Positions 1 to 64,000 of a DNA stretch of 64,000 nucleotides are shown piece after piece. The notes below the pieces were generated by a model. That model had not been told where the DNA came from, made no database searches, and saw only the letters and a list, made by a program, of their open reading frames with translations. The first letter of the stretch is position 1; each line of letters opens with the position of its first letter. The position numbers were made by a program, and so were the translations under genes. Where the stretch lies: NCBI RefSeq assembly GCF_000013345.1, contig NC_007777.1, forward strand, positions 372,001 to 436,000, in the 5' to 3' direction. Origin of the DNA: Frankia casuarinae (GTDB taxonomy: Bacteria > Actinomycetota > Actinomycetes > Frankiales > Frankiaceae).

Positions 1-1602
1 CAGCGCCACGGTGGCGACACCGAGCGCGGCCCGCCGCGGCAGTCGGATGGCCGCGAGGAACCCGAGCGCCGCGATGATCCCGGCGACGAGCACGGCGTAC
101 CGGATCCATGGATGCCACTGGGGGGTGCGGTTCAACAGGGTGTAGCACCAGGCGGCGGTGGCGGCCATCGTGGCAGCCGAGACCACGGCGGCGGCGGGAT
201 GCCGGCGATGACGCCAGAGCAGCGCGCAGCCCATCCCCACCAGGGCACCGACCGCCGGGGCGAGCGCCACCGTGTAGTAGGCGTGGAAGATGCCCTTCAT
301 CTGGCTGAAGACGATGCCGGTGACGAGCAGCCAGCCGCCCCAGAGAAGGAAGGCGGCGCGGGCGCGGTTCGTCCGCGGGGCGCGCCGGGTGATCCACAGG
401 CCGGCGACGAGCAGGATCAGTGCCGTCGGGAGCAGCCAGGAGATCTGACCGCCGACTTCCGAGCCGAACATGCGGGTCCAACCGGCCTGGCCCCACATGC
501 CGCCCCCGTGGCCGCCCGGACCCCCGGGGCCGAAGATGACCGTGCCGCCGCCGGGAGCGGCGCCTGCCGCGCCGTTCCCGATGGATTCCGGCAGGCCGCC
601 CATCCGGCCGCCCCGGCCACCGCCAACGCTGCCGGTCTCGTTGCCGGTAAGTCGGCCGAGTCCGTTGTAGCCGAGGGTGAGCTCCAGCAGGCTGTTGTGC
701 TGTGAACCCCCGATGTAGGGGCGGGAGGACGCCGGAACGAGCTCCACGATCGCGATGAAGAGGCCGGCGGGGATCAGCAGTCCGAGCCCCGCGGCCAGGG
801 TCTGCCGGACGCGCCGCCAGAACGAGGTCGGCGCGGTCACCAGGTACACCAGCGCGAAGACGGGGACGACGAGCAGTGCCTGCAGCAGCTTCGTCAGGAA
901 GGCGAAGCTGACCAGGACCCCGGCGAACACCAGCCAGCGGGTGCTCGCCTGCTCGATCGCCCGCAACGTCGCGTAGGCCGCGGCGACCAGGAGCAGCACG
1001 AGCAGGGCGTCCGGGTTGTTGAACCGGAACATCAGGGCCGCGACCGGGGTCAGGGCCAGCACCGCGCCGGCGAGCAGGCCCGCACCGGCGGAGAACTGCC
1101 GCCGCACGGTCTGGTAAAGCAGGCCGACGGTGGCGACACCCATCAGCGCCTGGGGCACGAGGATGCTCCAGGCGCTGAGGCCGAAGATCCGGACGGACAG
1201 CGCCATGACCCACAGGGAGGCCGGCGGCTTGTCGACCGTGATTGAGTTGGCGGCGTCCGAGGAACCGTAGAAGAACGCCTTCCAGCTCACCGAGCCGGCC
1301 TGGACCGCGGCCGAGTAGAACGCGTTCGCCCATCCCGACGCGCCGAGGCCCCACAGGTAGAGCACACCCGTGCCCACCAGCAGGGTGACCAGTGCAGGTC
1401 GGACCCAGCGGGCGTCCTCGGCGGATACGTCTTCGGCGGATACGAGGCCACCGGAGCCGCCGACCGGGAGCCCGGTCTCGGTGGGGGCGTCGGGGGAGGG
1501 CACGTGGTGGGGCTGGTCCCTGGTCCACGGCATGCGCCGCCGATGTCCAGGGGCCCGACCGCCTCCGGAGAGGGGCACCGGGTCGGTGAGTATGGGCGAC
1601 AT
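1..1602 (-). CDS. GT39 family membrane glycosyltransferase (mannosyltransferase-like), 3' end cut by window
   Basis: This is a polytopic GT-C glycosyltransferase of the PMT_2/ArnT-like group. Family members transfer a sugar from a polyprenyl-phosphate donor to a protein or cell-envelope acceptor on the outer membrane face. The window holds 534 codons from the ATG at 1602, and the C-terminus runs off the left edge. Seen: a soluble N-terminus of about 55 residues, then a luminal-loop-like segment (ANAFYSAAVQAGSVSWKAF), the family motif DKPPASLWV, repeated hydrophobic helices, and a Gly-rich loop before MWGQAGWTRMFGSEVGGQIS, typical of actinobacterial members. An in-frame ATG at 1533 is an alternative start. 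The gene lies 41 bp downstream of the histidine kinase on the same strand, so it is probably in that operon and controlled by that two-component system. Acceptor and donor are unknown. Confidence 0.88.
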   Translation of the reverse strand, partial: MSPILTDPVPLSGGGRAPGHRRRMPWTRDQPHHVPSPDAPTETGLPVGGSGGLVSAEDVSAEDARWVRPALVTLLVGTGVLYLWGLGASGWANAFYSAAVQAGSVSWKAFFYGSSDAANSITVDKPPASLWVMALSVRIFGLSAWSILVPQALMGVATVGLLYQTVRRQFSAGAGLLAGAVLALTPVAALMFRFNNPDALLVLLLVAAAYATLRAIEQASTRWLVFAGVLVSFAFLTKLLQALLVVPVFALVYLVTAPTSFWRRVRQTLAAGLGLLIPAGLFIAIVELVPASSRPYIGGSQHNSLLELTLGYNGLGRLTGNETGSVGGGRGGRMGGLPESIGNGAAGAAPGGGTVIFGPGGPGGHGGGMWGQAGWTRMFGSEVGGQISWLLPTALILLVAGLWITRRAPRTNRARAAFLLWGGWLLVTGIVFSQMKGIFHAYYTVALAPAVGALVGMGCALLWRHRRHPAAAVVSAATMAATAAWCYTLLNRTPQWHPWIRYAVLVAGIIAALGFLAAIRLPRRAALGVATVAL

Positions 1603-1643
1603 GGGGATCACTGTCGACCGCGGACCTTTCGGCTTCTTGTGAT

Positions 1644-3332
1644 CTACCTGTGCGCAGGCTGTGAAGCTCGGTCGGGGTGCGTCGGGCCGGTCAGGCGGGC
1701 AGGCTCGGACGGGACCGTCTCCGAGGGGGGGAGGCATCGGGGCAGCTCGACCATGAAGGCGGTGCGTCCCGGCTCGCTCGTGGCCCGCACGTGCCCGTGA
1801 TGTGCCTCGACGACGGCGGCGACGATGGCGAGCCCCAGCCCGGTGCTACCGGCGGCGCGGGACCGCGAGCTGTCGCCGCGCGCGAAGCGTTGGAAGACCT
1901 CGGGGAGCAGATCCGGAGGGATGCCCGGGCCGTCGTCCACGACCGCGAGGATCGCCGTGGGGCCGCTCACGGTCAGGCTCGCCGTGACCTGGGTGCCAGG
2001 CGGCGTGTGGGTGCGGGCGTTGGCCAGCAGGTTCGCGAGAACCTGGTGCAGGCGGGCCGGGTCCCCGGTGACCGTGACCGGCTCCTCGGGCAGGTCGAGA
2101 GCGAAGCGGTGGCCCGGGGCAGCCACGTGCGCGTCGTTGACCGCGTTGACGATCAGCCGGGAGACGTCCACCGGTTCCCGGACCAGGTCCCGACCGGAGT
2201 CGAGCCGGGCGAGCAGCAGCAGGTCGGAGACCAGCGCCGTCATCCGCGCGCTTTCGGACTCGACCCGGCTCATCGCGTAGGTGACGTCCGCGGGGACGTG
2301 CTCGCGGGTCCGGCGGGTCAGCTCGGCGTACCCGCTGATCGCCGCGAGCGGAGTGCGCAGTTCGTGGCTGACGTCGGCGAGGAACTGGCGCATCCGCATC
2401 TCGCTCGCGTGGCGGGCGGCCAGCGCGGCACCGATGTGGCCGAGCATCCGGTTGAGCGCCGCCCCGACCTGGCCGACCTCTGTGCGCGGGTCGGTGTCTA
2501 CCTGCGGCACCCGCACCGACAGGGCCACCTCACCCCGGTCGAGGGGTAGCTCGGCGACCCGGGAGGCCGTCGCTGCGACCCGCCGCAGCGGTCGCAGCGT
2601 GACGCGGACGATCGCCGTGCCGGCGATCGCGGCGGCCGCGACCCCCACCAGCGCCACCACCCCAGCGATCATTGTCATCCTGGTGAGGGTCGCGTTCACC
2701 TGTTTCATCGGCAGCCCGGTGACGACGATCATATCGTCATGGGTGGTCCTCGCGAGGAGCCGATAGTCACCCTGATCGCCGAACGCCCGGGTATACGGCC
2801 GCAGGTAGGCGGGAATGCCCGCGACGACGGCGGTCTCGGCGGTGGTCAGCTCCTTCCCCTCGCCGGCGGTATCGATGAAGGCCCCGTAGGTTCCATCCTC
2901 GCCCACGACGGCTCCCAGCGTTCCCGGATCGACCGGTCCACGGAAGAACCGGCGGACCCGCAGCTGCTGCGGGCTGAGGCTGGACGGCTGGTCGGCGGCA
3001 GCGGTGGCAGCGGAGTCGGTGGCAGCGGAGTCGGCGGCAGCGGTGGCAGCGGAGTCGGCGGCGGCCGGGGCCGGGAGGGCCGGCAGGGCCGGGAAGGACG
3101 GGAGGTTCTGGAGAAAGGTGGGTTCCGGCCGGTCCCATCGCCCGCTGGCCTCCCGCAGCCGCCTGTCGAGCTGGTCGACGAGGACTCCTCGCAGCGCGAC
3201 GGCGGTGACGAACACGATCACCAGCGAGACGGTCGCCAGCAGGAGCATCAGTAGGGCGAGCAGCCGGGTGCGCAGTGACCAGCGCGAGGGCGCGACCGGC
3301 ACGATCCGGACCCGGTGAGCCGGGGAGCTCAT
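1644..3332 (-). CDS. Membrane sensor histidine kinase (TcrY/TrcS-like)
   Basis: This is a 562-residue sensor kinase that should phosphorylate the regulator encoded just upstream. It has a membrane helix near residues 22-47, an extracytoplasmic sensor of about 170 residues, a second helix near 222-245, and a HAMP region. The phosphoacceptor helix carries FLADVSHELRTPLAAISGY. The ATPase domain shows the N box (LANLLANARTHTP), G1 (DDGPGIP) and G2 (GSTGLGLAI). The start codon overlaps the end of the regulator gene by 4 bp, a usual coupling. The sensor domain contains an Ala/Asp/Ser low-complexity tract (AADSAATAAADSAATDSAAT) encoded by a 15-bp minisatellite, so its length may vary between strains. 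The signal sensed is unknown. Confidence 0.93.
   Translation of the reverse strand: MSSPAHRVRIVPVAPSRWSLRTRLLALLMLLLATVSLVIVFVTAVALRGVLVDQLDRRLREASGRWDRPEPTFLQNLPSFPALPALPAPAAADSAATAAADSAATDSAATAAADQPSSLSPQQLRVRRFFRGPVDPGTLGAVVGEDGTYGAFIDTAGEGKELTTAETAVVAGIPAYLRPYTRAFGDQGDYRLLARTTHDDMIVVTGLPMKQVNATLTRMTMIAGVVALVGVAAAAIAGTAIVRVTLRPLRRVAATASRVAELPLDRGEVALSVRVPQVDTDPRTEVGQVGAALNRMLGHIGAALAARHASEMRMRQFLADVSHELRTPLAAISGYAELTRRTREHVPADVTYAMSRVESESARMTALVSDLLLLARLDSGRDLVREPVDVSRLIVNAVNDAHVAAPGHRFALDLPEEPVTVTGDPARLHQVLANLLANARTHTPPGTQVTASLTVSGPTAILAVVDDGPGIPPDLLPEVFQRFARGDSSRSRAAGSTGLGLAIVAAVVEAHHGHVRATSEPGRTAFMVELPRCLPPSETVPSEPARLTGPTHPDRASQPAHR
2991..3064. repeat. In-frame 15-bp minisatellite in histidine kinase sensor domain
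   Basis: Imperfect copies of a 15-bp unit (ggcagcggagtcggc and variants) encode Ala-Ala-Asp-Ser-Ala-Ala-Thr on the minus strand. The tract falls in the extracytoplasmic loop, where extra residues would be tolerated. Confidence 0.75.
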
Positions 3333-4084
3333 GCCGGGCCCGGCGAGGTGCCCCTCGATGACGGGGTGGCGGAGGTCCTCGGTGCCAGCGCCGGATCGGC
3401 CGGCCGCAGGACGTACCCGGCCCCGCGCATCGTGTGGATCATCGGGGGGCGGCCGGCGTCGATCTTCTTGCGCAGGTACGAGACGTAGAGCTCGACGACG
3501 TTCGCCTGGCCGCCGAAGTCGTAGTTCCAGACCCGGTCGAGGATCTGGGCCTTGCTGAGCACCCGGCGTGGGTTGCGCATGAAGAAGCGCAGCAGCTCGA
3601 ACTCGGTGGCGGTGAGGTGCACCGGCTGGCCGGCGCGCTGCACCTCCCGGCTCTCCTCGTCCATCGTGAGATCGCCGACGACGAGCCGGGCGCCCTGCAA
3701 CGCCTCGGTGGTGCGCGCGGCGCGGCGCATCAGTCCGCGCAGCCGCGCGACGAGCTCCTCGAGACTGAACGGCTTCGTGACGTAGTCGTCGCCGCCGGCG
3801 GTGAGCCCCGCCACCCGGTCCTCGACGGCGTCCCGGGCGGTCAGAAACAGCACCGGTACGTCCGGGCTCTCCGCCCGCAGGCGCCGAAGCACCTCCAAGC
3901 CGTCCATGTCGGGCAGCATGATATCGAGAACCACCGCGTCCGGCCGGAAGTCGCGGGCGAGCCGCAGCGCTCCGCGACCATCCGCGGCGCTGCGCACTTC
4001 CCACCCCTCGTAGCGCAGCGCCATCGACAGCAGCTCCGCCAGTGTTGTCTCGTCGTCCACCACGAGGACCCGCACCGGTTGCAT
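3329..4084 (-). CDS. OmpR/PhoB-family response regulator
   Basis: This is a 251-residue DNA-binding response regulator. The receiver domain starts at RVLVVDDETTLAELL, with the phosphorylatable Asp in DAVVLDIMLPDMDGLEV and the conserved Lys in YVTKPFSLEEL. The C-terminal winged helix shows LTATEFELLRFFMRN and VVELYVSYLRKKID, then GAGYVLRP. Start choice: the frame stays open further upstream, but similarity begins at the ATG at 4084 (MQPVRVLVVDD). It is the first gene of a regulator-kinase-GT39 operon. A divergent spacer of about 390 bp holds direct repeats at a spacing suited to OmpR-type dimers, so autoregulation is plausible. The regulon is unknown; similarity is to the TrcR/TcrX/MprA type of actinobacterial regulators. 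Confidence 0.95.
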   Translation of the reverse strand: MQPVRVLVVDDETTLAELLSMALRYEGWEVRSAADGRGALRLARDFRPDAVVLDIMLPDMDGLEVLRRLRAESPDVPVLFLTARDAVEDRVAGLTAGGDDYVTKPFSLEELVARLRGLMRRAARTTEALQGARLVVGDLTMDEESREVQRAGQPVHLTATEFELLRFFMRNPRRVLSKAQILDRVWNYDFGGQANVVELYVSYLRKKIDAGRPPMIHTMRGAGYVLRPADPALAPRTSATPSSRGTSPGPA

Positions 4085-4128
4085 GGTGTCAGCTTCGCCT
4101 CCTTGGCTGGCTGTTACCTGAGGTCTTG

Positions 4129-4165
4129 CTGTGAGCCTGCTGTGAATGCCGGGTCTGTGAATGCC
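4129..4165. promoter_or_regulatory. Candidate direct-repeat operator upstream of the OmpR-type regulator
   Basis: The hexamer ctgtga occurs at 4129, 4140 and 4155. The first two copies are 11 bp apart, the usual spacing of OmpR-family half-sites, and the last two extend to ctgtgaatgcc. It lies 45-80 bp before the regulator start codon. Binding by that regulator is inference. Confidence 0.3.
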
Positions 4166-4321
4166 CGGCGGGGCCGCGGAATCGTAGGCGTGCCACTCGC
4201 CGCGATGTCCATCGACGAGACGACCGGGACCCCCTCGAATGGCAGCCTCTCCCGGGGTGGCGGGCCCGACGGCTTGGATGGGATGGACACCACGCTCGAT
4301 CAAGTATTGCACCACATTTTG

Positions 4322-4338
4322 CCAAGATTTTATCTTGG
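4322..4338. promoter_or_regulatory. 17-bp perfect palindrome (CCAAGAT-TTT-ATCTTGG)
   Basis: Seven-base arms flank a TTT centre in an A+T-rich pocket of an otherwise very G+C-rich spacer. The site is 135 bp before the secreted-protein start and 238 bp before the regulator start. It could be an operator. It lacks the G+C stem and T-run of a typical terminator. Confidence 0.4.
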
Positions 4339-4472
4339 TGAGACCAATGAGGGCGAGAGTAGTGAGGGATGGGTGAATCTCAACGAGATCACGATGTGAT
4401 CTGTCGTCGGGTTGACCGTCGGAGTATCCCCCTTCAGGGGGTTCACCTGCGCAAACTGGGTAGGTGCACAGC

Positions 4473-5000
4473 ATGGCTCGCCACAGTCGTCCTCGGTCCG
4501 CCGTCCGCGGTAACCGTCCCCGTATCGTGCGCCGGGTGGTACTGCCCACCGCAACTCTGGTCACCGCGGGAGTCGTGACCGTGGGTACGGCGTTTGCCTG
4601 TTCCAGGTCGTCCTCAGTGGCGTCGGTTCCCGGGGAAACCAGCCGCGTCGTCGCTGCCGTGGCTCGCGGCGCCGGCACCTTCCCGCCGTCGGCCGGGGAT
4701 GCGGACGCGATTGCCGAGGCGGTCCGGACGAGCTCGTTCACCGCGAATGTTCCGCCGCAGAACTACGAGGTCACCGGAACCACCCTGGCCGCCAGCGACC
4801 CGAGCTGGGCACTGACCGAGCTGCGCCCGACCGTGGCCGATCTCGACCGGGCCGAGGGTGTACTGCATCACACGGGCTCCGGGTGGGAACTGGTCCAGCT
4901 CGGTACCTACGAGGTCGGGTGTGGCGTCGCGCCCGAGGCGGTGCTGGACGACCTCGGCCTGCAGTGCCCGCCACGGGACGGCGCGGTCTTTCCGACCTGA
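4473..5000 (+). CDS. Small secreted or membrane-anchored protein, function unknown
   Basis: This 175-residue protein was not recognised. The N-terminus is rich in Arg, followed by a hydrophobic stretch (VVLPTATLVTAGVVTVGTAFAC), consistent with a signal peptide or anchor. The rest (about residues 30-175) is predicted exported and has two Cys near the C-terminus (EVGCGVAPEAVLDDLGLQCPP) that could form a disulfide. ATG 4473 is preferred over the in-frame GTG at 4464 because AGGTG sits about six bases before it. It is transcribed divergently from the two-component operon. Its stop codon abuts an 18-bp repeat array. Confidence 0.7.
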   Translation: MARHSRPRSAVRGNRPRIVRRVVLPTATLVTAGVVTVGTAFACSRSSSVASVPGETSRVVAAVARGAGTFPPSAGDADAIAEAVRTSSFTANVPPQNYEVTGTTLAASDPSWALTELRPTVADLDRAEGVLHHTGSGWELVQLGTYEVGCGVAPEAVLDDLGLQCPPRDGAVFPT

Positions 5001-5088
5001 TCTCCGGGAGTTCCGGGATCTCCGGGAGTTCCGGGATCTCCGGGAGTTCCGGGATCTCCGGGAGTTCCGGGATCTCCGGGCGGCGGCT
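4999..5088. repeat. 18-bp tandem repeat array between convergent genes
   Basis: Four near-perfect copies of gatctccgggagttccgg and one diverged copy begin at the last two bases of the upstream stop codon and end 25 bp short of the Hsp70-WD40 stop. Each copy carries the partly palindromic CCGGGAGTTCCGGG. There are no spacers, so it is not CRISPR. Confidence 0.85.
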
Positions 5089-5112
5089 GTGCCTGCCGGG
5101 ACGGCCGGAGCG

Positions 5113-7443
5113 TCAGGGGGTGTAGATGATGTCCCAGAGCCGAGCGGTCATGTCGGTACTGGTGGTGGCGAGCAGGAGGCCGTAGGGGGCGAACGCGCAG
5201 CTCATCACCGTGCTGCTGTGCCCGGTGAGGGTGGCGATCGCGGACCCGGTCGCGACGTCCCACAGTTGCGCGGTGTCGTCGGTGCTCGCCGTCGCCAGCA
5301 GGTGGCCGTCCGGGGAGAAGGCGCAGCTCTGCGCCGAACCCGGCAGAGTGAGCACGGTGGTGCCGCTGGAGGCGTCGGTGAGCCGGGTGCCCTCGTTGCC
5401 GCTCGTCGCGAGCAGCCGGCCGTCGGGGGAGAAGGCGCATCCGCCGGCGAAGTTCGTGTGCCCCGGCAGGCTCATGATGATCTCGCCAACCGTGACGTTC
5501 CACAGCAGGGTGGACTCCGCGCCGGCGGTGACCAGCAGCCGGCCGTCGGGGGAGAAGGCGCAGCCGTAGACCGAGCCGCGATGGCCGTTGAGGGTGGCAA
5601 GGTTTTTCCCGGTCGACGAACCCCACAGCCGGACGGTGCGGTCGGTACTGGTCGTGGCGAGCAGGCTGCCGTCCGGGGAGAAGGCGCAGCCGTACACGGG
5701 TCCCCGGTGCCCGGTCAGGGTCACCGTCTGGCGGGCGGCGTCAACGTCCCAGATGCGGGCCGTCTTGTCGCTGCCGGTGGTGGCGAGCAGCTTGCCGTCC
5801 GAGGAAAAGGCGCAGCCGTGCACGACCAGGCTCTTGCGTCCGCTGAGTGTGACCGACGTTCGGCCGGTGGCGACGTCCCACAGCCGGGTGCCGTCCTTGC
5901 TGGTGGTGGCGAGCAGCTTGCCGTCCGGGGAGAAGGCCGCCGAGGTGACGTCGCGTTCGTGTCCCTTGAGGGTGGCCCGCGCGGTGACCTCGACGTGGTG
6001 GGACGGGCGGCTGCTGCGCTCGAAGCCGCGCAGGTCCGCCGGCACCGCCGACCCCATCGGCACCGGCCCGGACGGAAGTGTGGTCGCCAACCAGTCGGCG
6101 TCGCGGACCGGAGTGCCGGGTGCCGCGTGGGTGTGGATGAGGCTACCCGGCGCCTCGGCGGCCAGGTCGAACAGGGAACCGTCGGTGAGGCGGACCCGCG
6201 CCAGCACGGCGCTCGCGTCGAAGCGCTCCCCGGGCTCGACGAGCCAGCGCACCATCGTCGCCCGCCCGCCGGGGATGTCCCAGCGAGCCGGTTGCAGGAC
6301 CGGATTCGGGCGCGCCGCGGTGGTCCGGCGGGTGGAGACCGAGCTTGCCCAGGCGGCGGCGCCGAGCACCACGGCGAGCTCGGGATCGGCGGGGAGGTAG
6401 ATCTGCTGCCCCGGCCAGTCGGTGCCGACCCCGAGCCGACCTTCGAGGATGTCGGTGACGACCGGGATCCGGGAGCTGCCACCGACGAGGAGCACCCCAC
6501 TCAGCTTGTCCGGTCCGTAACCGGAGGACTTCAGCAAGTGCTGGCAGCAGGCCATCGTGCGGGCCAGGATGGGGGAGGCGAGCTGGGCGAACCGGTCACG
6601 CTGCATGCTGACCAGCAGGCCGGCCGGGCTGAAAACATCCTCCACCACGGCGATGTCGGAGAGTTGATGTTTCACTGCCCGGGCGAAGTCGAGCAGCTCG
6701 TGGCGGGTCCGGTTGGCCGTGGTCTGGAACGTCTCGCCGATCCCGGGCGGATTCAGTAGCGGTTCCAGCCCCGGCCCGTACAACCCCAGGATCTCGTCGA
6801 ACAGAATCTGGTCGAGTTCGCGGCCGCCGCAGTCGTGCAGAGCCGAGTGGGAGAGCATCTCGTGCCGGCCGTCCTCACCGACCGCGACCAGCGCCCCCTC
6901 GAACGTCCCGCCGCCCAGGTCGTACACGAGCATGAGCGAGCCGGGCTCGGGCGCGACGCCGACCACCGGCGACCAGGCCGCCGCGACCGGCTCGGCGAGC
7001 AGGTCCACGTCGACGAACCCGGCGGCCTCCGCTGCGGCGATCATCGTCCGGCGCAGCGGGCCGGCGGGATCGTAGCTCGCCGGTATCGTGACGACGGCCC
7101 GCGACAGCGCCGCACCACCGAGCTGCTGTTCGGCCTCGGCCTTCAGCGCGGACAGCACCGCGGTCACCAGCACGTGCGCCGGATAGCTGCGGCCGTCGAG
7201 TGACACGGCGCTGTCCCGGGCCAGATCGCGCTTGACCTCGCCGCGGTACGCCGCGGGCCAGATCCGCTTGCGCCGCTCGGCGAGCGTGCCGACGATCAGG
7301 CTGCCGCCATCCACGAAGACCGACGCGGGCCAGCTCGCCGAGCCGCTCGCGGGCTCCTTCACCGGTTCGATGCGACCGTCGACGGCCAAGGCGGCCGAGG
7401 CACTGCAGGTGCCGTAGTCGATGGCGAGGATCGGCTCGCCCAC
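5113..7443 (-). CDS. Hsp70-type ATPase fused to a lipoyl-like domain and a seven-bladed WD40 propeller
   Basis: This 776-residue chimera starts at GTG 7443, eight bases after an AGGGGG ribosome site. Residues 6-365 form an Hsp70 nucleotide-binding domain: phosphate-1 loop IDYGTCSASAA, phosphate-2 YDLGGGTFEGALV, and adenosine motif LLVGGSSRIPVV. The substrate-binding domain and lid are absent. Residues 392-456 resemble a biotinyl/lipoyl hammerhead (RWLVEPGE, APGSLIHTHAAPGTPV), but the lysine position reads TDG (T420-G422) instead of TDK. Residues 493-776 hold seven WD40 repeats (AFSPDGKLLAT, ARIWDV type), enough for a closed propeller. No membrane segment is seen. I infer an ATP-gated scaffold with WD40 as the client-binding part. 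It follows a hypothetical gene and a two-component pair on the same strand. Confidence 0.92.
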   Translation of the reverse strand: MGEPILAIDYGTCSASAALAVDGRIEPVKEPASGSASWPASVFVDGGSLIVGTLAERRKRIWPAAYRGEVKRDLARDSAVSLDGRSYPAHVLVTAVLSALKAEAEQQLGGAALSRAVVTIPASYDPAGPLRRTMIAAAEAAGFVDVDLLAEPVAAAWSPVVGVAPEPGSLMLVYDLGGGTFEGALVAVGEDGRHEMLSHSALHDCGGRELDQILFDEILGLYGPGLEPLLNPPGIGETFQTTANRTRHELLDFARAVKHQLSDIAVVEDVFSPAGLLVSMQRDRFAQLASPILARTMACCQHLLKSSGYGPDKLSGVLLVGGSSRIPVVTDILEGRLGVGTDWPGQQIYLPADPELAVVLGAAAWASSVSTRRTTAARPNPVLQPARWDIPGGRATMVRWLVEPGERFDASAVLARVRLTDGSLFDLAAEAPGSLIHTHAAPGTPVRDADWLATTLPSGPVPMGSAVPADLRGFERSSRPSHHVEVTARATLKGHERDVTSAAFSPDGKLLATTSKDGTRLWDVATGRTSVTLSGRKSLVVHGCAFSSDGKLLATTGSDKTARIWDVDAARQTVTLTGHRGPVYGCAFSPDGSLLATTSTDRTVRLWGSSTGKNLATLNGHRGSVYGCAFSPDGRLLVTAGAESTLLWNVTVGEIIMSLPGHTNFAGGCAFSPDGRLLATSGNEGTRLTDASSGTTVLTLPGSAQSCAFSPDGHLLATASTDDTAQLWDVATGSAIATLTGHSSTVMSCAFAPYGLLLATTSTDMTARLWDIIYTP

Positions 7444-7819
7444 AGCACCCCCTGTCCACGTTTCCAGTGGGCAGATCGTAGCGATGTCGACAAAGCCACC
7501 AGCGACACCCTCATCAGTGGGGCGAACGCCGGGACCGAATGTTTGTGACCGGTTGCCCCCCGTGGCGGCTTTCACCGGTGCGGACAGCGGCGGCCGGCGC
7601 TTGCCGGTATGAACAGGCGGACTGCCGACCTTCCCCGACGACCGACAGTCCGCGGAATCACGCCGGTGCGCCCCCGATTCGGCACCAAGCCATCTCGCTC
7701 CCCCCGACGATCCGGCCCGAACCCGTCGCACCGGCGCGGTCCCTACCCTCGATCCTGGTAGTTCCGATGGGCCGACACCATCCCTCAATCATCGGGGGAA
7801 AGCGGATGATCCCCGGCCG
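7444..7819. other. Non-coding spacer upstream of the Hsp70-WD40 gene
   Basis: In this 376-bp gap all frames read as low-complexity Arg/Pro/Ala peptides without known motifs. Apart from the AGGGGG ribosome site next to GTG 7443 I see no convincing element. It should contain the Hsp70-WD40 promoter unless that gene is read through from the regulator operon. Confidence 0.5.
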
Positions 7820-8425
7820 TTACCGATCCGTCCGGGTAATCCATCGGCTGGGGCGCCAGGGCGCGCGACGCAGGTCGCCCATGGCTGCCGCCAGCCCGGC
7901 TACCTGCTCGGCGGCCTGCTTGCCGAGATCAACGGCCACGGTGCGCGGTAGCGAGGACCCCTCGCCCGGGATCGTGCGCAGCCGGGCGACCACCGGTCCG
8001 AGCCGGATGATCTGAAGGTAGCCCGCGAGCGAATCGCCGGTGACGAGATGCAGGTGGGCGGACCCGGCCGTGCCGTCCGTGACGGGCCTGGCCCGGGCGA
8101 CCAGGCGTCGGGTGAGTGCGGCGGCCCGCCGGTTGTTGCGCAGCAGCCACCGCGAGTCGTCCAGCCGGTACAGATCCGCGTCCGGGGTACCCAGCCAGAT
8201 CGCGTGCCCACGGTGCACCGCCTGGATCTCACGGCCGTCCGCCTCGGGATTCGTGCCGTCACCGGGGATCGGTTGGTCAGCCGGATGGGCCGTCGCGACG
8301 TCGGGAGATCTGATCCGCCACATGCCGACGGGGAGCGCCTCCGGTCCCAGGAACGACCCGCGGAAGGCCGCCCAGAGACGACAGGACCGCGGATGACCCT
8401 CATCCTCGCCGCCTCCCCCGCCCAT
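7820..8425 (-). CDS. Hypothetical protein
   Basis: This is an unrecognised protein of about 201 residues from the ATG at 8425. An ATG at 8323 (MWRIRSPDVATAHP) would give 167 residues and is equally possible, since neither has a clear ribosome site. The middle part (IWLGTPDADLYRLDDSRWLLRNNRR) and C-terminal part (HLHLVTGDSLAGYLQIIRL) look like a soluble alpha/beta protein. No signal peptide or membrane helix is seen. It lies 70 bp downstream of the NarL-like regulator and upstream of the Hsp70-WD40 gene on the same strand, so co-transcription is plausible. Confidence 0.55.
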   Translation of the reverse strand: MGGGGGEDEGHPRSCRLWAAFRGSFLGPEALPVGMWRIRSPDVATAHPADQPIPGDGTNPEADGREIQAVHRGHAIWLGTPDADLYRLDDSRWLLRNNRRAAALTRRLVARARPVTDGTAGSAHLHLVTGDSLAGYLQIIRLGPVVARLRTIPGEGSSLPRTVAVDLGKQAAEQVAGLAAAMGDLRRAPWRPSRWITRTDR

Positions 8426-8495
8426 CCTGACGAGGGTGTGACCGAAGCCGGCGCAGGGCAATCCCTCGAAATCAAGGGGCCTCAATCGAGGGGGC

Positions 8496-9302
8496 TCAGC
8501 CGAATCCGAGCTCGCGGGCCCAGAGGGCGGCCGCGGTGCTGGGCGGGATCGTCGCCGGGGCGTCGGGATGGCTCGCCACGTACTTCGCCTTCGCCGTGCG
8601 CAGATAGTCGGCGACGACACTGGCCTTGACGTTCATCGCCCGCGCCGCTTCCCGGTGGGACATACCCCGGCAACCGACGAGGACCATCACCTCGGCCTCC
8701 CGCGGGGAGGGCCGGTGCAGGCGGCGCCGTCGGCGGGCGGCGTCGAAGATTCGATCGAGCAGGTCGTGCACGGCGGCGGCGGTCATTCCCCACTCGCCGC
8801 GCAGCTCGTCAATGAGGTCGCCCTGGGCGAGTCCGCGCAGCAGGTTCCGTTCCCCGGGGCCGATCTCGCCCCGGGACAGCGGTCGCCGGTGCGCATCCTC
8901 CAGCAGAAACCCGGCGAGGCGGGCGGAGACGTGGAAGCTACCCCCGGCGACGGCGGTCACCGCCGCCACGAACTGCTGGGCCGGGGCGGTCTTCTCGACG
9001 AAGCCGCGAGCCTGCGCGGCGACCGCGTCGAGGACCTCGTCCGGTGTCGCAACCCCGGAGGTCGCCAGCACCCGAAGACCGCGTCGATGCAGGTCGGCCA
9101 CGGCGGCGGCCCCGGACACCCCGGGCAGGTGCAGGTCGCACACCACGATCCCGGGCGTGGTGTCCCGGTCGAAGGTCTCCAGGCTCGGGGCCGGCGCCAG
9201 CACGGAGAACCCCGCGCCGGCGAACCTGGCGGCCAGCGATTCGGTGGCGATCGGATGATCGTCGATGATCGCCACCGAGACCGGCCGGCGATCGACGCTC
9301 AT
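8496..9302 (-). CDS. NarL/FixJ-type response regulator
   Basis: This is a 268-residue regulator. The receiver has VAIIDDHPIATESLA, the phosphoacceptor Asp in VVCDLHLPGVSG and the conserved Lys in GFVEKTAP. The C-terminal helix-turn-helix (PSPREAEVMVLVGCRGMSHREAARAMNVKASVVADYL) follows the LuxR/GerE plan but has diverged. An extra helical linker of about 60 residues (near 130-190) separates the two domains. The start overlaps the end of the kinase gene by 4 bp, so the two form a cognate pair. Targets are unknown, but the downstream hypothetical and Hsp70-WD40 genes are candidates. Confidence 0.9.
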   Translation of the reverse strand: MSVDRRPVSVAIIDDHPIATESLAARFAGAGFSVLAPAPSLETFDRDTTPGIVVCDLHLPGVSGAAAVADLHRRGLRVLATSGVATPDEVLDAVAAQARGFVEKTAPAQQFVAAVTAVAGGSFHVSARLAGFLLEDAHRRPLSRGEIGPGERNLLRGLAQGDLIDELRGEWGMTAAAVHDLLDRIFDAARRRRRLHRPSPREAEVMVLVGCRGMSHREAARAMNVKASVVADYLRTAKAKYVASHPDAPATIPPSTAAALWARELGFG

Positions 9303-10549
9303 CGGCCGGTCCCGGGCGCGCCGGCTCCGGTCGGCTCGGCGGCGGGCCAGCGGAAGGTCACCTTCGTCCCATCGCCCGGCCAGGCGGTCACCAGGGTCTC
9401 CCCGCCATACCGGCGCAGGGCGGAATAGCTTCCGGTCATGCCCCCGCCCGCTCGGACGGAGCCGGGATCGAACCCCACGCCCCTGTCCCGGACGACCACC
9501 AGCACCGAATCCGCGTCGCCCTCGACGAAGAGGTGGACCTCGTCGGTGCTGGCGGAGTGTCGGACCACGTTGCGCAGGGCCTCCCTCGTCGCGGCCACCA
9601 GTGCCTCGCGGACCTCCGCGGGCGGTTCGCCCTTGATCGACACGAAGGGCACCAGGGCGAGCCCCTCGTCGGCCAAGGCGTCCACGACCGCGGACATCAT
9701 CTCCTCGAGGCCGTTCTGGGTGGAGTCCGGTGAAGCCGTGCCGTCGACGGCCAGGGCCCGCGGGTCCATCCCGCGTGGATCCATGATGATCCGACGCGCC
9801 CGCTGTGCCCCGCGCCGGGCCTCCCGGACGAGTGCCGGTGAGGGCACTCCACCGGCGGCAACATGATCGACGACGGGGAGCAGGTAGTCGTGGATCTCCC
9901 GATGGGTGATCTCACGCTGGCGCAGGCTTTCGGCCTCCTTCTCCTGCTCGATCGCGAGCCGCCCGGCCGCCGCGGCCTCGTCCTGGGCGGCCGCGGTCGC
10001 CGCGCAGAGCGCGCGCAGCTCGCGGGCGATGAGCATGGCGACGACGTACCACAGGGCGAAGCCCAGCAGGTCCGAACCGAGCTTGAGGGAGACATCCGGC
10101 AGCACGGCCAGGCTCCATGCCGCCATCAGGACGGCCACCGCACCGACCGCGAGCAGCGTCAGCCCGAGGCCGAAGCCGATGCCCGCGGGTGCGACGAGGC
10201 TGAACGGCACGAGCTCAGTCATGATCTTGTTGCGTTCGTCGGGTTGCGCGGCTCTGGACCCGACGAGCATCAGCGCCACGCAGAAGGCGACGTCCGCCAG
10301 GACCAACCGGGGGGACAGCCGGCCCGGCCGCCGCCAGACCCGCCAGGTGAACCAGGATGCCTCGACGGCCGCGGCAGCCACGATCAGCACGGCGATCCAC
10401 GGGTGGCGCAGGCGAGCCCAGCCGAAGAGCGGGATGATCACGAACGTCGCACAGGCTGCTCGGGTGTAGCCGACCATCCGGGACATGCGTTGCTCGGTAC
10501 GTTGGATGACGTCGCAGGAAGAAGCCGCCGATCCAACCAGCCCGGTCAT
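9299..10549 (-). CDS. NarX-like membrane sensor histidine kinase
   Basis: This kinase has about 416 residues from the ATG at 10549. The frame is open to an ATG at 10651, but that would leave only 17 bp to a divergent gene. Several membrane helices occupy the N-terminal half (from ACATFVIIPLFGW onward), with little external loop. A coiled helix (EQEKEAESLRQREITHREIHDYLLPVVDHVA) carries the HisKA_3-type His-Asp. The ATPase shows an N-box-like EALRNVVRHSAST and G1 VRDRGVGFDPGS. It belongs to the HPK7 class that pairs with NarL-type regulators, and it overlaps its regulator gene by 4 bp. The stimulus is probably membrane-borne or intramembrane. Confidence 0.85.
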   Translation of the reverse strand: MTGLVGSAASSCDVIQRTEQRMSRMVGYTRAACATFVIIPLFGWARLRHPWIAVLIVAAAAVEASWFTWRVWRRPGRLSPRLVLADVAFCVALMLVGSRAAQPDERNKIMTELVPFSLVAPAGIGFGLGLTLLAVGAVAVLMAAWSLAVLPDVSLKLGSDLLGFALWYVVAMLIARELRALCAATAAAQDEAAAAGRLAIEQEKEAESLRQREITHREIHDYLLPVVDHVAAGGVPSPALVREARRGAQRARRIIMDPRGMDPRALAVDGTASPDSTQNGLEEMMSAVVDALADEGLALVPFVSIKGEPPAEVREALVAATREALRNVVRHSASTDEVHLFVEGDADSVLVVVRDRGVGFDPGSVRAGGGMTGSYSALRRYGGETLVTAWPGDGTKVTFRWPAAEPTGAGAPGTGR

Positions 10550-10668
10550 AGTGCGCAACGGTAGCGAGCCAGCCACAGATCGACCAGCGTCTGCCAGCGC
10601 CTGACCAGAAGGAGCGGGCATCTGGTCGTCCCGGTGTGTGAAGAGGGCCATCCGGGCACCGCAATCAG

Positions 10669-10917
10669 ATGCAGACCACGTATCCCGTCATCGTCACGGT
10701 CGCGCCGCCGGGTCCCGGCCCGACGCCACCCGAGCCCTCGCCGCCCTCGCCGATCCCCGATCCTGTTCTGCCCGGTCCCGAGCCGACGCCACCCGAGCCC
10801 GCGCCGGATCCGGTACCACCGCCCGGCCCGGGGCCGGATGTTCCGATCCCGCCGAACCTGCTGGTCCTCCCGCCAGCCGGGAATCGCGCCGCCGGAATGG
10901 GTAGACCGAGGGCATGA
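10669..10917 (+). CDS. Small proline-rich protein (doubtful)
   Basis: This would be an 82-residue peptide dominated by PPGPGPTPPEP-type sequence, beginning MQTTYPVIVTVA. No ribosome site is obvious. The only support is that its stop overlaps the start of the DUF6158 gene by 4 bp (ATGA) and that it faces away from the kinase operon. Proline-rich frames arise easily from G+C-rich DNA, so it may be spurious. Confidence 0.35.
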   Translation: MQTTYPVIVTVAPPGPGPTPPEPSPPSPIPDPVLPGPEPTPPEPAPDPVPPPGPGPDVPIPPNLLVLPPAGNRAAGMGRPRA

Positions 10918-11162
10918 TGCACCGACCAGCTGGAATTCCCGCGCAGGAGCTGACCGACGTCGATCTCGTCCGAGAGCTGCGGCACCTGCATCGTACCCGG
11001 CACGATGCCTTCATCGCGGGGAGCGAGGACGCCTTCGAGACCCACACCGCACGGATGCTGGAGCTCGAACGCGAATACCTGCGGAGGTTCCCGGACGCCG
11101 CGAGTCCCGATCCGCGCCGGACCCGAGCCGGCAGACGGCGTGCCGCCGGAGTTCCCGTCTGA
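10914..11162 (+). CDS. DUF6158-like small protein
   Basis: This 82-residue soluble helical protein reads IPAQELTDVDLVRELRHLHRTRHDAF, then a second helix (HTARMLELEREYLRRFPDA), then an Arg-rich tail. I recognise the pattern as the short actinobacterial family DUF6158, whose function is unknown. Two amphipathic helices suggest a helical hairpin or dimer. It overlaps the upstream proline-rich frame by 4 bp and ends at a short 14-bp repeat tract. Confidence 0.7.
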   Translation: MMHRPAGIPAQELTDVDLVRELRHLHRTRHDAFIAGSEDAFETHTARMLELEREYLRRFPDAASPDPRRTRAGRRRAAGVPV

Positions 11163-11206
11163 GCGGTTTCAGGGGCGCGGTTTCAGGGGCGCGTGGCTTC
11201 AGGGGC
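11163..11206. repeat. 14-bp tandem repeat at a convergent gene boundary
   Basis: Two copies of gcggtttcaggggc and one diverged third copy lie between the DUF6158 stop (11162) and the end of the VWA gene (stop at 11199-11201). The period is not a multiple of three, unlike the arrays inside genes. Confidence 0.7.
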
Positions 11207-13166
11207 GGACGCGGGTGAGCGCGTCGAGGTAGATGTCGACCACCTGGCTCGGGTCCGGCCGGAGGTAGGAGCGTCCTGCGGTCGCCGCGGCGATGCGCGA
11301 CAGCGCGGTGAGGTCGGCGTCGTTGCTGTAGGCGATCATGATTATGGCGACCGGCCGCTTCGGGTCGTACTCGGCGTGCAGCTGTTCGATCAGGCTGTCC
11401 AGGCTCGGCGCGGCCGCACCCCGGTTCGTGTCGCGACCGTCGGTGAGGATGACGACCTGGTTGAGCCGGCCGGGGACGTAGTGCTGGGTCAGGAAGCGGA
11501 AGGCCGCGAGCGTGGTGGCATACAGATCGGTGGCTCCGCCGGGGACGATCCCGGCCTGCGCGGCGATCAGCTCGTCCCGATGGGTGCCGCCTCGTCCGGG
11601 TGCGTTGAGCGCAGCCATCGGCACGAGATCCCGGTAGCCCTGGACTCCCTGGGCGCCCTGCTCGCCGGAGAACCGCCAGAGACCGACCTGGCTGTCGGGT
11701 GCGAACAGGCGCAGGCCGGCCAGGGAGGTCTCGACGGCCGCCTGCAGCCGAGTTCTTGACGGGTCGGTGCCCGGGACCGGTTCGGCCATCGATCCGGAGC
11801 TGTCGAGCGCCACGAGGGTGGCACCACGCTGACGGGCATGGCGGAAGAACCGCCGAGCCGTGCCGAGCGTGCTGTCGGAGGCGTCCGTGCTCGCCAGCTT
11901 CGGCGGGACGGAGCGCACCCCGTCGGTCGCGTTGAGCGTCCCGGCCAGCCCGCCTGGGTCATCGTGGCCCGCCAGCTCGGTGGGTGTGCGGAAACCGGCT
12001 CCGCTGAGAGCCGCGCGGCCCGCGTCCCCGCGCAGGAACGCGGCGAAGGCGTCCGCCGCGGCCCGCCGGGACGACGAGCTCGCCGTCTTCTTCAGGACGA
12101 TGTACGGCACCGTCGCCGTGAACATCCCGTCCGAGGGGTAGGACGCCACCAGCGTCGTGGTCGGGGGGTTACCGTTCTGGCTTGTCAGGGACCGGTTGTA
12201 GGCGATGACATCGGCCTCCAGAGCCGGGAAGGCCGAGGGAGCGGATCCGGCCGCGCCGTTCTCCGTGCCGCCGGTGCGCACCGAGTCGAAGAGTTGCTGG
12301 TCATACTCTGGCAGCCAGTCGATGGAGCGTTCCTGCCGGAGCACGGTGAGCTGGGCCGCGCGATCCTGGTCGAACGTGCCGGTGGTCATCTCGGCCGCGG
12401 TGAGTCCGCGGGCGGCGCCCACCGTTGCGATGACGGCCCGCAGCGCGGCGGCCGAGTGCTCCGGATTGGCCATGGCGAACCGGAAGTCCCCCCACTGGGG
12501 CTCGCCCCGGTGGGTCCAGAAATCGGCCTCGCCCGCGGCCGCGGCCAGTTCGGCCCAGGTCACATGATGTTCGGGCCAACCGAGGCGCTGTGCCATGAGT
12601 CTCGGCATGGCGATGACGACGGGCGATCCCGCGATCGTCGTGGCCTTCGCCGGCAGTTTCGCCGTGACCGGGTCCGATTCCTGGCCCAGCTCCAGCCAGT
12701 CGGCCGACTCCGGGATCCAGACGTCGGGCGGCCCGGGGGAGTCCGGCGACTCCGGCCGGGACAGCGTGTCGAGCACCCGGTCGGAGGCGACCACCGACAC
12801 GGCGAGGGTCACGCACGGGCCCGCCGAGCCCTCGGCACCGGCGCGCTGACGATCGAAGTCGGCGGCGAGCCGGCTGATCGGCGCCGCGAGTGCCGGCGCG
12901 GTGGTGATGGTCAGGGTGGCCCGTTCGCCGCCGTCCGCGCATTCCCCGGCCGATCCGGCATCCCAGGCGGCGCGGGCCGCGAACCCGATCCCGGTGGCGG
13001 TCAACGCGCCCAGTACAAGCAGCGCCGCGCCGCTGACGATGCCCAGGCCGACGGTGACGGCACGGCCGCGGCCACCGGCCCGGGACCCGCCATACCGGGA
13101 CGCGCCGTGATGGGACGCGCCACCACGAAATCTGTTGCGGCGGGATCGATGGCGGGCGTCGGACAC
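11199..13166 (-). CDS. Substrate-binding and VWA domain fusion protein (extracytoplasmic)
   Basis: This is a 655-residue protein. After an Arg/Gly-rich cytoplasmic N-terminus of about 35 residues comes one membrane helix (AVTVGLGIVSGAALLVLGALTATGI region, near 36-62). Residues about 85-420 resemble a class II periplasmic solute-binding domain (SBP_bac_11 type): TLTITTAPALAAPISRLA, DVWIPESADWLEL, ATVPYIVLKK. Residues about 450-655 form a von Willebrand A domain with MIDAS residues: TLVALDSSGSM, GGATDLYAT, ILTDGRDTN. Known actinobacterial proteins share this order; no transported substrate is established. A 290-bp spacer (13167-13456) before it is moderately A+T-rich near 13370-13440 and may hold the promoter. 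Confidence 0.9.
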   Translation of the reverse strand: MSDARHRSRRNRFRGGASHHGASRYGGSRAGGRGRAVTVGLGIVSGAALLVLGALTATGIGFAARAAWDAGSAGECADGGERATLTITTAPALAAPISRLAADFDRQRAGAEGSAGPCVTLAVSVVASDRVLDTLSRPESPDSPGPPDVWIPESADWLELGQESDPVTAKLPAKATTIAGSPVVIAMPRLMAQRLGWPEHHVTWAELAAAAGEADFWTHRGEPQWGDFRFAMANPEHSAAALRAVIATVGAARGLTAAEMTTGTFDQDRAAQLTVLRQERSIDWLPEYDQQLFDSVRTGGTENGAAGSAPSAFPALEADVIAYNRSLTSQNGNPPTTTLVASYPSDGMFTATVPYIVLKKTASSSSRRAAADAFAAFLRGDAGRAALSGAGFRTPTELAGHDDPGGLAGTLNATDGVRSVPPKLASTDASDSTLGTARRFFRHARQRGATLVALDSSGSMAEPVPGTDPSRTRLQAAVETSLAGLRLFAPDSQVGLWRFSGEQGAQGVQGYRDLVPMAALNAPGRGGTHRDELIAAQAGIVPGGATDLYATTLAAFRFLTQHYVPGRLNQVVILTDGRDTNRGAAAPSLDSLIEQLHAEYDPKRPVAIIMIAYSNDADLTALSRIAAATAGRSYLRPDPSQVVDIYLDALTRVRP

Positions 13167-13456
13167 GGAGACGTCCTTTCCGCGAGCGAGCGTCGTGTCC
13201 GTCCCTGACCCGCCACCAGCACGATGGTCTGCGTAACGTTTCCCGCCGAGCCCATCGCGCAGCGCCCGACACCATCCCCGGGTGTCCGGCCAGCCTCAGA
13301 TGGTGATGGTATGGTGCCCCGCGCCGGTTCCCGTGCCGCCGATACTGCCGGTGGCCCGGTTGGGCGTCATCCTTTCTTGGAATACCGGGGTTCGCTGTTG
13401 TTCTTCCGTTTCTCACGTCGTTGCGGCGGTGTTCCTACTCATGGGTCCTTAGCGTT

Positions 13457-14185
13457 CTACCCGGGCTGGGTGTGCGTGTCGCCGCTGGCGAGGTCGGCGG
13501 GGGTTTCGAGGTCGGCGGGGGTTTCGAGGTCGGCGGGGGTGTTGACGTCGGCGGGTGAGCCGGTGCCGTCGCAGGGCACGCCGGTGACCTCTCCCGGGTG
13601 GGCCCGCAGCCACGCCCGGGCGCCGGCCTCGCCGCGCGCGAGAGCCGCCACCTCGGGCCAGACCGAGCGGCGTAGCAGGACGGGATGGGCCGGCCGGCCT
13701 CCGTAGGTGGCGGTCATCGCCGGATGGGCCGACCCCGGGTCGGCCGCGGCGGAGATCAGACGTTGCACCGCCGCCGCGCCGAGGGAAGGTTGGTCCACCA
13801 GGGTGACAACCACGGCGTCGGTGTCGGTGCCGACCAGGGCGGCGAGACCGGCCCGCAGCGACGCGCCGACACCCTCGGTCCACCGCGCGGCCGATACCAG
13901 GCGAACCTCCGGTATCAGGCCGGCCGTGGGTTCCAGGCCGATCTCGGGCGCATCCCAGCCCGCGGGCGCCGGCCCGGCGACCCGGCGGGTGGCGAGGCGT
14001 CGCACGACGATGCCCACCTCGTCCGCGGCGGCGCCGGTGACGACCACGACCGGCCGGCAGCCCCCCGCCGTGAGCAGGCGGACACCCCGCTCGACCAGCG
14101 TCACACCGCCCAACTCGACCAGAGCCTTGGGGCGTCCCATCCGCCGTCCTGCCCCGGCAGCGAGCAGCAGACCGGCGACGTTCAC
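13457..14185 (-). CDS. MobA/MocA-like nucleotidyltransferase
   Basis: This 242-residue cytoplasmic protein of the NTP_transf_3 family typically transfers CMP or GMP to molybdopterin. It has the signature nucleotide loop LLLAAGAGRRMGRPKALVEL at residues 6-25, VVVVTGAAADEV, and the metal-binding Asp in VVVTLVDQPSLGAAAV. HPVLLRRSVWPEV and the late GARAWLRAHP segment match the family. No molybdoenzyme or moa/moe genes are nearby, so the exact cofactor role is open. The last 25 or so residues (TPADLETPADLETPADL) come from an 18-bp in-frame repeat and are probably dispensable. Confidence 0.85.
   Translation of the reverse strand: MNVAGLLLAAGAGRRMGRPKALVELGGVTLVERGVRLLTAGGCRPVVVVTGAAADEVGIVVRRLATRRVAGPAPAGWDAPEIGLEPTAGLIPEVRLVSAARWTEGVGASLRAGLAALVGTDTDAVVVTLVDQPSLGAAAVQRLISAAADPGSAHPAMTATYGGRPAHPVLLRRSVWPEVAALARGEAGARAWLRAHPGEVTGVPCDGTGSPADVNTPADLETPADLETPADLASGDTHTQPG
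13490..13555. repeat. In-frame 18-bp minisatellite at the 3' end of the nucleotidyltransferase gene
   Basis: Two exact copies of gaggtcggcgggggtttc are followed by two diverged copies. On the minus strand they encode repeated ETPADL hexapeptides near the C-terminus. Confidence 0.85.
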
Positions 14186-14289
14186 CGGATTCGCGGCGTG
14201 GATGCCCCACGAGAGATTCGTGAAGTCACATTTTCACCTTCGTGATCTGGACAGGCATCGGGCTGCTTCTGGTCGGTGATGCCTGGCCA

Positions 14290-14546
14290 TGCTAGGCGGA
14301 GCCGTCCCACGCTGGCTGGTCGCGGTTCGTCGGGATGCTGGAGTACAAGGCCGCCCGGTACGGCCGGACCGTGGTGAAGGTCGACCGGTGGTTTGCGTTG
14401 TCGCAGGTCTGTTCGGCGTGCGGGGTGAAGGACGGGCCGAAACCACTGACCGTCCGGTCGTGGACGTGCCCGGCCTGCGGGGTCGTCCACGACCGGGATG
14501 CGAACAGCGGCGTAGCAGGCGGGAATCTCCACCCTTCAGGGCGGAG
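14290..14546 (+). pseudogene. tnpB: IS605/IS607-type tnpB (OrfB) C-terminal remnant with right-end hairpin
   Basis: The frame through 14311-14520 reads AGWSRFVGMLEYKAARYGRT, then the zinc-finger segment CSACGVKDGPKP and CPACGVVHDRDAN. This is the C-terminal RuvC/zinc-finger end of TnpB-type proteins. The upstream 300 or so residues and tnpA are missing, and after HDRDAN the normal NAAxN motif is lost. At 14527-14546 an imperfect hairpin (CTCCACCC-TTCA-GGGCGGAG) resembles the subterminal hairpin of IS605-group right ends. This is an old deletion scar with no functional transposase. Confidence 0.75.
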
Positions 14547-14623
14547 AGGACGTCAAGAGGCGGCGATACCGAAGATGCCGACCGTCATCGACCTCGGGCG
14601 ATACGTAGCGACCCCGCATCGTG

Positions 14624-15172
14624 TTAATGGGGCCTATCCTGGTCGACGATGCGGGCCAACATCGACAACAGGGCGGTCTGTTCCTCCTCGGACAGCGGCG
14701 CCAGCAGCTTGTCGTTCATCTGGTCGATGCGGTCCGCCACCTGACCGTGGGTCGACTCTCCCCGCTTGGTCAGCCGCAGGACGTTGCGCCGGCCATCACG
14801 CGGGTCACGGACCCGGCGGATGAGCCCACGCTGCACGAGCCTCGCCACCACATCGGCCACCGTCGACCGATCCAGGGAGGCTCGTTCTCCGAGCGTGCGC
14901 TGATCAATATCGGGATCAGCGAGCAGGCTGTTGAGGACCACGAACTGCGGAGGTGTCGTCTCGGTCGAGACAGTGGTGGTCCAGAGCTGATAGGTCACCT
15001 GCTGGAGCCGGCGGGCCAGCTGGCCGGGATGGCTGGACAGGTCGACCACGCCGTGGCCGCCCGGGGCGGCCGGCCGCGAGGTCAGGGTGGCCGGCCCAGT
15101 GGCGCGTTGTTCAGGGAGGCGTTCGCCGGAGTTCTCCGGTGCGGCTGTTTCCCCTCCGAGGGCCCTGGCCAA
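14624..15172 (-). CDS. MarR-family transcriptional regulator
   Basis: This winged-helix repressor or activator has a core of about 140 residues: PPQFVVLNSLLADPDIDQRTLGERASLDRSTVADVVARL (recognition helix), then the wing RRVRDPRDGRRNVLRLTKRG and a C-terminal dimerisation helix ending SMLARIVDQDRPH. The longest frame starts at a TTG (15172). GTG 15049 (VVDLSSHPGQL) gives a more typical 141-residue MarR protein, and neither start has a clear ribosome site. It is transcribed away from the nucleotidyltransferase-BON gene. The A+T-rich imperfect repeat at 15341-15359 is a candidate operator. Ligand and targets are unknown. Confidence 0.88.
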   Translation of the reverse strand: MARALGGETAAPENSGERLPEQRATGPATLTSRPAAPGGHGVVDLSSHPGQLARRLQQVTYQLWTTTVSTETTPPQFVVLNSLLADPDIDQRTLGERASLDRSTVADVVARLVQRGLIRRVRDPRDGRRNVLRLTKRGESTHGQVADRIDQMNDKLLAPLSEEEQTALLSMLARIVDQDRPH

Positions 15173-15485
15173 CTGGTCGGATCGTGTGCGCGTGTTCAGG
15201 GTTCGCTTCCAATCCGGTGTCGAAGTAGGCGGGCGACAGGTTTGCCGCGAAGGTCATCATCGCTCATGTCGACGCTCGGTGTCGTCAAGCCGTGAGATTC
15301 AGGTGTCTATCAGGCGTCGAAGTGGTAACTCTTGTGGCATGTAGTGAAATTATAACTACGGATAGCCGGACGGCGCCATGCTTCTGTAGTAGTCCTGTCA
15401 CCGCTTCGAGGTAGTCATTTAGAGGTGTCGCAATCGCGACAGCCACCTGCCGCCCGACTCCGGTGGGGTACGCGAGGTGCATCAC
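15173..15485. other. Divergent spacer between marR-like and nucleotidyltransferase genes
   Basis: The spacer holds a locally A+T-rich pocket around 15330-15365 with the interrupted inverted repeat GTAGT (15341-15345) and ACTAC (15355-15359). It is a possible MarR operator or promoter region. No gene was seen, and both-strand frames lack family motifs. Confidence 0.4.
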
Positions 15486-16586
15486 ATGGTTCCCGCGGGT
15501 ACGGGCAGCGGTATGGAGGATGCGCCCAGAGGCCTGCGGGAGAGTCTGAAACGCGTGGCTGTGACCCTGAAGGAGGCGGGCATCCCGTTCGCTCTCGGGG
15601 GCAGCTACGCCTGCTGGGCCCGGGGCGGCCCCGAGCCGGTCCACGACGTCGATTTCATGCTGCGCGAGGACGACGTGCCGCGGGCGGTCGAGGTGCTTGC
15701 GAACGCCGGCCTGCGCCCGGTCGACTCACCCGAGGACTGGCTCACCAAGGTGTTCGACGGCGAGGTGCTGGTCGATCTCATCCACCATCCGGTGGGTCGG
15801 GCGGTGACCCAGCAAACGCTGGAGCGGTCCAGTGAGATGTCGGTGGACTCGGTGCGCATGCCCGTGCTGGATGCCACCGACTGGTTCGAGATGACCCTGT
15901 TGGCCCTGGAGGAACGGTACTGTGACCTCGCTCGCGTGATACCGATGATCAGAGCGATGCGGGAGCAGGTCGACTGGGATCAGGTACGTCGCGCGACGGC
16001 CACCTCCCCCTTCGCCGAGGCGGCCCTGCTCGTGGCCACCCGGCTCAACCTGATCCCGGCCGCCGGTCGTGCAGTGTCGGCCGAAGGTGCTCCGTCTACC
16101 GAAGGTGCTCCGTCGGCCGGGGGCACCCCCACGGGTTCACGTCCGCACGGCCCGTTGGTGCCAGCGGGTGGGGCGGTGCCAGCGGGTGGGGCGGTGCCAG
16201 CGGGTGGGGCGGTGCCAGCGGGTGGGGCGGTGCCAGCGGGTGGGGCGGTGCCAGCGGGTGCGGCGGAGCAGGCCGGGACCGCGAAGCGGATCGCCGACAC
16301 CGCCGGGTACGGGGCACTGAACCTCACCGAGGCCGATGAGTATCTTGCCGGTGACCTGCACGAACGCCTCGCCGAGGATCCAAGGGTGGCCGAGCTCGGG
16401 CTGGAGGTGGTGGTGGATGGCCAGCAGATCCTGGTCGAGGGCGAGGTCGCCACGGACGCCCGCCGCCGGGCCGTCGCGGATGTGCTCGCCGAGGCGCTTC
16501 CCGGACGCCTGGTGAGTAACGAGGTCACCATCGCGGATCGGGGGATGCCGACCGAGGCGCCGCCGAACGTGGAGACCATCTCATGA
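15486..16586 (+). CDS. Nucleotidyltransferase-fold protein with C-terminal BON domain
   Basis: This protein has about 366 residues from ATG 15486, preceded by GAGG at eight-base spacing; ATG 15513 is an alternative. The N-terminal 200 residues match minimal nucleotidyltransferases of the AbiEii/aminoglycoside-adenylyltransferase-like superfamily: FALGGSYACWARGGPEPVHD with the metal-binding HDVDFMLREDD pair and a third acidic strand VLVDLIHH. A linker of six VPAGGA repeats follows. The C-terminal 80 or so residues form a BON-like domain (LAEDPRVAELGLEVVVDGQQ, ILVEGEVATDARRRAVADVL), usually associated with lipid or envelope binding. There is no signal peptide. It is coupled by a 4-bp overlap to a metallophosphoesterase. 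A paired nucleotide-adding and phosphate-removing function is inference. Confidence 0.82.
   Translation: MVPAGTGSGMEDAPRGLRESLKRVAVTLKEAGIPFALGGSYACWARGGPEPVHDVDFMLREDDVPRAVEVLANAGLRPVDSPEDWLTKVFDGEVLVDLIHHPVGRAVTQQTLERSSEMSVDSVRMPVLDATDWFEMTLLALEERYCDLARVIPMIRAMREQVDWDQVRRATATSPFAEAALLVATRLNLIPAAGRAVSAEGAPSTEGAPSAGGTPTGSRPHGPLVPAGGAVPAGGAVPAGGAVPAGGAVPAGGAVPAGAAEQAGTAKRIADTAGYGALNLTEADEYLAGDLHERLAEDPRVAELGLEVVVDGQQILVEGEVATDARRRAVADVLAEALPGRLVSNEVTIADRGMPTEAPPNVETIS
16158..16265. repeat. In-frame 18-bp minisatellite (six copies) in the NTase-BON linker
   Basis: Five exact copies of gtgccagcgggtggggcg and one single-base variant encode VPAGGA six times, joining the two domains of the protein. 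A second, looser repeat (gtcggccgaaggtgctcc-like) sits just upstream near 16075-16120. Confidence 0.95.
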
Positions 16587-17458
16587 TCAGAATTGCCGCC
16601 GTCGGCGACATCCACCTGGGCGTGGACAGCCGCGGAACCTTCGCACCGCTGCTGCGTGGACTCGCCGGTCGGGCGGACGTGCTGCTGCTGGCCGGTGATC
16701 TCACCCAGCGGGGGCTGCCGGCCGAGGCCGAGATCGTCGCGGCCGAGGTGGCGGACGCCGAGGTGCCCGTCGTCGCCGTCCTGGGTAATCACGACTACCA
16801 CGGCGGTGCCGAGAACGAGATCATCGAAATGCTGGCCGATGCTGGCGTGACCGTCCTCGAAGGCGGCGGCACGGTCCTCGACATCGACGGCCGCCGTCTC
16901 GGAATCGCCGGCGTCAAGGGATTTGGCGGGGGGTTCGCCGGGGCCAGCGGAAGCGACTTCGGCGAACCACTGATGAAGGCGTTCATCCGGCACACGAAGG
17001 ACGCCGGATCCCGGCTGCGCGGTGCGCTGGAAAGTCTGGATTGCGAAATCCGTGTGGCTTTGATGCACTATGCTCCGGTACCGGACACGCTCATCGGCGA
17101 GCGAACCGAGATCTTCCCGTTTCTCGGCAGCTACCACCTTGCCGAGGCGGTGGACGCGGGGGCCGCCTGCCTTGCGCTGCACGGTCACGCCCATGCCGGT
17201 TCGGAGCACGGGATGACGGCCGGTGGGGTGCCGGTCCGTAACGTGGCCCGGCCGGTGATCAGGAAAGCCTATGCGCTTTACGGGGTGGGCGAGATGGCCA
17301 CCACCGGGCGCCCGGGCTCGGACCGCGCGGGCCTACAGCGCTCGGCTGGCGCCGCCAGCCCGGCCGTCGTCCCGCCAGCCGTCCCGCCAACCGGTCCGGC
17401 AGCCGGGACGCCCCGCTCCGCGGCGGACAGCCCCTCGACGCTGTCCCGCCCCAGTTAG
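16583..17458 (+). CDS. Calcineurin-like metallophosphoesterase
   Basis: This is a 291-residue cytoplasmic phosphoesterase with all five family motifs: GDIHLG, AGDLTQRG, VLGNHDYHGG, LMHYAPVP and LHGHAHAGSEHG, so the dinuclear metal centre looks intact. Residues beyond about 240 form a Pro/Ala-rich tail without structure. Its start overlaps the NTase-BON stop by 4 bp (ATGA), which implies translational coupling and a shared task. The substrate cannot be read from sequence. Class III cyclic-nucleotide or nucleotide-phosphate esterases are the closest general type. Confidence 0.9.
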   Translation: MIRIAAVGDIHLGVDSRGTFAPLLRGLAGRADVLLLAGDLTQRGLPAEAEIVAAEVADAEVPVVAVLGNHDYHGGAENEIIEMLADAGVTVLEGGGTVLDIDGRRLGIAGVKGFGGGFAGASGSDFGEPLMKAFIRHTKDAGSRLRGALESLDCEIRVALMHYAPVPDTLIGERTEIFPFLGSYHLAEAVDAGAACLALHGHAHAGSEHGMTAGGVPVRNVARPVIRKAYALYGVGEMATTGRPGSDRAGLQRSAGAASPAVVPPAVPPTGPAAGTPRSAADSPSTLSRPS

Positions 17459-17472
17459 CTATTCCGCGGTAG

Positions 17473-18369
17473 CTATCCCGCCCCAGGCAGCCGTACCCGG
17501 ACCTCACCATCGGAGATCCACACATCGAACCGCGGCTGGGGCGCGGTCGCGGGACCATGCACCACCGCGCCGTCCGTCACCCGGAAGGTGCTGCCGTGCC
17601 AGGGGCAGCGCAGGCAGGTGAAGCCGTCCCTTCGGATGATCTCTCCCTTGTGCAGTGGTCCGGACAGGTGGCTGCACCGGCCGGCCAGTACGTCGACGTG
17701 GTCTCCCTTCCGGAGGAGGACGACCGGCACATCCCGCAACAGCCGCGCCTCGGGTCGGCCGTCCGCCAGTTCGTCCAGAAGGGCGAGCGGATGCCAACCG
17801 GGCGGCAGCAGGTGGGGTACCTCCTCGGTGTGGTTGGCTCCCGACGCCTGCCGGTAGGCCAGATGACCGCCGAGGTAGGCCGACGTGCTGGCCGTGGCGA
17901 GGCCGAGCAGCGCGAGACGACGGCCGAGGCGGCCGTTGCCACGCCATCGGATGCCGAGCGAGGCGGCGTAGCAGCAGGCCGCCAGACTGTTCGTCGCGGC
18001 GTGCGCCACCCCGACCCGCAGTTGGCGCTCATGCAGCTCGGAGTAGTCGGCGAGGCCGCTGGCGGCGGCCGAGACCGCCGCGAGCAACCCCGTGGCGATC
18101 AGTACCCGGGCCGCCCGTTCGGACCCCTCGTGACGTCCCGCGAGCAGGTCCACGATTCCCGCGGAGATCCAGGTTCCGATGGGGAGCGCAGCGAGCGCCG
18201 GATGCAGAGGGTGACCGAGCGGCACGCCGTGCAGGGTGTCCCGGATGGTCCCGTCGTGCAGGGAGCGGCGGACCATGTCACGGATCTTCACTGCCACCGG
18301 GTCGAGAGCTTCGGCCCGCTCCAGGCGTTCGGCGGGTCTGACCAACACGTTGTGGGGTATCCGCACCAT
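17473..18369 (-). CDS. DUF2231-Rieske [2Fe-2S] fusion membrane protein
   Basis: This 298-residue protein has two parts. Residues about 45-170 form a DUF2231 membrane unit of four helices (LHPALAALPIGTWISAGIVD, VAHAATNSLAACCYAASLGI). Residues about 190-295 are a Rieske domain with both cluster motifs, CSHLSG and CPWHGS, so the iron-sulfur centre looks complete. DUF2231 is proposed to bind haem in some relatives. I infer a membrane electron-transfer protein. It converges on the metallophosphoesterase gene, with 14 bp between the stops. Confidence 0.9.
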   Translation of the reverse strand: MVRIPHNVLVRPAERLERAEALDPVAVKIRDMVRRSLHDGTIRDTLHGVPLGHPLHPALAALPIGTWISAGIVDLLAGRHEGSERAARVLIATGLLAAVSAAASGLADYSELHERQLRVGVAHAATNSLAACCYAASLGIRWRGNGRLGRRLALLGLATASTSAYLGGHLAYRQASGANHTEEVPHLLPPGWHPLALLDELADGRPEARLLRDVPVVLLRKGDHVDVLAGRCSHLSGPLHKGEIIRRDGFTCLRCPWHGSTFRVTDGAVVHGPATAPQPRFDVWISDGEVRVRLPGAG

Positions 18370-18495
18370 GGATGCCGGTGTTCCCGCCCATCGCTGGCCG
18401 TGAACATCTGCTGACCGGAGAAGCCGGGTGGCCCGATCGCGGGTTTGCTTCGTCCGTCAGCGCGCACCACTGAAACAGCGGAAAGGAACGAGAAC

Positions 18496-18924
18496 ATGGC
18501 AGTGGATCGCGGAAGCACCAAGCACGGCCCTGTGCGCGACGACATCTTGGCGCACGAGGTCGAGGGGCTTGTGCGGGCCGGGCGGGACACGCGGGCGGAG
18601 GAATGGCGCTCCGCTGAACCGTTCCCCGAGGAAGCGACCGGTGGCCCGCAGAACCTGGATGCCGCTGGGTCGCGGGTCGGTGTGCCGGCCGGGATGACGC
18701 CGGTGGACGTCGAGGAACGCTCCGAGCTCGCCCGCTGGCTCGGCCGGGCGGTCTTCCCCGCCAACCGTGACGAGATCATGGATCATCTGCGTCATCAGCA
18801 CGCCCCGGACCGGGTGGTTGACGAGGTCGCCGGTGCGCCGCCCGACATCCAGTTCACCTCGTTGGGCGCGCTGTGGCGGGTACTGCGACCCGGCCCTCCT
18901 CACGTGGAGTCACGGCGTCACTGA
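18496..18924 (+). CDS. DUF2795 domain protein
   Basis: This is a 142-residue soluble protein. ATG 18496 follows a good ribosome site (GGAAAGGAACGAGAAC). The N-terminal half is acidic and probably disordered. Residues about 75-130 match DUF2795 (ELARWLGRAVFPANRDEIMD, VVDEVAGAPPDIQFTSLGAL), a small helical module common in actinobacteria with no assigned function. It is transcribed divergently from the DUF2231-Rieske gene. Confidence 0.8.
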   Translation: MAVDRGSTKHGPVRDDILAHEVEGLVRAGRDTRAEEWRSAEPFPEEATGGPQNLDAAGSRVGVPAGMTPVDVEERSELARWLGRAVFPANRDEIMDHLRHQHAPDRVVDEVAGAPPDIQFTSLGALWRVLRPGPPHVESRRH

Positions 18925-19005
18925 ATCCGTCCGATGATCCATAATATGACCAACATCATGAAGTAGTCGGTATGACGCCGTAGCCGGCGGGGTACGGAAA
19001 CACCC

Positions 19006-19272
19006 GTGGGTGGCGGGCTCGCCGCGAGCGTTCTGCTGCTCGTCGGCTTCGCGATGATCGGAGCGTTCAACGTTTTTGCCTTCGGTGCCCTCGCCGGCCT
19101 GTGGGCGTTGGGTATCGCATGGATCATGGTGCTCGGCCCGCGGGCCATCGATCGCCGGGTCGTCCGCGCTCGGCTGCGGGAGGCGCTGCGGGGGGTGCGG
19201 CGGAGACGCCGGTGGCCCGGTGCCTTGTTCCCGTGGGCCCGGGACTGCGTGACACGCCGGTGGCCTGGGTAG
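19006..19272 (+). CDS. Small two-helix membrane protein (tentative)
   Basis: This would be an 88-residue frame from GTG 19006. Two hydrophobic stretches (LAASVLLLVGFAMIGAFNVF and FGALAGLWALGIAWIMVLG) are followed by a very Arg-rich tail (RRVVRARLREALRGVRRRRR), fitting positive-inside topology. There is no family match and the ribosome site is weak, so this may be a real small membrane protein or a chance frame. Confidence 0.45.
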   Translation: MGGGLAASVLLLVGFAMIGAFNVFAFGALAGLWALGIAWIMVLGPRAIDRRVVRARLREALRGVRRRRRWPGALFPWARDCVTRRWPG

Positions 19273-19281
19273 GACACGCCC

Positions 19282-19533
19282 ATGGGTACGAGTGGGTTCG
19301 GCTATGGCGACCAACGACCCGGATCAGGTGATCTGCTGCAGACCCTCGTAGCCGGTCTGGATCAGACGGAGCGGGAAGATACCCTGCGGCTGTTGCGACG
19401 GCGGCTGGTGGAGGACCGGGCCGCCGCGTGCGGCGGCCAGCGGGACCGTCAGGTGGATGTCGGCCCGCGGACCCGGGCGGCGCGTGGGCCGACGAAATCG
19501 CAGGCCGCGGGCATCCATCGTCACCGCGGATGA
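19282..19533 (+). CDS. Hypothetical small protein (doubtful)
   Basis: This 83-residue frame contains one plausible helix (DLLQTLVAGLDQTEREDTLR) and then an Arg-rich tail. It sits 10 bp after the small membrane-protein frame, which would fit an operon, but codon pattern and ribosome site give little support. Confidence 0.25.
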   Translation: MGTSGFGYGDQRPGSGDLLQTLVAGLDQTEREDTLRLLRRRLVEDRAAACGGQRDRQVDVGPRTRAARGPTKSQAAGIHRHRG

Positions 19534-19564
19534 ACGGTGGCGTCAGGATGAACGGTGGCGTCAG
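19529..19564. repeat. Two tandem copies of an 18-bp unit
   Basis: gatgaacggtggcgtcag occurs twice in a row, running into the 3' end of the FmdB-like gene (stop at 19561-19563). Confidence 0.7.
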
Positions 19565-19791
19565 CCGCAGCAGCCGCCGCCGCAGCACGCGCCCCCGCCG
19601 GCGGACGGCGAGGCCATAGCCGGAGCCGGCGTGGCCGAGCCGCGGCTGACGGCGATCGCAGAGAAGATCCGCGAGGTCTCGGTGTGTCCGGAGGGGCAGC
19701 TCACCGCGCTGTCCGGCACGGACTCGTGCATGCTGCGGCGAACCTCGAACGATGCGTCACATACCCGGCAGCGGTAGTCGTAGGCAGGCAC
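19561..19791 (-). CDS. FmdB-family zinc-ribbon protein
   Basis: This 76-residue protein starts at GTG 19789-19791. The family signature is MPAYDYRCRVCDASFEV. The first CxxC knuckle is intact. The second reads CPSGH, so the fourth ligand would be His or shifted, not Cys. The Ala/Pro/Ser-rich C-terminus ends in a Cys/Gly cluster (GGACCGGGCCG) that could bind metal. FmdB proteins are small putative regulators of amide-related genes. The adjacent divergent asparaginase, an amidase, makes a regulatory link conceivable. Confidence 0.85.
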   Translation of the reverse strand: MPAYDYRCRVCDASFEVRRSMHESVPDSAVSCPSGHTETSRIFSAIAVSRGSATPAPAMASPSAGGGACCGGGCCG

Positions 19792-19885
19792 GGCACCAGG
19801 ATATGCGGCCGCCGTGAGGCGAGCGTCGGATTCGGCGGATGGCGAGAACGGGTGAGCGGGAGAAGGCCCGACGTACGCTGGCTGT

Positions 19886-20917
19886 ATGCAGCCGCCGGAG
19901 GGCCCGCAGGTGGTCGCCGAGGTTGTCCGGGGGCTGCGCGGCGGTGCGCCGTTCGTGGAGAGTTGCCATCACGGCACCGTCATCGGCCTCGGTCGGGATG
20001 GGGACAGCGCGCTCACCGTCGGCGTGCCCGACCACCCGATCTTCCCCCGATCGGCGGTCAAGCCCCTTCAGGCCGCCGCGATGCTTCGTGCCGGGCTGGA
20101 CGGCATCTTCCTGAGCCGGGAGATCCCCGGTGACCTGCTTGCCATCGTGTCCAGTTCCCACAGCGGCGAGCCGGTGCATCTCGCGCGGGTGCTGGAGATC
20201 CTCTCGGTAGCGGGCGTCTCCGTCGACACCCTGCGCTGTCCCGCCGATCTTCCGTTGGGCCCGGCCGCGGCCCAGGCGCACCTTCGCGCCGGGGGCCGCG
20301 CGGAGCCGGTGCTGATGAACTGCTCCGGCAAGCATGCGGGGATGATCGCCTGCTGCGTGGCGGCCGGCTGGCCGATCGAGAACTACACCGACCCCGATCA
20401 TCCGTTGCAGCAGGTGATCCGGCGCACGATCGAGGAGCTGATCGGCGAGGAGATCGTCGCGACCAGCGTGGACGGGTGCGGGGCCCCGTTGTTCGCGTTC
20501 TCGCTCACGGGCCTGGCTCGCGGGCTGCGGGCGATGGTCCGGGCCGCGCCGGGCGGCCCCGAGCGGCGGGTCATCAACGCCATGCGGGCGCATCCCGAGC
20601 TGATCGGGGGTGTTGGCCGGTCCGACACCGACCTGATGCGGGCGGTACCCGGCGTCGTCGCGAAGAACGGCGCCGAGGGTGTCACGGTGGTGGCGACGTC
20701 CGAGGGTCACGCGGTCGCGGTCAAGATCGCGGATGGGAGCGGGCGGCCCGGCGTCCCGGTCGCGCTGGCCGTGCTGACCCGCCTGGGTGCTCTTCCCGGT
20801 CCGGACGCCCCCGGGCACCAGGAGCTCGACTTCGCCCAGCTCGCCGTGCTCGGGGCGCCCACGGTGCTCGGCGGCGGGCGCCCGGCCGGTTCCCTACGCG
20901 TGCGGCTACCGGTCTGA
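19886..20917 (+). CDS. Asparaginase II family (Rhizobium-type) amidohydrolase
   Basis: This is a 343-residue cytoplasmic enzyme expected to hydrolyse L-asparagine to aspartate and ammonia. It belongs to the Asparaginase_II family, unrelated to E. coli AnsA/AnsB. Conserved active-site groups are visible: FPRSAVKPLQA (Ser and Lys), SSSHSGEPVH (second Ser), MNCSGKHAGM (Cys and Lys that bind zinc in the Rhizobium enzyme) and SVDGCGAPLF (second zinc Cys). Length matches the family. The stop overlaps the convergent J-domain gene by 12 bp. Confidence 0.93.
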   Translation: MQPPEGPQVVAEVVRGLRGGAPFVESCHHGTVIGLGRDGDSALTVGVPDHPIFPRSAVKPLQAAAMLRAGLDGIFLSREIPGDLLAIVSSSHSGEPVHLARVLEILSVAGVSVDTLRCPADLPLGPAAAQAHLRAGGRAEPVLMNCSGKHAGMIACCVAAGWPIENYTDPDHPLQQVIRRTIEELIGEEIVATSVDGCGAPLFAFSLTGLARGLRAMVRAAPGGPERRVINAMRAHPELIGGVGRSDTDLMRAVPGVVAKNGAEGVTVVATSEGHAVAVKIADGSGRPGVPVALAVLTRLGALPGPDAPGHQELDFAQLAVLGAPTVLGGGRPAGSLRVRLPV

Positions 20918-21478
20918 TCCGGGCGGGGGAGTGCGGTCGGCGCGGACGCCCCGGTCCTCGCCTGCTCGGGGACGGGGGTCGGAAGGCGCCCGACGGGGAC
21001 GGCTCGCCACGGTGACCGCGACGGGTGGGATCATCGCCGCGACCACCATCATGATCATGGCGGCGGTCACGGAGTACAGCCGCACCACGGTGCCTGCCGA
21101 GATGAACAGGGTCAGCGCCACCAGCATCAGGGCGAGGTAGCGGCGACGGACCATCGGATCGGCACCCGGGCCCGGTGCACCCGGGCCCGGTGCGGATGGG
21201 CCCGGTGATGATCGGCCCGGCGCGGATGGGCCCGGTGATGATCGGCGCGGCGCGGACGGGTGAGGCGTGCCGGCGGCGAGGCGCAGGTCGTAGCGGCGCC
21301 GCCGGTCGGGGTCGCCGAGAACGCGGTAGGCGAGGGTGACCCGATCGAAGGCCGGTGACGAACCACCGGCGTCGGGATGGGTGCGGCGGGCGGCCACGCG
21401 GTAGGCATGCCGGATCTGCTCGGCGGTGGCGCTGGGCGGTACGTCCAGCACCTCGTACAGCGAGCGTTGCACGCGCAT
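20906..21478 (-). CDS. Membrane-anchored J-domain (DnaJ-like) protein
   Basis: This has about 190 residues from ATG 21478, preceded by AGGAG at eight-base spacing; an in-frame ATG at 21496 lacks such a site. The N-terminal J domain has SLYEVLDVPPSATAEQIRHA and the Hsp70-activating HPD (RRTHPDAGG). A Ser/Pro/Gly/Ala linker built from 30-bp repeats follows. Two hydrophobic helices come next (YLALMLVALTLFISAGTVV and TAAMIMMVVAAMIPPVAVTV). The tail is Arg/Pro-rich. It would recruit an Hsp70 to the membrane. Whether it serves the Hsp70-WD40 protein 14 kb away is unknown. Confidence 0.88.
   Translation of the reverse strand: MRVQRSLYEVLDVPPSATAEQIRHAYRVAARRTHPDAGGSSPAFDRVTLAYRVLGDPDRRRRYDLRLAAGTPHPSAPRRSSPGPSAPGRSSPGPSAPGPGAPGPGADPMVRRRYLALMLVALTLFISAGTVVRLYSVTAAMIMMVVAAMIPPVAVTVASRPRRAPSDPRPRAGEDRGVRADRTPPPGSDR
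21163..21262. repeat. In-frame 30-bp repeat in the J-protein linker
   Basis: About three copies of a 30-bp unit composed of related halves (ggcccggcgcggat and gggcccggtgatgatc) encode SSPGPSAPGR-type decapeptides between the J domain and the membrane helices. Beyond it the period loosens to GAPGPG units. Confidence 0.75.
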
Positions 21479-21748
21479 CGGGGTGTCTCCTGCCATTGCC
21501 GACCACCCGACCGGGCGGCCGCGAGCCCGGTGTCATGGCGAAAGTACCTACACATGACCAGAATGGGCCTTGGACGGCCCGGGGCGAGCGCGAGTCGGGA
21601 GGCCGGGACAGCGGCAAAATAGGATTTTCTGTGCGTTGTGGCTCTTGGCTCTCAGGATCGTCTTATCGGGCGTGCCGGCCTCATTCCGGTTCGGCCGACG
21701 GCGCGCTCGGGGCGCCGCGTGCACACCAGGGTGGGACAGGATGGGTGG

Positions 21749-23140
21749 ATGGGGCAACGGCAGAACTCGGAGATTGTCACCGAGGTCGCGTCGCTGGTAC
21801 AGGATCCGGACATCGCCGAGCGGCTGACCGTGACCGGACCCGCCGACGTCCTGCCCAGCCTCTACCGGGTGACGACGGTGGCGACCGCGTCGGTGGCGGC
21901 CGCGGCCGTCGGGGCTAGCCGCCTGCTCGCGGCCCGCGGCGGCGGGGCCCCGCCGGAGGTCACCGTGGACACTCGTCACGCGAGTGCGGTCTTCCGCAGC
22001 GAACGGTACCTGCGAGTGGCCGGCAAGCCACCGCCGAGCCCGTGGGACCCGATCTCCGGGTACTACCGCACCGGGGACGACCGGTGGATCCAGCTGCACT
22101 GCAACTTCCCGCACCACCGCAACGGGATCCTGGATCTTCTTGGGACGCCGGGCGAGCGCGCCGCCGTCGAACGGGTCATCCGCCGTTTCGAGGCCGAGCC
22201 GCTGGAACTCGAGCTGCACGCCATGGGTCTGTGCGCCAGCATGGCCCGTAGCGAGCGGGAGTGGCGCGAGCACCGGCAGGCCCGGGCGGTTGACGAGCTT
22301 CCCCTCGTCGAGGTGCGCCGGCTCGGCGACGGCCCGGCGCTCGCCGCGCCCCCGGCCGAGACGCCGGCCGCGGGTCTGCGGGTGCTCGACCTGACCCGGG
22401 TCATTGCCGGTCCCGTCGCCGGTCGCACGCTGGCCGCCTACGGAGCCGACGTCCTGCGGGTCGGCGCCGCCCACCTGCCGGAGGTGCACACGGTGCTCGT
22501 CGACACCGGGTTCGGCAAGCGCAACGCCTTCCTCAACCTGCGGGTGACCGCGGACGCCCGCCGGCTGCGCGAGCTGATCGCCTCGGCGGACGTGGTGCTC
22601 CAGGCTTACCGGCCGATGGCCCTCGACCGGCTCGGCTTCGGCCCGGAGGCGGTCGCCAGGATCCGGCCGGGCATCGTCTGCGCGACCATCACCGCGTATG
22701 GACGGCAGGGCCCCTGGAGCGGTCTGCGCGGGTTCGACAGTCTGGTCCAGACCGCGTCCGGCATCGCGACCGCCGCCGCGGCGGTGACCCGGTCCGACCG
22801 CCCCGTGCCGCTGCCGGCACAGGCCCTTGATCATTCGACTGGCTACCTCACCGTCTACGGGGTGCTGGACGCGCTGGCGCGCCGGGCGACCGAGGGGGGC
22901 AGCTGGCACGTCGGTGTGTCCCTGACCCGGACCGGTCGTTGGCTGCAGGGGCTGGGACACCACGACACGCTCGCGCTCCCCGACCCGACCCGGGAGGAGG
23001 CCGAGGAGTTCTGCGCCACGATGAACAGCGAGTTCGGACCCCTGTCGTACATCCGCCCGGCCGCCACCGTGGCCGGCGTCGCGCCGAGCTGGAGCTCCCC
23101 GCCGGCACAGCTGGGCACCAGCCCGGCGGTCTGGGCATAG
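21749..23140 (+). CDS. CoA-transferase family III (CaiB/BaiF-like) protein
   Basis: This has about 463 residues from ATG 21749; GTG 21731 is an in-frame alternative. Class III CoA transferases move CoA between carboxylic acids. The main domain begins near residue 205 (LRVLDLTRVIAGPVAGRTLA) and contains SADVVLQAYRPMALDRLGFG and GPWSGLRGFDSLVQTASG, where the Asp aligns with the catalytic Asp. The N-terminal 180 residues look like a second, degenerate half of the fold (GYYRTGDDRWIQLHCNFPHH), as in long mycobacterial homologues. It lies about 200 bp upstream of the liv-type operon on the same strand. A role in activating an imported acid is possible but unproven. Confidence 0.85.
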   Translation: MGQRQNSEIVTEVASLVQDPDIAERLTVTGPADVLPSLYRVTTVATASVAAAAVGASRLLAARGGGAPPEVTVDTRHASAVFRSERYLRVAGKPPPSPWDPISGYYRTGDDRWIQLHCNFPHHRNGILDLLGTPGERAAVERVIRRFEAEPLELELHAMGLCASMARSEREWREHRQARAVDELPLVEVRRLGDGPALAAPPAETPAAGLRVLDLTRVIAGPVAGRTLAAYGADVLRVGAAHLPEVHTVLVDTGFGKRNAFLNLRVTADARRLRELIASADVVLQAYRPMALDRLGFGPEAVARIRPGIVCATITAYGRQGPWSGLRGFDSLVQTASGIATAAAAVTRSDRPVPLPAQALDHSTGYLTVYGVLDALARRATEGGSWHVGVSLTRTGRWLQGLGHHDTLALPDPTREEAEEFCATMNSEFGPLSYIRPAATVAGVAPSWSSPPAQLGTSPAVWA

Positions 23141-23346
23141 CCATGCTGAGGTGCCGGGTTCCGCGGGATCGTGCCGGTGTGTAACCGTGCGCCGCCCCGT
23201 CCATCCGGGGGGTGGTGCGAATTGATGCTGGTTAGCACGTCATTCTCTATGCGGTGGCGCACCGGCTCGCGGGCCGGGCGCGTCGGGGTGACTGGGCCGG
23301 GCCATGGCATCGGAGTCGGGTCTGGCGGGACCGGAGGAGGAATTGC

Positions 23347-24516
23347 ATGGGTAGGCGCCCGCTCCTGGGAGCGATAGCCCTTGCCGCGACCGTGGCGTTG
23401 ACCGCGGCGGCCTGTGGAAGTGACAGTGGTTCGTCCTCGAACGGGAAGCAGACCATCACGATCGGCTTCCAGGGAGTTCTCTCGGGCGACAGCCAGCAGC
23501 TCGGTCTGAACGCCCTCTACGGCGTCCGGACGGCGATCGCCGAGGTCAACGCGGATGCGAGCGCGCCGTTCCAGCTCAAGCTCGTCGAATCCGACGATGG
23601 CGGCTCGCCGGATCAGGGCCCGACGGCAGCCCAGAAGCTGATCGATGACTCCAAGGTCGTCGCGGTGGTCGGCCCGATGTTCTCCGGCGCCACCAAGGCG
23701 AGCGAGCCGGCCTACACCCAGGCCGGGCTGCTGTCGGTGAGCCCGTCGGCGACGAACCCCGCGCTCACCACCCTGGGCTTCAAGACCTTCTACCGGGTCA
23801 TCGCCCCGGACACCGTGCAGGGCAAGGCCGCGGCCGACTACATCGCCACGGTGCTCAAGGCGACGAAGGTGTACTCGCTGGACGACAAGAGCGAGTACGG
23901 CACGGGCCTGTCGGGTGCGCTGGAGGCCGAGCTCAAAGCCAAGGGTGTCAACGCGACCCACGACGGCATCAACCCGACCAAGGACTACACCTCCGAGGCA
24001 ACGAAGATCATCGCTGCCGCGCCCGAGGTCCTCTACTACTCCGGCTACTACCCCGAGTTCGCGCTGCTGTCGAAGGCGCTGAAGGGCAAGGGCTTCACCG
24101 GAAAGATCATCAGCGGTGACGGCTCGCTCGACCCGCAGTACGTCGCGCAGGCCGGGGCCGCCGCGGCCGAGGGTGCCTACCTCACCTGCCCCTGCGGCGA
24201 CGCCAACACCGACCCGAAGGCCGCGTCCTTCGTCGCGTCCTACAAGAAGGTCAACAACGGGACGAAGCCCGGCACCTACTCCGGTGAGGCCTACGACGCC
24301 ACGCTCGCCCTCGCGGACGTCTTCAAGAAGCTCGGCAAGGACGTCACCCGGGAGTCCGTGACCGGCGCGTTCGGTTCCGTGAACTTCCCCGGCATCACCA
24401 AGACCGTGGTGTTCGAGCCCAACGGCGAGGTCAAGGGCTCCAACGTGTTCGTCTACCAGGTGAAGGGTGGACAGATCACCGTTCTCGGCAACATCGCGAA
24501 CCTGGTCAAGTCCTGA
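23347..24516 (+). CDS. livJ: Branched-chain amino acid-type ABC transporter substrate-binding lipoprotein
   Basis: This is a 389-residue extracellular binding protein. ATG 23347 has an ideal ribosome site (GGAGGAATTGC). The signal peptide ends in a lipobox, LTAAACGSDSG, with the lipidated Cys at residue 23. The mature protein is a Peripla_BP_6 type: TITIGFQGVLSGDSQQLG, AVVGPMFSGATKASEPAYTQ, KVYSLDDKSEYGTGLSGALE, and VFVYQVKGGQITVLG near the end. It is the first gene of a five-gene HAAT-type transporter. The actual ligand could be branched-chain amino acids, amides, urea or aromatic acids; the sequence alone does not decide. Confidence 0.93.
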   Translation: MGRRPLLGAIALAATVALTAAACGSDSGSSSNGKQTITIGFQGVLSGDSQQLGLNALYGVRTAIAEVNADASAPFQLKLVESDDGGSPDQGPTAAQKLIDDSKVVAVVGPMFSGATKASEPAYTQAGLLSVSPSATNPALTTLGFKTFYRVIAPDTVQGKAAADYIATVLKATKVYSLDDKSEYGTGLSGALEAELKAKGVNATHDGINPTKDYTSEATKIIAAAPEVLYYSGYYPEFALLSKALKGKGFTGKIISGDGSLDPQYVAQAGAAAAEGAYLTCPCGDANTDPKAASFVASYKKVNNGTKPGTYSGEAYDATLALADVFKKLGKDVTRESVTGAFGSVNFPGITKTVVFEPNGEVKGSNVFVYQVKGGQITVLGNIANLVKS

Positions 24517-24588
24517 TGTCGGTGCGGGCGGTGGCCGGGGGTGGGACGTCCGGCCACCGCTTCGCCTGGTGGTGAACGAGGCACACGG

Positions 24589-25521
24589 ATGGGTTTCCTC
24601 GACCAGTTCTGGCAGCTGACCGTCGACGGTCTGACGGTCGGCTCCCTGTACGCGGTCATCGCGCTCGGGTACACCCTCGTCTACGGGGTCCTCCAGCTCA
24701 TCAACTTCGCGCACAGCGAGGTCTTCATGCTGGGATCCTTCGGCGGGCTGTTCGCCGCCCGCGCCCTGCTGCCCGGGGACGGCTCGGTCCCGGGCGGCCT
24801 CGAATCGGTGGGCCTGGTGACCATGGGCCTCGGCGCCGGCGCGATCTGCGGCGGGCTCGCCGCCTTCACGCTCGAACGGGTGGCGTACCGGCCGCTGCGG
24901 CGCCGTTCCGCCCCCCGGCTGGCCTATCTCATCAGCGCCATCGGGGCCTCGCTGTTCGCGGTGAACCTTGCCGGCAAGGAGTTCGGCCGGCAGAATGTGG
25001 CCCTGCCCGACCTGTTCACCGACGGAACGGTGTTCACGCTGTTCGGAGCGGACGTCTCCACCCAGTCGCTGGTCATCTTCGCGGTCGCGATCGCGATATT
25101 GGTCGGACTGGACCGGCTGGTCGCGGGGACCCGGCTCGGGCAGGGCATCCGCGCGGTGGCCCAGGACGCCGACACCGCGGTTCTCATGGGCGTGAACGTC
25201 GAACGCATCATCATCGTCACGTTCGTGCTCGGCGGCCTGTTGGCCGGGGCCGGTGGCTTCCTGTACGCGATGACGTTCAACGCCTCTTACAGCATGGGGT
25301 TCGTCCCCGGGGTGAAGGCGTTCACCGCCGCGGTCCTCGGCGGCATCGGCAACGTGCGCGGGGCGATGCTCGGCGGCCTGCTCCTCGGATTGGTGGAAAG
25401 CTATGGCGGATATATCTTCCAGGCGTCCTACAAGGACGTGATCGCTTTCCTGGTCCTGGTCGGCATCCTGATGATCCGACCGTCCGGCCTGCTCGGGGAA
25501 CGTCTAGGGAGGGCAGCGTGA
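24589..25521 (+). CDS. livH: ABC transporter permease LivH
   Basis: This is a 310-residue inner-membrane permease with about eight helices. It has the typical opening FLDQFWQLTVDGLTVGSLYA, then LQLINFAHSEVFMLG, the cytoplasmic coupling loop GIRAVAQDADTAVLMGVNVE, and the end VRGAMLGGLLLGLVESYGG. It lies 72 bp after livJ and overlaps livM by 4 bp (GTGA). Confidence 0.95.
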   Translation: MGFLDQFWQLTVDGLTVGSLYAVIALGYTLVYGVLQLINFAHSEVFMLGSFGGLFAARALLPGDGSVPGGLESVGLVTMGLGAGAICGGLAAFTLERVAYRPLRRRSAPRLAYLISAIGASLFAVNLAGKEFGRQNVALPDLFTDGTVFTLFGADVSTQSLVIFAVAIAILVGLDRLVAGTRLGQGIRAVAQDADTAVLMGVNVERIIIVTFVLGGLLAGAGGFLYAMTFNASYSMGFVPGVKAFTAAVLGGIGNVRGAMLGGLLLGLVESYGGYIFQASYKDVIAFLVLVGILMIRPSGLLGERLGRAA

Positions 25522-26930
25522 GCGCTGCGACGTCGTCCGCCCGCCCGCCGAGGGCCGGGGCGCCGCTCCCACCCGCCGGGCCGGGTGGCGGGTCTGGTGG
25601 CGACCCGGCGGGCGCATCGCTGCGTCCGGCCGTGCTGTTCTCCCCGGCCCGGCTGCGCCAGCTCGGGGTGCTGCTGCTGGTGGGTGTGCTCGCCGCGGTG
25701 GTGACCGGTCCGGCCGGGGGCTCCGACAAACCGCTGAAGGCATTTCAGGATTCGGTGCTGGACGCGCGGATCCTGCCCTACCTGGGGCTCGCCGCCGCGT
25801 TGTGGATCGTCCTGGCGCTCGGCGTCGAACTGCGGGGCGCGGCGGGCCGGCTGACGGCCGGCATCCGGGGGCCGGTGAGCGCGGCCTACGCCACCCGGGG
25901 CGGCCCGATCGCGCTGAACCTGGCGCTTCTGGCGGTCGCGATCATCGCCCCGCTGGTCGTCTCGACCGCCGCGCAGCAGTCGATGGTCAACGACATCGGC
26001 ATCTACGCGCTGCTCGCACTGGGCCTGAACGTCGTGGTCGGCTACGCCGGCCTGCTCGACCTCGGCTACATCGCCTTCTTCGCCATCGGTGCCTACGCGA
26101 CGGCCTACTTCACCTCACAGACCGCGATGCCGTGGCACGCGCCCTTCGTGCTCAACCCGTTCTTCGTCTTCCCGATCGCGCTGGTCCTTGCCGCGCTCGC
26201 CGGCGTCGTCCTGGGCGCGCCGACGCTGCGGCTGCGGGGTGACTACCTGGCGATCGTCACGCTCGGTTTCGGTGAGATCATCCATTTGATCGCGAACAAC
26301 GCCGACAACATCACGAACGGTGCCCGGGGGGCCTTCGGCGTTCCGCACCTGTCGATCAACCTGCTCGGCCTCGGCTACGAGTGGGGCATCGATCCGCTGC
26401 CGTATTACTACCTGCTCCTGGCCATCATCGTCGGAGTCATGATCGCCTTCGGTCGGCTGGAACGGTCCAGGATCGGCCGGGCCTGGGCGGCGATCCGCGA
26501 GGACGAGATCGCAGCCGAGGCGACCGGGGTCGCGACCCTGCGGATGAAGCTGCTCGCCTTCGCTATCGGCGCCTCGGTGTCGGGCTTCGCCGGCGTGCTC
26601 TTCGCCTCCAAACAGTTCTTCAACCCGCAGAGCTTCAGCCTGCAGGCGTCGTTCTTCGTCGTCGCCGTCGTCATCTTCGGCGGGATGGGTTCCCGGCTCG
26701 GGGTGGTGGTCGGTGCCGTCGTCCTCCAGGGCATCGCCTTCTACCTGCGCGACAAGGTCCCGCCCGCGGACCGGTACATCTACTTCGGCGCTGTCATCGT
26801 GATCATGATGATCTTCCGTCCGCAGGGACTCGTGCCGTCGCGCCGGCGGCGTCGGGAGATCCAGCTCGCGGAGGCCGGCATCGGCGCGGCGGACTCCCTG
26901 GGCGCCGCGCCCACGGGGGGCAAGCCGTGA
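25518..26930 (+). CDS. livM: ABC transporter permease LivM
   Basis: This is a 470-residue permease starting at GTG 25518 inside the livH stop. The conserved BPD_transp_2 part covers about residues 140-440 (DIGIYALLALGLNVVVGYAG, RLRGDYLAIVTLGFGEIIHL, RAWAAIREDEIAAEATGV). The N-terminal 135 residues are an extension with a Pro/Gly-rich start and two to three extra helices, common in actinobacterial LivM. It pairs with LivH to form the channel and overlaps livG by 4 bp. Confidence 0.94.
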   Translation: MSAATSSARPPRAGAPLPPAGPGGGSGGDPAGASLRPAVLFSPARLRQLGVLLLVGVLAAVVTGPAGGSDKPLKAFQDSVLDARILPYLGLAAALWIVLALGVELRGAAGRLTAGIRGPVSAAYATRGGPIALNLALLAVAIIAPLVVSTAAQQSMVNDIGIYALLALGLNVVVGYAGLLDLGYIAFFAIGAYATAYFTSQTAMPWHAPFVLNPFFVFPIALVLAALAGVVLGAPTLRLRGDYLAIVTLGFGEIIHLIANNADNITNGARGAFGVPHLSINLLGLGYEWGIDPLPYYYLLLAIIVGVMIAFGRLERSRIGRAWAAIREDEIAAEATGVATLRMKLLAFAIGASVSGFAGVLFASKQFFNPQSFSLQASFFVVAVVIFGGMGSRLGVVVGAVVLQGIAFYLRDKVPPADRYIYFGAVIVIMMIFRPQGLVPSRRRRREIQLAEAGIGAADSLGAAPTGGKP

Positions 26931-27937
26931 CCAGGGGCGGAGCGCACCGCGTCTCCCCGCCGGGACACCGGCGCTCCCGGGACCGGCAGCGCGGGAGCAG
27001 CCAGGGCCGCGGGAGCAGCCAGGGCCGCGGGGACAGCCAGGGCCCGGGGGAAGCCGGGCGCGGCGGAGGCCCGGAGGACCTAGTGGTGGAGGCCCGCGAC
27101 CTGGCGCTGCGGTTCGGGGGTGTGACCAGCCTCGACGGCGTCTCACTGCGCCAGCGCCGGGGCGAGATCCTGGCGGTGATCGGACCGAACGGGGCCGGCA
27201 AGACCTCGCTGTTCAACTGCCTCACCGGGGCATACCGCCCGCAGCAGGGATCGGTCACCTTCTGGCCCCGGCCCGGCCGGCAGGCCGAGCTGGTGGGGCG
27301 CAGTCCGCACGCCATCACCCGGCTCGGCGTCGCCCGGACCTTCCAGAACATCCGGCTCTTCCCCGCCCTGTCGGCGCTGGAGAACGTCCAGATCGGGACC
27401 GAGGTGCGGCAGCGGTACGGGCCGCTGGCCGCGGTGCTGGGGCTGCCGGGCGCCCGGCGGGCCGAGCGTGACGGCGTGCGGCACGCGCTGGAGCTGCTTG
27501 AGCTCGTGGGCCTGCCGCACCGGGCGCACGAGCTCGCCTCGTCGCTGCCCTACGGCGAGCAACGCCGGTTGGAGATCGCCCGGGCGCTCGGTACCGAGCC
27601 GCGCCTGCTGCTGCTCGACGAGCCCGCGGCCGGCACGAACCCGGCGGAGAAGCGTGACCTGGCAGAGTTGATCATCCGGATCGCGGGCACCGGGGTGTCG
27701 GTCCTGCTCATCGAGCATGACATGCGGCTGGTCATGTCGGTGGCGACCTCGGTGGTGGTGCTCAACTTCGGCCGGATCATCGCGTCCGGCACGCCGGTGG
27801 AGGTCCAGCGGGACCCGGCGGTCATCGAGGCGTACCTGGGCCTGGCCGACGCCGGCGCGGCGGATCCCGATGTGGTGGATCCCGATGTGGTGGATCCCGG
27901 CGCGGCCGGCCCCGCCGGGTGGAAGGAACTGCGCTGA
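26927..27937 (+). CDS. livG: ABC transporter ATP-binding protein LivG
   Basis: This is a 336-residue ATPase with Walker A GPNGAGKTSLFN, a Q-loop region, the signature region LPYGEQRRLEIARAL (LPYGEQ in place of LSGGQ), Walker B LLLLDEPAAGTNP and the H-loop LLIEHDMRLV. The first 45 residues (GTG 26927) are an Arg/Ser/Gly-rich extension made of an 18-bp repeat and are not part of the fold; a later start near VVEARDLALRF is possible. The C-terminus adds a DPDVV repeat. It shares one base with the livF start (TGATG). Confidence 0.93.
   Translation: MTRGGAHRVSPPGHRRSRDRQRGSSQGRGSSQGRGDSQGPGEAGRGGGPEDLVVEARDLALRFGGVTSLDGVSLRQRRGEILAVIGPNGAGKTSLFNCLTGAYRPQQGSVTFWPRPGRQAELVGRSPHAITRLGVARTFQNIRLFPALSALENVQIGTEVRQRYGPLAAVLGLPGARRAERDGVRHALELLELVGLPHRAHELASSLPYGEQRRLEIARALGTEPRLLLLDEPAAGTNPAEKRDLAELIIRIAGTGVSVLLIEHDMRLVMSVATSVVVLNFGRIIASGTPVEVQRDPAVIEAYLGLADAGAADPDVVDPDVVDPGAAGPAGWKELR
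26991..27044. repeat. In-frame 18-bp minisatellite at the LivG N-terminus
   Basis: Two exact copies of gcgggagcagccagggcc and one variant copy (gcggggacagccagggcc) encode a Gly/Ser/Gln-rich extension. A second, 15-bp pair (gatcccgatgtggtg) lies at 27863-27892 near the C-terminus of the same gene. Confidence 0.9.
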
Positions 27938-28665
27938 TGCTGCTGACCCTGGCCAATGTCGAGGTCGCCTACGGCGCCGTCACCGCCCTGCGCGGCGTCA
28001 GCCTGGAGGTGGCCGAGGGCGAGATCGTCACCCTGCTCGGGGCCAACGGCGCCGGCAAGACAACCACGCTGCGGACGGTCTCCGGACTGCTGCGGCCCCG
28101 GGCGGGACAGACGTGGCTGGACGGTCGCCCATTGTCGTCAATTCCGGCGCACGAACTCGTCGGCCGGGGGGTGAGCCACGTGCCCGAGGGCCGGCGAATC
28201 TTCCCGAGCATGAGTGTCCGAGAGAACCTCCTGATGGGCGCCTACCACGATCGCCGGCATGTGCGGACCGACCTCGGCCGGGTGCTCGCGCTCTTCCCCC
28301 GGCTGGCCGAGCGGATCGCGCAGCCGGGAGGCACGTTGTCCGGCGGCGAGCAGCAGATGCTCGCGATCGGACGCGCGCTGATGAGCCGTCCCCGGCTGAT
28401 GCTCCTCGACGAGCCGTCGATGGGGCTGGCCCCAATGATCGTTCAGACCATCTTCGAGGTGATCGCGGAGATCAACCGGGAGGGGGTCGCGGTACTGCTG
28501 GTCGAGCAGAACGCGGCCTCGGCGCTGCGGATCGCGGGCCGCGGCTACGTGCTGGAGACCGGCGAGGTCGTGCTGGCGGGTACCGCCGCGAGTCTGCTGG
28601 CCGACGACCGGGTCCGGCAGGCCTACCTCGGGGAGGACGTCGGCGGCCGGACCACCGCAGGCTGA
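27937..28665 (+). CDS. livF: ABC transporter ATP-binding protein LivF
   Basis: This is a 242-residue second ATPase of the transporter: Walker A GANGAGKTTTLRTV, signature TLSGGEQQMLAIGRAL, Walker B LMLLDEPSMGLAP, and H-loop-equivalent VAVLLVEQNAASAL with the LivF-type Gln/Asn. It is the last gene of the operon. The following 69 bp separate it from the convergent sugar-lactone oxidase. Confidence 0.95.
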   Translation: MLLTLANVEVAYGAVTALRGVSLEVAEGEIVTLLGANGAGKTTTLRTVSGLLRPRAGQTWLDGRPLSSIPAHELVGRGVSHVPEGRRIFPSMSVRENLLMGAYHDRRHVRTDLGRVLALFPRLAERIAQPGGTLSGGEQQMLAIGRALMSRPRLMLLDEPSMGLAPMIVQTIFEVIAEINREGVAVLLVEQNAASALRIAGRGYVLETGEVVLAGTAASLLADDRVRQAYLGEDVGGRTTAG

Positions 28666-28734
28666 ACCGCCCGCGACCGCTGCTCCGCCCGTCGCCACAT
28701 CGGCGAGAAACCGCCGTGGCGTGCCGCGGTCGGG

Positions 28735-30087
28735 TCACCGAGCGTTGGTGGCGCAGGCCGGTGAGCCGAGGACGCGGTCGAGATACGCGTTCGCGAACAC
28801 CCCGGTCGGGTCGGCGGCGTCGCGCACGGCCAGGAAGTCGTCGAAACGGGGATAGAGCCCACGCAGCGTCGCCGCGTCCAGTGAATGCAGTTTGCCCCAG
28901 TGCGGCCGGCCGCCGACCGACAACATGATTTTCTCGGCGAGGCCGAAGTAGTCGCCGTGCGCACCGCGATGATCCACGTGCACGGCGATGTAGGCGGTGT
29001 CGCGGCCGTACGCCGTCGATATCGGGATCTCGTCCGCGGCGGCACATCGGACCTCCACCGGGAAGACGGCACGCACGTCCGCGCTCCCCATGGCGTAGAC
29101 CAGCTCACGCAGCGTCGCGGCGAGATCGGCACGGGGGAGGGCGTACTCCATCTCCTTGAACCGGACCCGGCGGTGGGAGGTGAACACCCGGTAGGACAGG
29201 TCGCGGAACGTGCGGCTGCCCGAGGCCCGCGCGCTGACGTGCGCGATGGGCCGCACCGCCGCGGGCATCCGCCGGCCCGTCGTCATCAGCGCGCCGAAGA
29301 GGGTGTTCGACACCAGTTCGTCGTCAACCCAGCAGCGCAGCCGGGGCAGCGGCGCCAGGCCGTCGTCGAGCGGACGCCGCTGCCCGCGTCTGACCAGGGC
29401 CGTCGTGGTGTGCGGAAACCACGAGAAGCGGAGGTGGTCGGTCTGGTCGACGAGATCGTCGTAGGTGTCGAGGACCTCGTCCAGGCGCATCGGACCCTCC
29501 TGGACCTGCAGGGCGAACAGCGGCACCGCCTGCAGGGTGACCGACGTGACGACGCCGACGGCACCCAGGCCCAGCCGGGCGGCGGCGAACAACTCGGGAC
29601 GTTCGCCGCGTGAACAGGTGACCACACTGCCGTCGCCGAGTACCACCTCGAGTGCCCGGACCTGGGTGCACAGGCCGCCGAAGCGGCTCCCGGTGCCGTG
29701 GGTGCCGGTCGAGATGGCACCCGCGATGGTCACCTCGTCGACGTCGCCCTGGTTGGTCAGGGCGAGCCCGGCCTCCGCGAGCAGCCGGTTCAGCCGGCGC
29801 ATGGTCATCCCACCGCGCACCGTCACCAGGCCGCTGCCGCCGTCCAGAGCGACGAGGTCGGCGCACCTGTCCAGGCGGACCTGGACGGAGCCCGGGTCCG
29901 GGCGGCCGATGGCGCTCATGGAATGGGACGATCCGATCGCCCGGATCTGATGGCCGTCCCGGATGGCGGTACCGACCAGGGCGGAGATCTCCTCCGCGTC
30001 GCGGGGGCGGGCGAGGCGCACCGACCGGACGGTCTCGTTGCCCGCCCAGTTGCGCCAGGCCGAGGACTTACCAACGGGCGAGCCCAT
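28735..30087 (-). CDS. FAD-linked sugar-1,4-lactone oxidase (D-arabinono/L-gulono-lactone oxidase family)
   Basis: This is a 450-residue VAO-type flavoenzyme. ATG 30087 follows a strong GGAGGTGCCC site, although the frame is open to 30156. The N-terminal FAD-binding domain has HQIRAIGSSHSMSAIG, where the His would bind FAD covalently, and AGAISTGTHGTGSRFGGL. The C-terminal ALO domain ends with the hallmark HWGK (RPHWGKLHSLD). Family members oxidise sugar lactones or alditols with oxygen and release hydrogen peroxide. Substrate is uncertain. It lies downstream of the acyltransferase gene on the same strand. Confidence 0.9.
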   Translation of the reverse strand: MGSPVGKSSAWRNWAGNETVRSVRLARPRDAEEISALVGTAIRDGHQIRAIGSSHSMSAIGRPDPGSVQVRLDRCADLVALDGGSGLVTVRGGMTMRRLNRLLAEAGLALTNQGDVDEVTIAGAISTGTHGTGSRFGGLCTQVRALEVVLGDGSVVTCSRGERPELFAAARLGLGAVGVVTSVTLQAVPLFALQVQEGPMRLDEVLDTYDDLVDQTDHLRFSWFPHTTTALVRRGQRRPLDDGLAPLPRLRCWVDDELVSNTLFGALMTTGRRMPAAVRPIAHVSARASGSRTFRDLSYRVFTSHRRVRFKEMEYALPRADLAATLRELVYAMGSADVRAVFPVEVRCAAADEIPISTAYGRDTAYIAVHVDHRGAHGDYFGLAEKIMLSVGGRPHWGKLHSLDAATLRGLYPRFDDFLAVRDAADPTGVFANAYLDRVLGSPACATNAR

Positions 30088-30258
30088 GGGCACCTCCGTC
30101 TGCCGGGACCGATGGCCGCGGTCCGGGGCCGGTCCGAAGTCGGGACCGGCCACCATCGTGAACCGGGCCTTCCCGGCTCCGTCACGCGGGGGGCGGGTGA
30201 TGGCCGTTCACAGGGCGATGCGTCGTCCGACCTCCGTCCGGGCGGGATGGGCCGGTGG

Positions 30259-31551
30259 TCACGGACGAGCGACAGGTACGACATGATCCGCGCTTGCGGA
30301 CTCCGGTGGGATCCGCGGTCGCACATCGGGCAGCAGACTCCGGTAGGCATGACGGGGGGACGATCGTGACCGGAGTACCCCCATCAGCCATCGGCGGGCC
30401 GGGCCTTCCACCGTGTGATGCAGGGCCGCGGCGAAGGCGAAGGACAGGGCGAAGTCGGCGAGGATGGCGAGCGCCGTCCCGGCCGCGGTGGTGGCGTCGA
30501 CCCAGCCGAGTTCCCCGCTGATCGTGAGTGTGGCGGGGTGAATGAGATAGAAGGCGTAGGAGATCTCGCCGAAATAGACGAGTGGGCGGGAGCTGAACAC
30601 CGGAATCCGGCGGCCGTCCGCCTCACGGGTGCCGGCCAGGAAGATGATGATGGCAAACGCCGGCAGTGTGAGCGTGTCCATGAATCCCTGTAGATGGCCG
30701 TAGCGGTAGCCCAGGAGTATCGGGACGACCAGCCAGGCGCAGGAGAAGGCGGTGAGCATCCGACGCTGCCACGGCGTTGCGCGGGCACCCTCACGAGCCA
30801 GCAACCCAAGGACCACGCCAAGGACGAACTCGCCGAGCCGCACCGCCGGGTTCGCGTACGCGGCAAGATCGAACCGAGAGCCCGCGGTGCTCGCCGCACA
30901 TGCCACGGCCGCGGCAGGGAGAACGAACAGGAGCGCGGCGCGGATGCGTTCGGGGTTGGTGCGGGTCGCGAACCTGCGGTACACGTGGGGGAAGACCAGG
31001 TAGAAGAACGCCTCGCAGGACAACGACCACAGCACGGCACCACCCCAGCCGAAATAGATCGACTGGGTTGGAACCCATGCCTGGACGAGGAGCAGACTCG
31101 GCAGGATGGAGAGGGGCTTCGAGCCGAAGTCCCCCAATGTCCCCAGCGGCCACGCGATCGCGAGCCAGATCCAGATGGCGGCGAAGTACAGGGGATAGAC
31201 CCGGGCGAACCGGCGCCAGTAGAACTGCCCCGCGGTGATCGGCCTGGTCGCCCAGGTGAGGACGAACCCCGACAGCACGAAGAAGAACGTGACGCCCACG
31301 TAACCGATGTTGCCCAGCACCGCGACCACCGGCAGGGTCCCCTGGACGTCCGCGTGGATGTGGCGGAGGAACACCAGAGTGGCGGCGACTCCCCGCAAGC
31401 CGGTCAACGTGGGCAGCTCCAGCCCGGTCTGAGGTGCTGGGAGCTGCCGCGAGGGACGGAAGCTCTCCTGCTGGGCGGATTCTGGCGAGGTCCTCCGGGT
31501 CAACGCGCCCCCTTGATCGTCAGCCGTGCGTGCCGTCCCAGGCGAGGCCAC
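30259..31551 (-). CDS. Acyltransferase 3 (OafA-like) membrane protein
   Basis: This has about 430 residues from GTG 31551, which has GAGG at suitable spacing; a TTG at 31572 extends the frame. It is an integral-membrane O-acyltransferase with about ten helices. It begins with the family motif LTGLRGVAATLVFLRHIHA (conserved Arg and His), then GYVGVTFFFVLSGFVLTW and RRFARVYPLYFAA, and late VYFGEISYAFYLIHP. Such proteins acetylate or succinylate polysaccharides, lipids or antibiotics. No glycan biosynthesis genes are adjacent, so the acceptor is unknown. The C-terminal 45 residues are a polar tail. Confidence 0.92.
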   Translation of the reverse strand: MASPGTARTADDQGGALTRRTSPESAQQESFRPSRQLPAPQTGLELPTLTGLRGVAATLVFLRHIHADVQGTLPVVAVLGNIGYVGVTFFFVLSGFVLTWATRPITAGQFYWRRFARVYPLYFAAIWIWLAIAWPLGTLGDFGSKPLSILPSLLLVQAWVPTQSIYFGWGGAVLWSLSCEAFFYLVFPHVYRRFATRTNPERIRAALLFVLPAAAVACAASTAGSRFDLAAYANPAVRLGEFVLGVVLGLLAREGARATPWQRRMLTAFSCAWLVVPILLGYRYGHLQGFMDTLTLPAFAIIIFLAGTREADGRRIPVFSSRPLVYFGEISYAFYLIHPATLTISGELGWVDATTAAGTALAILADFALSFAFAAALHHTVEGPARRWLMGVLRSRSSPRHAYRSLLPDVRPRIPPESASADHVVPVARP

Positions 31552-31694
31552 GGCGATACCTCGGAGGAACAAACACTAACGTAGGTGTTGAATTGCCCAT
31601 CGCGCCCCCGATCGGGTGAACATCGTGGCGCCGGCAGCCGGCTAGCGGGCGAACCTGGGACCTGGGCGGCAGTCGCCGCACAGCGTTGTGAGGT

Positions 31695-32537
31695 CTAGCC
31701 CGTCTGCGGACGAGCTACGAACGAGTCCACTGGTCCGGGTCCATAGGTGGGGCGTATCACGATCTCGGTGATACTCGCGCGGTCGGGAAGTGCCACTGCC
31801 CCGGTCACGACGTCGGCGATGTCGTCGGGCGCGATGAGCAGGTCGGCATTCCACGCCCGCCCCTCGGCCTGGAAGATTTTTTGCTGCATGGGGGTCGCCG
31901 TGCGGCCCGGGAAGACCGTGCACACCCGCACCCCGGCAGCCGAGACCTCCGCCCGCAGGCTGTCGGCGATCGCCCGCAGGGCGTGCTTGGCCGCGGCGTA
32001 CTGGCCGACGCCGGCGCCGGCGGACAAGCCCTGGGTGGAGTTGATGAACACCACGTCGCCACCGGTCCGGACGAGGTCCGGAATCAGCATCTGGGTGAGC
32101 ACATAGGGCGCGCGTACATTGATGTCCAGCTGTTCGTCAAGGTCGGTCAGTGGGGCGTCGGCGATCGCGCCGCGGTGGTAGGCCCCTGCCGAGTGCACCA
32201 GGATCTTCAGGTCCGTGGGCTGATCACGGACCATGTCGACCAGACAGCCGCGGTCCGCGGGATCGGTGATGTCCGCAGCCTGGTGATGGATGGTCAGACC
32301 GACCTCGTCGGCCTCCTTGACCATCCTCGCCAGCACCTCCTCATCGCGACCGGTCGCGATGACAAATGCGCCGGCCCGCGCCAACCGAAGGGCGACGGCG
32401 CGCCCGATCCCGCTGGAGGCACCGGTGACCAGTGCGCCGCGGCCGGCGAGCTGGGGCAGGTGGGGCAGGTGGGTACGCGGACTTCCGCCTAGCAGATGGT
32501 CGGCACAGGCGATGGCCAGGTTCTGCTTTGCCGTCAC
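31695..32537 (-). CDS. Short-chain dehydrogenase/reductase
   Basis: This has about 280 residues from GTG 32537, with GAGGAG about ten bases upstream; the longer open frame to 32696 is probably not used. It is a classical SDR: nucleotide loop [39 protein letters not shown] (variant of NNAG), Ser of the triad in VVFINSTQGLS, and YAAAKHALRAI with Tyr and Lys. It probably uses NADP(H), given the basic Arg in IATGRDEE. The C-terminus has RPTYGPGPVDSF. Substrate is unknown. It is followed by the acyltransferase gene after 143 bp. Confidence 0.9.
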   Translation of the reverse strand: MTAKQNLAIACADHLLGGSPRTHLPHLPQLAGRGALVTGASSGIGRAVALRLARAGAFVIATGRDEEVLARMVKEADEVGLTIHHQAADITDPADRGCLVDMVRDQPTDLKILVHSAGAYHRGAIADAPLTDLDEQLDINVRAPYVLTQMLIPDLVRTGGDVVFINSTQGLSAGAGVGQYAAAKHALRAIADSLRAEVSAAGVRVCTVFPGRTATPMQQKIFQAEGRAWNADLLIAPDDIADVVTGAVALPDRASITEIVIRPTYGPGPVDSFVARPQTG

Positions 32538-33077
32538 TGCTTGGACGCTCCTCGGCAGAGTGGCGCAGGTCGCTAACCTGGACGAACACGAGCAGGCTGC
32601 CGCTGGGATCCGCGGACGGGTCCCGTTCGCCAGCGCGAACACGCGTCGATGCGGGTCGATCGCGGCTATCTGCGGCGAAGTAGCCACATCCCGCACGGTT
32701 GCGACTGTACCATCACGTAACGGTCGAGTATGCGTTGGCGCCCAGGGCCGCCCCAGCTCTCCAATCCCCGCCAGGAACGCGGTCAGGTCGAGTGGAGCGA
32801 CCGAGGCCGGCGGCTTCCGCTGTCGCTGCGATCAGCGGATCGGGGACGCTCGGGGCCCGGTGATGGCCGGCTGCGGCGGCAAGCGTGCGGCGCGGATACT
32901 CGACACGCGAGATTCCGGCTCGGGCGGAGGCAGCGTCGAGCTTGGGGAGAACCGCGTCGGCACGTCACGTACGAGGATGTCGGCCACCGGCGTCACCTCA
33001 CAGGTTCAATATCAGATTCCTCAATCGCGATATCATGGCCGCTTCTGTGCGGGCACCTACCCCACTCACCTCGCAAC
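32538..33077. other. 540-bp spacer between the P-type ATPase and SDR genes
   Basis: Frames in both strands here are extensions or Arg/Ser/Gly-rich peptides without motifs. A locally A+T-rich pocket at 33000-33045 contains two copies of a tatc-centred motif (aatatcag and gcgatatcat). It may include the ATPase transcript end and the SDR promoter. No gene is supported. Confidence 0.5.
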
Positions 33078-37643
<4,566 letters not shown>

Positions 37644-37739
37644 CCGCGCGGCCTCCTCCTCATCATTGCGTGATCATCGCGTGCGGCGGGCGCGGGCCAC
37701 GGCTGCCTCGTAGTCCTAACCGACTACCCTCTCCGCACG

Positions 37740-37776
37740 CGTACTAACTGATCGTTCTAGGAGATCAGTTAGTACG
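37740..37776 (-). terminator. 14-bp-arm perfect inverted repeat at the end of the secreted-protein gene
   Basis: Perfect arms CGTACTAACTGATC (37740-37753) and GATCAGTTAGTACG (37763-37776) flank a 9-base loop, and the TAA stop of the gene at 37769 lies inside the right arm. It can fold on either strand. It lacks a T-run, as do many actinobacterial terminators. It stands between the secreted-protein gene and the ATPase on the same strand. A protein-binding site is the alternative. Confidence 0.6.
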
Positions 37777-38983
37777 AGGACCGGACGCCGTGGCTCTGCA
37801 CCGCCCCCCGGGCGGTGGCCAGCGCCTGCGGTGAGAAGTTGATGTTGGACTGGTCCATGAAACTGAAGGCGAACAGCCCGTCCAGGCTGAGCTTGCGCAC
37901 CTCGTCACCGGCGAGCAGGGCGTGCATGTCCGCGTCCCAGGCCGCCTGCGACCCCGACTTGAAATGCGCCACCATGACCGGGCCGTACTGTCCCAGCAGC
38001 TTCGTCATGTTCCGCACGTCGGCGGCGTTGGAATCGTTCCCCATCGCCTGGAAGCTCTGGAAGTCCGACGCCCGCAGCACGTCCGCGAAGTGTGTGATCA
38101 GAGAGCGGCCGCCGCCCTTCACCGGATCGTCCCAGCGGCTCTGCCAACCGCCCCAGCCCAGCGACACCCGGGCGTTGGGCGCCCCGGCATGGAAGATCTC
38201 CTGGGTCGCCAGATAGCGGTCCTGCAGAGCCCGGTAGTAGTTCGTGGTCTCGGGTGTGGCGGCCCACTCGTTGGACTGGCACGGATATGTCTGCAGTTCG
38301 GTGAAGAGCGTGACGTAGAGCGCCGGGCCGTTCGCGGGTCCGGCGAAGATCGAGGCGAGCTCGCGGGCGTCGGTGAGAAAGGCGCCGGACAACGGGTACT
38401 CCCGGCCGCAGGCGGGGCCATGGGAGGTCTGGAAGGTCCCCACGCTGCCGGTGCCGTCGAGCCAGACGACGAGATGAATGCCGTGGCCGGAACGGTAGAC
38501 CTCGGGAATCAGGTCCGCCCGCCACTTCCGTAGAAAGCTCAGGTCGCCCGGGCCGTTGTACCAGGTGGTGAGAAAGTCCAGGTTCCCGGCGAGCGGCGAG
38601 GCGAGGGCGCTGTCGAGCGCCGGCCCGAGACCAAAGCGCAGCTTGCCCGGCTGGGTCGCCGGGACGGGTCGGATTCCCGCCGCCAGCGCCCGGCCCCAGG
38701 GGCCGGGCCGCGGATCCCCTTCATCGTGTGGTGCATGGGCGCCGTGTGGTGCATGGGCGCCGGGTGGTGCATGGGCGCCGGGTGGTGCATGGGCGCCGGG
38801 TGGGCCGGGAAGGCTGGCCGCGCTGGTGGGCCCTGGTCTGTCCGGGCTACTGGGCCCGGCCGCGCTGCTGCCGTCGCGGCCGCGGTGTTCGTGACCGAGG
38901 GTCGCGACAAGAACAGCACTCATGGCGAGGAGGACGAGGACGAGTGCGCCGGGATGTCGCGGCATTCGACTACGTAGGGACAC
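37769..38983 (-). CDS. Secreted protein with a glycoside-hydrolase-like fold (tentative)
   Basis: This is a 404-residue exported protein. A signal anchor (GALVLVLLAMSAVLVATLGH) occupies about residues 12-31, then comes a Pro/Gly/Ala/His linker of 18-bp repeats (GAHAPP). The globular part (about 120-404) contains NLDFLTTWYNGPGDLSFLRK, HLVVWLDGTGSVG, YYRALQDRYLATQEIFHAGA and VSLGWGGWQSRWDD, then FQAMGNDSNAADVRNMTK. The layout recalls TIM-barrel glycan hydrolases such as GH26-like proteins, but I cannot assign catalytic acids, so this is a guess at the fold. The stop codon is inside a long inverted repeat. Confidence 0.65.
   Translation of the reverse strand: MSLRSRMPRHPGALVLVLLAMSAVLVATLGHEHRGRDGSSAAGPSSPDRPGPTSAASLPGPPGAHAPPGAHAPPGAHAPHGAHAPHDEGDPRPGPWGRALAAGIRPVPATQPGKLRFGLGPALDSALASPLAGNLDFLTTWYNGPGDLSFLRKWRADLIPEVYRSGHGIHLVVWLDGTGSVGTFQTSHGPACGREYPLSGAFLTDARELASIFAGPANGPALYVTLFTELQTYPCQSNEWAATPETTNYYRALQDRYLATQEIFHAGAPNARVSLGWGGWQSRWDDPVKGGGRSLITHFADVLRASDFQSFQAMGNDSNAADVRNMTKLLGQYGPVMVAHFKSGSQAAWDADMHALLAGDEVRKLSLDGLFAFSFMDQSNINFSPQALATARGAVQSHGVRSSY
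38727..38798. repeat. In-frame 18-bp minisatellite (four copies) after the signal anchor of the secreted protein
   Basis: Two copies of tgtggtgcatgggcgccg and two of ggtggtgcatgggcgccg encode GAHAPH and GAHAPP on the minus strand. The His-rich linker could bind metal. Confidence 0.92.
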
Positions 38984-39298
38984 GATCCTCCTGCCGCGGT
39001 TGCCGGGTAGCGGCGAAATTGTAGTTGATTAGACGCGCATCGGAGTCATTCTTCGTGGGTGAGTCGAGCGGAGCGGGTGAGGGACTCTGACGGCGATGGT
39101 GACTTTCCGTAGTAATTTTCGCCGGGTTGTCGATGCTTGGCGTGAGCGATCTGTCGCCTAAGGGAAAATCCGCCTAGTGCCGGGTGAGTGCTCCTCCTTC
39201 CGGGTGTTCGATGATGGCGTTTCCTGACATCGCCCTGTGGCGTGCCCGGCGCGCCCGGCGCGGACGCCCGTGCGGAACCCCGGCTGAGCAGGAGGAGC
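38984..39298. other. Divergent spacer between the secreted protein and SDR genes
   Basis: This 315-bp spacer is clearly lower in G+C at 39000-39190, consistent with two divergent promoters. The plus-strand ribosome site GGAGGAGC lies directly before ATG 39299. Overlapping small minus-strand frames lack motifs, and no gene is supported. Confidence 0.55.
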
Positions 39299-40174
39299 AT
39301 GACCGCCGACCCGGATCTTCGGATGAGCACCGCTCTCATCACCGGCGCATCCTCGGGCATCGGCGCGGCGTTCGCCGAGGCATACGCGGACCGTGGAGCC
39401 CGGCTCGTCCTCGTGGCGCCGTCCGAGCCGAGGCTGTGGATGGTCGCGGAGCGCCTCGGCGCCCGGTACGGCACCGAGGCGCACGTCATCGCGGTCGACC
39501 TCGCCGACGAGCGTGGTCCGGACCGCCTCGCCGAGGCGGTCGCCGAAGCGGGCCTGGAGGTCGACATCCTCGTCAACAACGCCGGGTTCGGGACACGCGG
39601 TCCCTACCACGAGCTGTCCGCCGACCGGGATCACCGTGAGGTGATGCTGAACGTGGTGGCTGTCGAACGGGTCGCGCACCTGTTCCTGCCGGGCATGGTG
39701 GCCCGGGGCCGCGGCACGGTCATCAACGTCTCCTCCACCTCGGGTTTCCAGGCCGTCCCGTACATGACCGTCTACGGGGCCTCGAAGGCCTTCGTCCTGT
39801 CGTTCTCGATCGGCCTGTGGGCCGAGTACCGCCGGCGGGGGGTGCGCGTCCTCGCGTTATGCCCCGGACCGACCGACACCGAGTTCTTCGAGGTGCTGGG
39901 AACCCGGATGTCCGCCGGTGGCCGGTTGCGGACCACGGACGAGGTGATCGCCACCGCGTTCCGTGCCCTCGACCGCGGCCAGCCGTACGTCATCGACGGA
40001 CGGCTGAACTACCTGACCTCCAACGCCTCCCGGCTGCTGCCGCGCGGACTGGTCGCGCGGATCACCGAACGGGTACTGCGCCCCGGCCGCTCGCGGCCGC
40101 CGGACCCGTCGATGTCAGTCCGCCGAGTTCGGCCACCAGCTCGTAGGAGCGGATCCGGTCCGCCAGCCGGGTGA
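39299..40174 (+). CDS. Short-chain dehydrogenase/reductase (ketoacyl-reductase-like)
   Basis: This is a 291-residue classical SDR with an ideal GGAGGAGC site. It has [20 protein letters not shown] (nucleotide loop), [14 protein letters not shown], catalytic Ser in [11 protein letters not shown] and [12 protein letters not shown] with Tyr/Lys, then [14 protein letters not shown]. It resembles DltE/YqjQ-type proteins that act on acyl or steroid-like substrates. The last 37 residues are Arg/Pro/Ser-rich and overlap, antisense, the final 113 bp of the luciferase-like gene, so this tail is probably a late acquisition through loss of an earlier stop. Confidence 0.92.
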
Positions 40175-41129
40175 CGTTGGTGACGACCATGACCTCGTCG
40201 GCACCCGTCTCGTCGAGCAGCGCGTCGATCCCCGCGCGAACCGTCACCGGGGAGCCGACGATGTGCGAGGCGGTGGCGGCCTCCGCGATCGACCGCTCCC
40301 GCGAGGTCCACGGGTAGGCGGCGGCCTCCTCTGGCGAAGGGAACACCCCGGGGCGGCCGCTACGCAGCCGCAGCATCGCCAGCCGCTGCGGTCCGGCCAG
40401 CCACTGCGCGTGCTCGTCGTCGGCGGCACAGAGCACCGCGGCGGCGACGATCGCATACGGTCGTTCCCGGCCGGGCGAGGGACGGAAGGACTTCCGGTAG
40501 AGCTCCAACGCCGGCACCGTGTTCACCGAGCTGAAATGGTGCGCGAACGCGAACGGCAGGCCGAGCATGCCGGCCACCTGGGCGCTGTAGCCACTCGATC
40601 CCAGCAACCAGATGGGCGGTACCTCGGCCCGCGGGAACGCGGTGACGCCGCGCCTCGGGTGCGAGTCGGGGAAATTCCCCCCGGCCAGAAAGGTCGTCAG
40701 TTCGGCGAGCTGCTCGGGGAAGTCGTCGATGGCCGACAGATCGCTGGTGCGGCGTAGAGCCCGGGCGGTCGCGGGATCGGTGCCGGGAGCACGGCCGACA
40801 CCCAGATCGATCCGTCCCGGGAAGAGGGTGCCCAACGTGCCGAACTGTTCGGCGATGGCGAGTGGCGCATGGTTGGGCAGCATCACCCCACCGGACCCCA
40901 CCCTGAGGGTGGTGGTGGCCGCGGCGACCTGACCGATGAGGATCGAGGTCGCCGAGCTCGCGATCCCCGGGATGCCATGATGCTCGGCCAACCAGTATCG
41001 GGTGTATCCGAGCCTTTCGGCATGTCGGGCGAGTTCGAGTGTCCCGTGGACCGCGTCGGTGGCGGGGACGCCGGTGCCCACCGGGACGAGATCCAACACG
41101 GACAGGGGGACAGGTCGGGCCGGGCTCAC
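40062..41129 (-). CDS. Luciferase-like monooxygenase (MsnO8-type LLM oxidoreductase)
   Basis: This is a 355-residue flavin-dependent enzyme of the bacterial luciferase superfamily, with [37 protein letters not shown] (flavin pocket) and [20 protein letters not shown], then [17 protein letters not shown] and [21 protein letters not shown]2 or F420 would be the cofactor; the MsnO8-like subgroup normally uses FMNH2. It ends the minus-strand block that begins near 53 kb. Its 3' end overlaps the convergent SDR by 113 bp. Confidence 0.93.
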
Positions 41130-41196
41130 GGCTGGTTACAACGAAGCATCCGGCCGCGCTCTTCCCGGGGTACTTCCCCGGGCACCCCGGGGGCCA

Positions 41197-41775
41197 TCAG
41201 CCGCCGACCGTCTCCATGTAGTCCTCGGCCACCTCGTCGAGATCGTCCGTCGGATAACCGAGGGCGACGCGCACCCGCCGCCGGCCGACCAGCAGGAGAT
41301 CGAGCATGAAGTCGGGGACCGTGGCGTGCTCGCAGCGGTGGTAGCCCATGGTGAACCAGGCGTGGGCGTCGGTGAGCAGACCGATTGACTCCAGGCTCTC
41401 GGCCACGGCCTCGTAGACGCCCGGATCGACCGACCGGGACGCCTTCAGCTCGGCCCGCAGCGCGGCCGCGTCGTCCTGCTGACCGTTGCGCAGCAGGCCG
41501 TCATGCAGCCAGACGCGGGGATCGACCGGGCACTTGCCGCCGTCCGCCACCGCCGCCCGGTAGCAGCGGATCGCCTCGTCCCAGTCGTCCGCGAGCCCGT
41601 ACTGGCTGCCCGCGTCGACCAGCAGGGATGCCCGGGTGACGCGTTCGCTGTGCGTCTCGCTCCGTTCGGCCAGGGCCTCCAGAGTGGCCGCCGCGCCGCG
41701 ATGGTCGCCGTTTCCCGCGGCCTTGAAGACGATCTCGTCTACGTCGTCATCCGAAAGGCCGTCATCCGAAAGCAT
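41197..41775 (-). CDS. TPR-like helical protein, function unknown
   Basis: This is a 192-residue acidic soluble protein made of paired helices: GDHRGAAATLEALAERSETH, DDWDEAIRCYRAAVADGG and WLHDGLLRNGQQDDAAALRA, which read as three or so tetratricopeptide-like repeats. The C-terminal part (AHAWFTMGYHRCEHATVP) recalls the actinobacterial group annotated as tetratricopeptide or SEC-C-related proteins, but no SEC-C motif is present. It lies between the luciferase-like gene and the envelope cluster on the same strand, with spacers of 67 and 105 bp. Confidence 0.75.
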   Translation of the reverse strand: MLSDDGLSDDDVDEIVFKAAGNGDHRGAAATLEALAERSETHSERVTRASLLVDAGSQYGLADDWDEAIRCYRAAVADGGKCPVDPRVWLHDGLLRNGQQDDAAALRAELKASRSVDPGVYEAVAESLESIGLLTDAHAWFTMGYHRCEHATVPDFMLDLLLVGRRRVRVALGYPTDDLDEVAEDYMETVGG

Positions 41776-41844
41776 GGGAATATTGTCACCCCCGGTTGTG
41801 GGGCCGGCACGCGGGCGGCGTGCTCTTCGATGGCGGTCTCATAT

Positions 41845-41882
41845 GGTACCCGTCAGCCGGATCGGTACCCGTCAGCCGGATC
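41845..41882. repeat. Two exact copies of a 19-bp unit downstream of the coiled-coil membrane gene
   Basis: ggtacccgtcagccggatc occurs twice in tandem, reaching the stop codon of the gene that ends at 41881. The unit length is not a multiple of three. Confidence 0.8.
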
Positions 41883-42957
41883 AGGATCGACGGGCCATCT
41901 TGAGGGTCTTCTCCAACTGCTCGCGGTCCACCTCGGCGACCCGGCCGTTCGTCGGGACGGTCGGGATGTGGCCACCGCCGAGGACGAGGTCGGTGGTGTG
42001 CCGCAGGCCCATGTCCTTCTGCTCCACGTCAAGGATGGCCTCCTCGACCCGGTAGAGCTTCTCGATCCTGGAGACCTTCGCCTCGACCTGGGCCGCGACG
42101 ATGCGCAGCCGCCGTTCGGCCTTGGCCAGCCGCCGTTCGAGCCGACGGTCGACGATGTTGGGCATCGGCTCGTCCCGTTCCGTCGGGTCGTGCAGGTAGA
42201 GCTCGACCGCGACGGCGACCAGCGGGATCAACGCCTGGAACACGATCACCGCGCCGCCGGTGCTCTCGCTGGCCGATCCCTGGGTGCGCACCAGCACTCC
42301 GGCGATGGACAGCAGCAGGAAGATCGCGGTGGTGAGGGTCAAGGCCAGCGGCGACGACTTCGACTCCACCAGCTGCTCGCGGATCTCCGGATCGATCTTG
42401 AACCGGCCCGCGTCGGCGTCGGCGAGCATCTGCTTCTGGGCCCGTGCGAGGATCGACGCCTTGATGCCGTGGGCGAGCGCCACCCCGGCGATGAACACGG
42501 CGACCCCCAGCAGGCCGCCCAGCCACCATTCGGGCCCGTACCCGCCGACGTCAGCGAGGACGGCGTAGGACTGGGCGAAGACGTAGAAGTCCAGCGCCGC
42601 GAGCACCGTCAGCACCGCGGCCCGGGCCGGGCCCGCCAGTGCCATCTGCGGGATGCGTTCCTGCACCCCGACGCTGCGCCACAGCCGGCCCTGCTCGACC
42701 TTGTTCTTGATCAGCTCGGTCCGCCGCTCTCGGCGTTCGGCCCGGGAGTCGATCTCCATCCGGAGCTCGGCGATCAGCTCTTCCAGGGTCCGTCCGTCGG
42801 CCCGGACCGCGGCGCGGACCTCCTGGACCTCCGCGTCCTCGAGGCTCTTGAGGACCTTCGGGCGGGTCTCGGCGCCCGCCAGCGCAATGTCGGCGTCTCC
42901 CACCCGGCGGATGAGCTGCTTGGCCAGACGCCCTGGCTGGTTTCCCCTACGCAGCAC
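41881..42957 (-). CDS. Membrane protein with flanking coiled-coil regions, function unknown
   Basis: This is a 358-residue protein (GTG start). The N-terminal 100 residues are charged and helical (LEDAEVQEVRAAVRADGRTL, ELIAELRMEIDSRAERRERR). Four membrane helices follow: LTVLAALDFYVFAQSYAVLA, WWLGGLLGVAVFIAGVALAH, LTLTTAIFLLLSIAGVLV, and VIVFQALIPLVAVAVELYLH. The C-terminal part is again a long charged helix (RRLERRLAKAERRLRIVAAQ). No family is recognised. It is co-oriented with the small membrane protein, VWA-like lipoprotein and OmpA lipoprotein upstream, suggesting an envelope complex. The coiled coils would face the cytoplasm. Confidence 0.8.
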   Translation of the reverse strand: MLRRGNQPGRLAKQLIRRVGDADIALAGAETRPKVLKSLEDAEVQEVRAAVRADGRTLEELIAELRMEIDSRAERRERRTELIKNKVEQGRLWRSVGVQERIPQMALAGPARAAVLTVLAALDFYVFAQSYAVLADVGGYGPEWWLGGLLGVAVFIAGVALAHGIKASILARAQKQMLADADAGRFKIDPEIREQLVESKSSPLALTLTTAIFLLLSIAGVLVRTQGSASESTGGAVIVFQALIPLVAVAVELYLHDPTERDEPMPNIVDRRLERRLAKAERRLRIVAAQVEAKVSRIEKLYRVEEAILDVEQKDMGLRHTTDLVLGGGHIPTVPTNGRVAEVDREQLEKTLKMARRS

Positions 42958-43092
42958 CTTGGAGGTTCCTACTTTCCGATCTCGGTCCTTCCGGGTTCGA
43001 CCGGACGGGTTCGACGGGACATTCGACGAGAGGTTCCACGGAGCTGTCGGCCTCGTCGGCTGCTGGTCGGTGTGGTTGGCGTGGTCGGCCGG

Positions 43093-43578
43093 TCAGTCGA
43101 TCGGACGGGCGAAGGTGCCGCCGACGAAGCAGAGCATGGCGCAGACGATGCCGAGCACCGAGGCGACCATCGCCTCGCGCGCACCCTGGGCCTCGTCACC
43201 GGAGAAGACCATGGTCAGTACGAGCGTGCCGACCCCGACGACCGCACCGACGGCCCCCAGCAGGAACCGTCGCTGGATGGTCTCCCGCGGCGGCAGCCTG
43301 GACAGCGCGTCGATCGGGGCGATCCGGCCGGCCCGGGCCTGGTTGCCCACACGGCGGCGGATGTCGCGCAGTCGGAAGGTGTTCCCGGTGATGAAGAAGC
43401 TGAGCGCGGTCACGATCATCGAGCCGGTGACGGAGACCTTCGCGAACGGCGACGACAGGGTCAGCCAGACCCAGATCTCCAGCACCGCGAGCATGAGCAG
43501 ACAGCTGGTGATCACGACCGTCGAGCGCATGAGGGCCGGGCTGAAATGCTGCTCCTCGGGCTCGTGAAGAACACCCAT
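43093..43578 (-). CDS. Small four-helix membrane protein, function unknown
   Basis: This is a 161-residue protein. ATG 43578 has GGAGG six bases before it; the frame is open to 43839, but the extension overlaps the preceding gene and reads as low complexity. Four hydrophobic helices occur as two pairs (STVVITSCLLMLAVLEIWVW, GSMIVTALSFFITG; RFLLGAVGAVVGVGTLVLTM, SVLGIVCAMLCFVGGTFA), joined by a basic loop (RLRDIRRRVGNQARAGRIAP). It is not recognised. It belongs to the OmpA/VWA cluster by strand and spacing. Confidence 0.75.
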   Translation of the reverse strand: MGVLHEPEEQHFSPALMRSTVVITSCLLMLAVLEIWVWLTLSSPFAKVSVTGSMIVTALSFFITGNTFRLRDIRRRVGNQARAGRIAPIDALSRLPPRETIQRRFLLGAVGAVVGVGTLVLTMVFSGDEAQGAREAMVASVLGIVCAMLCFVGGTFARPID

Positions 43579-43825
43579 GGGTCGCCTCCTTGCGTGGGTT
43601 TCCACCGGTGCTGTCGCGATCATCAGTGGCTCGGACGTGTCGGCGTGGTGCGCGCCGCGGCGGATGCGGACGGGGTGTTCCGGGATCTCGGGTGCTCCGG
43701 CGACGGTCGCGGCCGGACTTGAGGTGGCGGTGAGAGTGGTCAGTGCAGTGCCGCTTTCGATGGGGCCGGGCTGGTCGGGGGCATGAGGATGATGACGCCG
43801 GGTGTCCGGCCGGGGCGGGGCCGTC

Positions 43826-44725
43826 CTAGCTGCAGTCACTGCTGATCCGTCGGCACAGCTCGCCCTTGAGGTAACGGGCGAGGTCCTGCTGCGGGCGGTC
43901 CGCTGATCCCTCGTTGACGCCGATGAAACGCACCCTGTCGTTTCCGACGGAGGTGATCTGCCGCGTCTCGAAGCACCGTTTGACCAGTGCCTCGGCGATC
44001 GACACGGAGGCCTTCTTACCGTCGACGTTGAGGCAGTCGGACTCCTGGCCGGTCCCCAGGAGGTCCGTCCAGACCAGCACGGTCACCTCGTTGACCTTCA
44101 CATCGGGCGTGGAACGGACGGCGTTGATCTCGTCGTTGATGCCGGCGAGCAGGCCCGTCACGCTGCCCTTCGGGCTGACCCGCTCGGTTTGGACGATGTG
44201 GTCGATCTCCTGACTGAGCACCTTCGACGCGGCGAGCCGGTCCTTCTCCTCGCGTCGGTCGTTGTTCCGAGTGATCTGGAACATCCGGTCACCGTGGAAG
44301 CAGTCCGAGTAGGTCATCGGGCCGCCGCCGCTGGCGACCAGCCGGATGTACTCGCCGTTCTTCAGCGCGGTGTCGAGATAGGGCTGGGTCCGGGCGGTCA
44401 CCCGCCCGGCCGTCTCGGGCGAGTTGTCGGACAGGTCGAGAAGGATCAGTAGCAGGGGTGCGCCGTTGTCCGGGGCCTTCTCCTGGTATCGGGTGCAGTC
44501 CAACGGAGCGGAGGCGTCGGCCCTGCCCAGCAGACCGCCGGTGTTGCAGGCGGTGAGCATCGGCATCGCGAGCAGCGTCGCCGCGACCAGACCGGCGAGC
44601 CGCCTGCGCCGGGCCCGTCGCCGCGGCCCGGCAACCATCAGATCGTCCTCGGTGGCATCCTCGGCCGCCACCGTGGGAGCGACGGGAACAGCGACGGGAA
44701 CAGCGACGGGAACATTGCTCGTCAT
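43826..44725 (-). CDS. Lipoprotein with a degenerate VWA-like domain
   Basis: This is a 299-residue protein starting inside the OmpA stop (ATGA overlap). The N-terminal cytoplasmic stretch includes a VAVP repeat from a 12-bp unit. The export signal ends in a lipobox (LAMPMLTACNTGG) with Cys at residue 60. The mature part has a Rossmann/VWA layout: first strand LLLILLDLSDNSPE (Asp-x-Ser-x-x-Ser in place of DxSxS), SVTGLLAGINDEINAV and VLVWTDLLGTGQES, so the MIDAS is partly kept. Six or so Cys suggest disulfides. Together with the OmpA-like lipoprotein it forms an extracytoplasmic pair. Function is unknown. Confidence 0.75.
   Translation of the reverse strand: MTSNVPVAVPVAVPVAPTVAAEDATEDDLMVAGPRRRARRRRLAGLVAATLLAMPMLTACNTGGLLGRADASAPLDCTRYQEKAPDNGAPLLLILLDLSDNSPETAGRVTARTQPYLDTALKNGEYIRLVASGGGPMTYSDCFHGDRMFQITRNNDRREEKDRLAASKVLSQEIDHIVQTERVSPKGSVTGLLAGINDEINAVRSTPDVKVNEVTVLVWTDLLGTGQESDCLNVDGKKASVSIAEALVKRCFETRQITSVGNDRVRFIGVNEGSADRPQQDLARYLKGELCRRISSDCS
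44679..44714. repeat. In-frame 12-bp repeat at the lipoprotein N-terminus
   Basis: Three copies of gcgacgggaaca encode VAVP units just after the start of the VWA-like lipoprotein. Confidence 0.8.
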
Positions 44726-45285
44726 CGCAGCACGATCTCCACTCGGCGCCGGCTCGCGTCGGCGACGCCGTCCTGCGCGCCTTCCTCGCCCTTGCCCTCG
44801 ACCTCCAGCACCGAGCCGGGGATGCCCTGAGTAGCAAGCCACGACTCGACCGCCTTGGCGCGATCCTGCGACAGCCGCAGGTTGTCCTCGGTCCGACCCA
44901 GCCCATCGCTGTACCCGATGACCGCGATGTGGCCGGGGTGTTCACGGATCGACGGCAGAATCTGCCCCAACGCGGTCACGGCCTCCCTCCGGAGCTCACT
45001 GCTGTTCGAGTCGAACAGGTAGTCAGCGCTGACCGTCGTCACCTGGCTGCCGTCCGGCTGGGTGATGAACTTGCTCAACGGTGGCAACGGATCAGCCGCG
45101 ACGGCAGGCGCGATCCGGGTAGCCCGTGGCGCCGGAGTGAACGAGGCGGTGTCGCCGCCGCTGGAGGAGCACCCGGCCACGAGCCCCAGCGCCGCTGTCA
45201 TGACCACGCCCGCGCACGTGCGGACGGCCGGATTGCCGCGTCGCCTGAACGTGGCATCTCCGGGTGTGGAGTGAGCGTGATACAC
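44722..45285 (-). CDS. OmpA-family (peptidoglycan-binding) lipoprotein
   Basis: This is a 187-residue lipoprotein from a GTG start with GGGG upstream. The signal peptide has lipobox LVAGCSSSGG (Cys 39). The C-terminal 110 residues are an OmpA-like domain: DYLFDSNSSELRREAVTALG, HPGHIAVIGYSDGLGRTEDN and LSQDRAKAVESWLATQGI, with DASRRRVEIVLR at the end. The Asp and Arg used to hold diaminopimelate are present. Such domains anchor membrane complexes to peptidoglycan. It is the first gene of the small cluster OmpA - VWA-like lipoprotein - two membrane proteins - TPR-like protein. Confidence 0.92.
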   Translation of the reverse strand: MYHAHSTPGDATFRRRGNPAVRTCAGVVMTAALGLVAGCSSSGGDTASFTPAPRATRIAPAVAADPLPPLSKFITQPDGSQVTTVSADYLFDSNSSELRREAVTALGQILPSIREHPGHIAVIGYSDGLGRTEDNLRLSQDRAKAVESWLATQGIPGSVLEVEGKGEEGAQDGVADASRRRVEIVLR

Positions 45286-45341
45286 GGTCTGCCCCTAACG
45301 GCGAATCCGGGGCTCACCATAACGGGGGGGATCGGGCCGTC

Positions 45342-46430
45342 TCACCGCACCCTGGGGCGTTGTTCGCATAGTGTGTCAGCCCGTCGCGGCGTTGAGTCGG
45401 TGGCCTGGTACGCGCCGCATCCATGCTGATCGGCACCCGAGGCCCCGGAAGGGAGCTGGGTTACGAAGATCGAGGTGGAGGGGACGTATCCGCCCCGGAT
45501 CGGTCCCCATTGCCCCCAGGCCCGCTCCTGGCCAGGAGGCCATTCCGGCTCGATGACGTCGAGCAGGATCAATCCCGCGGCGACGATCTCGCGGACCCGG
45601 TCGCCCATTGTGCGGTGCGTCTCGGTGTAGATCGCGCTGCCCTGCTCGTCATGCTCGGTGTAGGCGCGTCGGTCGAAGTAGCTGTGGAAGACCCGCAGGC
45701 CGTTCTCGTCCGGGTCATCCGGCAGGCACCAGACGAACGGATGGGTCGTGGAGAACACCCAGCGGCCGCCCGGCCGCAGCACCCGGGCGATCTCCCGCAT
45801 CACGGTGCCACTGTCGGCGACGAACGGGACCGCGCCGAACGCCGAGCAGGCCACGTCCACGCTGGCGGCCGCGAACGGGAGCGCCGTGGCGTCCGCCTGG
45901 ACGAGCGGCACATCGATACCGGTGCGGATCCCGAGCGCGCGGGCCTGGTCCAGCTGTCCGCCGGACAGGTCGAATCCCACCACCCGGGCGCCCTGCCCGC
46001 GCAGCCAGCGGGCGCACTGCGCGCCGCCGCAGCCGACTTCCAGGACCACCTTGCCGGCGACGTCGCCGAGCAACCCGATCTCGGACTCCCGCAGTCCCTC
46101 CGGGCACCAGCAGAAGTCGCTGTCGCCGAGGAACGCGCCGTGCTCCGACTGGTAGTCCGCCGCGGCATCGTCCCAGTAGAAGCGGCTCGCCCGGCGGGCC
46201 GTGTCCGGGTCGATGTCACGGTAGCCGTAGGCCGGCAGCGGCGCGGAACCGTCCTGATCGGTGTGGCTTGGGCCGGTGTGGCTTGGGCCGGTGTGGCTTG
46301 GGCCGGTGTGGCTTGGGCCGGTGTGGCTCGGACTGGTGCGGTCGGTCGGGCCGGTGGTGCCGATGCTGTCGATTGTGCCGGTGCTGTCGGCGATGTTGTC
46401 TGGACTTTCCACGGTGACCCATGCTGGCAT
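45342..46430 (-). CDS. Class I SAM-dependent methyltransferase
   Basis: This is a 362-residue protein. The first 65 residues are disordered and contain five SHTGP units. The catalytic domain has motif I VVLEVGCGGAQCARWLRGQG, acidic strand VVGFDLSGGQLDQA, VPLVQADATALPFAAASVDV and post-motif RVLRPGGRWVFSTTHPF. RFYWDDAAADYQSEHG before motif I is typical of actinobacterial methyltransferases with a preceding helical cap. The target is unknown. It lies between the kinase-Fn3 gene and the OmpA gene, same strand, with spacers of 56 bp on each side. Confidence 0.9.
   Translation of the reverse strand: MPAWVTVESPDNIADSTGTIDSIGTTGPTDRTSPSHTGPSHTGPSHTGPSHTGPSHTDQDGSAPLPAYGYRDIDPDTARRASRFYWDDAAADYQSEHGAFLGDSDFCWCPEGLRESEIGLLGDVAGKVVLEVGCGGAQCARWLRGQGARVVGFDLSGGQLDQARALGIRTGIDVPLVQADATALPFAAASVDVACSAFGAVPFVADSGTVMREIARVLRPGGRWVFSTTHPFVWCLPDDPDENGLRVFHSYFDRRAYTEHDEQGSAIYTETHRTMGDRVREIVAAGLILLDVIEPEWPPGQERAWGQWGPIRGGYVPSTSIFVTQLPSGASGADQHGCGAYQATDSTPRRADTLCEQRPRVR
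46261..46335. repeat. In-frame 15-bp minisatellite (five copies) in the methyltransferase N-terminus
   Basis: Four perfect copies of gtgtggcttgggccg and one diverged copy encode repeated Ser-His-Thr-Gly-Pro on the minus strand, before the catalytic domain. Confidence 0.95.
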
Positions 46431-46486
46431 CCGGACCCGCGGCCACTCCGCTCGGGATGGGCGTTCAGGTCACGACCGGGGCCTGT

Positions 46487-48382
46487 TTACGGAGCGTGAT
46501 GGGTGACGGCCGCGCCGATCACCGCGCGGTCCTCGGTGATGGTGACCGGCGTGTACACCACCACGCCGGCGGGATTGCGGTCGACGAGACGTCCGCGGCG
46601 GCTCTCCCCGACAAGACGGGCCCGGCCCTCCAGCGACCCCACGCCCACCTCGTGGTCGGCCGGGCCGAACGGGCCGGTACCGACCAGCCCGGCCTGCTCG
46701 GGAACCTCGGTCACGTAGATCCGCACGATCGCTCCGGGCACGGTCGTCCAGCGCAGGACGGTGCCGCCCAGGGTGGAACGGGCCTCCAGATCCACCACCG
46801 CGCGCGGCCGTGCGACGACCCGCACCAGTACCTCCGCGGCACCCGACGGGGCGACGAGACTATCCGAGGCGTCCGCTCCGGCGACCCACACCTGGTAGCG
46901 GTAGATCGCGCCGGGCGCGGTGTCCTGGTCGAGGAAATAGCCGTCGGATCCGCGGAACCGGCGCTTCGCGCCCGACAGCGGGGAGGTCTCGGCGAAGGTC
47001 CGTTCGATGACGATGCAGCCCTGCCCCGGAACCGGTCGCCAGGACAGCGCGACCGCGTCGTCGATCATGCTCGCCCGCAGCGCCGTGACGGGCGGGAAGA
47101 GCGTGCGGGTCGGGGTGCGGACCGGTACGGACCGCAGCTGGCCGGATTCGCCGGACACCGTGGTGACCACCTCGTGCCAGTGCGGGACGCCCCTGGGCAC
47201 GCCGGCGTCGAACAGCTCGGTGGCCGTGGTGATGCCCAGGCTGCGTTCGCGGCGGCCGCCGGGGGCCGTGGGGTCGACAAGAACACGCGACACCCGGTAG
47301 GAGGCGCCCTGCGTGGTCGATGGTTCCCATCGGAGCAGGACCGCGCCGTCCTGCTCCACCGCGGTGAGCTCCGTCGGGGCGGCAGGACGGCCGGTCTGCG
47401 GCGCGCCGGGATCGACGTGTCCGCTGGGCGCCTGGCTGGGCGCCTGGCCGGGCACCTGGCTGGGCGCCTGGCCGGGCACCTGGCTGGGCGCCGCTCTGGC
47501 GGTGGGCCCTGGATGCCAGGACAGCTCGTCAACGTGGGCCGCCCGACGCGGCGGATCGGCCTGGGCCGCCCGGGCGAGCAGCTCGTGCGCCCGGGCCGGG
47601 GTCATCCGCCGGCCGGGGTCCTTCTCCAACAGGCCGTCGAGCACCGCGGCCAGCTCGCCGGCCCGGTGCGCCTGGGCGGGCGGCTGCAGCAGGATGGCCG
47701 CGAGCATCGCGCCGAACGTGTCCCGCTCGAACGGCGGCCGGCCCTCGACGGCGAAGTACAGCGTGCCGCCCAGGCTGAACAGGTCCGCCTCGAAGGTGGC
47801 GGGCTGGTTGTTCAGCCGCTCCGGCGCCATGTAGAGGGGGGTCCCGAGGACACCGGTGACGGTGAGGGTCGGGTCGCCGTCGCCGGTGGCGATGCCGAAG
47901 TCGGTGAGCACGACCCGTCCATCGGTCCCGATCAGGACGTTCGACGGCTTGACGTCACGGTGAACGATGCCATGCGCCCGTGCCGCGACGAGGGCATCGA
48001 GCACCGCGGTCCCGATCCGGGCGACCTCGGCAACGGGCAGGGGCCCGTCGGACCGGACCACCTCGAACAGGGACCGGGACGGCACGAGCTCCATCACGAT
48101 CCAGGGCAGGCCGTTTTCCAGGAGCACGTCGAGGATGGTGACGACATGCGGATGGCCGCGAAGCTTGGCCGCATGGCGCGCCTCCCGCAGGGCGCGTTCG
48201 ACCCGGTCTGCGCGTTCGGCCTCGGCGACTCCGCCGGCGAACTCGATCTCCTTGAGGGCCGCCTCGGTCTCCAGCACGGAGTCGAAGGCACGCCACACCG
48301 TCCCCATCGCACCCGCACCCAGCCGCGCGACGAGTCGGTATCGGCCCGCCACCATACGGTTGCCTACCGGAACGGTAGCCAC
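46487..48382 (-). CDS. Soluble Ser/Thr protein kinase with C-terminal fibronectin type III modules
   Basis: This is a 631-residue protein. GTG 48382 follows AGGGGG; the frame upstream is open but unlike a kinase. Kinase domain at about residues 10-270: RYRLVARLGAGAMGTVWRAF, catalytic GIVHRDVKPSNVLIG, metal-binding LTDFGIATGDGD, and TPLYMAPERL. A linker of Ala/Pro/Ser/Gln octapeptide repeats follows. Three or so Fn3-like beta domains come next (AVLLRWEPSTTQGASYRVSR; DAVALSWRPVPGQGCIVIER; TVLRWTTVPGAIVRIYVTEV). I see no membrane helix, so the Fn3 part would stay in the cytoplasm, which differs from PknB-type receptors. The C-terminus ends in VVYTPVTITEDRAVIGAAV. Confidence 0.92.
   Translation of the reverse strand: MATVPVGNRMVAGRYRLVARLGAGAMGTVWRAFDSVLETEAALKEIEFAGGVAEAERADRVERALREARHAAKLRGHPHVVTILDVLLENGLPWIVMELVPSRSLFEVVRSDGPLPVAEVARIGTAVLDALVAARAHGIVHRDVKPSNVLIGTDGRVVLTDFGIATGDGDPTLTVTGVLGTPLYMAPERLNNQPATFEADLFSLGGTLYFAVEGRPPFERDTFGAMLAAILLQPPAQAHRAGELAAVLDGLLEKDPGRRMTPARAHELLARAAQADPPRRAAHVDELSWHPGPTARAAPSQVPGQAPSQVPGQAPSQAPSGHVDPGAPQTGRPAAPTELTAVEQDGAVLLRWEPSTTQGASYRVSRVLVDPTAPGGRRERSLGITTATELFDAGVPRGVPHWHEVVTTVSGESGQLRSVPVRTPTRTLFPPVTALRASMIDDAVALSWRPVPGQGCIVIERTFAETSPLSGAKRRFRGSDGYFLDQDTAPGAIYRYQVWVAGADASDSLVAPSGAAEVLVRVVARPRAVVDLEARSTLGGTVLRWTTVPGAIVRIYVTEVPEQAGLVGTGPFGPADHEVGVGSLEGRARLVGESRRGRLVDRNPAGVVVYTPVTITEDRAVIGAAVTHHAP
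47422..47492. repeat. In-frame 24-bp minisatellite in the kinase-Fn3 linker
   Basis: About three copies of a 24-bp unit whose halves are themselves similar (cctggctgggcg and cctggccgggca) encode APSQVPGQ octapeptides between kinase and Fn3 domains. Confidence 0.9.
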
Positions 48383-48512
48383 GACACCCCCTTGGCTTCC
48401 TCCATTGTCGCAGGACAGCTTCCCAGGTGGACGGAAATATCGAGACGCTGCCGAGCAGCCCGCTCGCCGGGGTCGGGTCGGGTGACCCCGGGCTGGGCCG
48501 GGGTTGGGTCGG

Positions 48513-50039
48513 TCAGGACGGGTCGGGGCGTTCCGGCACGAGGTGCTGGCCGGGGGCCGCGGCGCCGTGCAGGCGCAGGGTCGCCCCGGCGGCGTCCGTG
48601 CCGGCTTCCCCACCGGTGTTCGTACGGGATACCGGGTGGGTCGGTTCCAGGAGCCGGTGTGACCCCACCGGCTCACCCGGTCCGTCGGTTCCAGGCCGAT
48701 CCCCCGGGGCCGGCCGGGACGGCGCCATGGCGCCCGCGAAGGCCGTGGCGACGATCAGGGCGCCGGCGACCGACAGCAGCACGCGATTCGGCTCGTCAAC
48801 ATCCAGGACGCGCGCGAGCAGCAGACCGATCCCCGACCCGCTCACCGCCGCGGCCACGGTCGTCAGGACACCGATCCGCCGGTCGCTCAGGAAGATCATT
48901 TGCCCGCAGATGAGGCCGATTATCGCGGCGGCCACCGGCCCCACGACGGCATGGCCGGTCCGCTCGGTTTCGGCGGCCCAGACCCCGACCGTGGCGGCCA
49001 GACCGGTCAGGGCGAGCAGCGCGGTCAGGACCGATGGCCGTGACGAGGACGGGGATGGCCGTGACGGATGCGCGGGCCCGACTGCGGGGAATGACGGCGT
49101 CGGGACGGGTGAGGGTGTGGGGGGAGGGGTTGCCGGCGGGCCGGGATTCGGGGTCGGCCGGGTCTGCTCGCGGTTCGGTTCCGCACCCGTGACCGGGGGG
49201 ACGTCGTTGCTGGCGTCGGCCGTCTCCTCGGGGGAGAGCCGCTGGGTGAGCAGGCGGACGAGCTCGCCGGCGGAGGGCCGGTGCCCGGGGTTCTTCGTCA
49301 GGGCCTGACGAACGGGACCGAGCAGCCGCTCGGGCACGCCGTCGAGCTCCGGCTCGGTCGAGCTGATGTGCAGCGCCACGATCTCCGGCGCCTCGCCGCG
49401 GAAGGGCCGCCGCCCGGTCGCGGCGAAGACCACGCAGCATCCCCAGGCGAAGACGTCCGCGGCCGATCCCGCCTGCTGGCCGTTGATCTGCTCGGGGGCC
49501 ATCCAGACCACGGTCCCGACGAGTTCGCCCGCCTGGGTGTAGCCGGTGTAGTCGGCCGACCGGGCCACCCCGAAGTCGATGACCTTGGGACCGGCCCAGG
49601 ACATCACGATGTTCGCCGGTTTGAGGTCGCGATGCACCACGCTGGCGGCGTGGATCGCCTCGAGGGCCGCGGCGAGACCGATCGCGAGCCCATCCAGAGG
49701 GCGGCCCGTGAGCGGGCCGCCCTCCTGGACGGCGGCGCGCAGGGTGGGGCCCGCCACGTATTCGGTCGCGAGCCAGGGCTTCGGCCCGTCCACCTCGGCC
49801 CTGATCACCCGGGCGACGGTGTCGGCTCGCACATGCCGGGCAGCCGAGACCTCGGAACGGAAGCGGGCACGGAACTCGGGGTCACTGGCATGCACCTCGT
49901 GCGGCACCTTCACCGCGACGGGCTGGTCGTCCGGTCCGAATCCCAGGTAAACAACGCCCATGCCGCCGGCGCCGATGCGATTGTGCAGGCGATAGGGCCC
50001 CATCACCCGCGGGTCGGTGTCGTTCAGTGGTCGTAGCAC
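48513..50039 (-). CDS. Ser/Thr protein kinase with C-terminal membrane helices
   Basis: This is a 508-residue kinase (GTG start with GAGG upstream). Kinase domain at about 14-265: YRLHNRIGAGGMGVVYLGFG, AVKV lysine, VVHRDLKPANIVMSW, KVIDFGVARSAD and TVVWMAPEQI. A Pro/Ser/Thr-rich linker of about 60 residues follows. Four to five helices come next (VLTALLALTGLAATVGVWAA, AVVGPVAAAIIGLICGQMIF, LTTVAAAVSGSGIGLLLARV, LLSVAGALIVATAFAGAMAP), then a polar tail. No extracellular sensor domain is seen. It lies between the TAXI protein and the kinase-Fn3 gene on the same strand, so the three may act in one signalling path. Confidence 0.92.
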   Translation of the reverse strand: MLRPLNDTDPRVMGPYRLHNRIGAGGMGVVYLGFGPDDQPVAVKVPHEVHASDPEFRARFRSEVSAARHVRADTVARVIRAEVDGPKPWLATEYVAGPTLRAAVQEGGPLTGRPLDGLAIGLAAALEAIHAASVVHRDLKPANIVMSWAGPKVIDFGVARSADYTGYTQAGELVGTVVWMAPEQINGQQAGSAADVFAWGCCVVFAATGRRPFRGEAPEIVALHISSTEPELDGVPERLLGPVRQALTKNPGHRPSAGELVRLLTQRLSPEETADASNDVPPVTGAEPNREQTRPTPNPGPPATPPPTPSPVPTPSFPAVGPAHPSRPSPSSSRPSVLTALLALTGLAATVGVWAAETERTGHAVVGPVAAAIIGLICGQMIFLSDRRIGVLTTVAAAVSGSGIGLLLARVLDVDEPNRVLLSVAGALIVATAFAGAMAPSRPAPGDRPGTDGPGEPVGSHRLLEPTHPVSRTNTGGEAGTDAAGATLRLHGAAAPGQHLVPERPDPS

Positions 50040-50080
50040 GGCTGGTCCTCGAGCGTCCCTGTCCCCGGCGGCACTGCCTT

Positions 50081-50131
50081 TGGTGGCGCTGTCACGTTGG
50101 TGGCGCTGTCACGTTGGTGGCGCTGTCACGT
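50081..50131. repeat. 17-bp tandem repeat (three copies) between the TAXI and kinase genes
   Basis: Three copies of tggtggcgctgtcacgt run across the stop codon of the TAXI gene (50126-50128) into the short spacer before the kinase start. The period is not a multiple of three. Confidence 0.9.
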
Positions 50132-51289
50132 CGCACCACAGCCCGGTGGCCGTCGGAATCTCTGAACGTAGTATTCCGCGGCGGCCCGATGCAGCGGTAT
50201 ATAGCAGAAAAGTGGCCCTTCGTAGACGGACAGCGCGTCCGGGACCGTCCGTCCCCCGGGGTTGTCGCCCCACAGCTCCTTCGCGTAGTCCTGCGGATCC
50301 CGGAACAGTTCGGCGGTCGCCCGCCTGACCAGCACCGGATCGGCGTCCGCATGGGCGAGCAGGCCGTTGGGGATCGTGACGGTCCGGACTGGCGAGATCC
50401 CCCGGTAGTCGTCGGGTCCGAGGCTTCCGGTGCCGAAGACCGGCCCGGCGAAGAAGTGCCCGCGGGACCGGTAGAACTGGTCCCAGTCGGCGGTGATGCC
50501 GTCCTGGTAGCTGGACAGGTCGAGCAGGCGCAGCCTGGCGCCACCGGCGATGGCGTTCTTGATCTGCCGGGTTCCGGCTCCGCCCGCCCAGACCACCGCG
50601 TCCACCTTCCCGGCGGACAGGCGGCGCAGGGCCTCGTCGATGGAGGATTCGTCCAGTTCGCCGCGGCAGTCCTCGGACAGGGCCACCCGCAGGAGCACCT
50701 CGCTGATCTGCCGGACCCCCGATCCCGACCGGCCGGCGGCGATGGGTCGGTGGCAGAGATCGGCGAAGCGGGTGATGTCGACGTCATCCGACCTGCTGGT
50801 GGGGTCGCGCACGATCACGTGCAGCAGGTCCTGATGGACGGGTCCGATGGTGCGCAGACCCGCCACCGGGTGGCCACCGCGGTTCGGATCGAACTGGTTG
50901 ACCCCCTCCGCCGCGTCGACCGTCGTGTTGAGCTGCGCGATCGCCAACCCGCAGACGCGGCTGTCGGGTGATTCCAGGTTATAGATGTTCTCCGTGGAAC
51001 CCGCCGTTTCCACGACGTCCACGTCGAAGTGTTCCGGGGCGGCTTGCAACCGGGTCCGCAGTACCCGGGCAAACTGGTTGTAGGGTGACCCGACACTGCC
51101 AGTGAAGATCTGTACCGAAGTGCAGGCGGATCGGCCCGCCGGCGGCCAGGCGGCCGCCCTGGAACGATCGGACGTGGTAATGAGCAAAGTGACGACGGCG
51201 ACGGCGAGAACCACACCGATCACCACGGTGAGGCGTTGCCGTCGGGTCAGCCTTTCCGGCCGGGACCCGGCCGGTTGGTCCGTCGACAC
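50126..51289 (-). CDS. TAXI-family solute-binding protein, orphan
   Basis: This is a 387-residue protein (GTG start, GGAGG upstream). An uncleaved anchor (LTVVIGVVLAVAVVTLLITT) lies near residues 19-38. The extracytoplasmic domain matches TRAP-associated extracytoplasmic immunogenic (TAXI) proteins: QIFTGSVGSPYNQFARVLRT, FDVDVVETAGSTENIYNLES, RTIGPVHQDLLHVIV, AAGRSGSGVRQISEVLLRVA and VDAVVWAGGAGTRQIKNAI. No TRAP permease (DctM/DctQ) gene is in the window. Placed directly before two Ser/Thr kinases, it may act as a ligand sensor, not a transporter subunit; that is inference. Confidence 0.88.
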   Translation of the reverse strand: MSTDQPAGSRPERLTRRQRLTVVIGVVLAVAVVTLLITTSDRSRAAAWPPAGRSACTSVQIFTGSVGSPYNQFARVLRTRLQAAPEHFDVDVVETAGSTENIYNLESPDSRVCGLAIAQLNTTVDAAEGVNQFDPNRGGHPVAGLRTIGPVHQDLLHVIVRDPTSRSDDVDITRFADLCHRPIAAGRSGSGVRQISEVLLRVALSEDCRGELDESSIDEALRRLSAGKVDAVVWAGGAGTRQIKNAIAGGARLRLLDLSSYQDGITADWDQFYRSRGHFFAGPVFGTGSLGPDDYRGISPVRTVTIPNGLLAHADADPVLVRRATAELFRDPQDYAKELWGDNPGGRTVPDALSVYEGPLFCYIPLHRAAAEYYVQRFRRPPGCGAT

Positions 51290-51483
51290 CGCGCATCCTC
51301 CGCTCTGGGATGTGGATCATTGACGACCATGGTCGCGGAATGCGGGAAATCGTAGAGGAATCGGCAGAGCAGGTTCACAGCCGGGGGTGCGGTGGTAAAG
51401 CGCCCCGCTGCCAGCTTCTCGGAAACTCTTCCGGAGCGCGATTCCCGGCGGGCCTTCGGGCTTGTCCGGTGGACGACACGGGG

Positions 51484-53370
51484 TCACCGGTGGCGAGGCC
51501 AACGTCCGGCTTCCCGGCCTGGGAGCCACAGGTCGACCCCGCCGACCCGGCTGGGAGCCGCGCCGACGAGTTCGCGCAGCAGCGTGCGTAGCTCGGCGGT
51601 CCGCCGCGCCGGTCCCAGCACGACGGCGTCCGGGGCGAGCCGTTTGTAGGCCGCCCGCAGCCGCGGCGATCCCGACATGGCAGCGGCGGTCGTCGCGCCG
51701 TTGTCGATGTCGATGAGGGCGGACGTCAGCGCGTCCGGCGGGCTGTGGAACGCCGCCCGGCCATCGGGCCCGGGGACGGTGCAGTAGCAGCCGGGGATGA
51801 CGAACCGGAAGTTCGCCCTGGCCTGCCACAGCATGGCCTCGGCGTTCTGGGGATGGGGAAAGGGGACGACGAGTGCGGTGGCACCCTGCGGAATCAGGGT
51901 CACCCCGTCACTGGTGAAGAACGCGGGCGTCGTCATCGACGTGGTGAGCATCGGGGCGGGGACGAGCGCCACCAGGGCCGCGAGTGTCAGCAGGCCGGCT
52001 CCCAGCCGGACGGTCCTGGTCCGGACCCGAGCGGGGATCTCCCGTCCGGGGTCCGGATCGGCGGGCACCGTCCGATCCGACGCCAGCCGGTCAAGCCCGG
52101 TCGCCACCACGATGGCCGCGCACATCATCACGTATAACGCCAGGCGGGAGGGCAACACGTTGCCGAGTACCGGCACGTGCTGAAGGGGCAGCCACGGGAG
52201 GGGAACGCCGGTGTCCCGGCCGTCGACATGCAGGTGACCACCGAGTGAGAGCACGGCCATGACCACGCCGAGCGGAGCGAACACCCCGACCGGCGGAGGC
52301 CGGCGCGCGCCGCCCGTCGCGACGACGACCACGACGACCACGACGATCAGTGGAGCGCCCAGGTAACCGCTGACCTCGACCGCGTTCCCCGTGAAACCGA
52401 GGCTGTGGCGCAGCGCGCCGTCCGGGGCGACGGCCTGCATGGGCGTCGGCGTGACGAAGGTCAGCAGATCCGTCACGGCGATTCCATCGGGTTGGATCGA
52501 GCCATGGATCCGCTGGGCACCCAGGAACTGGGTGCCCAGCGGCCAGGCGAGCGCGACCGCGGCGACCCCGCCGGCCGTGGCGAGGCCGCTCAGGGCCGGT
52601 CGTAGCCGCGATCGGATCCGATCGCGATGACGTACGGCGAGGATCACAAGGCCGAACGTGGCTGCCAGCGCGGATGTGGCGAGCAGCTCCTCGCCGATCA
52701 GCGCCTGGGCGATGATCGCCAGGCCGAGCAGGACGCCGGTGCGCCGCGGCCCCCGCCCGCGGACCACGAGATCGTCGAGGAGCAGCAGGAGAACCGGCGG
52801 GAACGGCGCGAAGGTCAGATGCAGATGACCGTAGGACGCGCCGATCATGTGCGGTCCGAAGCCGTACAGCAGGCCCGCCAGCGCCGCCGGTCCCGGACGT
52901 ACCCATCGGCGCAGCACCCAGAACAGGGCGAATCCGCTGATCACGGGCGCCAGAGTCAGCAGCACCGTCAGCGTGGTCACGGGGCCGCCCAGCAGCGTGA
53001 TCGGTGCGGCCAGCGCGCCCAGTAGGAGCACGGGTGTGCTCCACAGGACGTCGGCCCCGTCGGGGGCGTTGATGTGGTGCGTCAGGAACGGGTTGAGCCC
53101 GTCGGCGAGCGCGTGCGGCGTCCAGCCGAGGAACCAGGCGAACAGCATGGCGTCGTTGCCGCCGTAGGAGACGTTCCCGAGATTCCCCCACGCGGAGTGG
53201 AAGATGCCGATGGCCACCGCCAGGTATCCCACCGCGACCAACAGCGGCGGAGGAACCTGGATCCGCCAGGACCGGATCTCCGGCGCCGGGCGTGCACTGT
53301 GGCCGGGAGCATGATCGGTACCGTGACCGGAGATGCCTTCGGCGGCCCCAGCGGTTTCGGATTGCGTCAC
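51484..53370 (-). CDS. Polytopic membrane protein, GT-C glycosyltransferase-like
   Basis: This is a 628-residue protein. GTG 53370 has AGGGGGG upstream. About eleven to twelve membrane helices fill residues 30-470, with a first extracytoplasmic loop containing GNVSYGGNDAMLFAWFLGWT and FLTHHINAPDGADVLWSTP, acidic and His residues typical of GT-C enzymes that use polyprenyl-phosphate sugars. A C-terminal soluble domain of about 130 residues follows (VPFPHPQNAEAMLWQARANF). No close family can be named. It lies 194 bp upstream of the TAXI gene on the same strand. Confidence 0.78.
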   Translation of the reverse strand: MTQSETAGAAEGISGHGTDHAPGHSARPAPEIRSWRIQVPPPLLVAVGYLAVAIGIFHSAWGNLGNVSYGGNDAMLFAWFLGWTPHALADGLNPFLTHHINAPDGADVLWSTPVLLLGALAAPITLLGGPVTTLTVLLTLAPVISGFALFWVLRRWVRPGPAALAGLLYGFGPHMIGASYGHLHLTFAPFPPVLLLLLDDLVVRGRGPRRTGVLLGLAIIAQALIGEELLATSALAATFGLVILAVRHRDRIRSRLRPALSGLATAGGVAAVALAWPLGTQFLGAQRIHGSIQPDGIAVTDLLTFVTPTPMQAVAPDGALRHSLGFTGNAVEVSGYLGAPLIVVVVVVVVATGGARRPPPVGVFAPLGVVMAVLSLGGHLHVDGRDTGVPLPWLPLQHVPVLGNVLPSRLALYVMMCAAIVVATGLDRLASDRTVPADPDPGREIPARVRTRTVRLGAGLLTLAALVALVPAPMLTTSMTTPAFFTSDGVTLIPQGATALVVPFPHPQNAEAMLWQARANFRFVIPGCYCTVPGPDGRAAFHSPPDALTSALIDIDNGATTAAAMSGSPRLRAAYKRLAPDAVVLGPARRTAELRTLLRELVGAAPSRVGGVDLWLPGREAGRWPRHR

Positions 53371-53678
53371 GACGGCCCCCCTCGTGTGCCCGTAGACCCC
53401 GATCCGCCCCCTGCGGACGGGATGTACGGGGCGTTCACGACCATAGTCGCCCTGATTGCCTCCGTAGCTACATAACGTGATGATTTGGCGGTATGGGGTG
53501 ACGGTCCACCCGCGACACGGCACAGGGAGGGATACCCGCCGGGGGAGAGTTCCTCAGCCGGCTGCGGAAACCCTCGCCGGTTTTCCGGGACCGCGTTCGT
53601 TCCCGCGGGTCCGGCGGTTCCCGGTGCTGGGCTGTCCGGTGCTGGGCTGTCCGGGCCGTTCCGGTGCGGCGCGCGGTA
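53371..53678. other. Spacer with a 15-bp duplication
   Basis: This 308-bp gap lies between two minus-strand genes. Two tandem copies of ccggtgctgggctgt occur at 53621-53650, close to the end of the upstream hypothetical gene. The ribosome site of the GT-C-like gene is at its left end. No gene is supported. Confidence 0.55.
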
Positions 53679-54179
53679 CTACCCGGCTGCCCGGTCCTGG
53701 CCGCGGGGCGTGGCGCTCGGATCCGCCCATTCCGCCACCAACGCGGCGTAGCTGCGATAGCGCGCAACGGCGTAGTCGTCGGAGACGACGCCGTCGCGGT
53801 CAAGCACGGCGACGGGATAGCCGCGCTCCGCGCGATAGCCCCGTTCACCGACGATGACCCGCCCCCCGAGCCGGACCACTCCGACGACGTACGGCAGGGA
53901 GGTCCAGCGGGGCGGGCGGGCGGCGGCCAGGATGCTCGGGTCCCGCCAGGCATACAGGCCGCAGGCGCAGTGCTCGTCCGGGACCCGTCCGTGGCCCGCG
54001 CCGGGCTCGCCGGGCTCGACGTCCCGGTCCGGCCGGCGGGTGCGCAGGCAATGTGCCTCGGTCATGCCGTCGGCGCGCCAGAGCAGCAACCCGGGTGGAA
54101 ACGGCGACCACGGCGTCCAGGCAGGGCGTAGCTGGCCGCGCGCGTCCACCGCCCACTGCCGCCAGCCGAGCAGGCTCAC
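53679..54179 (-). CDS. Hypothetical protein with Cys pair
   Basis: This is a 166-residue soluble protein starting at GTG 54179 within the upstream stop (GTGA overlap). It contains GLLLWRADGMTEAHCLRTRR, DEHCACGLYAWRDPS (closely spaced Cys-x-Cys and an upstream Cys/His) and YVVGVVRLGGRVIVGERGYR, which suggests a small beta-rich metal-binding protein. I recall similar unannotated actinobacterial proteins with a CGLYAW-type motif but no function. The upstream 100-residue gene is its likely partner. Confidence 0.65.
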   Translation of the reverse strand: MSLLGWRQWAVDARGQLRPAWTPWSPFPPGLLLWRADGMTEAHCLRTRRPDRDVEPGEPGAGHGRVPDEHCACGLYAWRDPSILAAARPPRWTSLPYVVGVVRLGGRVIVGERGYRAERGYPVAVLDRDGVVSDDYAVARYRSYAALVAEWADPSATPRGQDRAAG

Positions 54180-54478
54180 CCGGGAACCGGTTCCAGGTCC
54201 GGTTCCGGCGCGGCCGGGACCGGGATGGTCAGCGGCTCGGAGTCGGGAAAGCTGATCGGCTCGTCTTCGACGATCCGTTCCGGTCTGCCCACATCACCCA
54301 CACGTCTACGGTGAGCGCCCGATACCGAGCCGTCAATGCCCCCGGCGGGTAGCAGGCACCCCATCGGGGTACGGGCCCTCCCGCCGGGGGCGGGCCGACC
54401 GGCGGAACCAGGCGCAGCGCCGCGGGCCGCGACCACTGGTTCCCACGAACGCCTGGTCGGCGTGTCGATGATCTCCAC
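54176..54478 (-). CDS. Small hypothetical protein coupled to the next gene
   Basis: This is a 100-residue frame from GTG 54478. The first half is Arg/Gly/Pro-rich, and the end is acidic and Pro-rich (PISFPDSEPLTIPVPAAPEP). It has no family and a weak ribosome site. Support comes from the 4-bp overlap with the following gene and the tight divergent arrangement (about 40 bp) with the thioesterase gene. Confidence 0.45.
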   Translation of the reverse strand: MEIIDTPTRRSWEPVVAARGAAPGSAGRPAPGGRARTPMGCLLPAGGIDGSVSGAHRRRVGDVGRPERIVEDEPISFPDSEPLTIPVPAAPEPDLEPVPG

Positions 54479-54519
54479 CGGTGGTGTTCAATGTGCTCTT
54501 CGCCTAGTCCTGTGGGGTG

Positions 54520-55611
54520 ATGTCGTTGCCGGGCATGTCTGCGGCCGATCCGTACCAGGTGGCCGCGGCCCTGCTGTGGGCCCGCGTCCTCGGTCTCGAG
54601 ACCGTCGGTCTGCATGACGACTTCACCGATCTCGGCGGTGATGCGGCGACCGCCCAGGAGCTGGTGGCGACCCTGTGCGACGAGTTCGGGGTCCGGCTGC
54701 CGAGCTCCGTGGTCGCCCAGGCGCCGACGCCCGCCGCGTTCGCCGAGGTGTGGGCCGCCCGGCAGAGCGAGTCCGTCGGGCATCCCACCGTGATGCCGCT
54801 GACGCCCGACGGTTCCGGCACCCCGTTGTTCTGCTTCCCGGAGGCTGGTGGGCCGGCGATCGGTCTGCTCCCGTTCGCCCGGTACTTCGCGGGCGAACGG
54901 CGAGTCTACGGGATGCAGGCGCACGCCCTGGAACGGCGGGGCGTCCCCGACTGGTCGGTGTCGGCCGCCGCCCGGCGGCACGTGGGGGAGATCCGTCTTC
55001 TCCAGCCGACGGGTCCCTACCTGCTGGCCGGGCACTCCTTCGGCGGACTGATCGCGTTCGAGGCCGCGCAGGTCCTCCGGAAGGCGGGCCACGAGGTCGG
55101 CCTGCTGGCGTTGATCGACACCTATCTGCCGGGTACCTCGCGGCTGACCCGATCCGGGGCGATCGTGCCGACCAGTCAGTTGGAGGGAGCGCATCCGGAC
55201 TCCCCAACACCGCCCGACGCCGGTCGGGGGATCGGCCCACTCGCCGCCGACGACGGGCCCACGCTGACCCCGCGGGTGGTGGTCGACCGCCTGCGCCAAC
55301 TCGTCGAGCTGCCGCTCGCCGGCGTGGTCCGCTTCCGGGGGATGCACCAGTACGACGTCTTCTACAACCAGGGGCGCATTCTGACGATGACCTACCGCCC
55401 CCGCACCTACGATGGCCGGACGACGGTCTGGCTCGCCGACGACCACGACGAGATCGAGGCCTGGCGGGGCGTCCTGACCGGGCCCGCCGCGATCCGCCGG
55501 ATCGGCGGGGACCACCGCGGCGTCCTGCGGGAACCGCTGGTCGCCGAGGTGGTGGCCGAGCTGCGCCACGAGCTGGCGACGGTGCCCGGCATCGACGGCC
55601 GCCGGGTCTGA
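54520..55611 (+). CDS. Carrier-protein-like domain fused to an alpha/beta-hydrolase thioesterase
   Basis: This is a 363-residue protein from ATG 54520 (GTG 54517 adjoining). Residues about 8-80 follow the plan of a peptidyl/acyl carrier domain: VAAALLWARVLGLETVGLHD, DDFTDLGGDAATAQELVATL and LPSSVVAQAPTPAAFAEVW. At the phosphopantetheine position the usual GGDS reads GGDA, so no prosthetic group can attach. Residues about 95-350 are a type I thioesterase: PLFCFPEAGGPAIGLLPFAR, nucleophile LLAGHSFGGLIAFEAAQVL, Asp in LADDHDEIEAW and His in RIGGDHRGVLREP, a complete triad. No NRPS or PKS module is nearby. It may hydrolyse a free acyl thioester, with the carrier part kept as a docking element. 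Confidence 0.85.
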   Translation: MSLPGMSAADPYQVAAALLWARVLGLETVGLHDDFTDLGGDAATAQELVATLCDEFGVRLPSSVVAQAPTPAAFAEVWAARQSESVGHPTVMPLTPDGSGTPLFCFPEAGGPAIGLLPFARYFAGERRVYGMQAHALERRGVPDWSVSAAARRHVGEIRLLQPTGPYLLAGHSFGGLIAFEAAQVLRKAGHEVGLLALIDTYLPGTSRLTRSGAIVPTSQLEGAHPDSPTPPDAGRGIGPLAADDGPTLTPRVVVDRLRQLVELPLAGVVRFRGMHQYDVFYNQGRILTMTYRPRTYDGRTTVWLADDHDEIEAWRGVLTGPAAIRRIGGDHRGVLREPLVAEVVAELRHELATVPGIDGRRV

Positions 55612-55612
55612 T

Positions 55613-55852
55613 CTCCTGCGGATCGCCATCTCCACGCCGCCCGCGGAGACGTTTGCCGCATTGCGGCGGCGCTACCCGCAGGTCGACCCCGAGCGACTCC
55701 TCCCGGTCGGGTGGGACGCGGCGCGTTCGTTGATCGCCGAATATCTTGCCGCCGGGATGAGTAAGTTCGTCGTTCATCCGGTCACGACACCCGGCGGATG
55801 GCCGGATTTCTTCGACGCCTTCGCCGCCGAACTCATGCCGCTCGAGACCTGA
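55613..55852 (+). pseudogene. C-terminal fragment of an LLM-class F420-dependent oxidoreductase
   Basis: Directly after the thioesterase stop, a frame without ATG start reads RIAISTPPAETFAALRRRYP, LLPVGWDAARSLIAEYLAAG and MSKFVVHPVTTPGGWPDFFD, ending AAELMPLET. This matches the last 80 or so residues of luciferase-family F420 oxidoreductases. The first three quarters of the gene are missing and the thioesterase gene occupies the junction. It is a truncated relic, not an expressed gene, unless the TTG at 55661 is used. Confidence 0.65.
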
Positions 55853-55895
55853 TCGGCGGGCGTTTCTGGCGAGTCGGACGATATGGACGGAGGGC

Positions 55896-56657
55896 TCAGG
55901 TGATGGTGAAACCGCCGTCGACGGCAAGGGTCTGCCCGGTGACGAAACTGCCGGCGTCGGAGGCCAGGAAGAGCAGCGCCGCGGTCAGTTCCTCCGGTTC
56001 ACCGAAGCGTCCGCCGAGGACCCTCGGCAACTGGGTCTCGAGGTACTCGGGCTGGTACGCGTCGGTCATCTCAGAGTGGAAGAAACCCGGCGCCAGCGCG
56101 TTCACCCGGATGCCGCGTCGGCCGGTCCATTGCTGGGCCAGATCGCGGGTGAGGCCGACGAGTGCGGCCTTGCTCGCCGCGTAGGCCGCCTGCGGCAGGC
56201 CGGCGGTCGTCAGACCGAGAACGCTGGAGATGTTAACGATGCTGCTGCCGGGTCGCATGACCCGCGCCGTCGCCTGCGCCATCCAGTAGCAGCCGCCCAG
56301 GTTGACGTCGATGACGGAGCGGAACTGTTGCGGGGTCTCCTTGAGCGCGGGGACGGCGGTGCCGATCCCGGCGTTGTTGACCAGGATGTCGACCCGGCCG
56401 AAGGTCTCCATCGCGGCGGCGACAAGGTGTTCGCAGGAGGCGGGGTCGGTGACGTCGGTGGCGACGGGCAGGGCGCGGCGGCCCTCCTTCTCCACGAACT
56501 CGGCGGTGGCGGTGAGCCGGTCGACCCGGCGGGCGCCCAGGGCCACGTCCGCGCCGGCCTCGGCCAGGCCCCGGGCGAAGTCCACCCCGAGACCAGAGGA
56601 CGCCCCGGTGACGACGGCGACCCGACCGTCCAATCGGAAACGGTCCAATACGGACAT
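55896..56657 (-). CDS. Short-chain dehydrogenase/reductase (FabG-like)
   Basis: This is a 253-residue SDR from ATG 56657 with AAGGAG upstream. It shows [40 protein letters not shown], Ser in SIVNISSVLGLTTA, AYAASKAALVGLTRDLA with Tyr/Lys, and the usual end FVTGQTLAVDGGFTIT. It is highly typical of 3-oxoacyl-ACP or alcohol reductases, probably NADP- or NAD-dependent, and the substrate is not assigned. It lies 264 bp downstream of the diguanylate cyclase gene on the same strand. Confidence 0.94.
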   Translation of the reverse strand: MSVLDRFRLDGRVAVVTGASSGLGVDFARGLAEAGADVALGARRVDRLTATAEFVEKEGRRALPVATDVTDPASCEHLVAAAMETFGRVDILVNNAGIGTAVPALKETPQQFRSVIDVNLGGCYWMAQATARVMRPGSSIVNISSVLGLTTAGLPQAAYAASKAALVGLTRDLAQQWTGRRGIRVNALAPGFFHSEMTDAYQPEYLETQLPRVLGGRFGEPEELTAALLFLASDAGSFVTGQTLAVDGGFTIT

Positions 56658-56921
56658 AGAGTGCTCCTTCACGATAAGGCGGCTCGCGCCTGATCATGGA
56701 TCCCATCCCGGGCCGGCGAGCGATCCGGGCTTCTCGCGCCGCCATCCTTGCAGGTCCCGGCGGCTGGCCCTACCAGGCTGCCGGCAAACGTGTTCCGGAA
56801 CATGTGATCTGTGGGTCGGGGGGTACTGACGACGTGTCGGTTACTTCGACCTCACCGGCTGTGAAGCGCGACAATCCCGCGCACGTCGACAGGGCGACCG
56901 AGGGCCTCGGGAGAGCGGAGG

Positions 56922-59900
56922 TCATCGCGCCGCGGGGGAGATGGAGCGTCGGGCCCGGGCGCTCGTCTTCGCCTCGTACATGTCCGTATCGGCGTGCCGG
57001 ACCACGCTCTCGGGACTGTGCGAGCCGGCGCCCCCGACGGCCTGCGAGGACGCCAGGCCGATCGTTGCTTTGACCACAAGGGTGTTGCCGGCCACGGTGA
57101 GGGGTGCCTCGACGAACTCGCGCACCCGCTGCTCGGTCTGGCGCATCGTCAGGGGGTCGGCCCCGGGCAGCACAATGACGAACTCGTCACCGCCGAGTCG
57201 GAACGCCTGCCCAGCATGTGCTTCCGGTCGGATCATCTCGGGACCGATCATCTCGGGATCGATCATCTCGGGATCGATCATCTCGGGATCGATCGTCTCG
57301 GGATCTATCAGCGCGGGACCGATCGGCTCGACCGGTCCCGCGCTGGCCACCGACGGGCCCGGGGCGAGGACGTCGGCCAACCGAGTGGCGACCGTGCACA
57401 GCACATCGTCGCCCACCTGGTGACCGAACGTGTCGTTGATCGGTTTGAAGTCATCCAGATCGATGAGTAGAACCGCGAACGGAGTCTGCTCCCGAGCCAG
57501 TTGATCGAGGAATTCGGTAAGCGCCGCCCTGTTCGGCAGGCCGGTCAACGGGTCGTGGGTGGCACGTTTCCGTAGCTGCTCCTGCAACTGACGACGTTCG
57601 CTGATCTCGTGGCAGGTGAGCAGGACACCACCGTCGAAGCAGCCCGGCCCGGACGCGGGCCGCCAGGCGCCGGCCTCGATGTCGAACCAGCGATGGTCGC
57701 CGTTAACCGTCTGCATGCGGACGTCCAGCAGGGACCCCGGTCCACCACGCTGCCGGTCCGCGAGGAAGGCCCGCGTCGCAGCCTGGTCCTCGGGATGGAC
57801 CAGGTCGATGAGCGGCAGCCCGATCATGGCCTTGACCGGGTAGCCGAGCAGGCTTTCGACCGCCGAACTGATGAAGGTCGGCCGGCCCGCACGGTCCAGG
57901 TTGACGATGATGTCGTGCGACTCGTGCAGCAGGGTCTGCAGCCGCGCCCGGTCGCGCCGGACCGCCTGCTCTCCCCGGAAGATCATTTTTGTCAGGCCTG
58001 AGAACGTGACGGTCACAATGCCGAGCAGCAGCAGATCGCCGACGGCATGGTTGTCTCGCGGGTCGCGCGGCAGCGGGCCGTTCTGTTGCAGGATGAGGTA
58101 CCCCCACGTGGGATGGCCGGGGATCGCGGCGGCGACGGCGACGTGACCGCCGCCGTTGCGCACCGTCACCTGCCGGCTCTGGCCTGGCTTGATTGACCGC
58201 AGCTCCGTGCCGTCAATCAGGGCGATCCCGACCGCGGACGGATCGTCGGACAGGGCGATGCGCCCGGCCTCGTCGACGATGACGATCCGGGTGTCCTCTC
58301 CGGTGCCGCTCGTCCCGGTACCCCCGCCGCCAAAAACGCGGACCATCTCGGCTCCCGGCATCCCGGCTCCCGGTCTACCCATGACCAGAAACGCGGCGCT
58401 GCGTCCGTCCCGCACGATCGGCACGATGCTGTACGCCCGAACCCGATCGCCCAGGTGGAAAACAGGGATGTTGATTCCGCTGGTGCGGGCGAGAGCCCAG
58501 ATCCGGTCCCGTGGGGGGAACGGGATCGTTGCGCCGGTGGGTTGGACCGCCGTCGGCCTGCCGTCGAGATCGACCAGTGCCAGAACGGTGTCGGGGCCCG
58601 CGAGCGCCGATCGGGAGACCGACGCCAGCACCCGCTGGTCGACAGCGGGTTCGGTCAGCGACCAGGGAAGTCTGGAGATCGGGTCGATCAGGCGCACGGG
58701 TTGACCCAGGTCCGCGACATACTCGGCCAGACGGAGGACGAGGGAGTGGGTCTCGGCGGTGTGTTGGGCCTCGTCTCGCCGCCGGTTGGCATTCTCGATC
58801 TCCAGGGTGACCGCCGTGGCGGCCAGGATGACGGTCCCCAGCACGAGCAGTGGGATGGCTCGCCCCAGCTGCTCGCGCACGGTTGTCCGCCAGCGTCGAG
58901 GAGACAGCGGATGCCCGGTCCGGCCCGCGGGTGACGATCCGGATGCGCCTGGGGATCTGGGCGGGCCTGGGGATCTGGGCAAGGCTGGGAAGGACATCGA
59001 GCGCGGTCGGGTGACCGGGGATCGCGGCATGATCCGGTCGGTGGCGAGGAGCACAGACGCGGACGGTGCGGGCGCCTTGAGCGTGGTGGTCTCGGCCGCT
59101 GGGGGGTCCGCCATGGCATATCGTCCCGGACCAGCCTGCTTGGCCTTGTACATGGCCTCGTCGGCCGCGCGCAGCAGCCGCCCGGAATGGCTGGGCCGGC
59201 TGACGGCCAGCGCTACTCCGATGCTTGCGGCGACGCAGACCTCGTAGCCGTCGACGAGGATCGGTTCCCGTACCGCGCGGATGACCCGACCGGCCATGGT
59301 GCGAGCGGCGATTTCGTTCGCGCGCAGCAGCAGGACCCCGAACTCGTCGCCGCCGAATCTCCCGGCGACATCGTCGGGGCCCAGCAGTGTTCGGATCCGT
59401 CCACTGATGACCTGCAGCACCCGGTCGCCGGCCGCGTGGCCGAAGGTGTCGTTGACCGGCTTGAAGCTGTCGAGGTCGATGAACAGGACCGCGACGCCCC
59501 CAGCCGCGGCGAGGGCATCCTCTAGCTGCTCCTCGAAGGCGGTCCGGTTACACAGTCCGGTGAGTACGTCATGGCGCGCCTGATAGCCGAGCTGGTCCAA
59601 CAACTGCTTCCGTTTACCGACCGCATGGCAGGTGATCAGCACTTCGCCGGATCCATCCCGGGTGGACAGGTGGCGGGTCGCGACGTCGAACCACCGGGAT
59701 GTGCCGTTCGCCGCCGTCATCCGAATGTTGAGCAGGGACCCGGCAGCGGGGTTCTCGATCAATCGTACGAGCCGGTGGGCGTCGTCCGGGTGCACCAGAT
59801 CCGCGACCTTGCGCCCGAGCCAGGTTTCCTGGGAATGGTCGAGTAACGGGACGATCGCGGGGCTGATGAACGTGAGTCGTCCAGTGAGGTCGGTTGTCAG

Positions 59901-60944
59901 CACGATGTCATGGGCCGCCGCGAACAACGCGCACAGCCCGGCCCGGGAGCGCCGAGCCGCCGTCTCTCGCAGCAGGCCGACGAAGACGATGCTCAGGACC
60001 GACGTCAGCGCGAAGGCCAGCAACGTCAGATTCCGTTGGTTCCGTCGGGCCCGGAGGTCGGCGTTCAGCGAGTCCGTGGCCTGCCGGAAGTAGGTCAGGT
60101 ACCCCGTCGTCGGCTGCACCGCCGTGATGTTCGTGATCCTCCTGCCGTTCTCGGTCGTCTCCCAGATCCGCGCACCACCACGCTGGGCGTGGGAGCGGGA
60201 GAGATCGGCGGTCGAGAGGACCTGCCGACCCAGCATGCCCGGCTCGGTGGATGCGATCGGTACCCCGTCCGGGCCGACCGTCGACATGCTGCCCCGGCCG
60301 ACCCCGAGCAGGGCCGTGATCCAGTTGGTGAACTGGAGGTTGGACTCTTCGGTGGACACGGCGACCAGGACGGCCCAGGGCCGCGGACGGCCGACGGGAA
60401 CCACCGTTGCTCTGACGCGGCCATCGTGGAGGGCGAAGACGGGGGACACCGCGGGAACCCCGGACCAGGCAGCGGACCAGGCCTGCCCCAGGTCGGCGGG
60501 GACTATGGAGTTCCCCCGTGGATAGGAGGCCGTGGTATGGCCCGCGGTGTCGAGCAGCGCAACCACCCGGATGACATCGCCGGAGTGAGCGATCTGGAGC
60601 TGCGGGAGCAGGGCTTCGTTTCCCAGGGGGTCACCGGGCTGGAAGGGCGTCCGATCGGTCGCGGACTGCATCGCCGCCGGGTTATCGACGATCGCCGCCC
60701 ACTGCGCGAGCCGCTTGACCAGCTGGGAACGTTCGTTGAGGCGGTCGATCTTCTCCCGGCTCAGCAGATCGGAGCCCGTCCAGATTGCCATGGTACCGAG
60801 GACCGCAACCGTGAGTAGTCCGACGATCAGCGGGTGGATGAATCGCCGCCGGAGTCGCGATCCGGCCCGGGCCGCCGAGGTTCTGATTGCGGCCGTGACT
60901 CGCCCGGGCGCTTGCCGCCCACCGATTCGGCCACCTCTGATCAT
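56922..60944 (-). CDS. Duplicated membrane sensor diguanylate cyclase: two Cache-like/PAS/GGDEF units in tandem
   Basis: This 1340-residue protein is built as two similar halves. Half one: helix near 38-57, extracytoplasmic sensor of about 250 residues, helix near 308-327, PAS (DIVLTTDLTGRLTFISPAIV), GGDEF at residues 531-535 in GRFGGDEFGVLL. Half two: helix near 696-716, sensor, helix near 965-988, PAS (DIIVNLDRAGRPTFISSAVE), GGDEF at 1251-1255 in FRLGGDEFVIVL. Both keep FIDLDSFKPVNDTFGH/LIDLDDFKPINDTFGH-type metal strands, so both should make c-di-GMP. Neither has the RxxD inhibitory site. No EAL domain is seen. Two active domains on one chain could dimerise internally, since cyclases work as dimers. 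Ligands are unknown. Confidence 0.93.
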   Translation of the reverse strand: MIRGGRIGGRQAPGRVTAAIRTSAARAGSRLRRRFIHPLIVGLLTVAVLGTMAIWTGSDLLSREKIDRLNERSQLVKRLAQWAAIVDNPAAMQSATDRTPFQPGDPLGNEALLPQLQIAHSGDVIRVVALLDTAGHTTASYPRGNSIVPADLGQAWSAAWSGVPAVSPVFALHDGRVRATVVPVGRPRPWAVLVAVSTEESNLQFTNWITALLGVGRGSMSTVGPDGVPIASTEPGMLGRQVLSTADLSRSHAQRGGARIWETTENGRRITNITAVQPTTGYLTYFRQATDSLNADLRARRNQRNLTLLAFALTSVLSIVFVGLLRETAARRSRAGLCALFAAAHDIVLTTDLTGRLTFISPAIVPLLDHSQETWLGRKVADLVHPDDAHRLVRLIENPAAGSLLNIRMTAANGTSRWFDVATRHLSTRDGSGEVLITCHAVGKRKQLLDQLGYQARHDVLTGLCNRTAFEEQLEDALAAAGGVAVLFIDLDSFKPVNDTFGHAAGDRVLQVISGRIRTLLGPDDVAGRFGGDEFGVLLLRANEIAARTMAGRVIRAVREPILVDGYEVCVAASIGVALAVSRPSHSGRLLRAADEAMYKAKQAGPGRYAMADPPAAETTTLKAPAPSASVLLATDRIMPRSPVTRPRSMSFPALPRSPGPPRSPGASGSSPAGRTGHPLSPRRWRTTVREQLGRAIPLLVLGTVILAATAVTLEIENANRRRDEAQHTAETHSLVLRLAEYVADLGQPVRLIDPISRLPWSLTEPAVDQRVLASVSRSALAGPDTVLALVDLDGRPTAVQPTGATIPFPPRDRIWALARTSGINIPVFHLGDRVRAYSIVPIVRDGRSAAFLVMGRPGAGMPGAEMVRVFGGGGTGTSGTGEDTRIVIVDEAGRIALSDDPSAVGIALIDGTELRSIKPGQSRQVTVRNGGGHVAVAAAIPGHPTWGYLILQQNGPLPRDPRDNHAVGDLLLLGIVTVTFSGLTKMIFRGEQAVRRDRARLQTLLHESHDIIVNLDRAGRPTFISSAVESLLGYPVKAMIGLPLIDLVHPEDQAATRAFLADRQRGGPGSLLDVRMQTVNGDHRWFDIEAGAWRPASGPGCFDGGVLLTCHEISERRQLQEQLRKRATHDPLTGLPNRAALTEFLDQLAREQTPFAVLLIDLDDFKPINDTFGHQVGDDVLCTVATRLADVLAPGPSVASAGPVEPIGPALIDPETIDPEMIDPEMIDPEMIGPEMIRPEAHAGQAFRLGGDEFVIVLPGADPLTMRQTEQRVREFVEAPLTVAGNTLVVKATIGLASSQAVGGAGSHSPESVVRHADTDMYEAKTSARARRSISPAAR
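57231..57323. repeat. In-frame 15-bp minisatellite just before the second GGDEF motif
   Basis: Copies of gatcatctcgggatc (three exact, several one- or two-base variants) encode IDPEM pentapeptides seven times on the minus strand. The insertion sits between the last helix and the GGDEF hairpin, where the inhibitory RxxD site normally lies. Confidence 0.93.
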
Positions 60945-62263
60945 CTATATGCCCCGTCCGACAACCGTGCCCGGACTCGACGGATCTTACCGTGAGTGAA
61001 GACTTTCTGTTTTCCGTGCCGTCGAATCATCCCGGTAGTGGGTGAGCATACGAGTATCTGTGCCACGAGTTTCACCGGCCGCCGCCCGTGACAGAACTCC
61101 ACCGCTTGTGCCGACACGGACCGGCGTATTGGGCTGGGTGACCCGGCGCGTTCGCGGGATGGAGGAGATTGCCGAGCGAGAATGATTCGACTACTAGAGG
61201 TGTCGCTCTGAATACTTTAAGGCTTGGATGGTCGGTCGATGGGCGGCATCAACTCGACTACGGGTTACTGCATATAACGCTATGTATAGCACTGGGTGCT
61301 GTTGGTTGGAGCTGGGGAGCTGTGATGTTGGTACCGCCCGCGACCGGTCCCCGCATGCTTCTCGTTCCCTTCGGCGTTATCCAATACTCTCCGTAACACC
61401 CGGCCGGTCTAGCCCGATCGAGTATCGCGGAAGATGATCATCTGCTCACCGCGTGCGTTGCTCGAGCCGGCGGGGCTTCGTGGCAGCGGGACCGCCGGGT
61501 GAATAAGAGCGCGTGACCGTCCCTGCCTGCCCGCCGGCTCCTCGTCGAGGCGTCGGCGAGGGCGCGGGGCGGCTTGGTCGAGCAGTGTGTCGGCTGCTTC
61601 CGATCCGTTCCGCCGGTGGCTGGCTTAACGGGAAACGGCATTCTAGCCCGGACGGCGGTCCGGAGATTCACCGCGCCTCGGGTGGGCCGGAGCGTGCGGA
61701 TTTCTTCGCCCGGACGTGGCCACCGGTCGATTTACCTGGTTCTCGATCCGGCCTAGTGCCCGGACGTCAGGGCGCGACGACATCGTCCCGGCGTTGGATG
61801 CCGAATGTGTAAAAACCTTTGGGCGCAATAGCCGGACGCCGGCCGGGAACAGCCCACCTGTTCGGGGCCGGCGGCAGGGATCTTTTCTGGTCCGCCGTGG
61901 GCCTTCGCCGCGGGAGCGGATCCTCTTCGGCGCGGCCGTGATTCGCACGGCCCCGCCGGGTACACGGCCCGTGGATCCGGCGAGAGCGCGCGATGCGACT
62001 GGTCCGACGCGGCCAGGAGTGGCACGCTTCATACCAGTGCCGACGGGCCGTGCTCGGACGCGGCTCGGCTCATGTGCGGCACTGTCGATGTGCGGCCCGG
62101 CCGAGGCCGATGTGCGGCACTGTCGAGGCCGATGTGCGGCCCGGCCGAGGCCGATGTGCGGCACTGTCGATGTGCGGCCCGGCCGAGGCCGATGTGCGGC
62201 CCGGCCGAGGCCGATGTGCGGCACTGTCGAGGCCGATGTGCGGCCCGGCCGAGAGGAGGGCCG
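60945..62263. other. 1.3-kb stretch without a supported gene
   Basis: The part at about 61160-61400 is markedly richer in A+T than the rest of the window, with short repeats such as gctatgtatagc, and probably holds promoter DNA or a remnant of foreign DNA. From 61500 to 62060 the sequence is G+C-rich again, but frames read as Arg/Pro/Gly-rich peptides without motifs. One plus frame (61716-62267) would end in a 4-bp overlap with the aidB-like start, but its last third is pure repeat translation. The repeat array at 62071-62250 closes the region. Confidence 0.5.
62071..62250. repeat. Alternating tandem repeat array (nine units) upstream of the aidB-like gene
   Basis: Nine head-to-tail units share the start atgtgcgg. 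Two versions alternate: A continues cactgtcg and B continues cccggccg. Most are followed by aggccg, giving 22 bp; the first and fifth A units lack it (16 bp). Order: A B A B A B B A B. The array ends ten or so bases before the GAGAGGAGGG ribosome site. There are no spacers, so it is not CRISPR. Confidence 0.92.
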
Positions 62264-63949
62264 GTGATCTCGCCGACCACCGTCAACCGGACAACGGCGG
62301 TTCCCGGGACGTGTTCGTCCCGGACCCATGAGGTGACGAACCAGCCTCCGCCCCTCGTGGGGCACGATGCGGCGGCCGATCCGGCGCTGCTGGCGGCCCT
62401 CGCGCGGGAGGGGGCCGGCTGGCATATGGACGATCTGCACCGACTCGGTCGGTTGGCCGGCAGCGAGGAGGCCGCCCGCCAGGCCGACGAGGCGAACAGG
62501 TTCCCGCCGCAACTGCGCACTCATGATCGTTACGGGTTTCGCGTTGACGAGGTGGACTTCCATCCCTCCTGGCATGCCCTGATGGAGGTCGCGGTACGGG
62601 AGGGCTTGGCCGGGGCGCCGTGGGCCGACCCGCGTCCCGGCGCCCATGTCGCCCGCGCCGCGGACATCCTGGTCTGGGGCACCGTCGAGCAGGGCCATCT
62701 GTGCCCGGTGTCGATGACCTACGCCGTGGTGCCGGCGCTGCGCGCCGCCCCGGAGCTCGCCGCCCGCTACGAACCGTTGCTGACCAGCCGCGTCTACGAT
62801 CCGGGTCTGCGCCCACCCGAGGGCAAGGCCGGCCTGCTGGCGGGCATGGGCATGACGGAGAAGCAGGGTGGCTCGGACGTCCGTGCCAACACGACGACGG
62901 CGACGCCGGCGGGCGACGGGACCTATCGGCTGCGGGGGCACAAGTGGTTCACCAGCGCCCCGATGAACGACGTCTTCCTGGTCTTGGCCCAGGCCCCCGG
63001 TGGCCTGTCCTGCTTCTGGGTGCCACGGGTGCTTCCGGACGGCGTCCGCAACACCTTTCGCATCGCGCGGCTGAAGGACAAGCTCGGTAATCGCAGTAAC
63101 GCCAGCGGCGAGCCGGAGTTCGACGACACGGTCGGTTGGCTGGTCGGCGAGGAGGGCGCAGGGGTCCGGGCCATCATCGAGATGGTGGCGATGACCCGGC
63201 TCGACTCCAGCCTCGGCTCGGCGGCGGGGATGCGTGCGGCCGTCATGGCGGCAGCCCACCACGTGCGTCACCGACGCGCGTTCGGGAGACCGCTCATCGA
63301 TGCTCCGTTGATGCGCAATGTGCTCGCCGATCTCGCCCTGGAGTCCGAGGCCGCGACGACCCTGGTGCTCCGGGTGGCGGGCGCGGTCGACCGGGCGGCC
63401 CGTGGCGATCGTCAGGAACAGGCGTTCGGACGGTTGGCGATCGCCGTCGCGAAGTACTGGGTGTGCAAGCGTTCCCCGGCGCTGGCCGCCGAGGCGCTCG
63501 AATGCCTGGGGGGCAACGGCTACGTGGAGGAGTCCGGGATGCCGAGGCTCTACCGCGAGGCGCCGCTGAACGGCATCTGGGAGGGCTCGGGCAACGTCAA
63601 CGCGCTCGACGTGCTGCGCGCGCTCACCCGGGAACCGGCCAGCTTCGCCGCCTTCGCCACGGAGATCGACGCGGCGCGTGGCGCGGACCGCAGGCTGGAC
63701 GCGGCCTGGGCCCGGTTGCGCGCTGTCCTGGACCGGTCCAAGGACGCGGAGTTCGCCGCCCGGCGCATCGTTGAGCGACTTGCCGTCGTCCTGCAGGGCT
63801 CCTTGCTGGTGCGCTACGCCCCGAGCGCCGTGGCCGACGCGTTCTGCGCCACGAGAGTCGCCGGTGAGGGGGGACTGGCCTTCGGTACCCTGCCCGATGC
63901 CGCTGATGTGCCAAATATTCTCGGCAGAATTCCACCGATGGGCGCCTGA
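62264..63949 (+). CDS. aidB: AidB-like acyl-CoA dehydrogenase
   Basis: This has about 561 residues from GTG 62264, directly after GAGAGGAGGG; GTG 62333 (VTNQPPPLVGHD) matches the start of E. coli AidB similarity and is an alternative. Homology to AidB runs end to end: LAREGAGWHMDDLHRLGRLA, DFHPSWHALMEVAV, GMGMTEKQGGSDVRANTTT, LSCFWVPRVLPDG, RLKDKLGNRSNASGEPEFDD, RAFGRPLIDAPLMRNVL and LNGIWEGSGNVNALDVLRA, which keeps the catalytic Glu. AidB is a flavoprotein of the adaptive response to DNA alkylation in E. coli and binds DNA; isovaleryl-CoA activity is weak. No ada or alkA gene is in the window, so a general acyl-CoA role remains possible. Confidence 0.93.
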   Translation: MISPTTVNRTTAVPGTCSSRTHEVTNQPPPLVGHDAAADPALLAALAREGAGWHMDDLHRLGRLAGSEEAARQADEANRFPPQLRTHDRYGFRVDEVDFHPSWHALMEVAVREGLAGAPWADPRPGAHVARAADILVWGTVEQGHLCPVSMTYAVVPALRAAPELAARYEPLLTSRVYDPGLRPPEGKAGLLAGMGMTEKQGGSDVRANTTTATPAGDGTYRLRGHKWFTSAPMNDVFLVLAQAPGGLSCFWVPRVLPDGVRNTFRIARLKDKLGNRSNASGEPEFDDTVGWLVGEEGAGVRAIIEMVAMTRLDSSLGSAAGMRAAVMAAAHHVRHRRAFGRPLIDAPLMRNVLADLALESEAATTLVLRVAGAVDRAARGDRQEQAFGRLAIAVAKYWVCKRSPALAAEALECLGGNGYVEESGMPRLYREAPLNGIWEGSGNVNALDVLRALTREPASFAAFATEIDAARGADRRLDAAWARLRAVLDRSKDAEFAARRIVERLAVVLQGSLLVRYAPSAVADAFCATRVAGEGGLAFGTLPDAADVPNILGRIPPMGA

Positions 63950-64000
63950 GATGATTCGCTCGGTGTTTCCTGACCTTGGCGGATAGGTACTAGAAACTCT

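Follow-up and report, generated by a model that had tools for sequence, protein, structure and literature searches.

The gene analysed here lies at positions 5113 to 7443, on the minus strand, of a 64,000-nucleotide stretch of the Frankia casuarinae genome (contig NC_007777.1, positions 372,001 to 436,000; hereafter the window), the genome itself being a single contig of 5,433,628 bases. It encodes 776 residues from a GTG start at 7441-7443, and residues are numbered here with this GTG as residue 1 (the Pfam query, P0001, starts 3 residues earlier). The frame has its stop at 5113 and is open upstream as far as 7788; the gene end at 7443 fits because conservation among relatives starts at the GTG, which is preceded by AGGGGG. 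Read along the minus strand, one intact frame encodes, in this order, an Hsp70 nucleotide-binding domain, a lipoyl-like middle domain and a WD40 propeller. The strand of the gene and the conserved middle domain are additions to the initial annotation of this locus. A perfect 18-base tandem repeat of 4.6 copies was also observed at window positions 4999-5080, between the stop of the fusion gene and the next gene.

Residues 1-370 (window 6334-7443, minus strand) form an Hsp70 nucleotide-binding domain, and the initial annotation was right to call it intact. The Pfam HSP70 profile PF00012 matched residues 82-368 of P0001 at profile positions 98-371 of 599 (E 1.2e-31), and none of the 17 NCBIfam models listed for the protein reached its cut-off. 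An AlphaFold model of residues 1-478, built from 45 aligned rows, placed residues 1-370 at a pLDDT of ~90, and the 50 Foldseek matches listed for the ATPase model were all DnaK/Hsp70-family entries (for example 4rtf at rank 44, with a TM score of 0.84 on the target). None of the 27 orthologues deviates at the catalytic residues D9, T12, K71, E151, D175, G179 and T180, which align with D8, T11, K70, E171, D194, G198 and T199 of DnaK, the columns being compared against the window genome's own DnaK in the alignment. At the position of DnaK Asp201, the window and other rows have Glu and some rows have Asp; the Glu may slow hydrolysis. The ATPase motifs are intact, and the fusion protein is a putative ATPase.

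The remainder of an Hsp70 is missing. The PF00012 match to the fusion protein stops at position 371 of 599, compared to a match from 1 to 598 for the window genome's own DnaK, indicating that the peptide-binding sandwich and lid are absent, as had been noticed at the outset. The alignments also revealed no hydrophobic interdomain linker of the VLLLDV type behind the ATPase domain. Moreover, the positions of DnaK R167 and N170, presumably the contact positions for J-proteins, are occupied in the fusion protein by Asp147 (codon at window 7003-7005, minus strand) and Ala150, both of them invariant in the alignments. Because of these two substitutions and the missing linker, ordinary J-domain control of the fusion protein appears unlikely. 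This includes control by the product of an HPD-type J-domain gene (identified by eye) at window 20906-21496, ~13 kb from the fusion gene, which the initial annotation had named for an ATPase assay with and without J-domain proteins.

At the other end of the chain, residues 484-774 (window 5122-5994, minus strand) form a complete seven-bladed WD40 propeller. Pfam WD40 (PF00400) matched in seven stretches (E 7.2e-64), in agreement with the seven C-terminal repeats counted initially. Prediction of the full chain with AlphaFold from 20 rows, a check suggested with the initial annotation, modelled the first half poorly (mean pLDDT 59.7) but placed 28 strands at 484-774 with pLDDT values mostly above 80. 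The layout of this model, in which one N-terminal strand is followed by six full blades and three C-terminal strands, is that of a closed seven-bladed ring as predicted by AlphaFold. The WD40 domain of PkwA (5yzv) likewise has seven blades and resembles the propeller closely (TM 0.94-0.95 on the target, 41-42% identity), but the PkwA entry is named as a Ser/Thr kinase, whereas the fusion protein carries an Hsp70 ATPase in front.

Between the ATPase and the propeller, residues ~387-457 constitute a separate conserved domain. Conservation across residues 371-487 is about the same as that of the ATPase and the propeller, slightly higher in some rows and slightly lower in others. When a profile of the middle part was run against 393 genomes of the class, it recovered the 27 orthologues and 8 further weak matches. 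Six of these 8 fell in register on the lipoyl domain of E2 acyltransferases (recognised as E2 by eye), and the other two were a short frame with stops and another protein. A search of PDB sequences at E values up to 10 returned only four entries, all biotinyl or lipoyl domains and all weak (E 0.23-1.3). With Pfam, 7 of 15 middle-part rows touched PF00364, the best at a weak E of 0.036; the window's middle sequence alone gave nothing relevant, with DUF346 at E 0.2. Profile-profile comparison by hhalign with 29 biotinyl/lipoyl domains, which came from six genomes and were picked independently of the fusion protein, gave a probability of 93.6% (E 2.2e-7, score 40.4) over 60 columns, from a shallow middle-part alignment (Neff 1.3). 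Among the controls, the best of 60 column shuffles scored 13.4 and a reversed profile 10.3.

These results strongly indicate, at the level of profile similarity, that the middle part is kin to biotinyl/lipoyl domains and that residues ~383-460 (window 6064-6297, minus strand) represent such a domain without its cofactor lysine. Gly422 (codon at 6178-6180, minus strand) aligns with the lipoyl/biotinyl lysine and is Gly in 27 of 27 orthologues; the hairpin turn is free of lysine in all of these, and three have a lysine elsewhere in the middle domain. Both AlphaFold models predicted strands in this part, but at block pLDDT values of ~25-61, which are too low for a confident model, and the barrel-sandwich hybrid fold is putative. 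The E2 acyltransferase domains (PF00364) resemble the middle part in profile, aligning in register along most of the domain, but they carry the cofactor lysine in place of the invariant glycine, and the fusion protein has no acyltransferase in its chain. Three other identities for the middle part were considered. A disordered linker is disfavoured by a conservation approximating that of the flanking domains and by a dN/dS below that of both other parts in 10 comparisons (see below). For a remnant of the Hsp70 beta-domain, hhalign found no similarity (0.1%, score 9.7, against a control of only 2 sequences), and for a relative of the biotin domain of pyruvate carboxylase, the middle profile never exceeded 3 bits, and just 5 carboxylases gave any score. 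Going by the profile evidence, a pseudo-lipoyl domain would occupy the place of the Hsp70 substrate domain directly behind the ATPase, and not the propeller, to which the initial annotation had assigned that role.

With residues 1-494 as the query, an orthologue was recovered from each of 26 further genomes (71-90% identity), that of G007 as two pieces of one open frame. The gene is present as a single copy in 27 of 35 genomes of the family, namely in all 13 of the window's genus and in 6 of 6 and 8 of 8 genomes of two other genera. It is absent from all 8 family genomes in four further genera, four of these genomes being less than 90% complete. No member was found outside the family among the 393 class genomes searched by profile, and among 396 genomes of the phylum searched in the same manner, the window's own copy was the only one at E 1e-5. 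Counting that of the window, all 27 chains show the order ATPase, middle, propeller in one open frame each, which rules out the frameshift or join near 6000-6270 that had been named as the case against the fusion. That 27 of the 35 family genomes carry one orthologue with the same three-part chain likewise implies that the fusion is no product of assembly.

Comparison of 10 of the 26 possible relatives with the window gave dN/dS values of 0.13-0.34 for the ATPase, 0.06-0.22 for the middle and 0.13-0.34 for the propeller, so that all three parts are under purifying selection. The middle (residues 383-460), with ~78 codons only, had a smaller value than either other part every time. In the Pseudofrankia-type comparison its dN (0.191) was no lower than that of the propeller (0.189), and only its dS was higher. 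Vertical inheritance of the fusion gene is the best reading. Given purifying selection on all parts, a single copy and a distribution that follows genus, a housekeeping role is favoured for the fusion protein and an arms-race sensor disfavoured.

The surroundings of the gene were compared in the named relatives, comprising 20 records of Frankia, Parafrankia or Pseudofrankia, with three locus types assigned by neighbour genes. Upstream of the fusion gene in the window are genes for a response regulator (8496-9302, minus strand; PF00072) and a histidine kinase-like protein (9299-10651, minus strand; PF02518). The initial annotation had placed the fusion gene behind a two-component pair, and this arrangement is steady among Frankia-type loci, where tblastn found the upstream regulator in 11 of 11 and the kinase in all 6 with enough upstream sequence. 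It does not extend to the other types, however, as the pair was found by tblastn in none of the 8 Parafrankia- or Pseudofrankia-type loci that extend 4.8 kb or more upstream. A frame at window 7820-8620, lying between the fusion gene and that of the upstream regulator, has no Pfam match; tblastn located its product in the corresponding position of all 11 named Frankia-type loci (37-50% identity). A further two-component pair lies downstream on the same strand, from window 1644 to ~4100, and consists of an OmpR-type regulator and a HAMP/HisKA kinase according to Pfam. The regulator of this pair was detected by tblastn within the available stretch in 4 of the 11 Frankia-type loci, at 95-97% identity.

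The only neighbour detected in every one of the three locus types is a divergently oriented DUF6158 gene (10914-11162, plus strand; PF19655, E 6e-28), the other neighbours changing from type to type. It was found near the fusion gene in the window and in 12 of the 14 named loci whose upstream sequence reaches 4.8 kb or more (75-93% identical); in the two exceptions, L100 and L101, the available stretch may end short of it. Directly downstream of the fusion gene and on the same strand, all 5 Pseudofrankia-type loci have a pyruvate carboxylase gene (identified by eye). The window's genome has this gene on the opposite strand at a distance of ~8 kb; in two other genomes, a carboxylase gene that appears to be the same one lies ~22 kb (G003) and ~16 kb (G019) from the fusion gene. 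A Pfam scan of 9 neighbours detected neither GrpE nor DnaJ, nor any GTPase, tubulin or MoxR domain; one of the nine (11199-13166) matched VWA_2 at E 0.00034, below the curated cut-off, beside a solute-binding domain. The PADLOC defence library produced one weak repeat-type match (25.1 bits). A gene for a MobA-like nucleotidyltransferase at window 13457-14185 was seen to carry a short NTPADLETPADL repeat at the C-terminus of its product.

Fusions of an Hsp70 ATPase to other domains are numerous in actinobacteria, with ends that include WD40, PQQ-like and other propellers, membrane anchors, and solute-binding and lectin-like domains (all but WD40 assigned by eye). Two of 30 Hsp70 loci examined, both in Parafrankia-type genomes, have WD40 repeats, the ends having been cut ~500 residues behind the ATPase domain. 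A further protein of this kind is encoded at L061. The Hsp70-WD40 and Hsp70-PQQ-like proteins (PQQ-like by eye) of Parafrankia-type genomes at L058 and L061 also have an ATPase domain followed by a propeller, but no lipoyl-like domain was seen in them, and the ATPase domains of L061 are ~28-30% identical. In a tree of 26 ATPase domains, the three-part family forms one clade (100/100) on a long stem, while the L061 proteins group with other fused actinobacterial Hsp70s (98/96). Since the L061 ATPase domains sit in another supported clade, their WD40 fusions and that of the three-part family most likely arose separately, as far as this tree can tell. Several single loci were also recorded: L061, in genome G019, has three Hsp70-propeller proteins (two WD40 and one PQQ-like by eye) in one 19-kb stretch; L050, in genome G017, encodes a DnaK chain followed by a TIR-like stretch (by eye); and L038 (2491-5370), in the window's genome, encodes an Hsp70 ATPase, a proline/glycine-rich stretch, a membrane segment and an end resembling a phosphate-binding protein (rear parts by eye). 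The best-ranked literature matches, a coverage outside which most subscription papers fall, contained no description of the three-part chain, nor is it mentioned in the portions of PMC8195603, PMC7159879, PMC5587647 and PMC8215388 that were available. Passages of the CcI3 transcriptome paper (PMC3188489), matched without a locus tag, hold no statement on the fusion gene.

Based on the data presented above, we tentatively favour, at somewhat under even odds, a vertically inherited, ATP-switched scaffold that is not a protein-folding chaperone. The scaffold proposed in the initial annotation survives as the likeliest reading, and its observation of a missing peptide-binding domain beside a retained ATPase site is upheld. 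The Hsp70-type ATPase would open and close with ATP binding and hydrolysis, its nucleotide state moving the two lobes. Behind it, in the place of the peptide-binding sandwich, the lipoyl-like barrel lacking its cofactor lysine could act as a rigid coupling or docking module, and the C-terminal propeller would grip a fixed partner protein. If the propeller does hold such a partner, the nucleotide state would therefore alter the presentation or release of that partner. We infer both a dedicated partner and allosteric coupling within the chain.

DnaK and the fusion protein share the ATPase fold, the phosphate and adenosine motifs and the catalytic residues, and with this fold intact and an HPD-type J-domain gene ~13 kb away, the protein might still be a diverged chaperone or helper, in which the propeller recruits one particular folding client, or else a DnaK complex, while the ATPase serves the Hsp70 cycle or acts as an Hsp110-like exchange factor. 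We regard this as unlikely: DnaK has a peptide-binding domain, a lid and a VLLLDV-type linker, whereas the fusion protein has none of these, carries other domains behind the ATPase and has an invariant Asp/Ala pair at the J-contact positions, and neither GrpE nor DnaJ was matched in the scan of 9 neighbours. A switch in innate immunity or conflict, resembling the STAND ATPase-WD40 proteins, in which the propeller senses an invader and the ATPase drives assembly, is rather improbable. The layout of ATPase and WD40 does resemble APAF-1-type chains, and the text available from PMC7159879 describes Hsp70 proteins without a peptide-binding domain in actinobacterial and firmicute conflict systems. 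According to the same portion of that source, however, the Hsp70 of the GAP1-N2 systems, which like ours is an actinobacterial Hsp70 domain without the peptide-binding part, consists of the Hsp70 domain only and stands beside GTPase systems, whereas the fusion protein has two extra domains. The core genes of the GAP1-N2 and ternary systems (GTPase, tubulin, vWA-MoxR) were not found by Pfam among the 9 neighbours, the single VWA_2 match and the PADLOC match both being weak, and a single-copy gene in three genus groups whose propeller is under purifying selection in the 10 comparisons made argues further against a conflict role.

The profile resemblance between the middle domain and the lipoyl domains of E2 enzymes raises another explanation, namely that the protein regulates or assembles a lipoyl- or biotin-dependent enzyme, its lysine-less domain mimicking the swinging-arm domain of a 2-oxoacid dehydrogenase or pyruvate carboxylase. 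The carboxylase gene adjoining the fusion gene in the Pseudofrankia-type loci, and ~8 kb off in the window's genome, is consistent with this, but its distance in G003 and G019 may point to mere regional synteny, and the middle profile scarcely registers on the carboxylases tested; we hold the explanation to be as improbable as a conflict role. A bolder version, to which we give slightly less credence still, would make the Hsp70-type ATPase a machine of central metabolism, with the lipoyl mimic, devoid of its lysine, docking into the complex of a 2-oxoacid dehydrogenase or carboxylase under the control of the ATP state, and with the propeller as a bridge to another protein. As for a decayed or functionless fusion, the narrow distribution, with 8 of 35 family genomes lacking the gene, could be taken in its favour, but an open frame in 27 of 27 orthologues and dN/dS values well below 1 for all three parts in the 10 comparisons make decay scarcely credible.

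Were the metabolic version true, the protein would amount to an ATP-controlled clamp on swinging-arm enzymes. The middle domain represents a further case of a lipoyl-like domain that is retained after loss of the cofactor site, and the family as a whole, which spans three genus groups, has kept the Hsp70 motor under selection without its peptide-binding half and together with two non-chaperone modules. If the coupling between these parts is real, the protein would offer a clean system for asking what in Hsp70 allostery is a property of the ATPase domain by itself.
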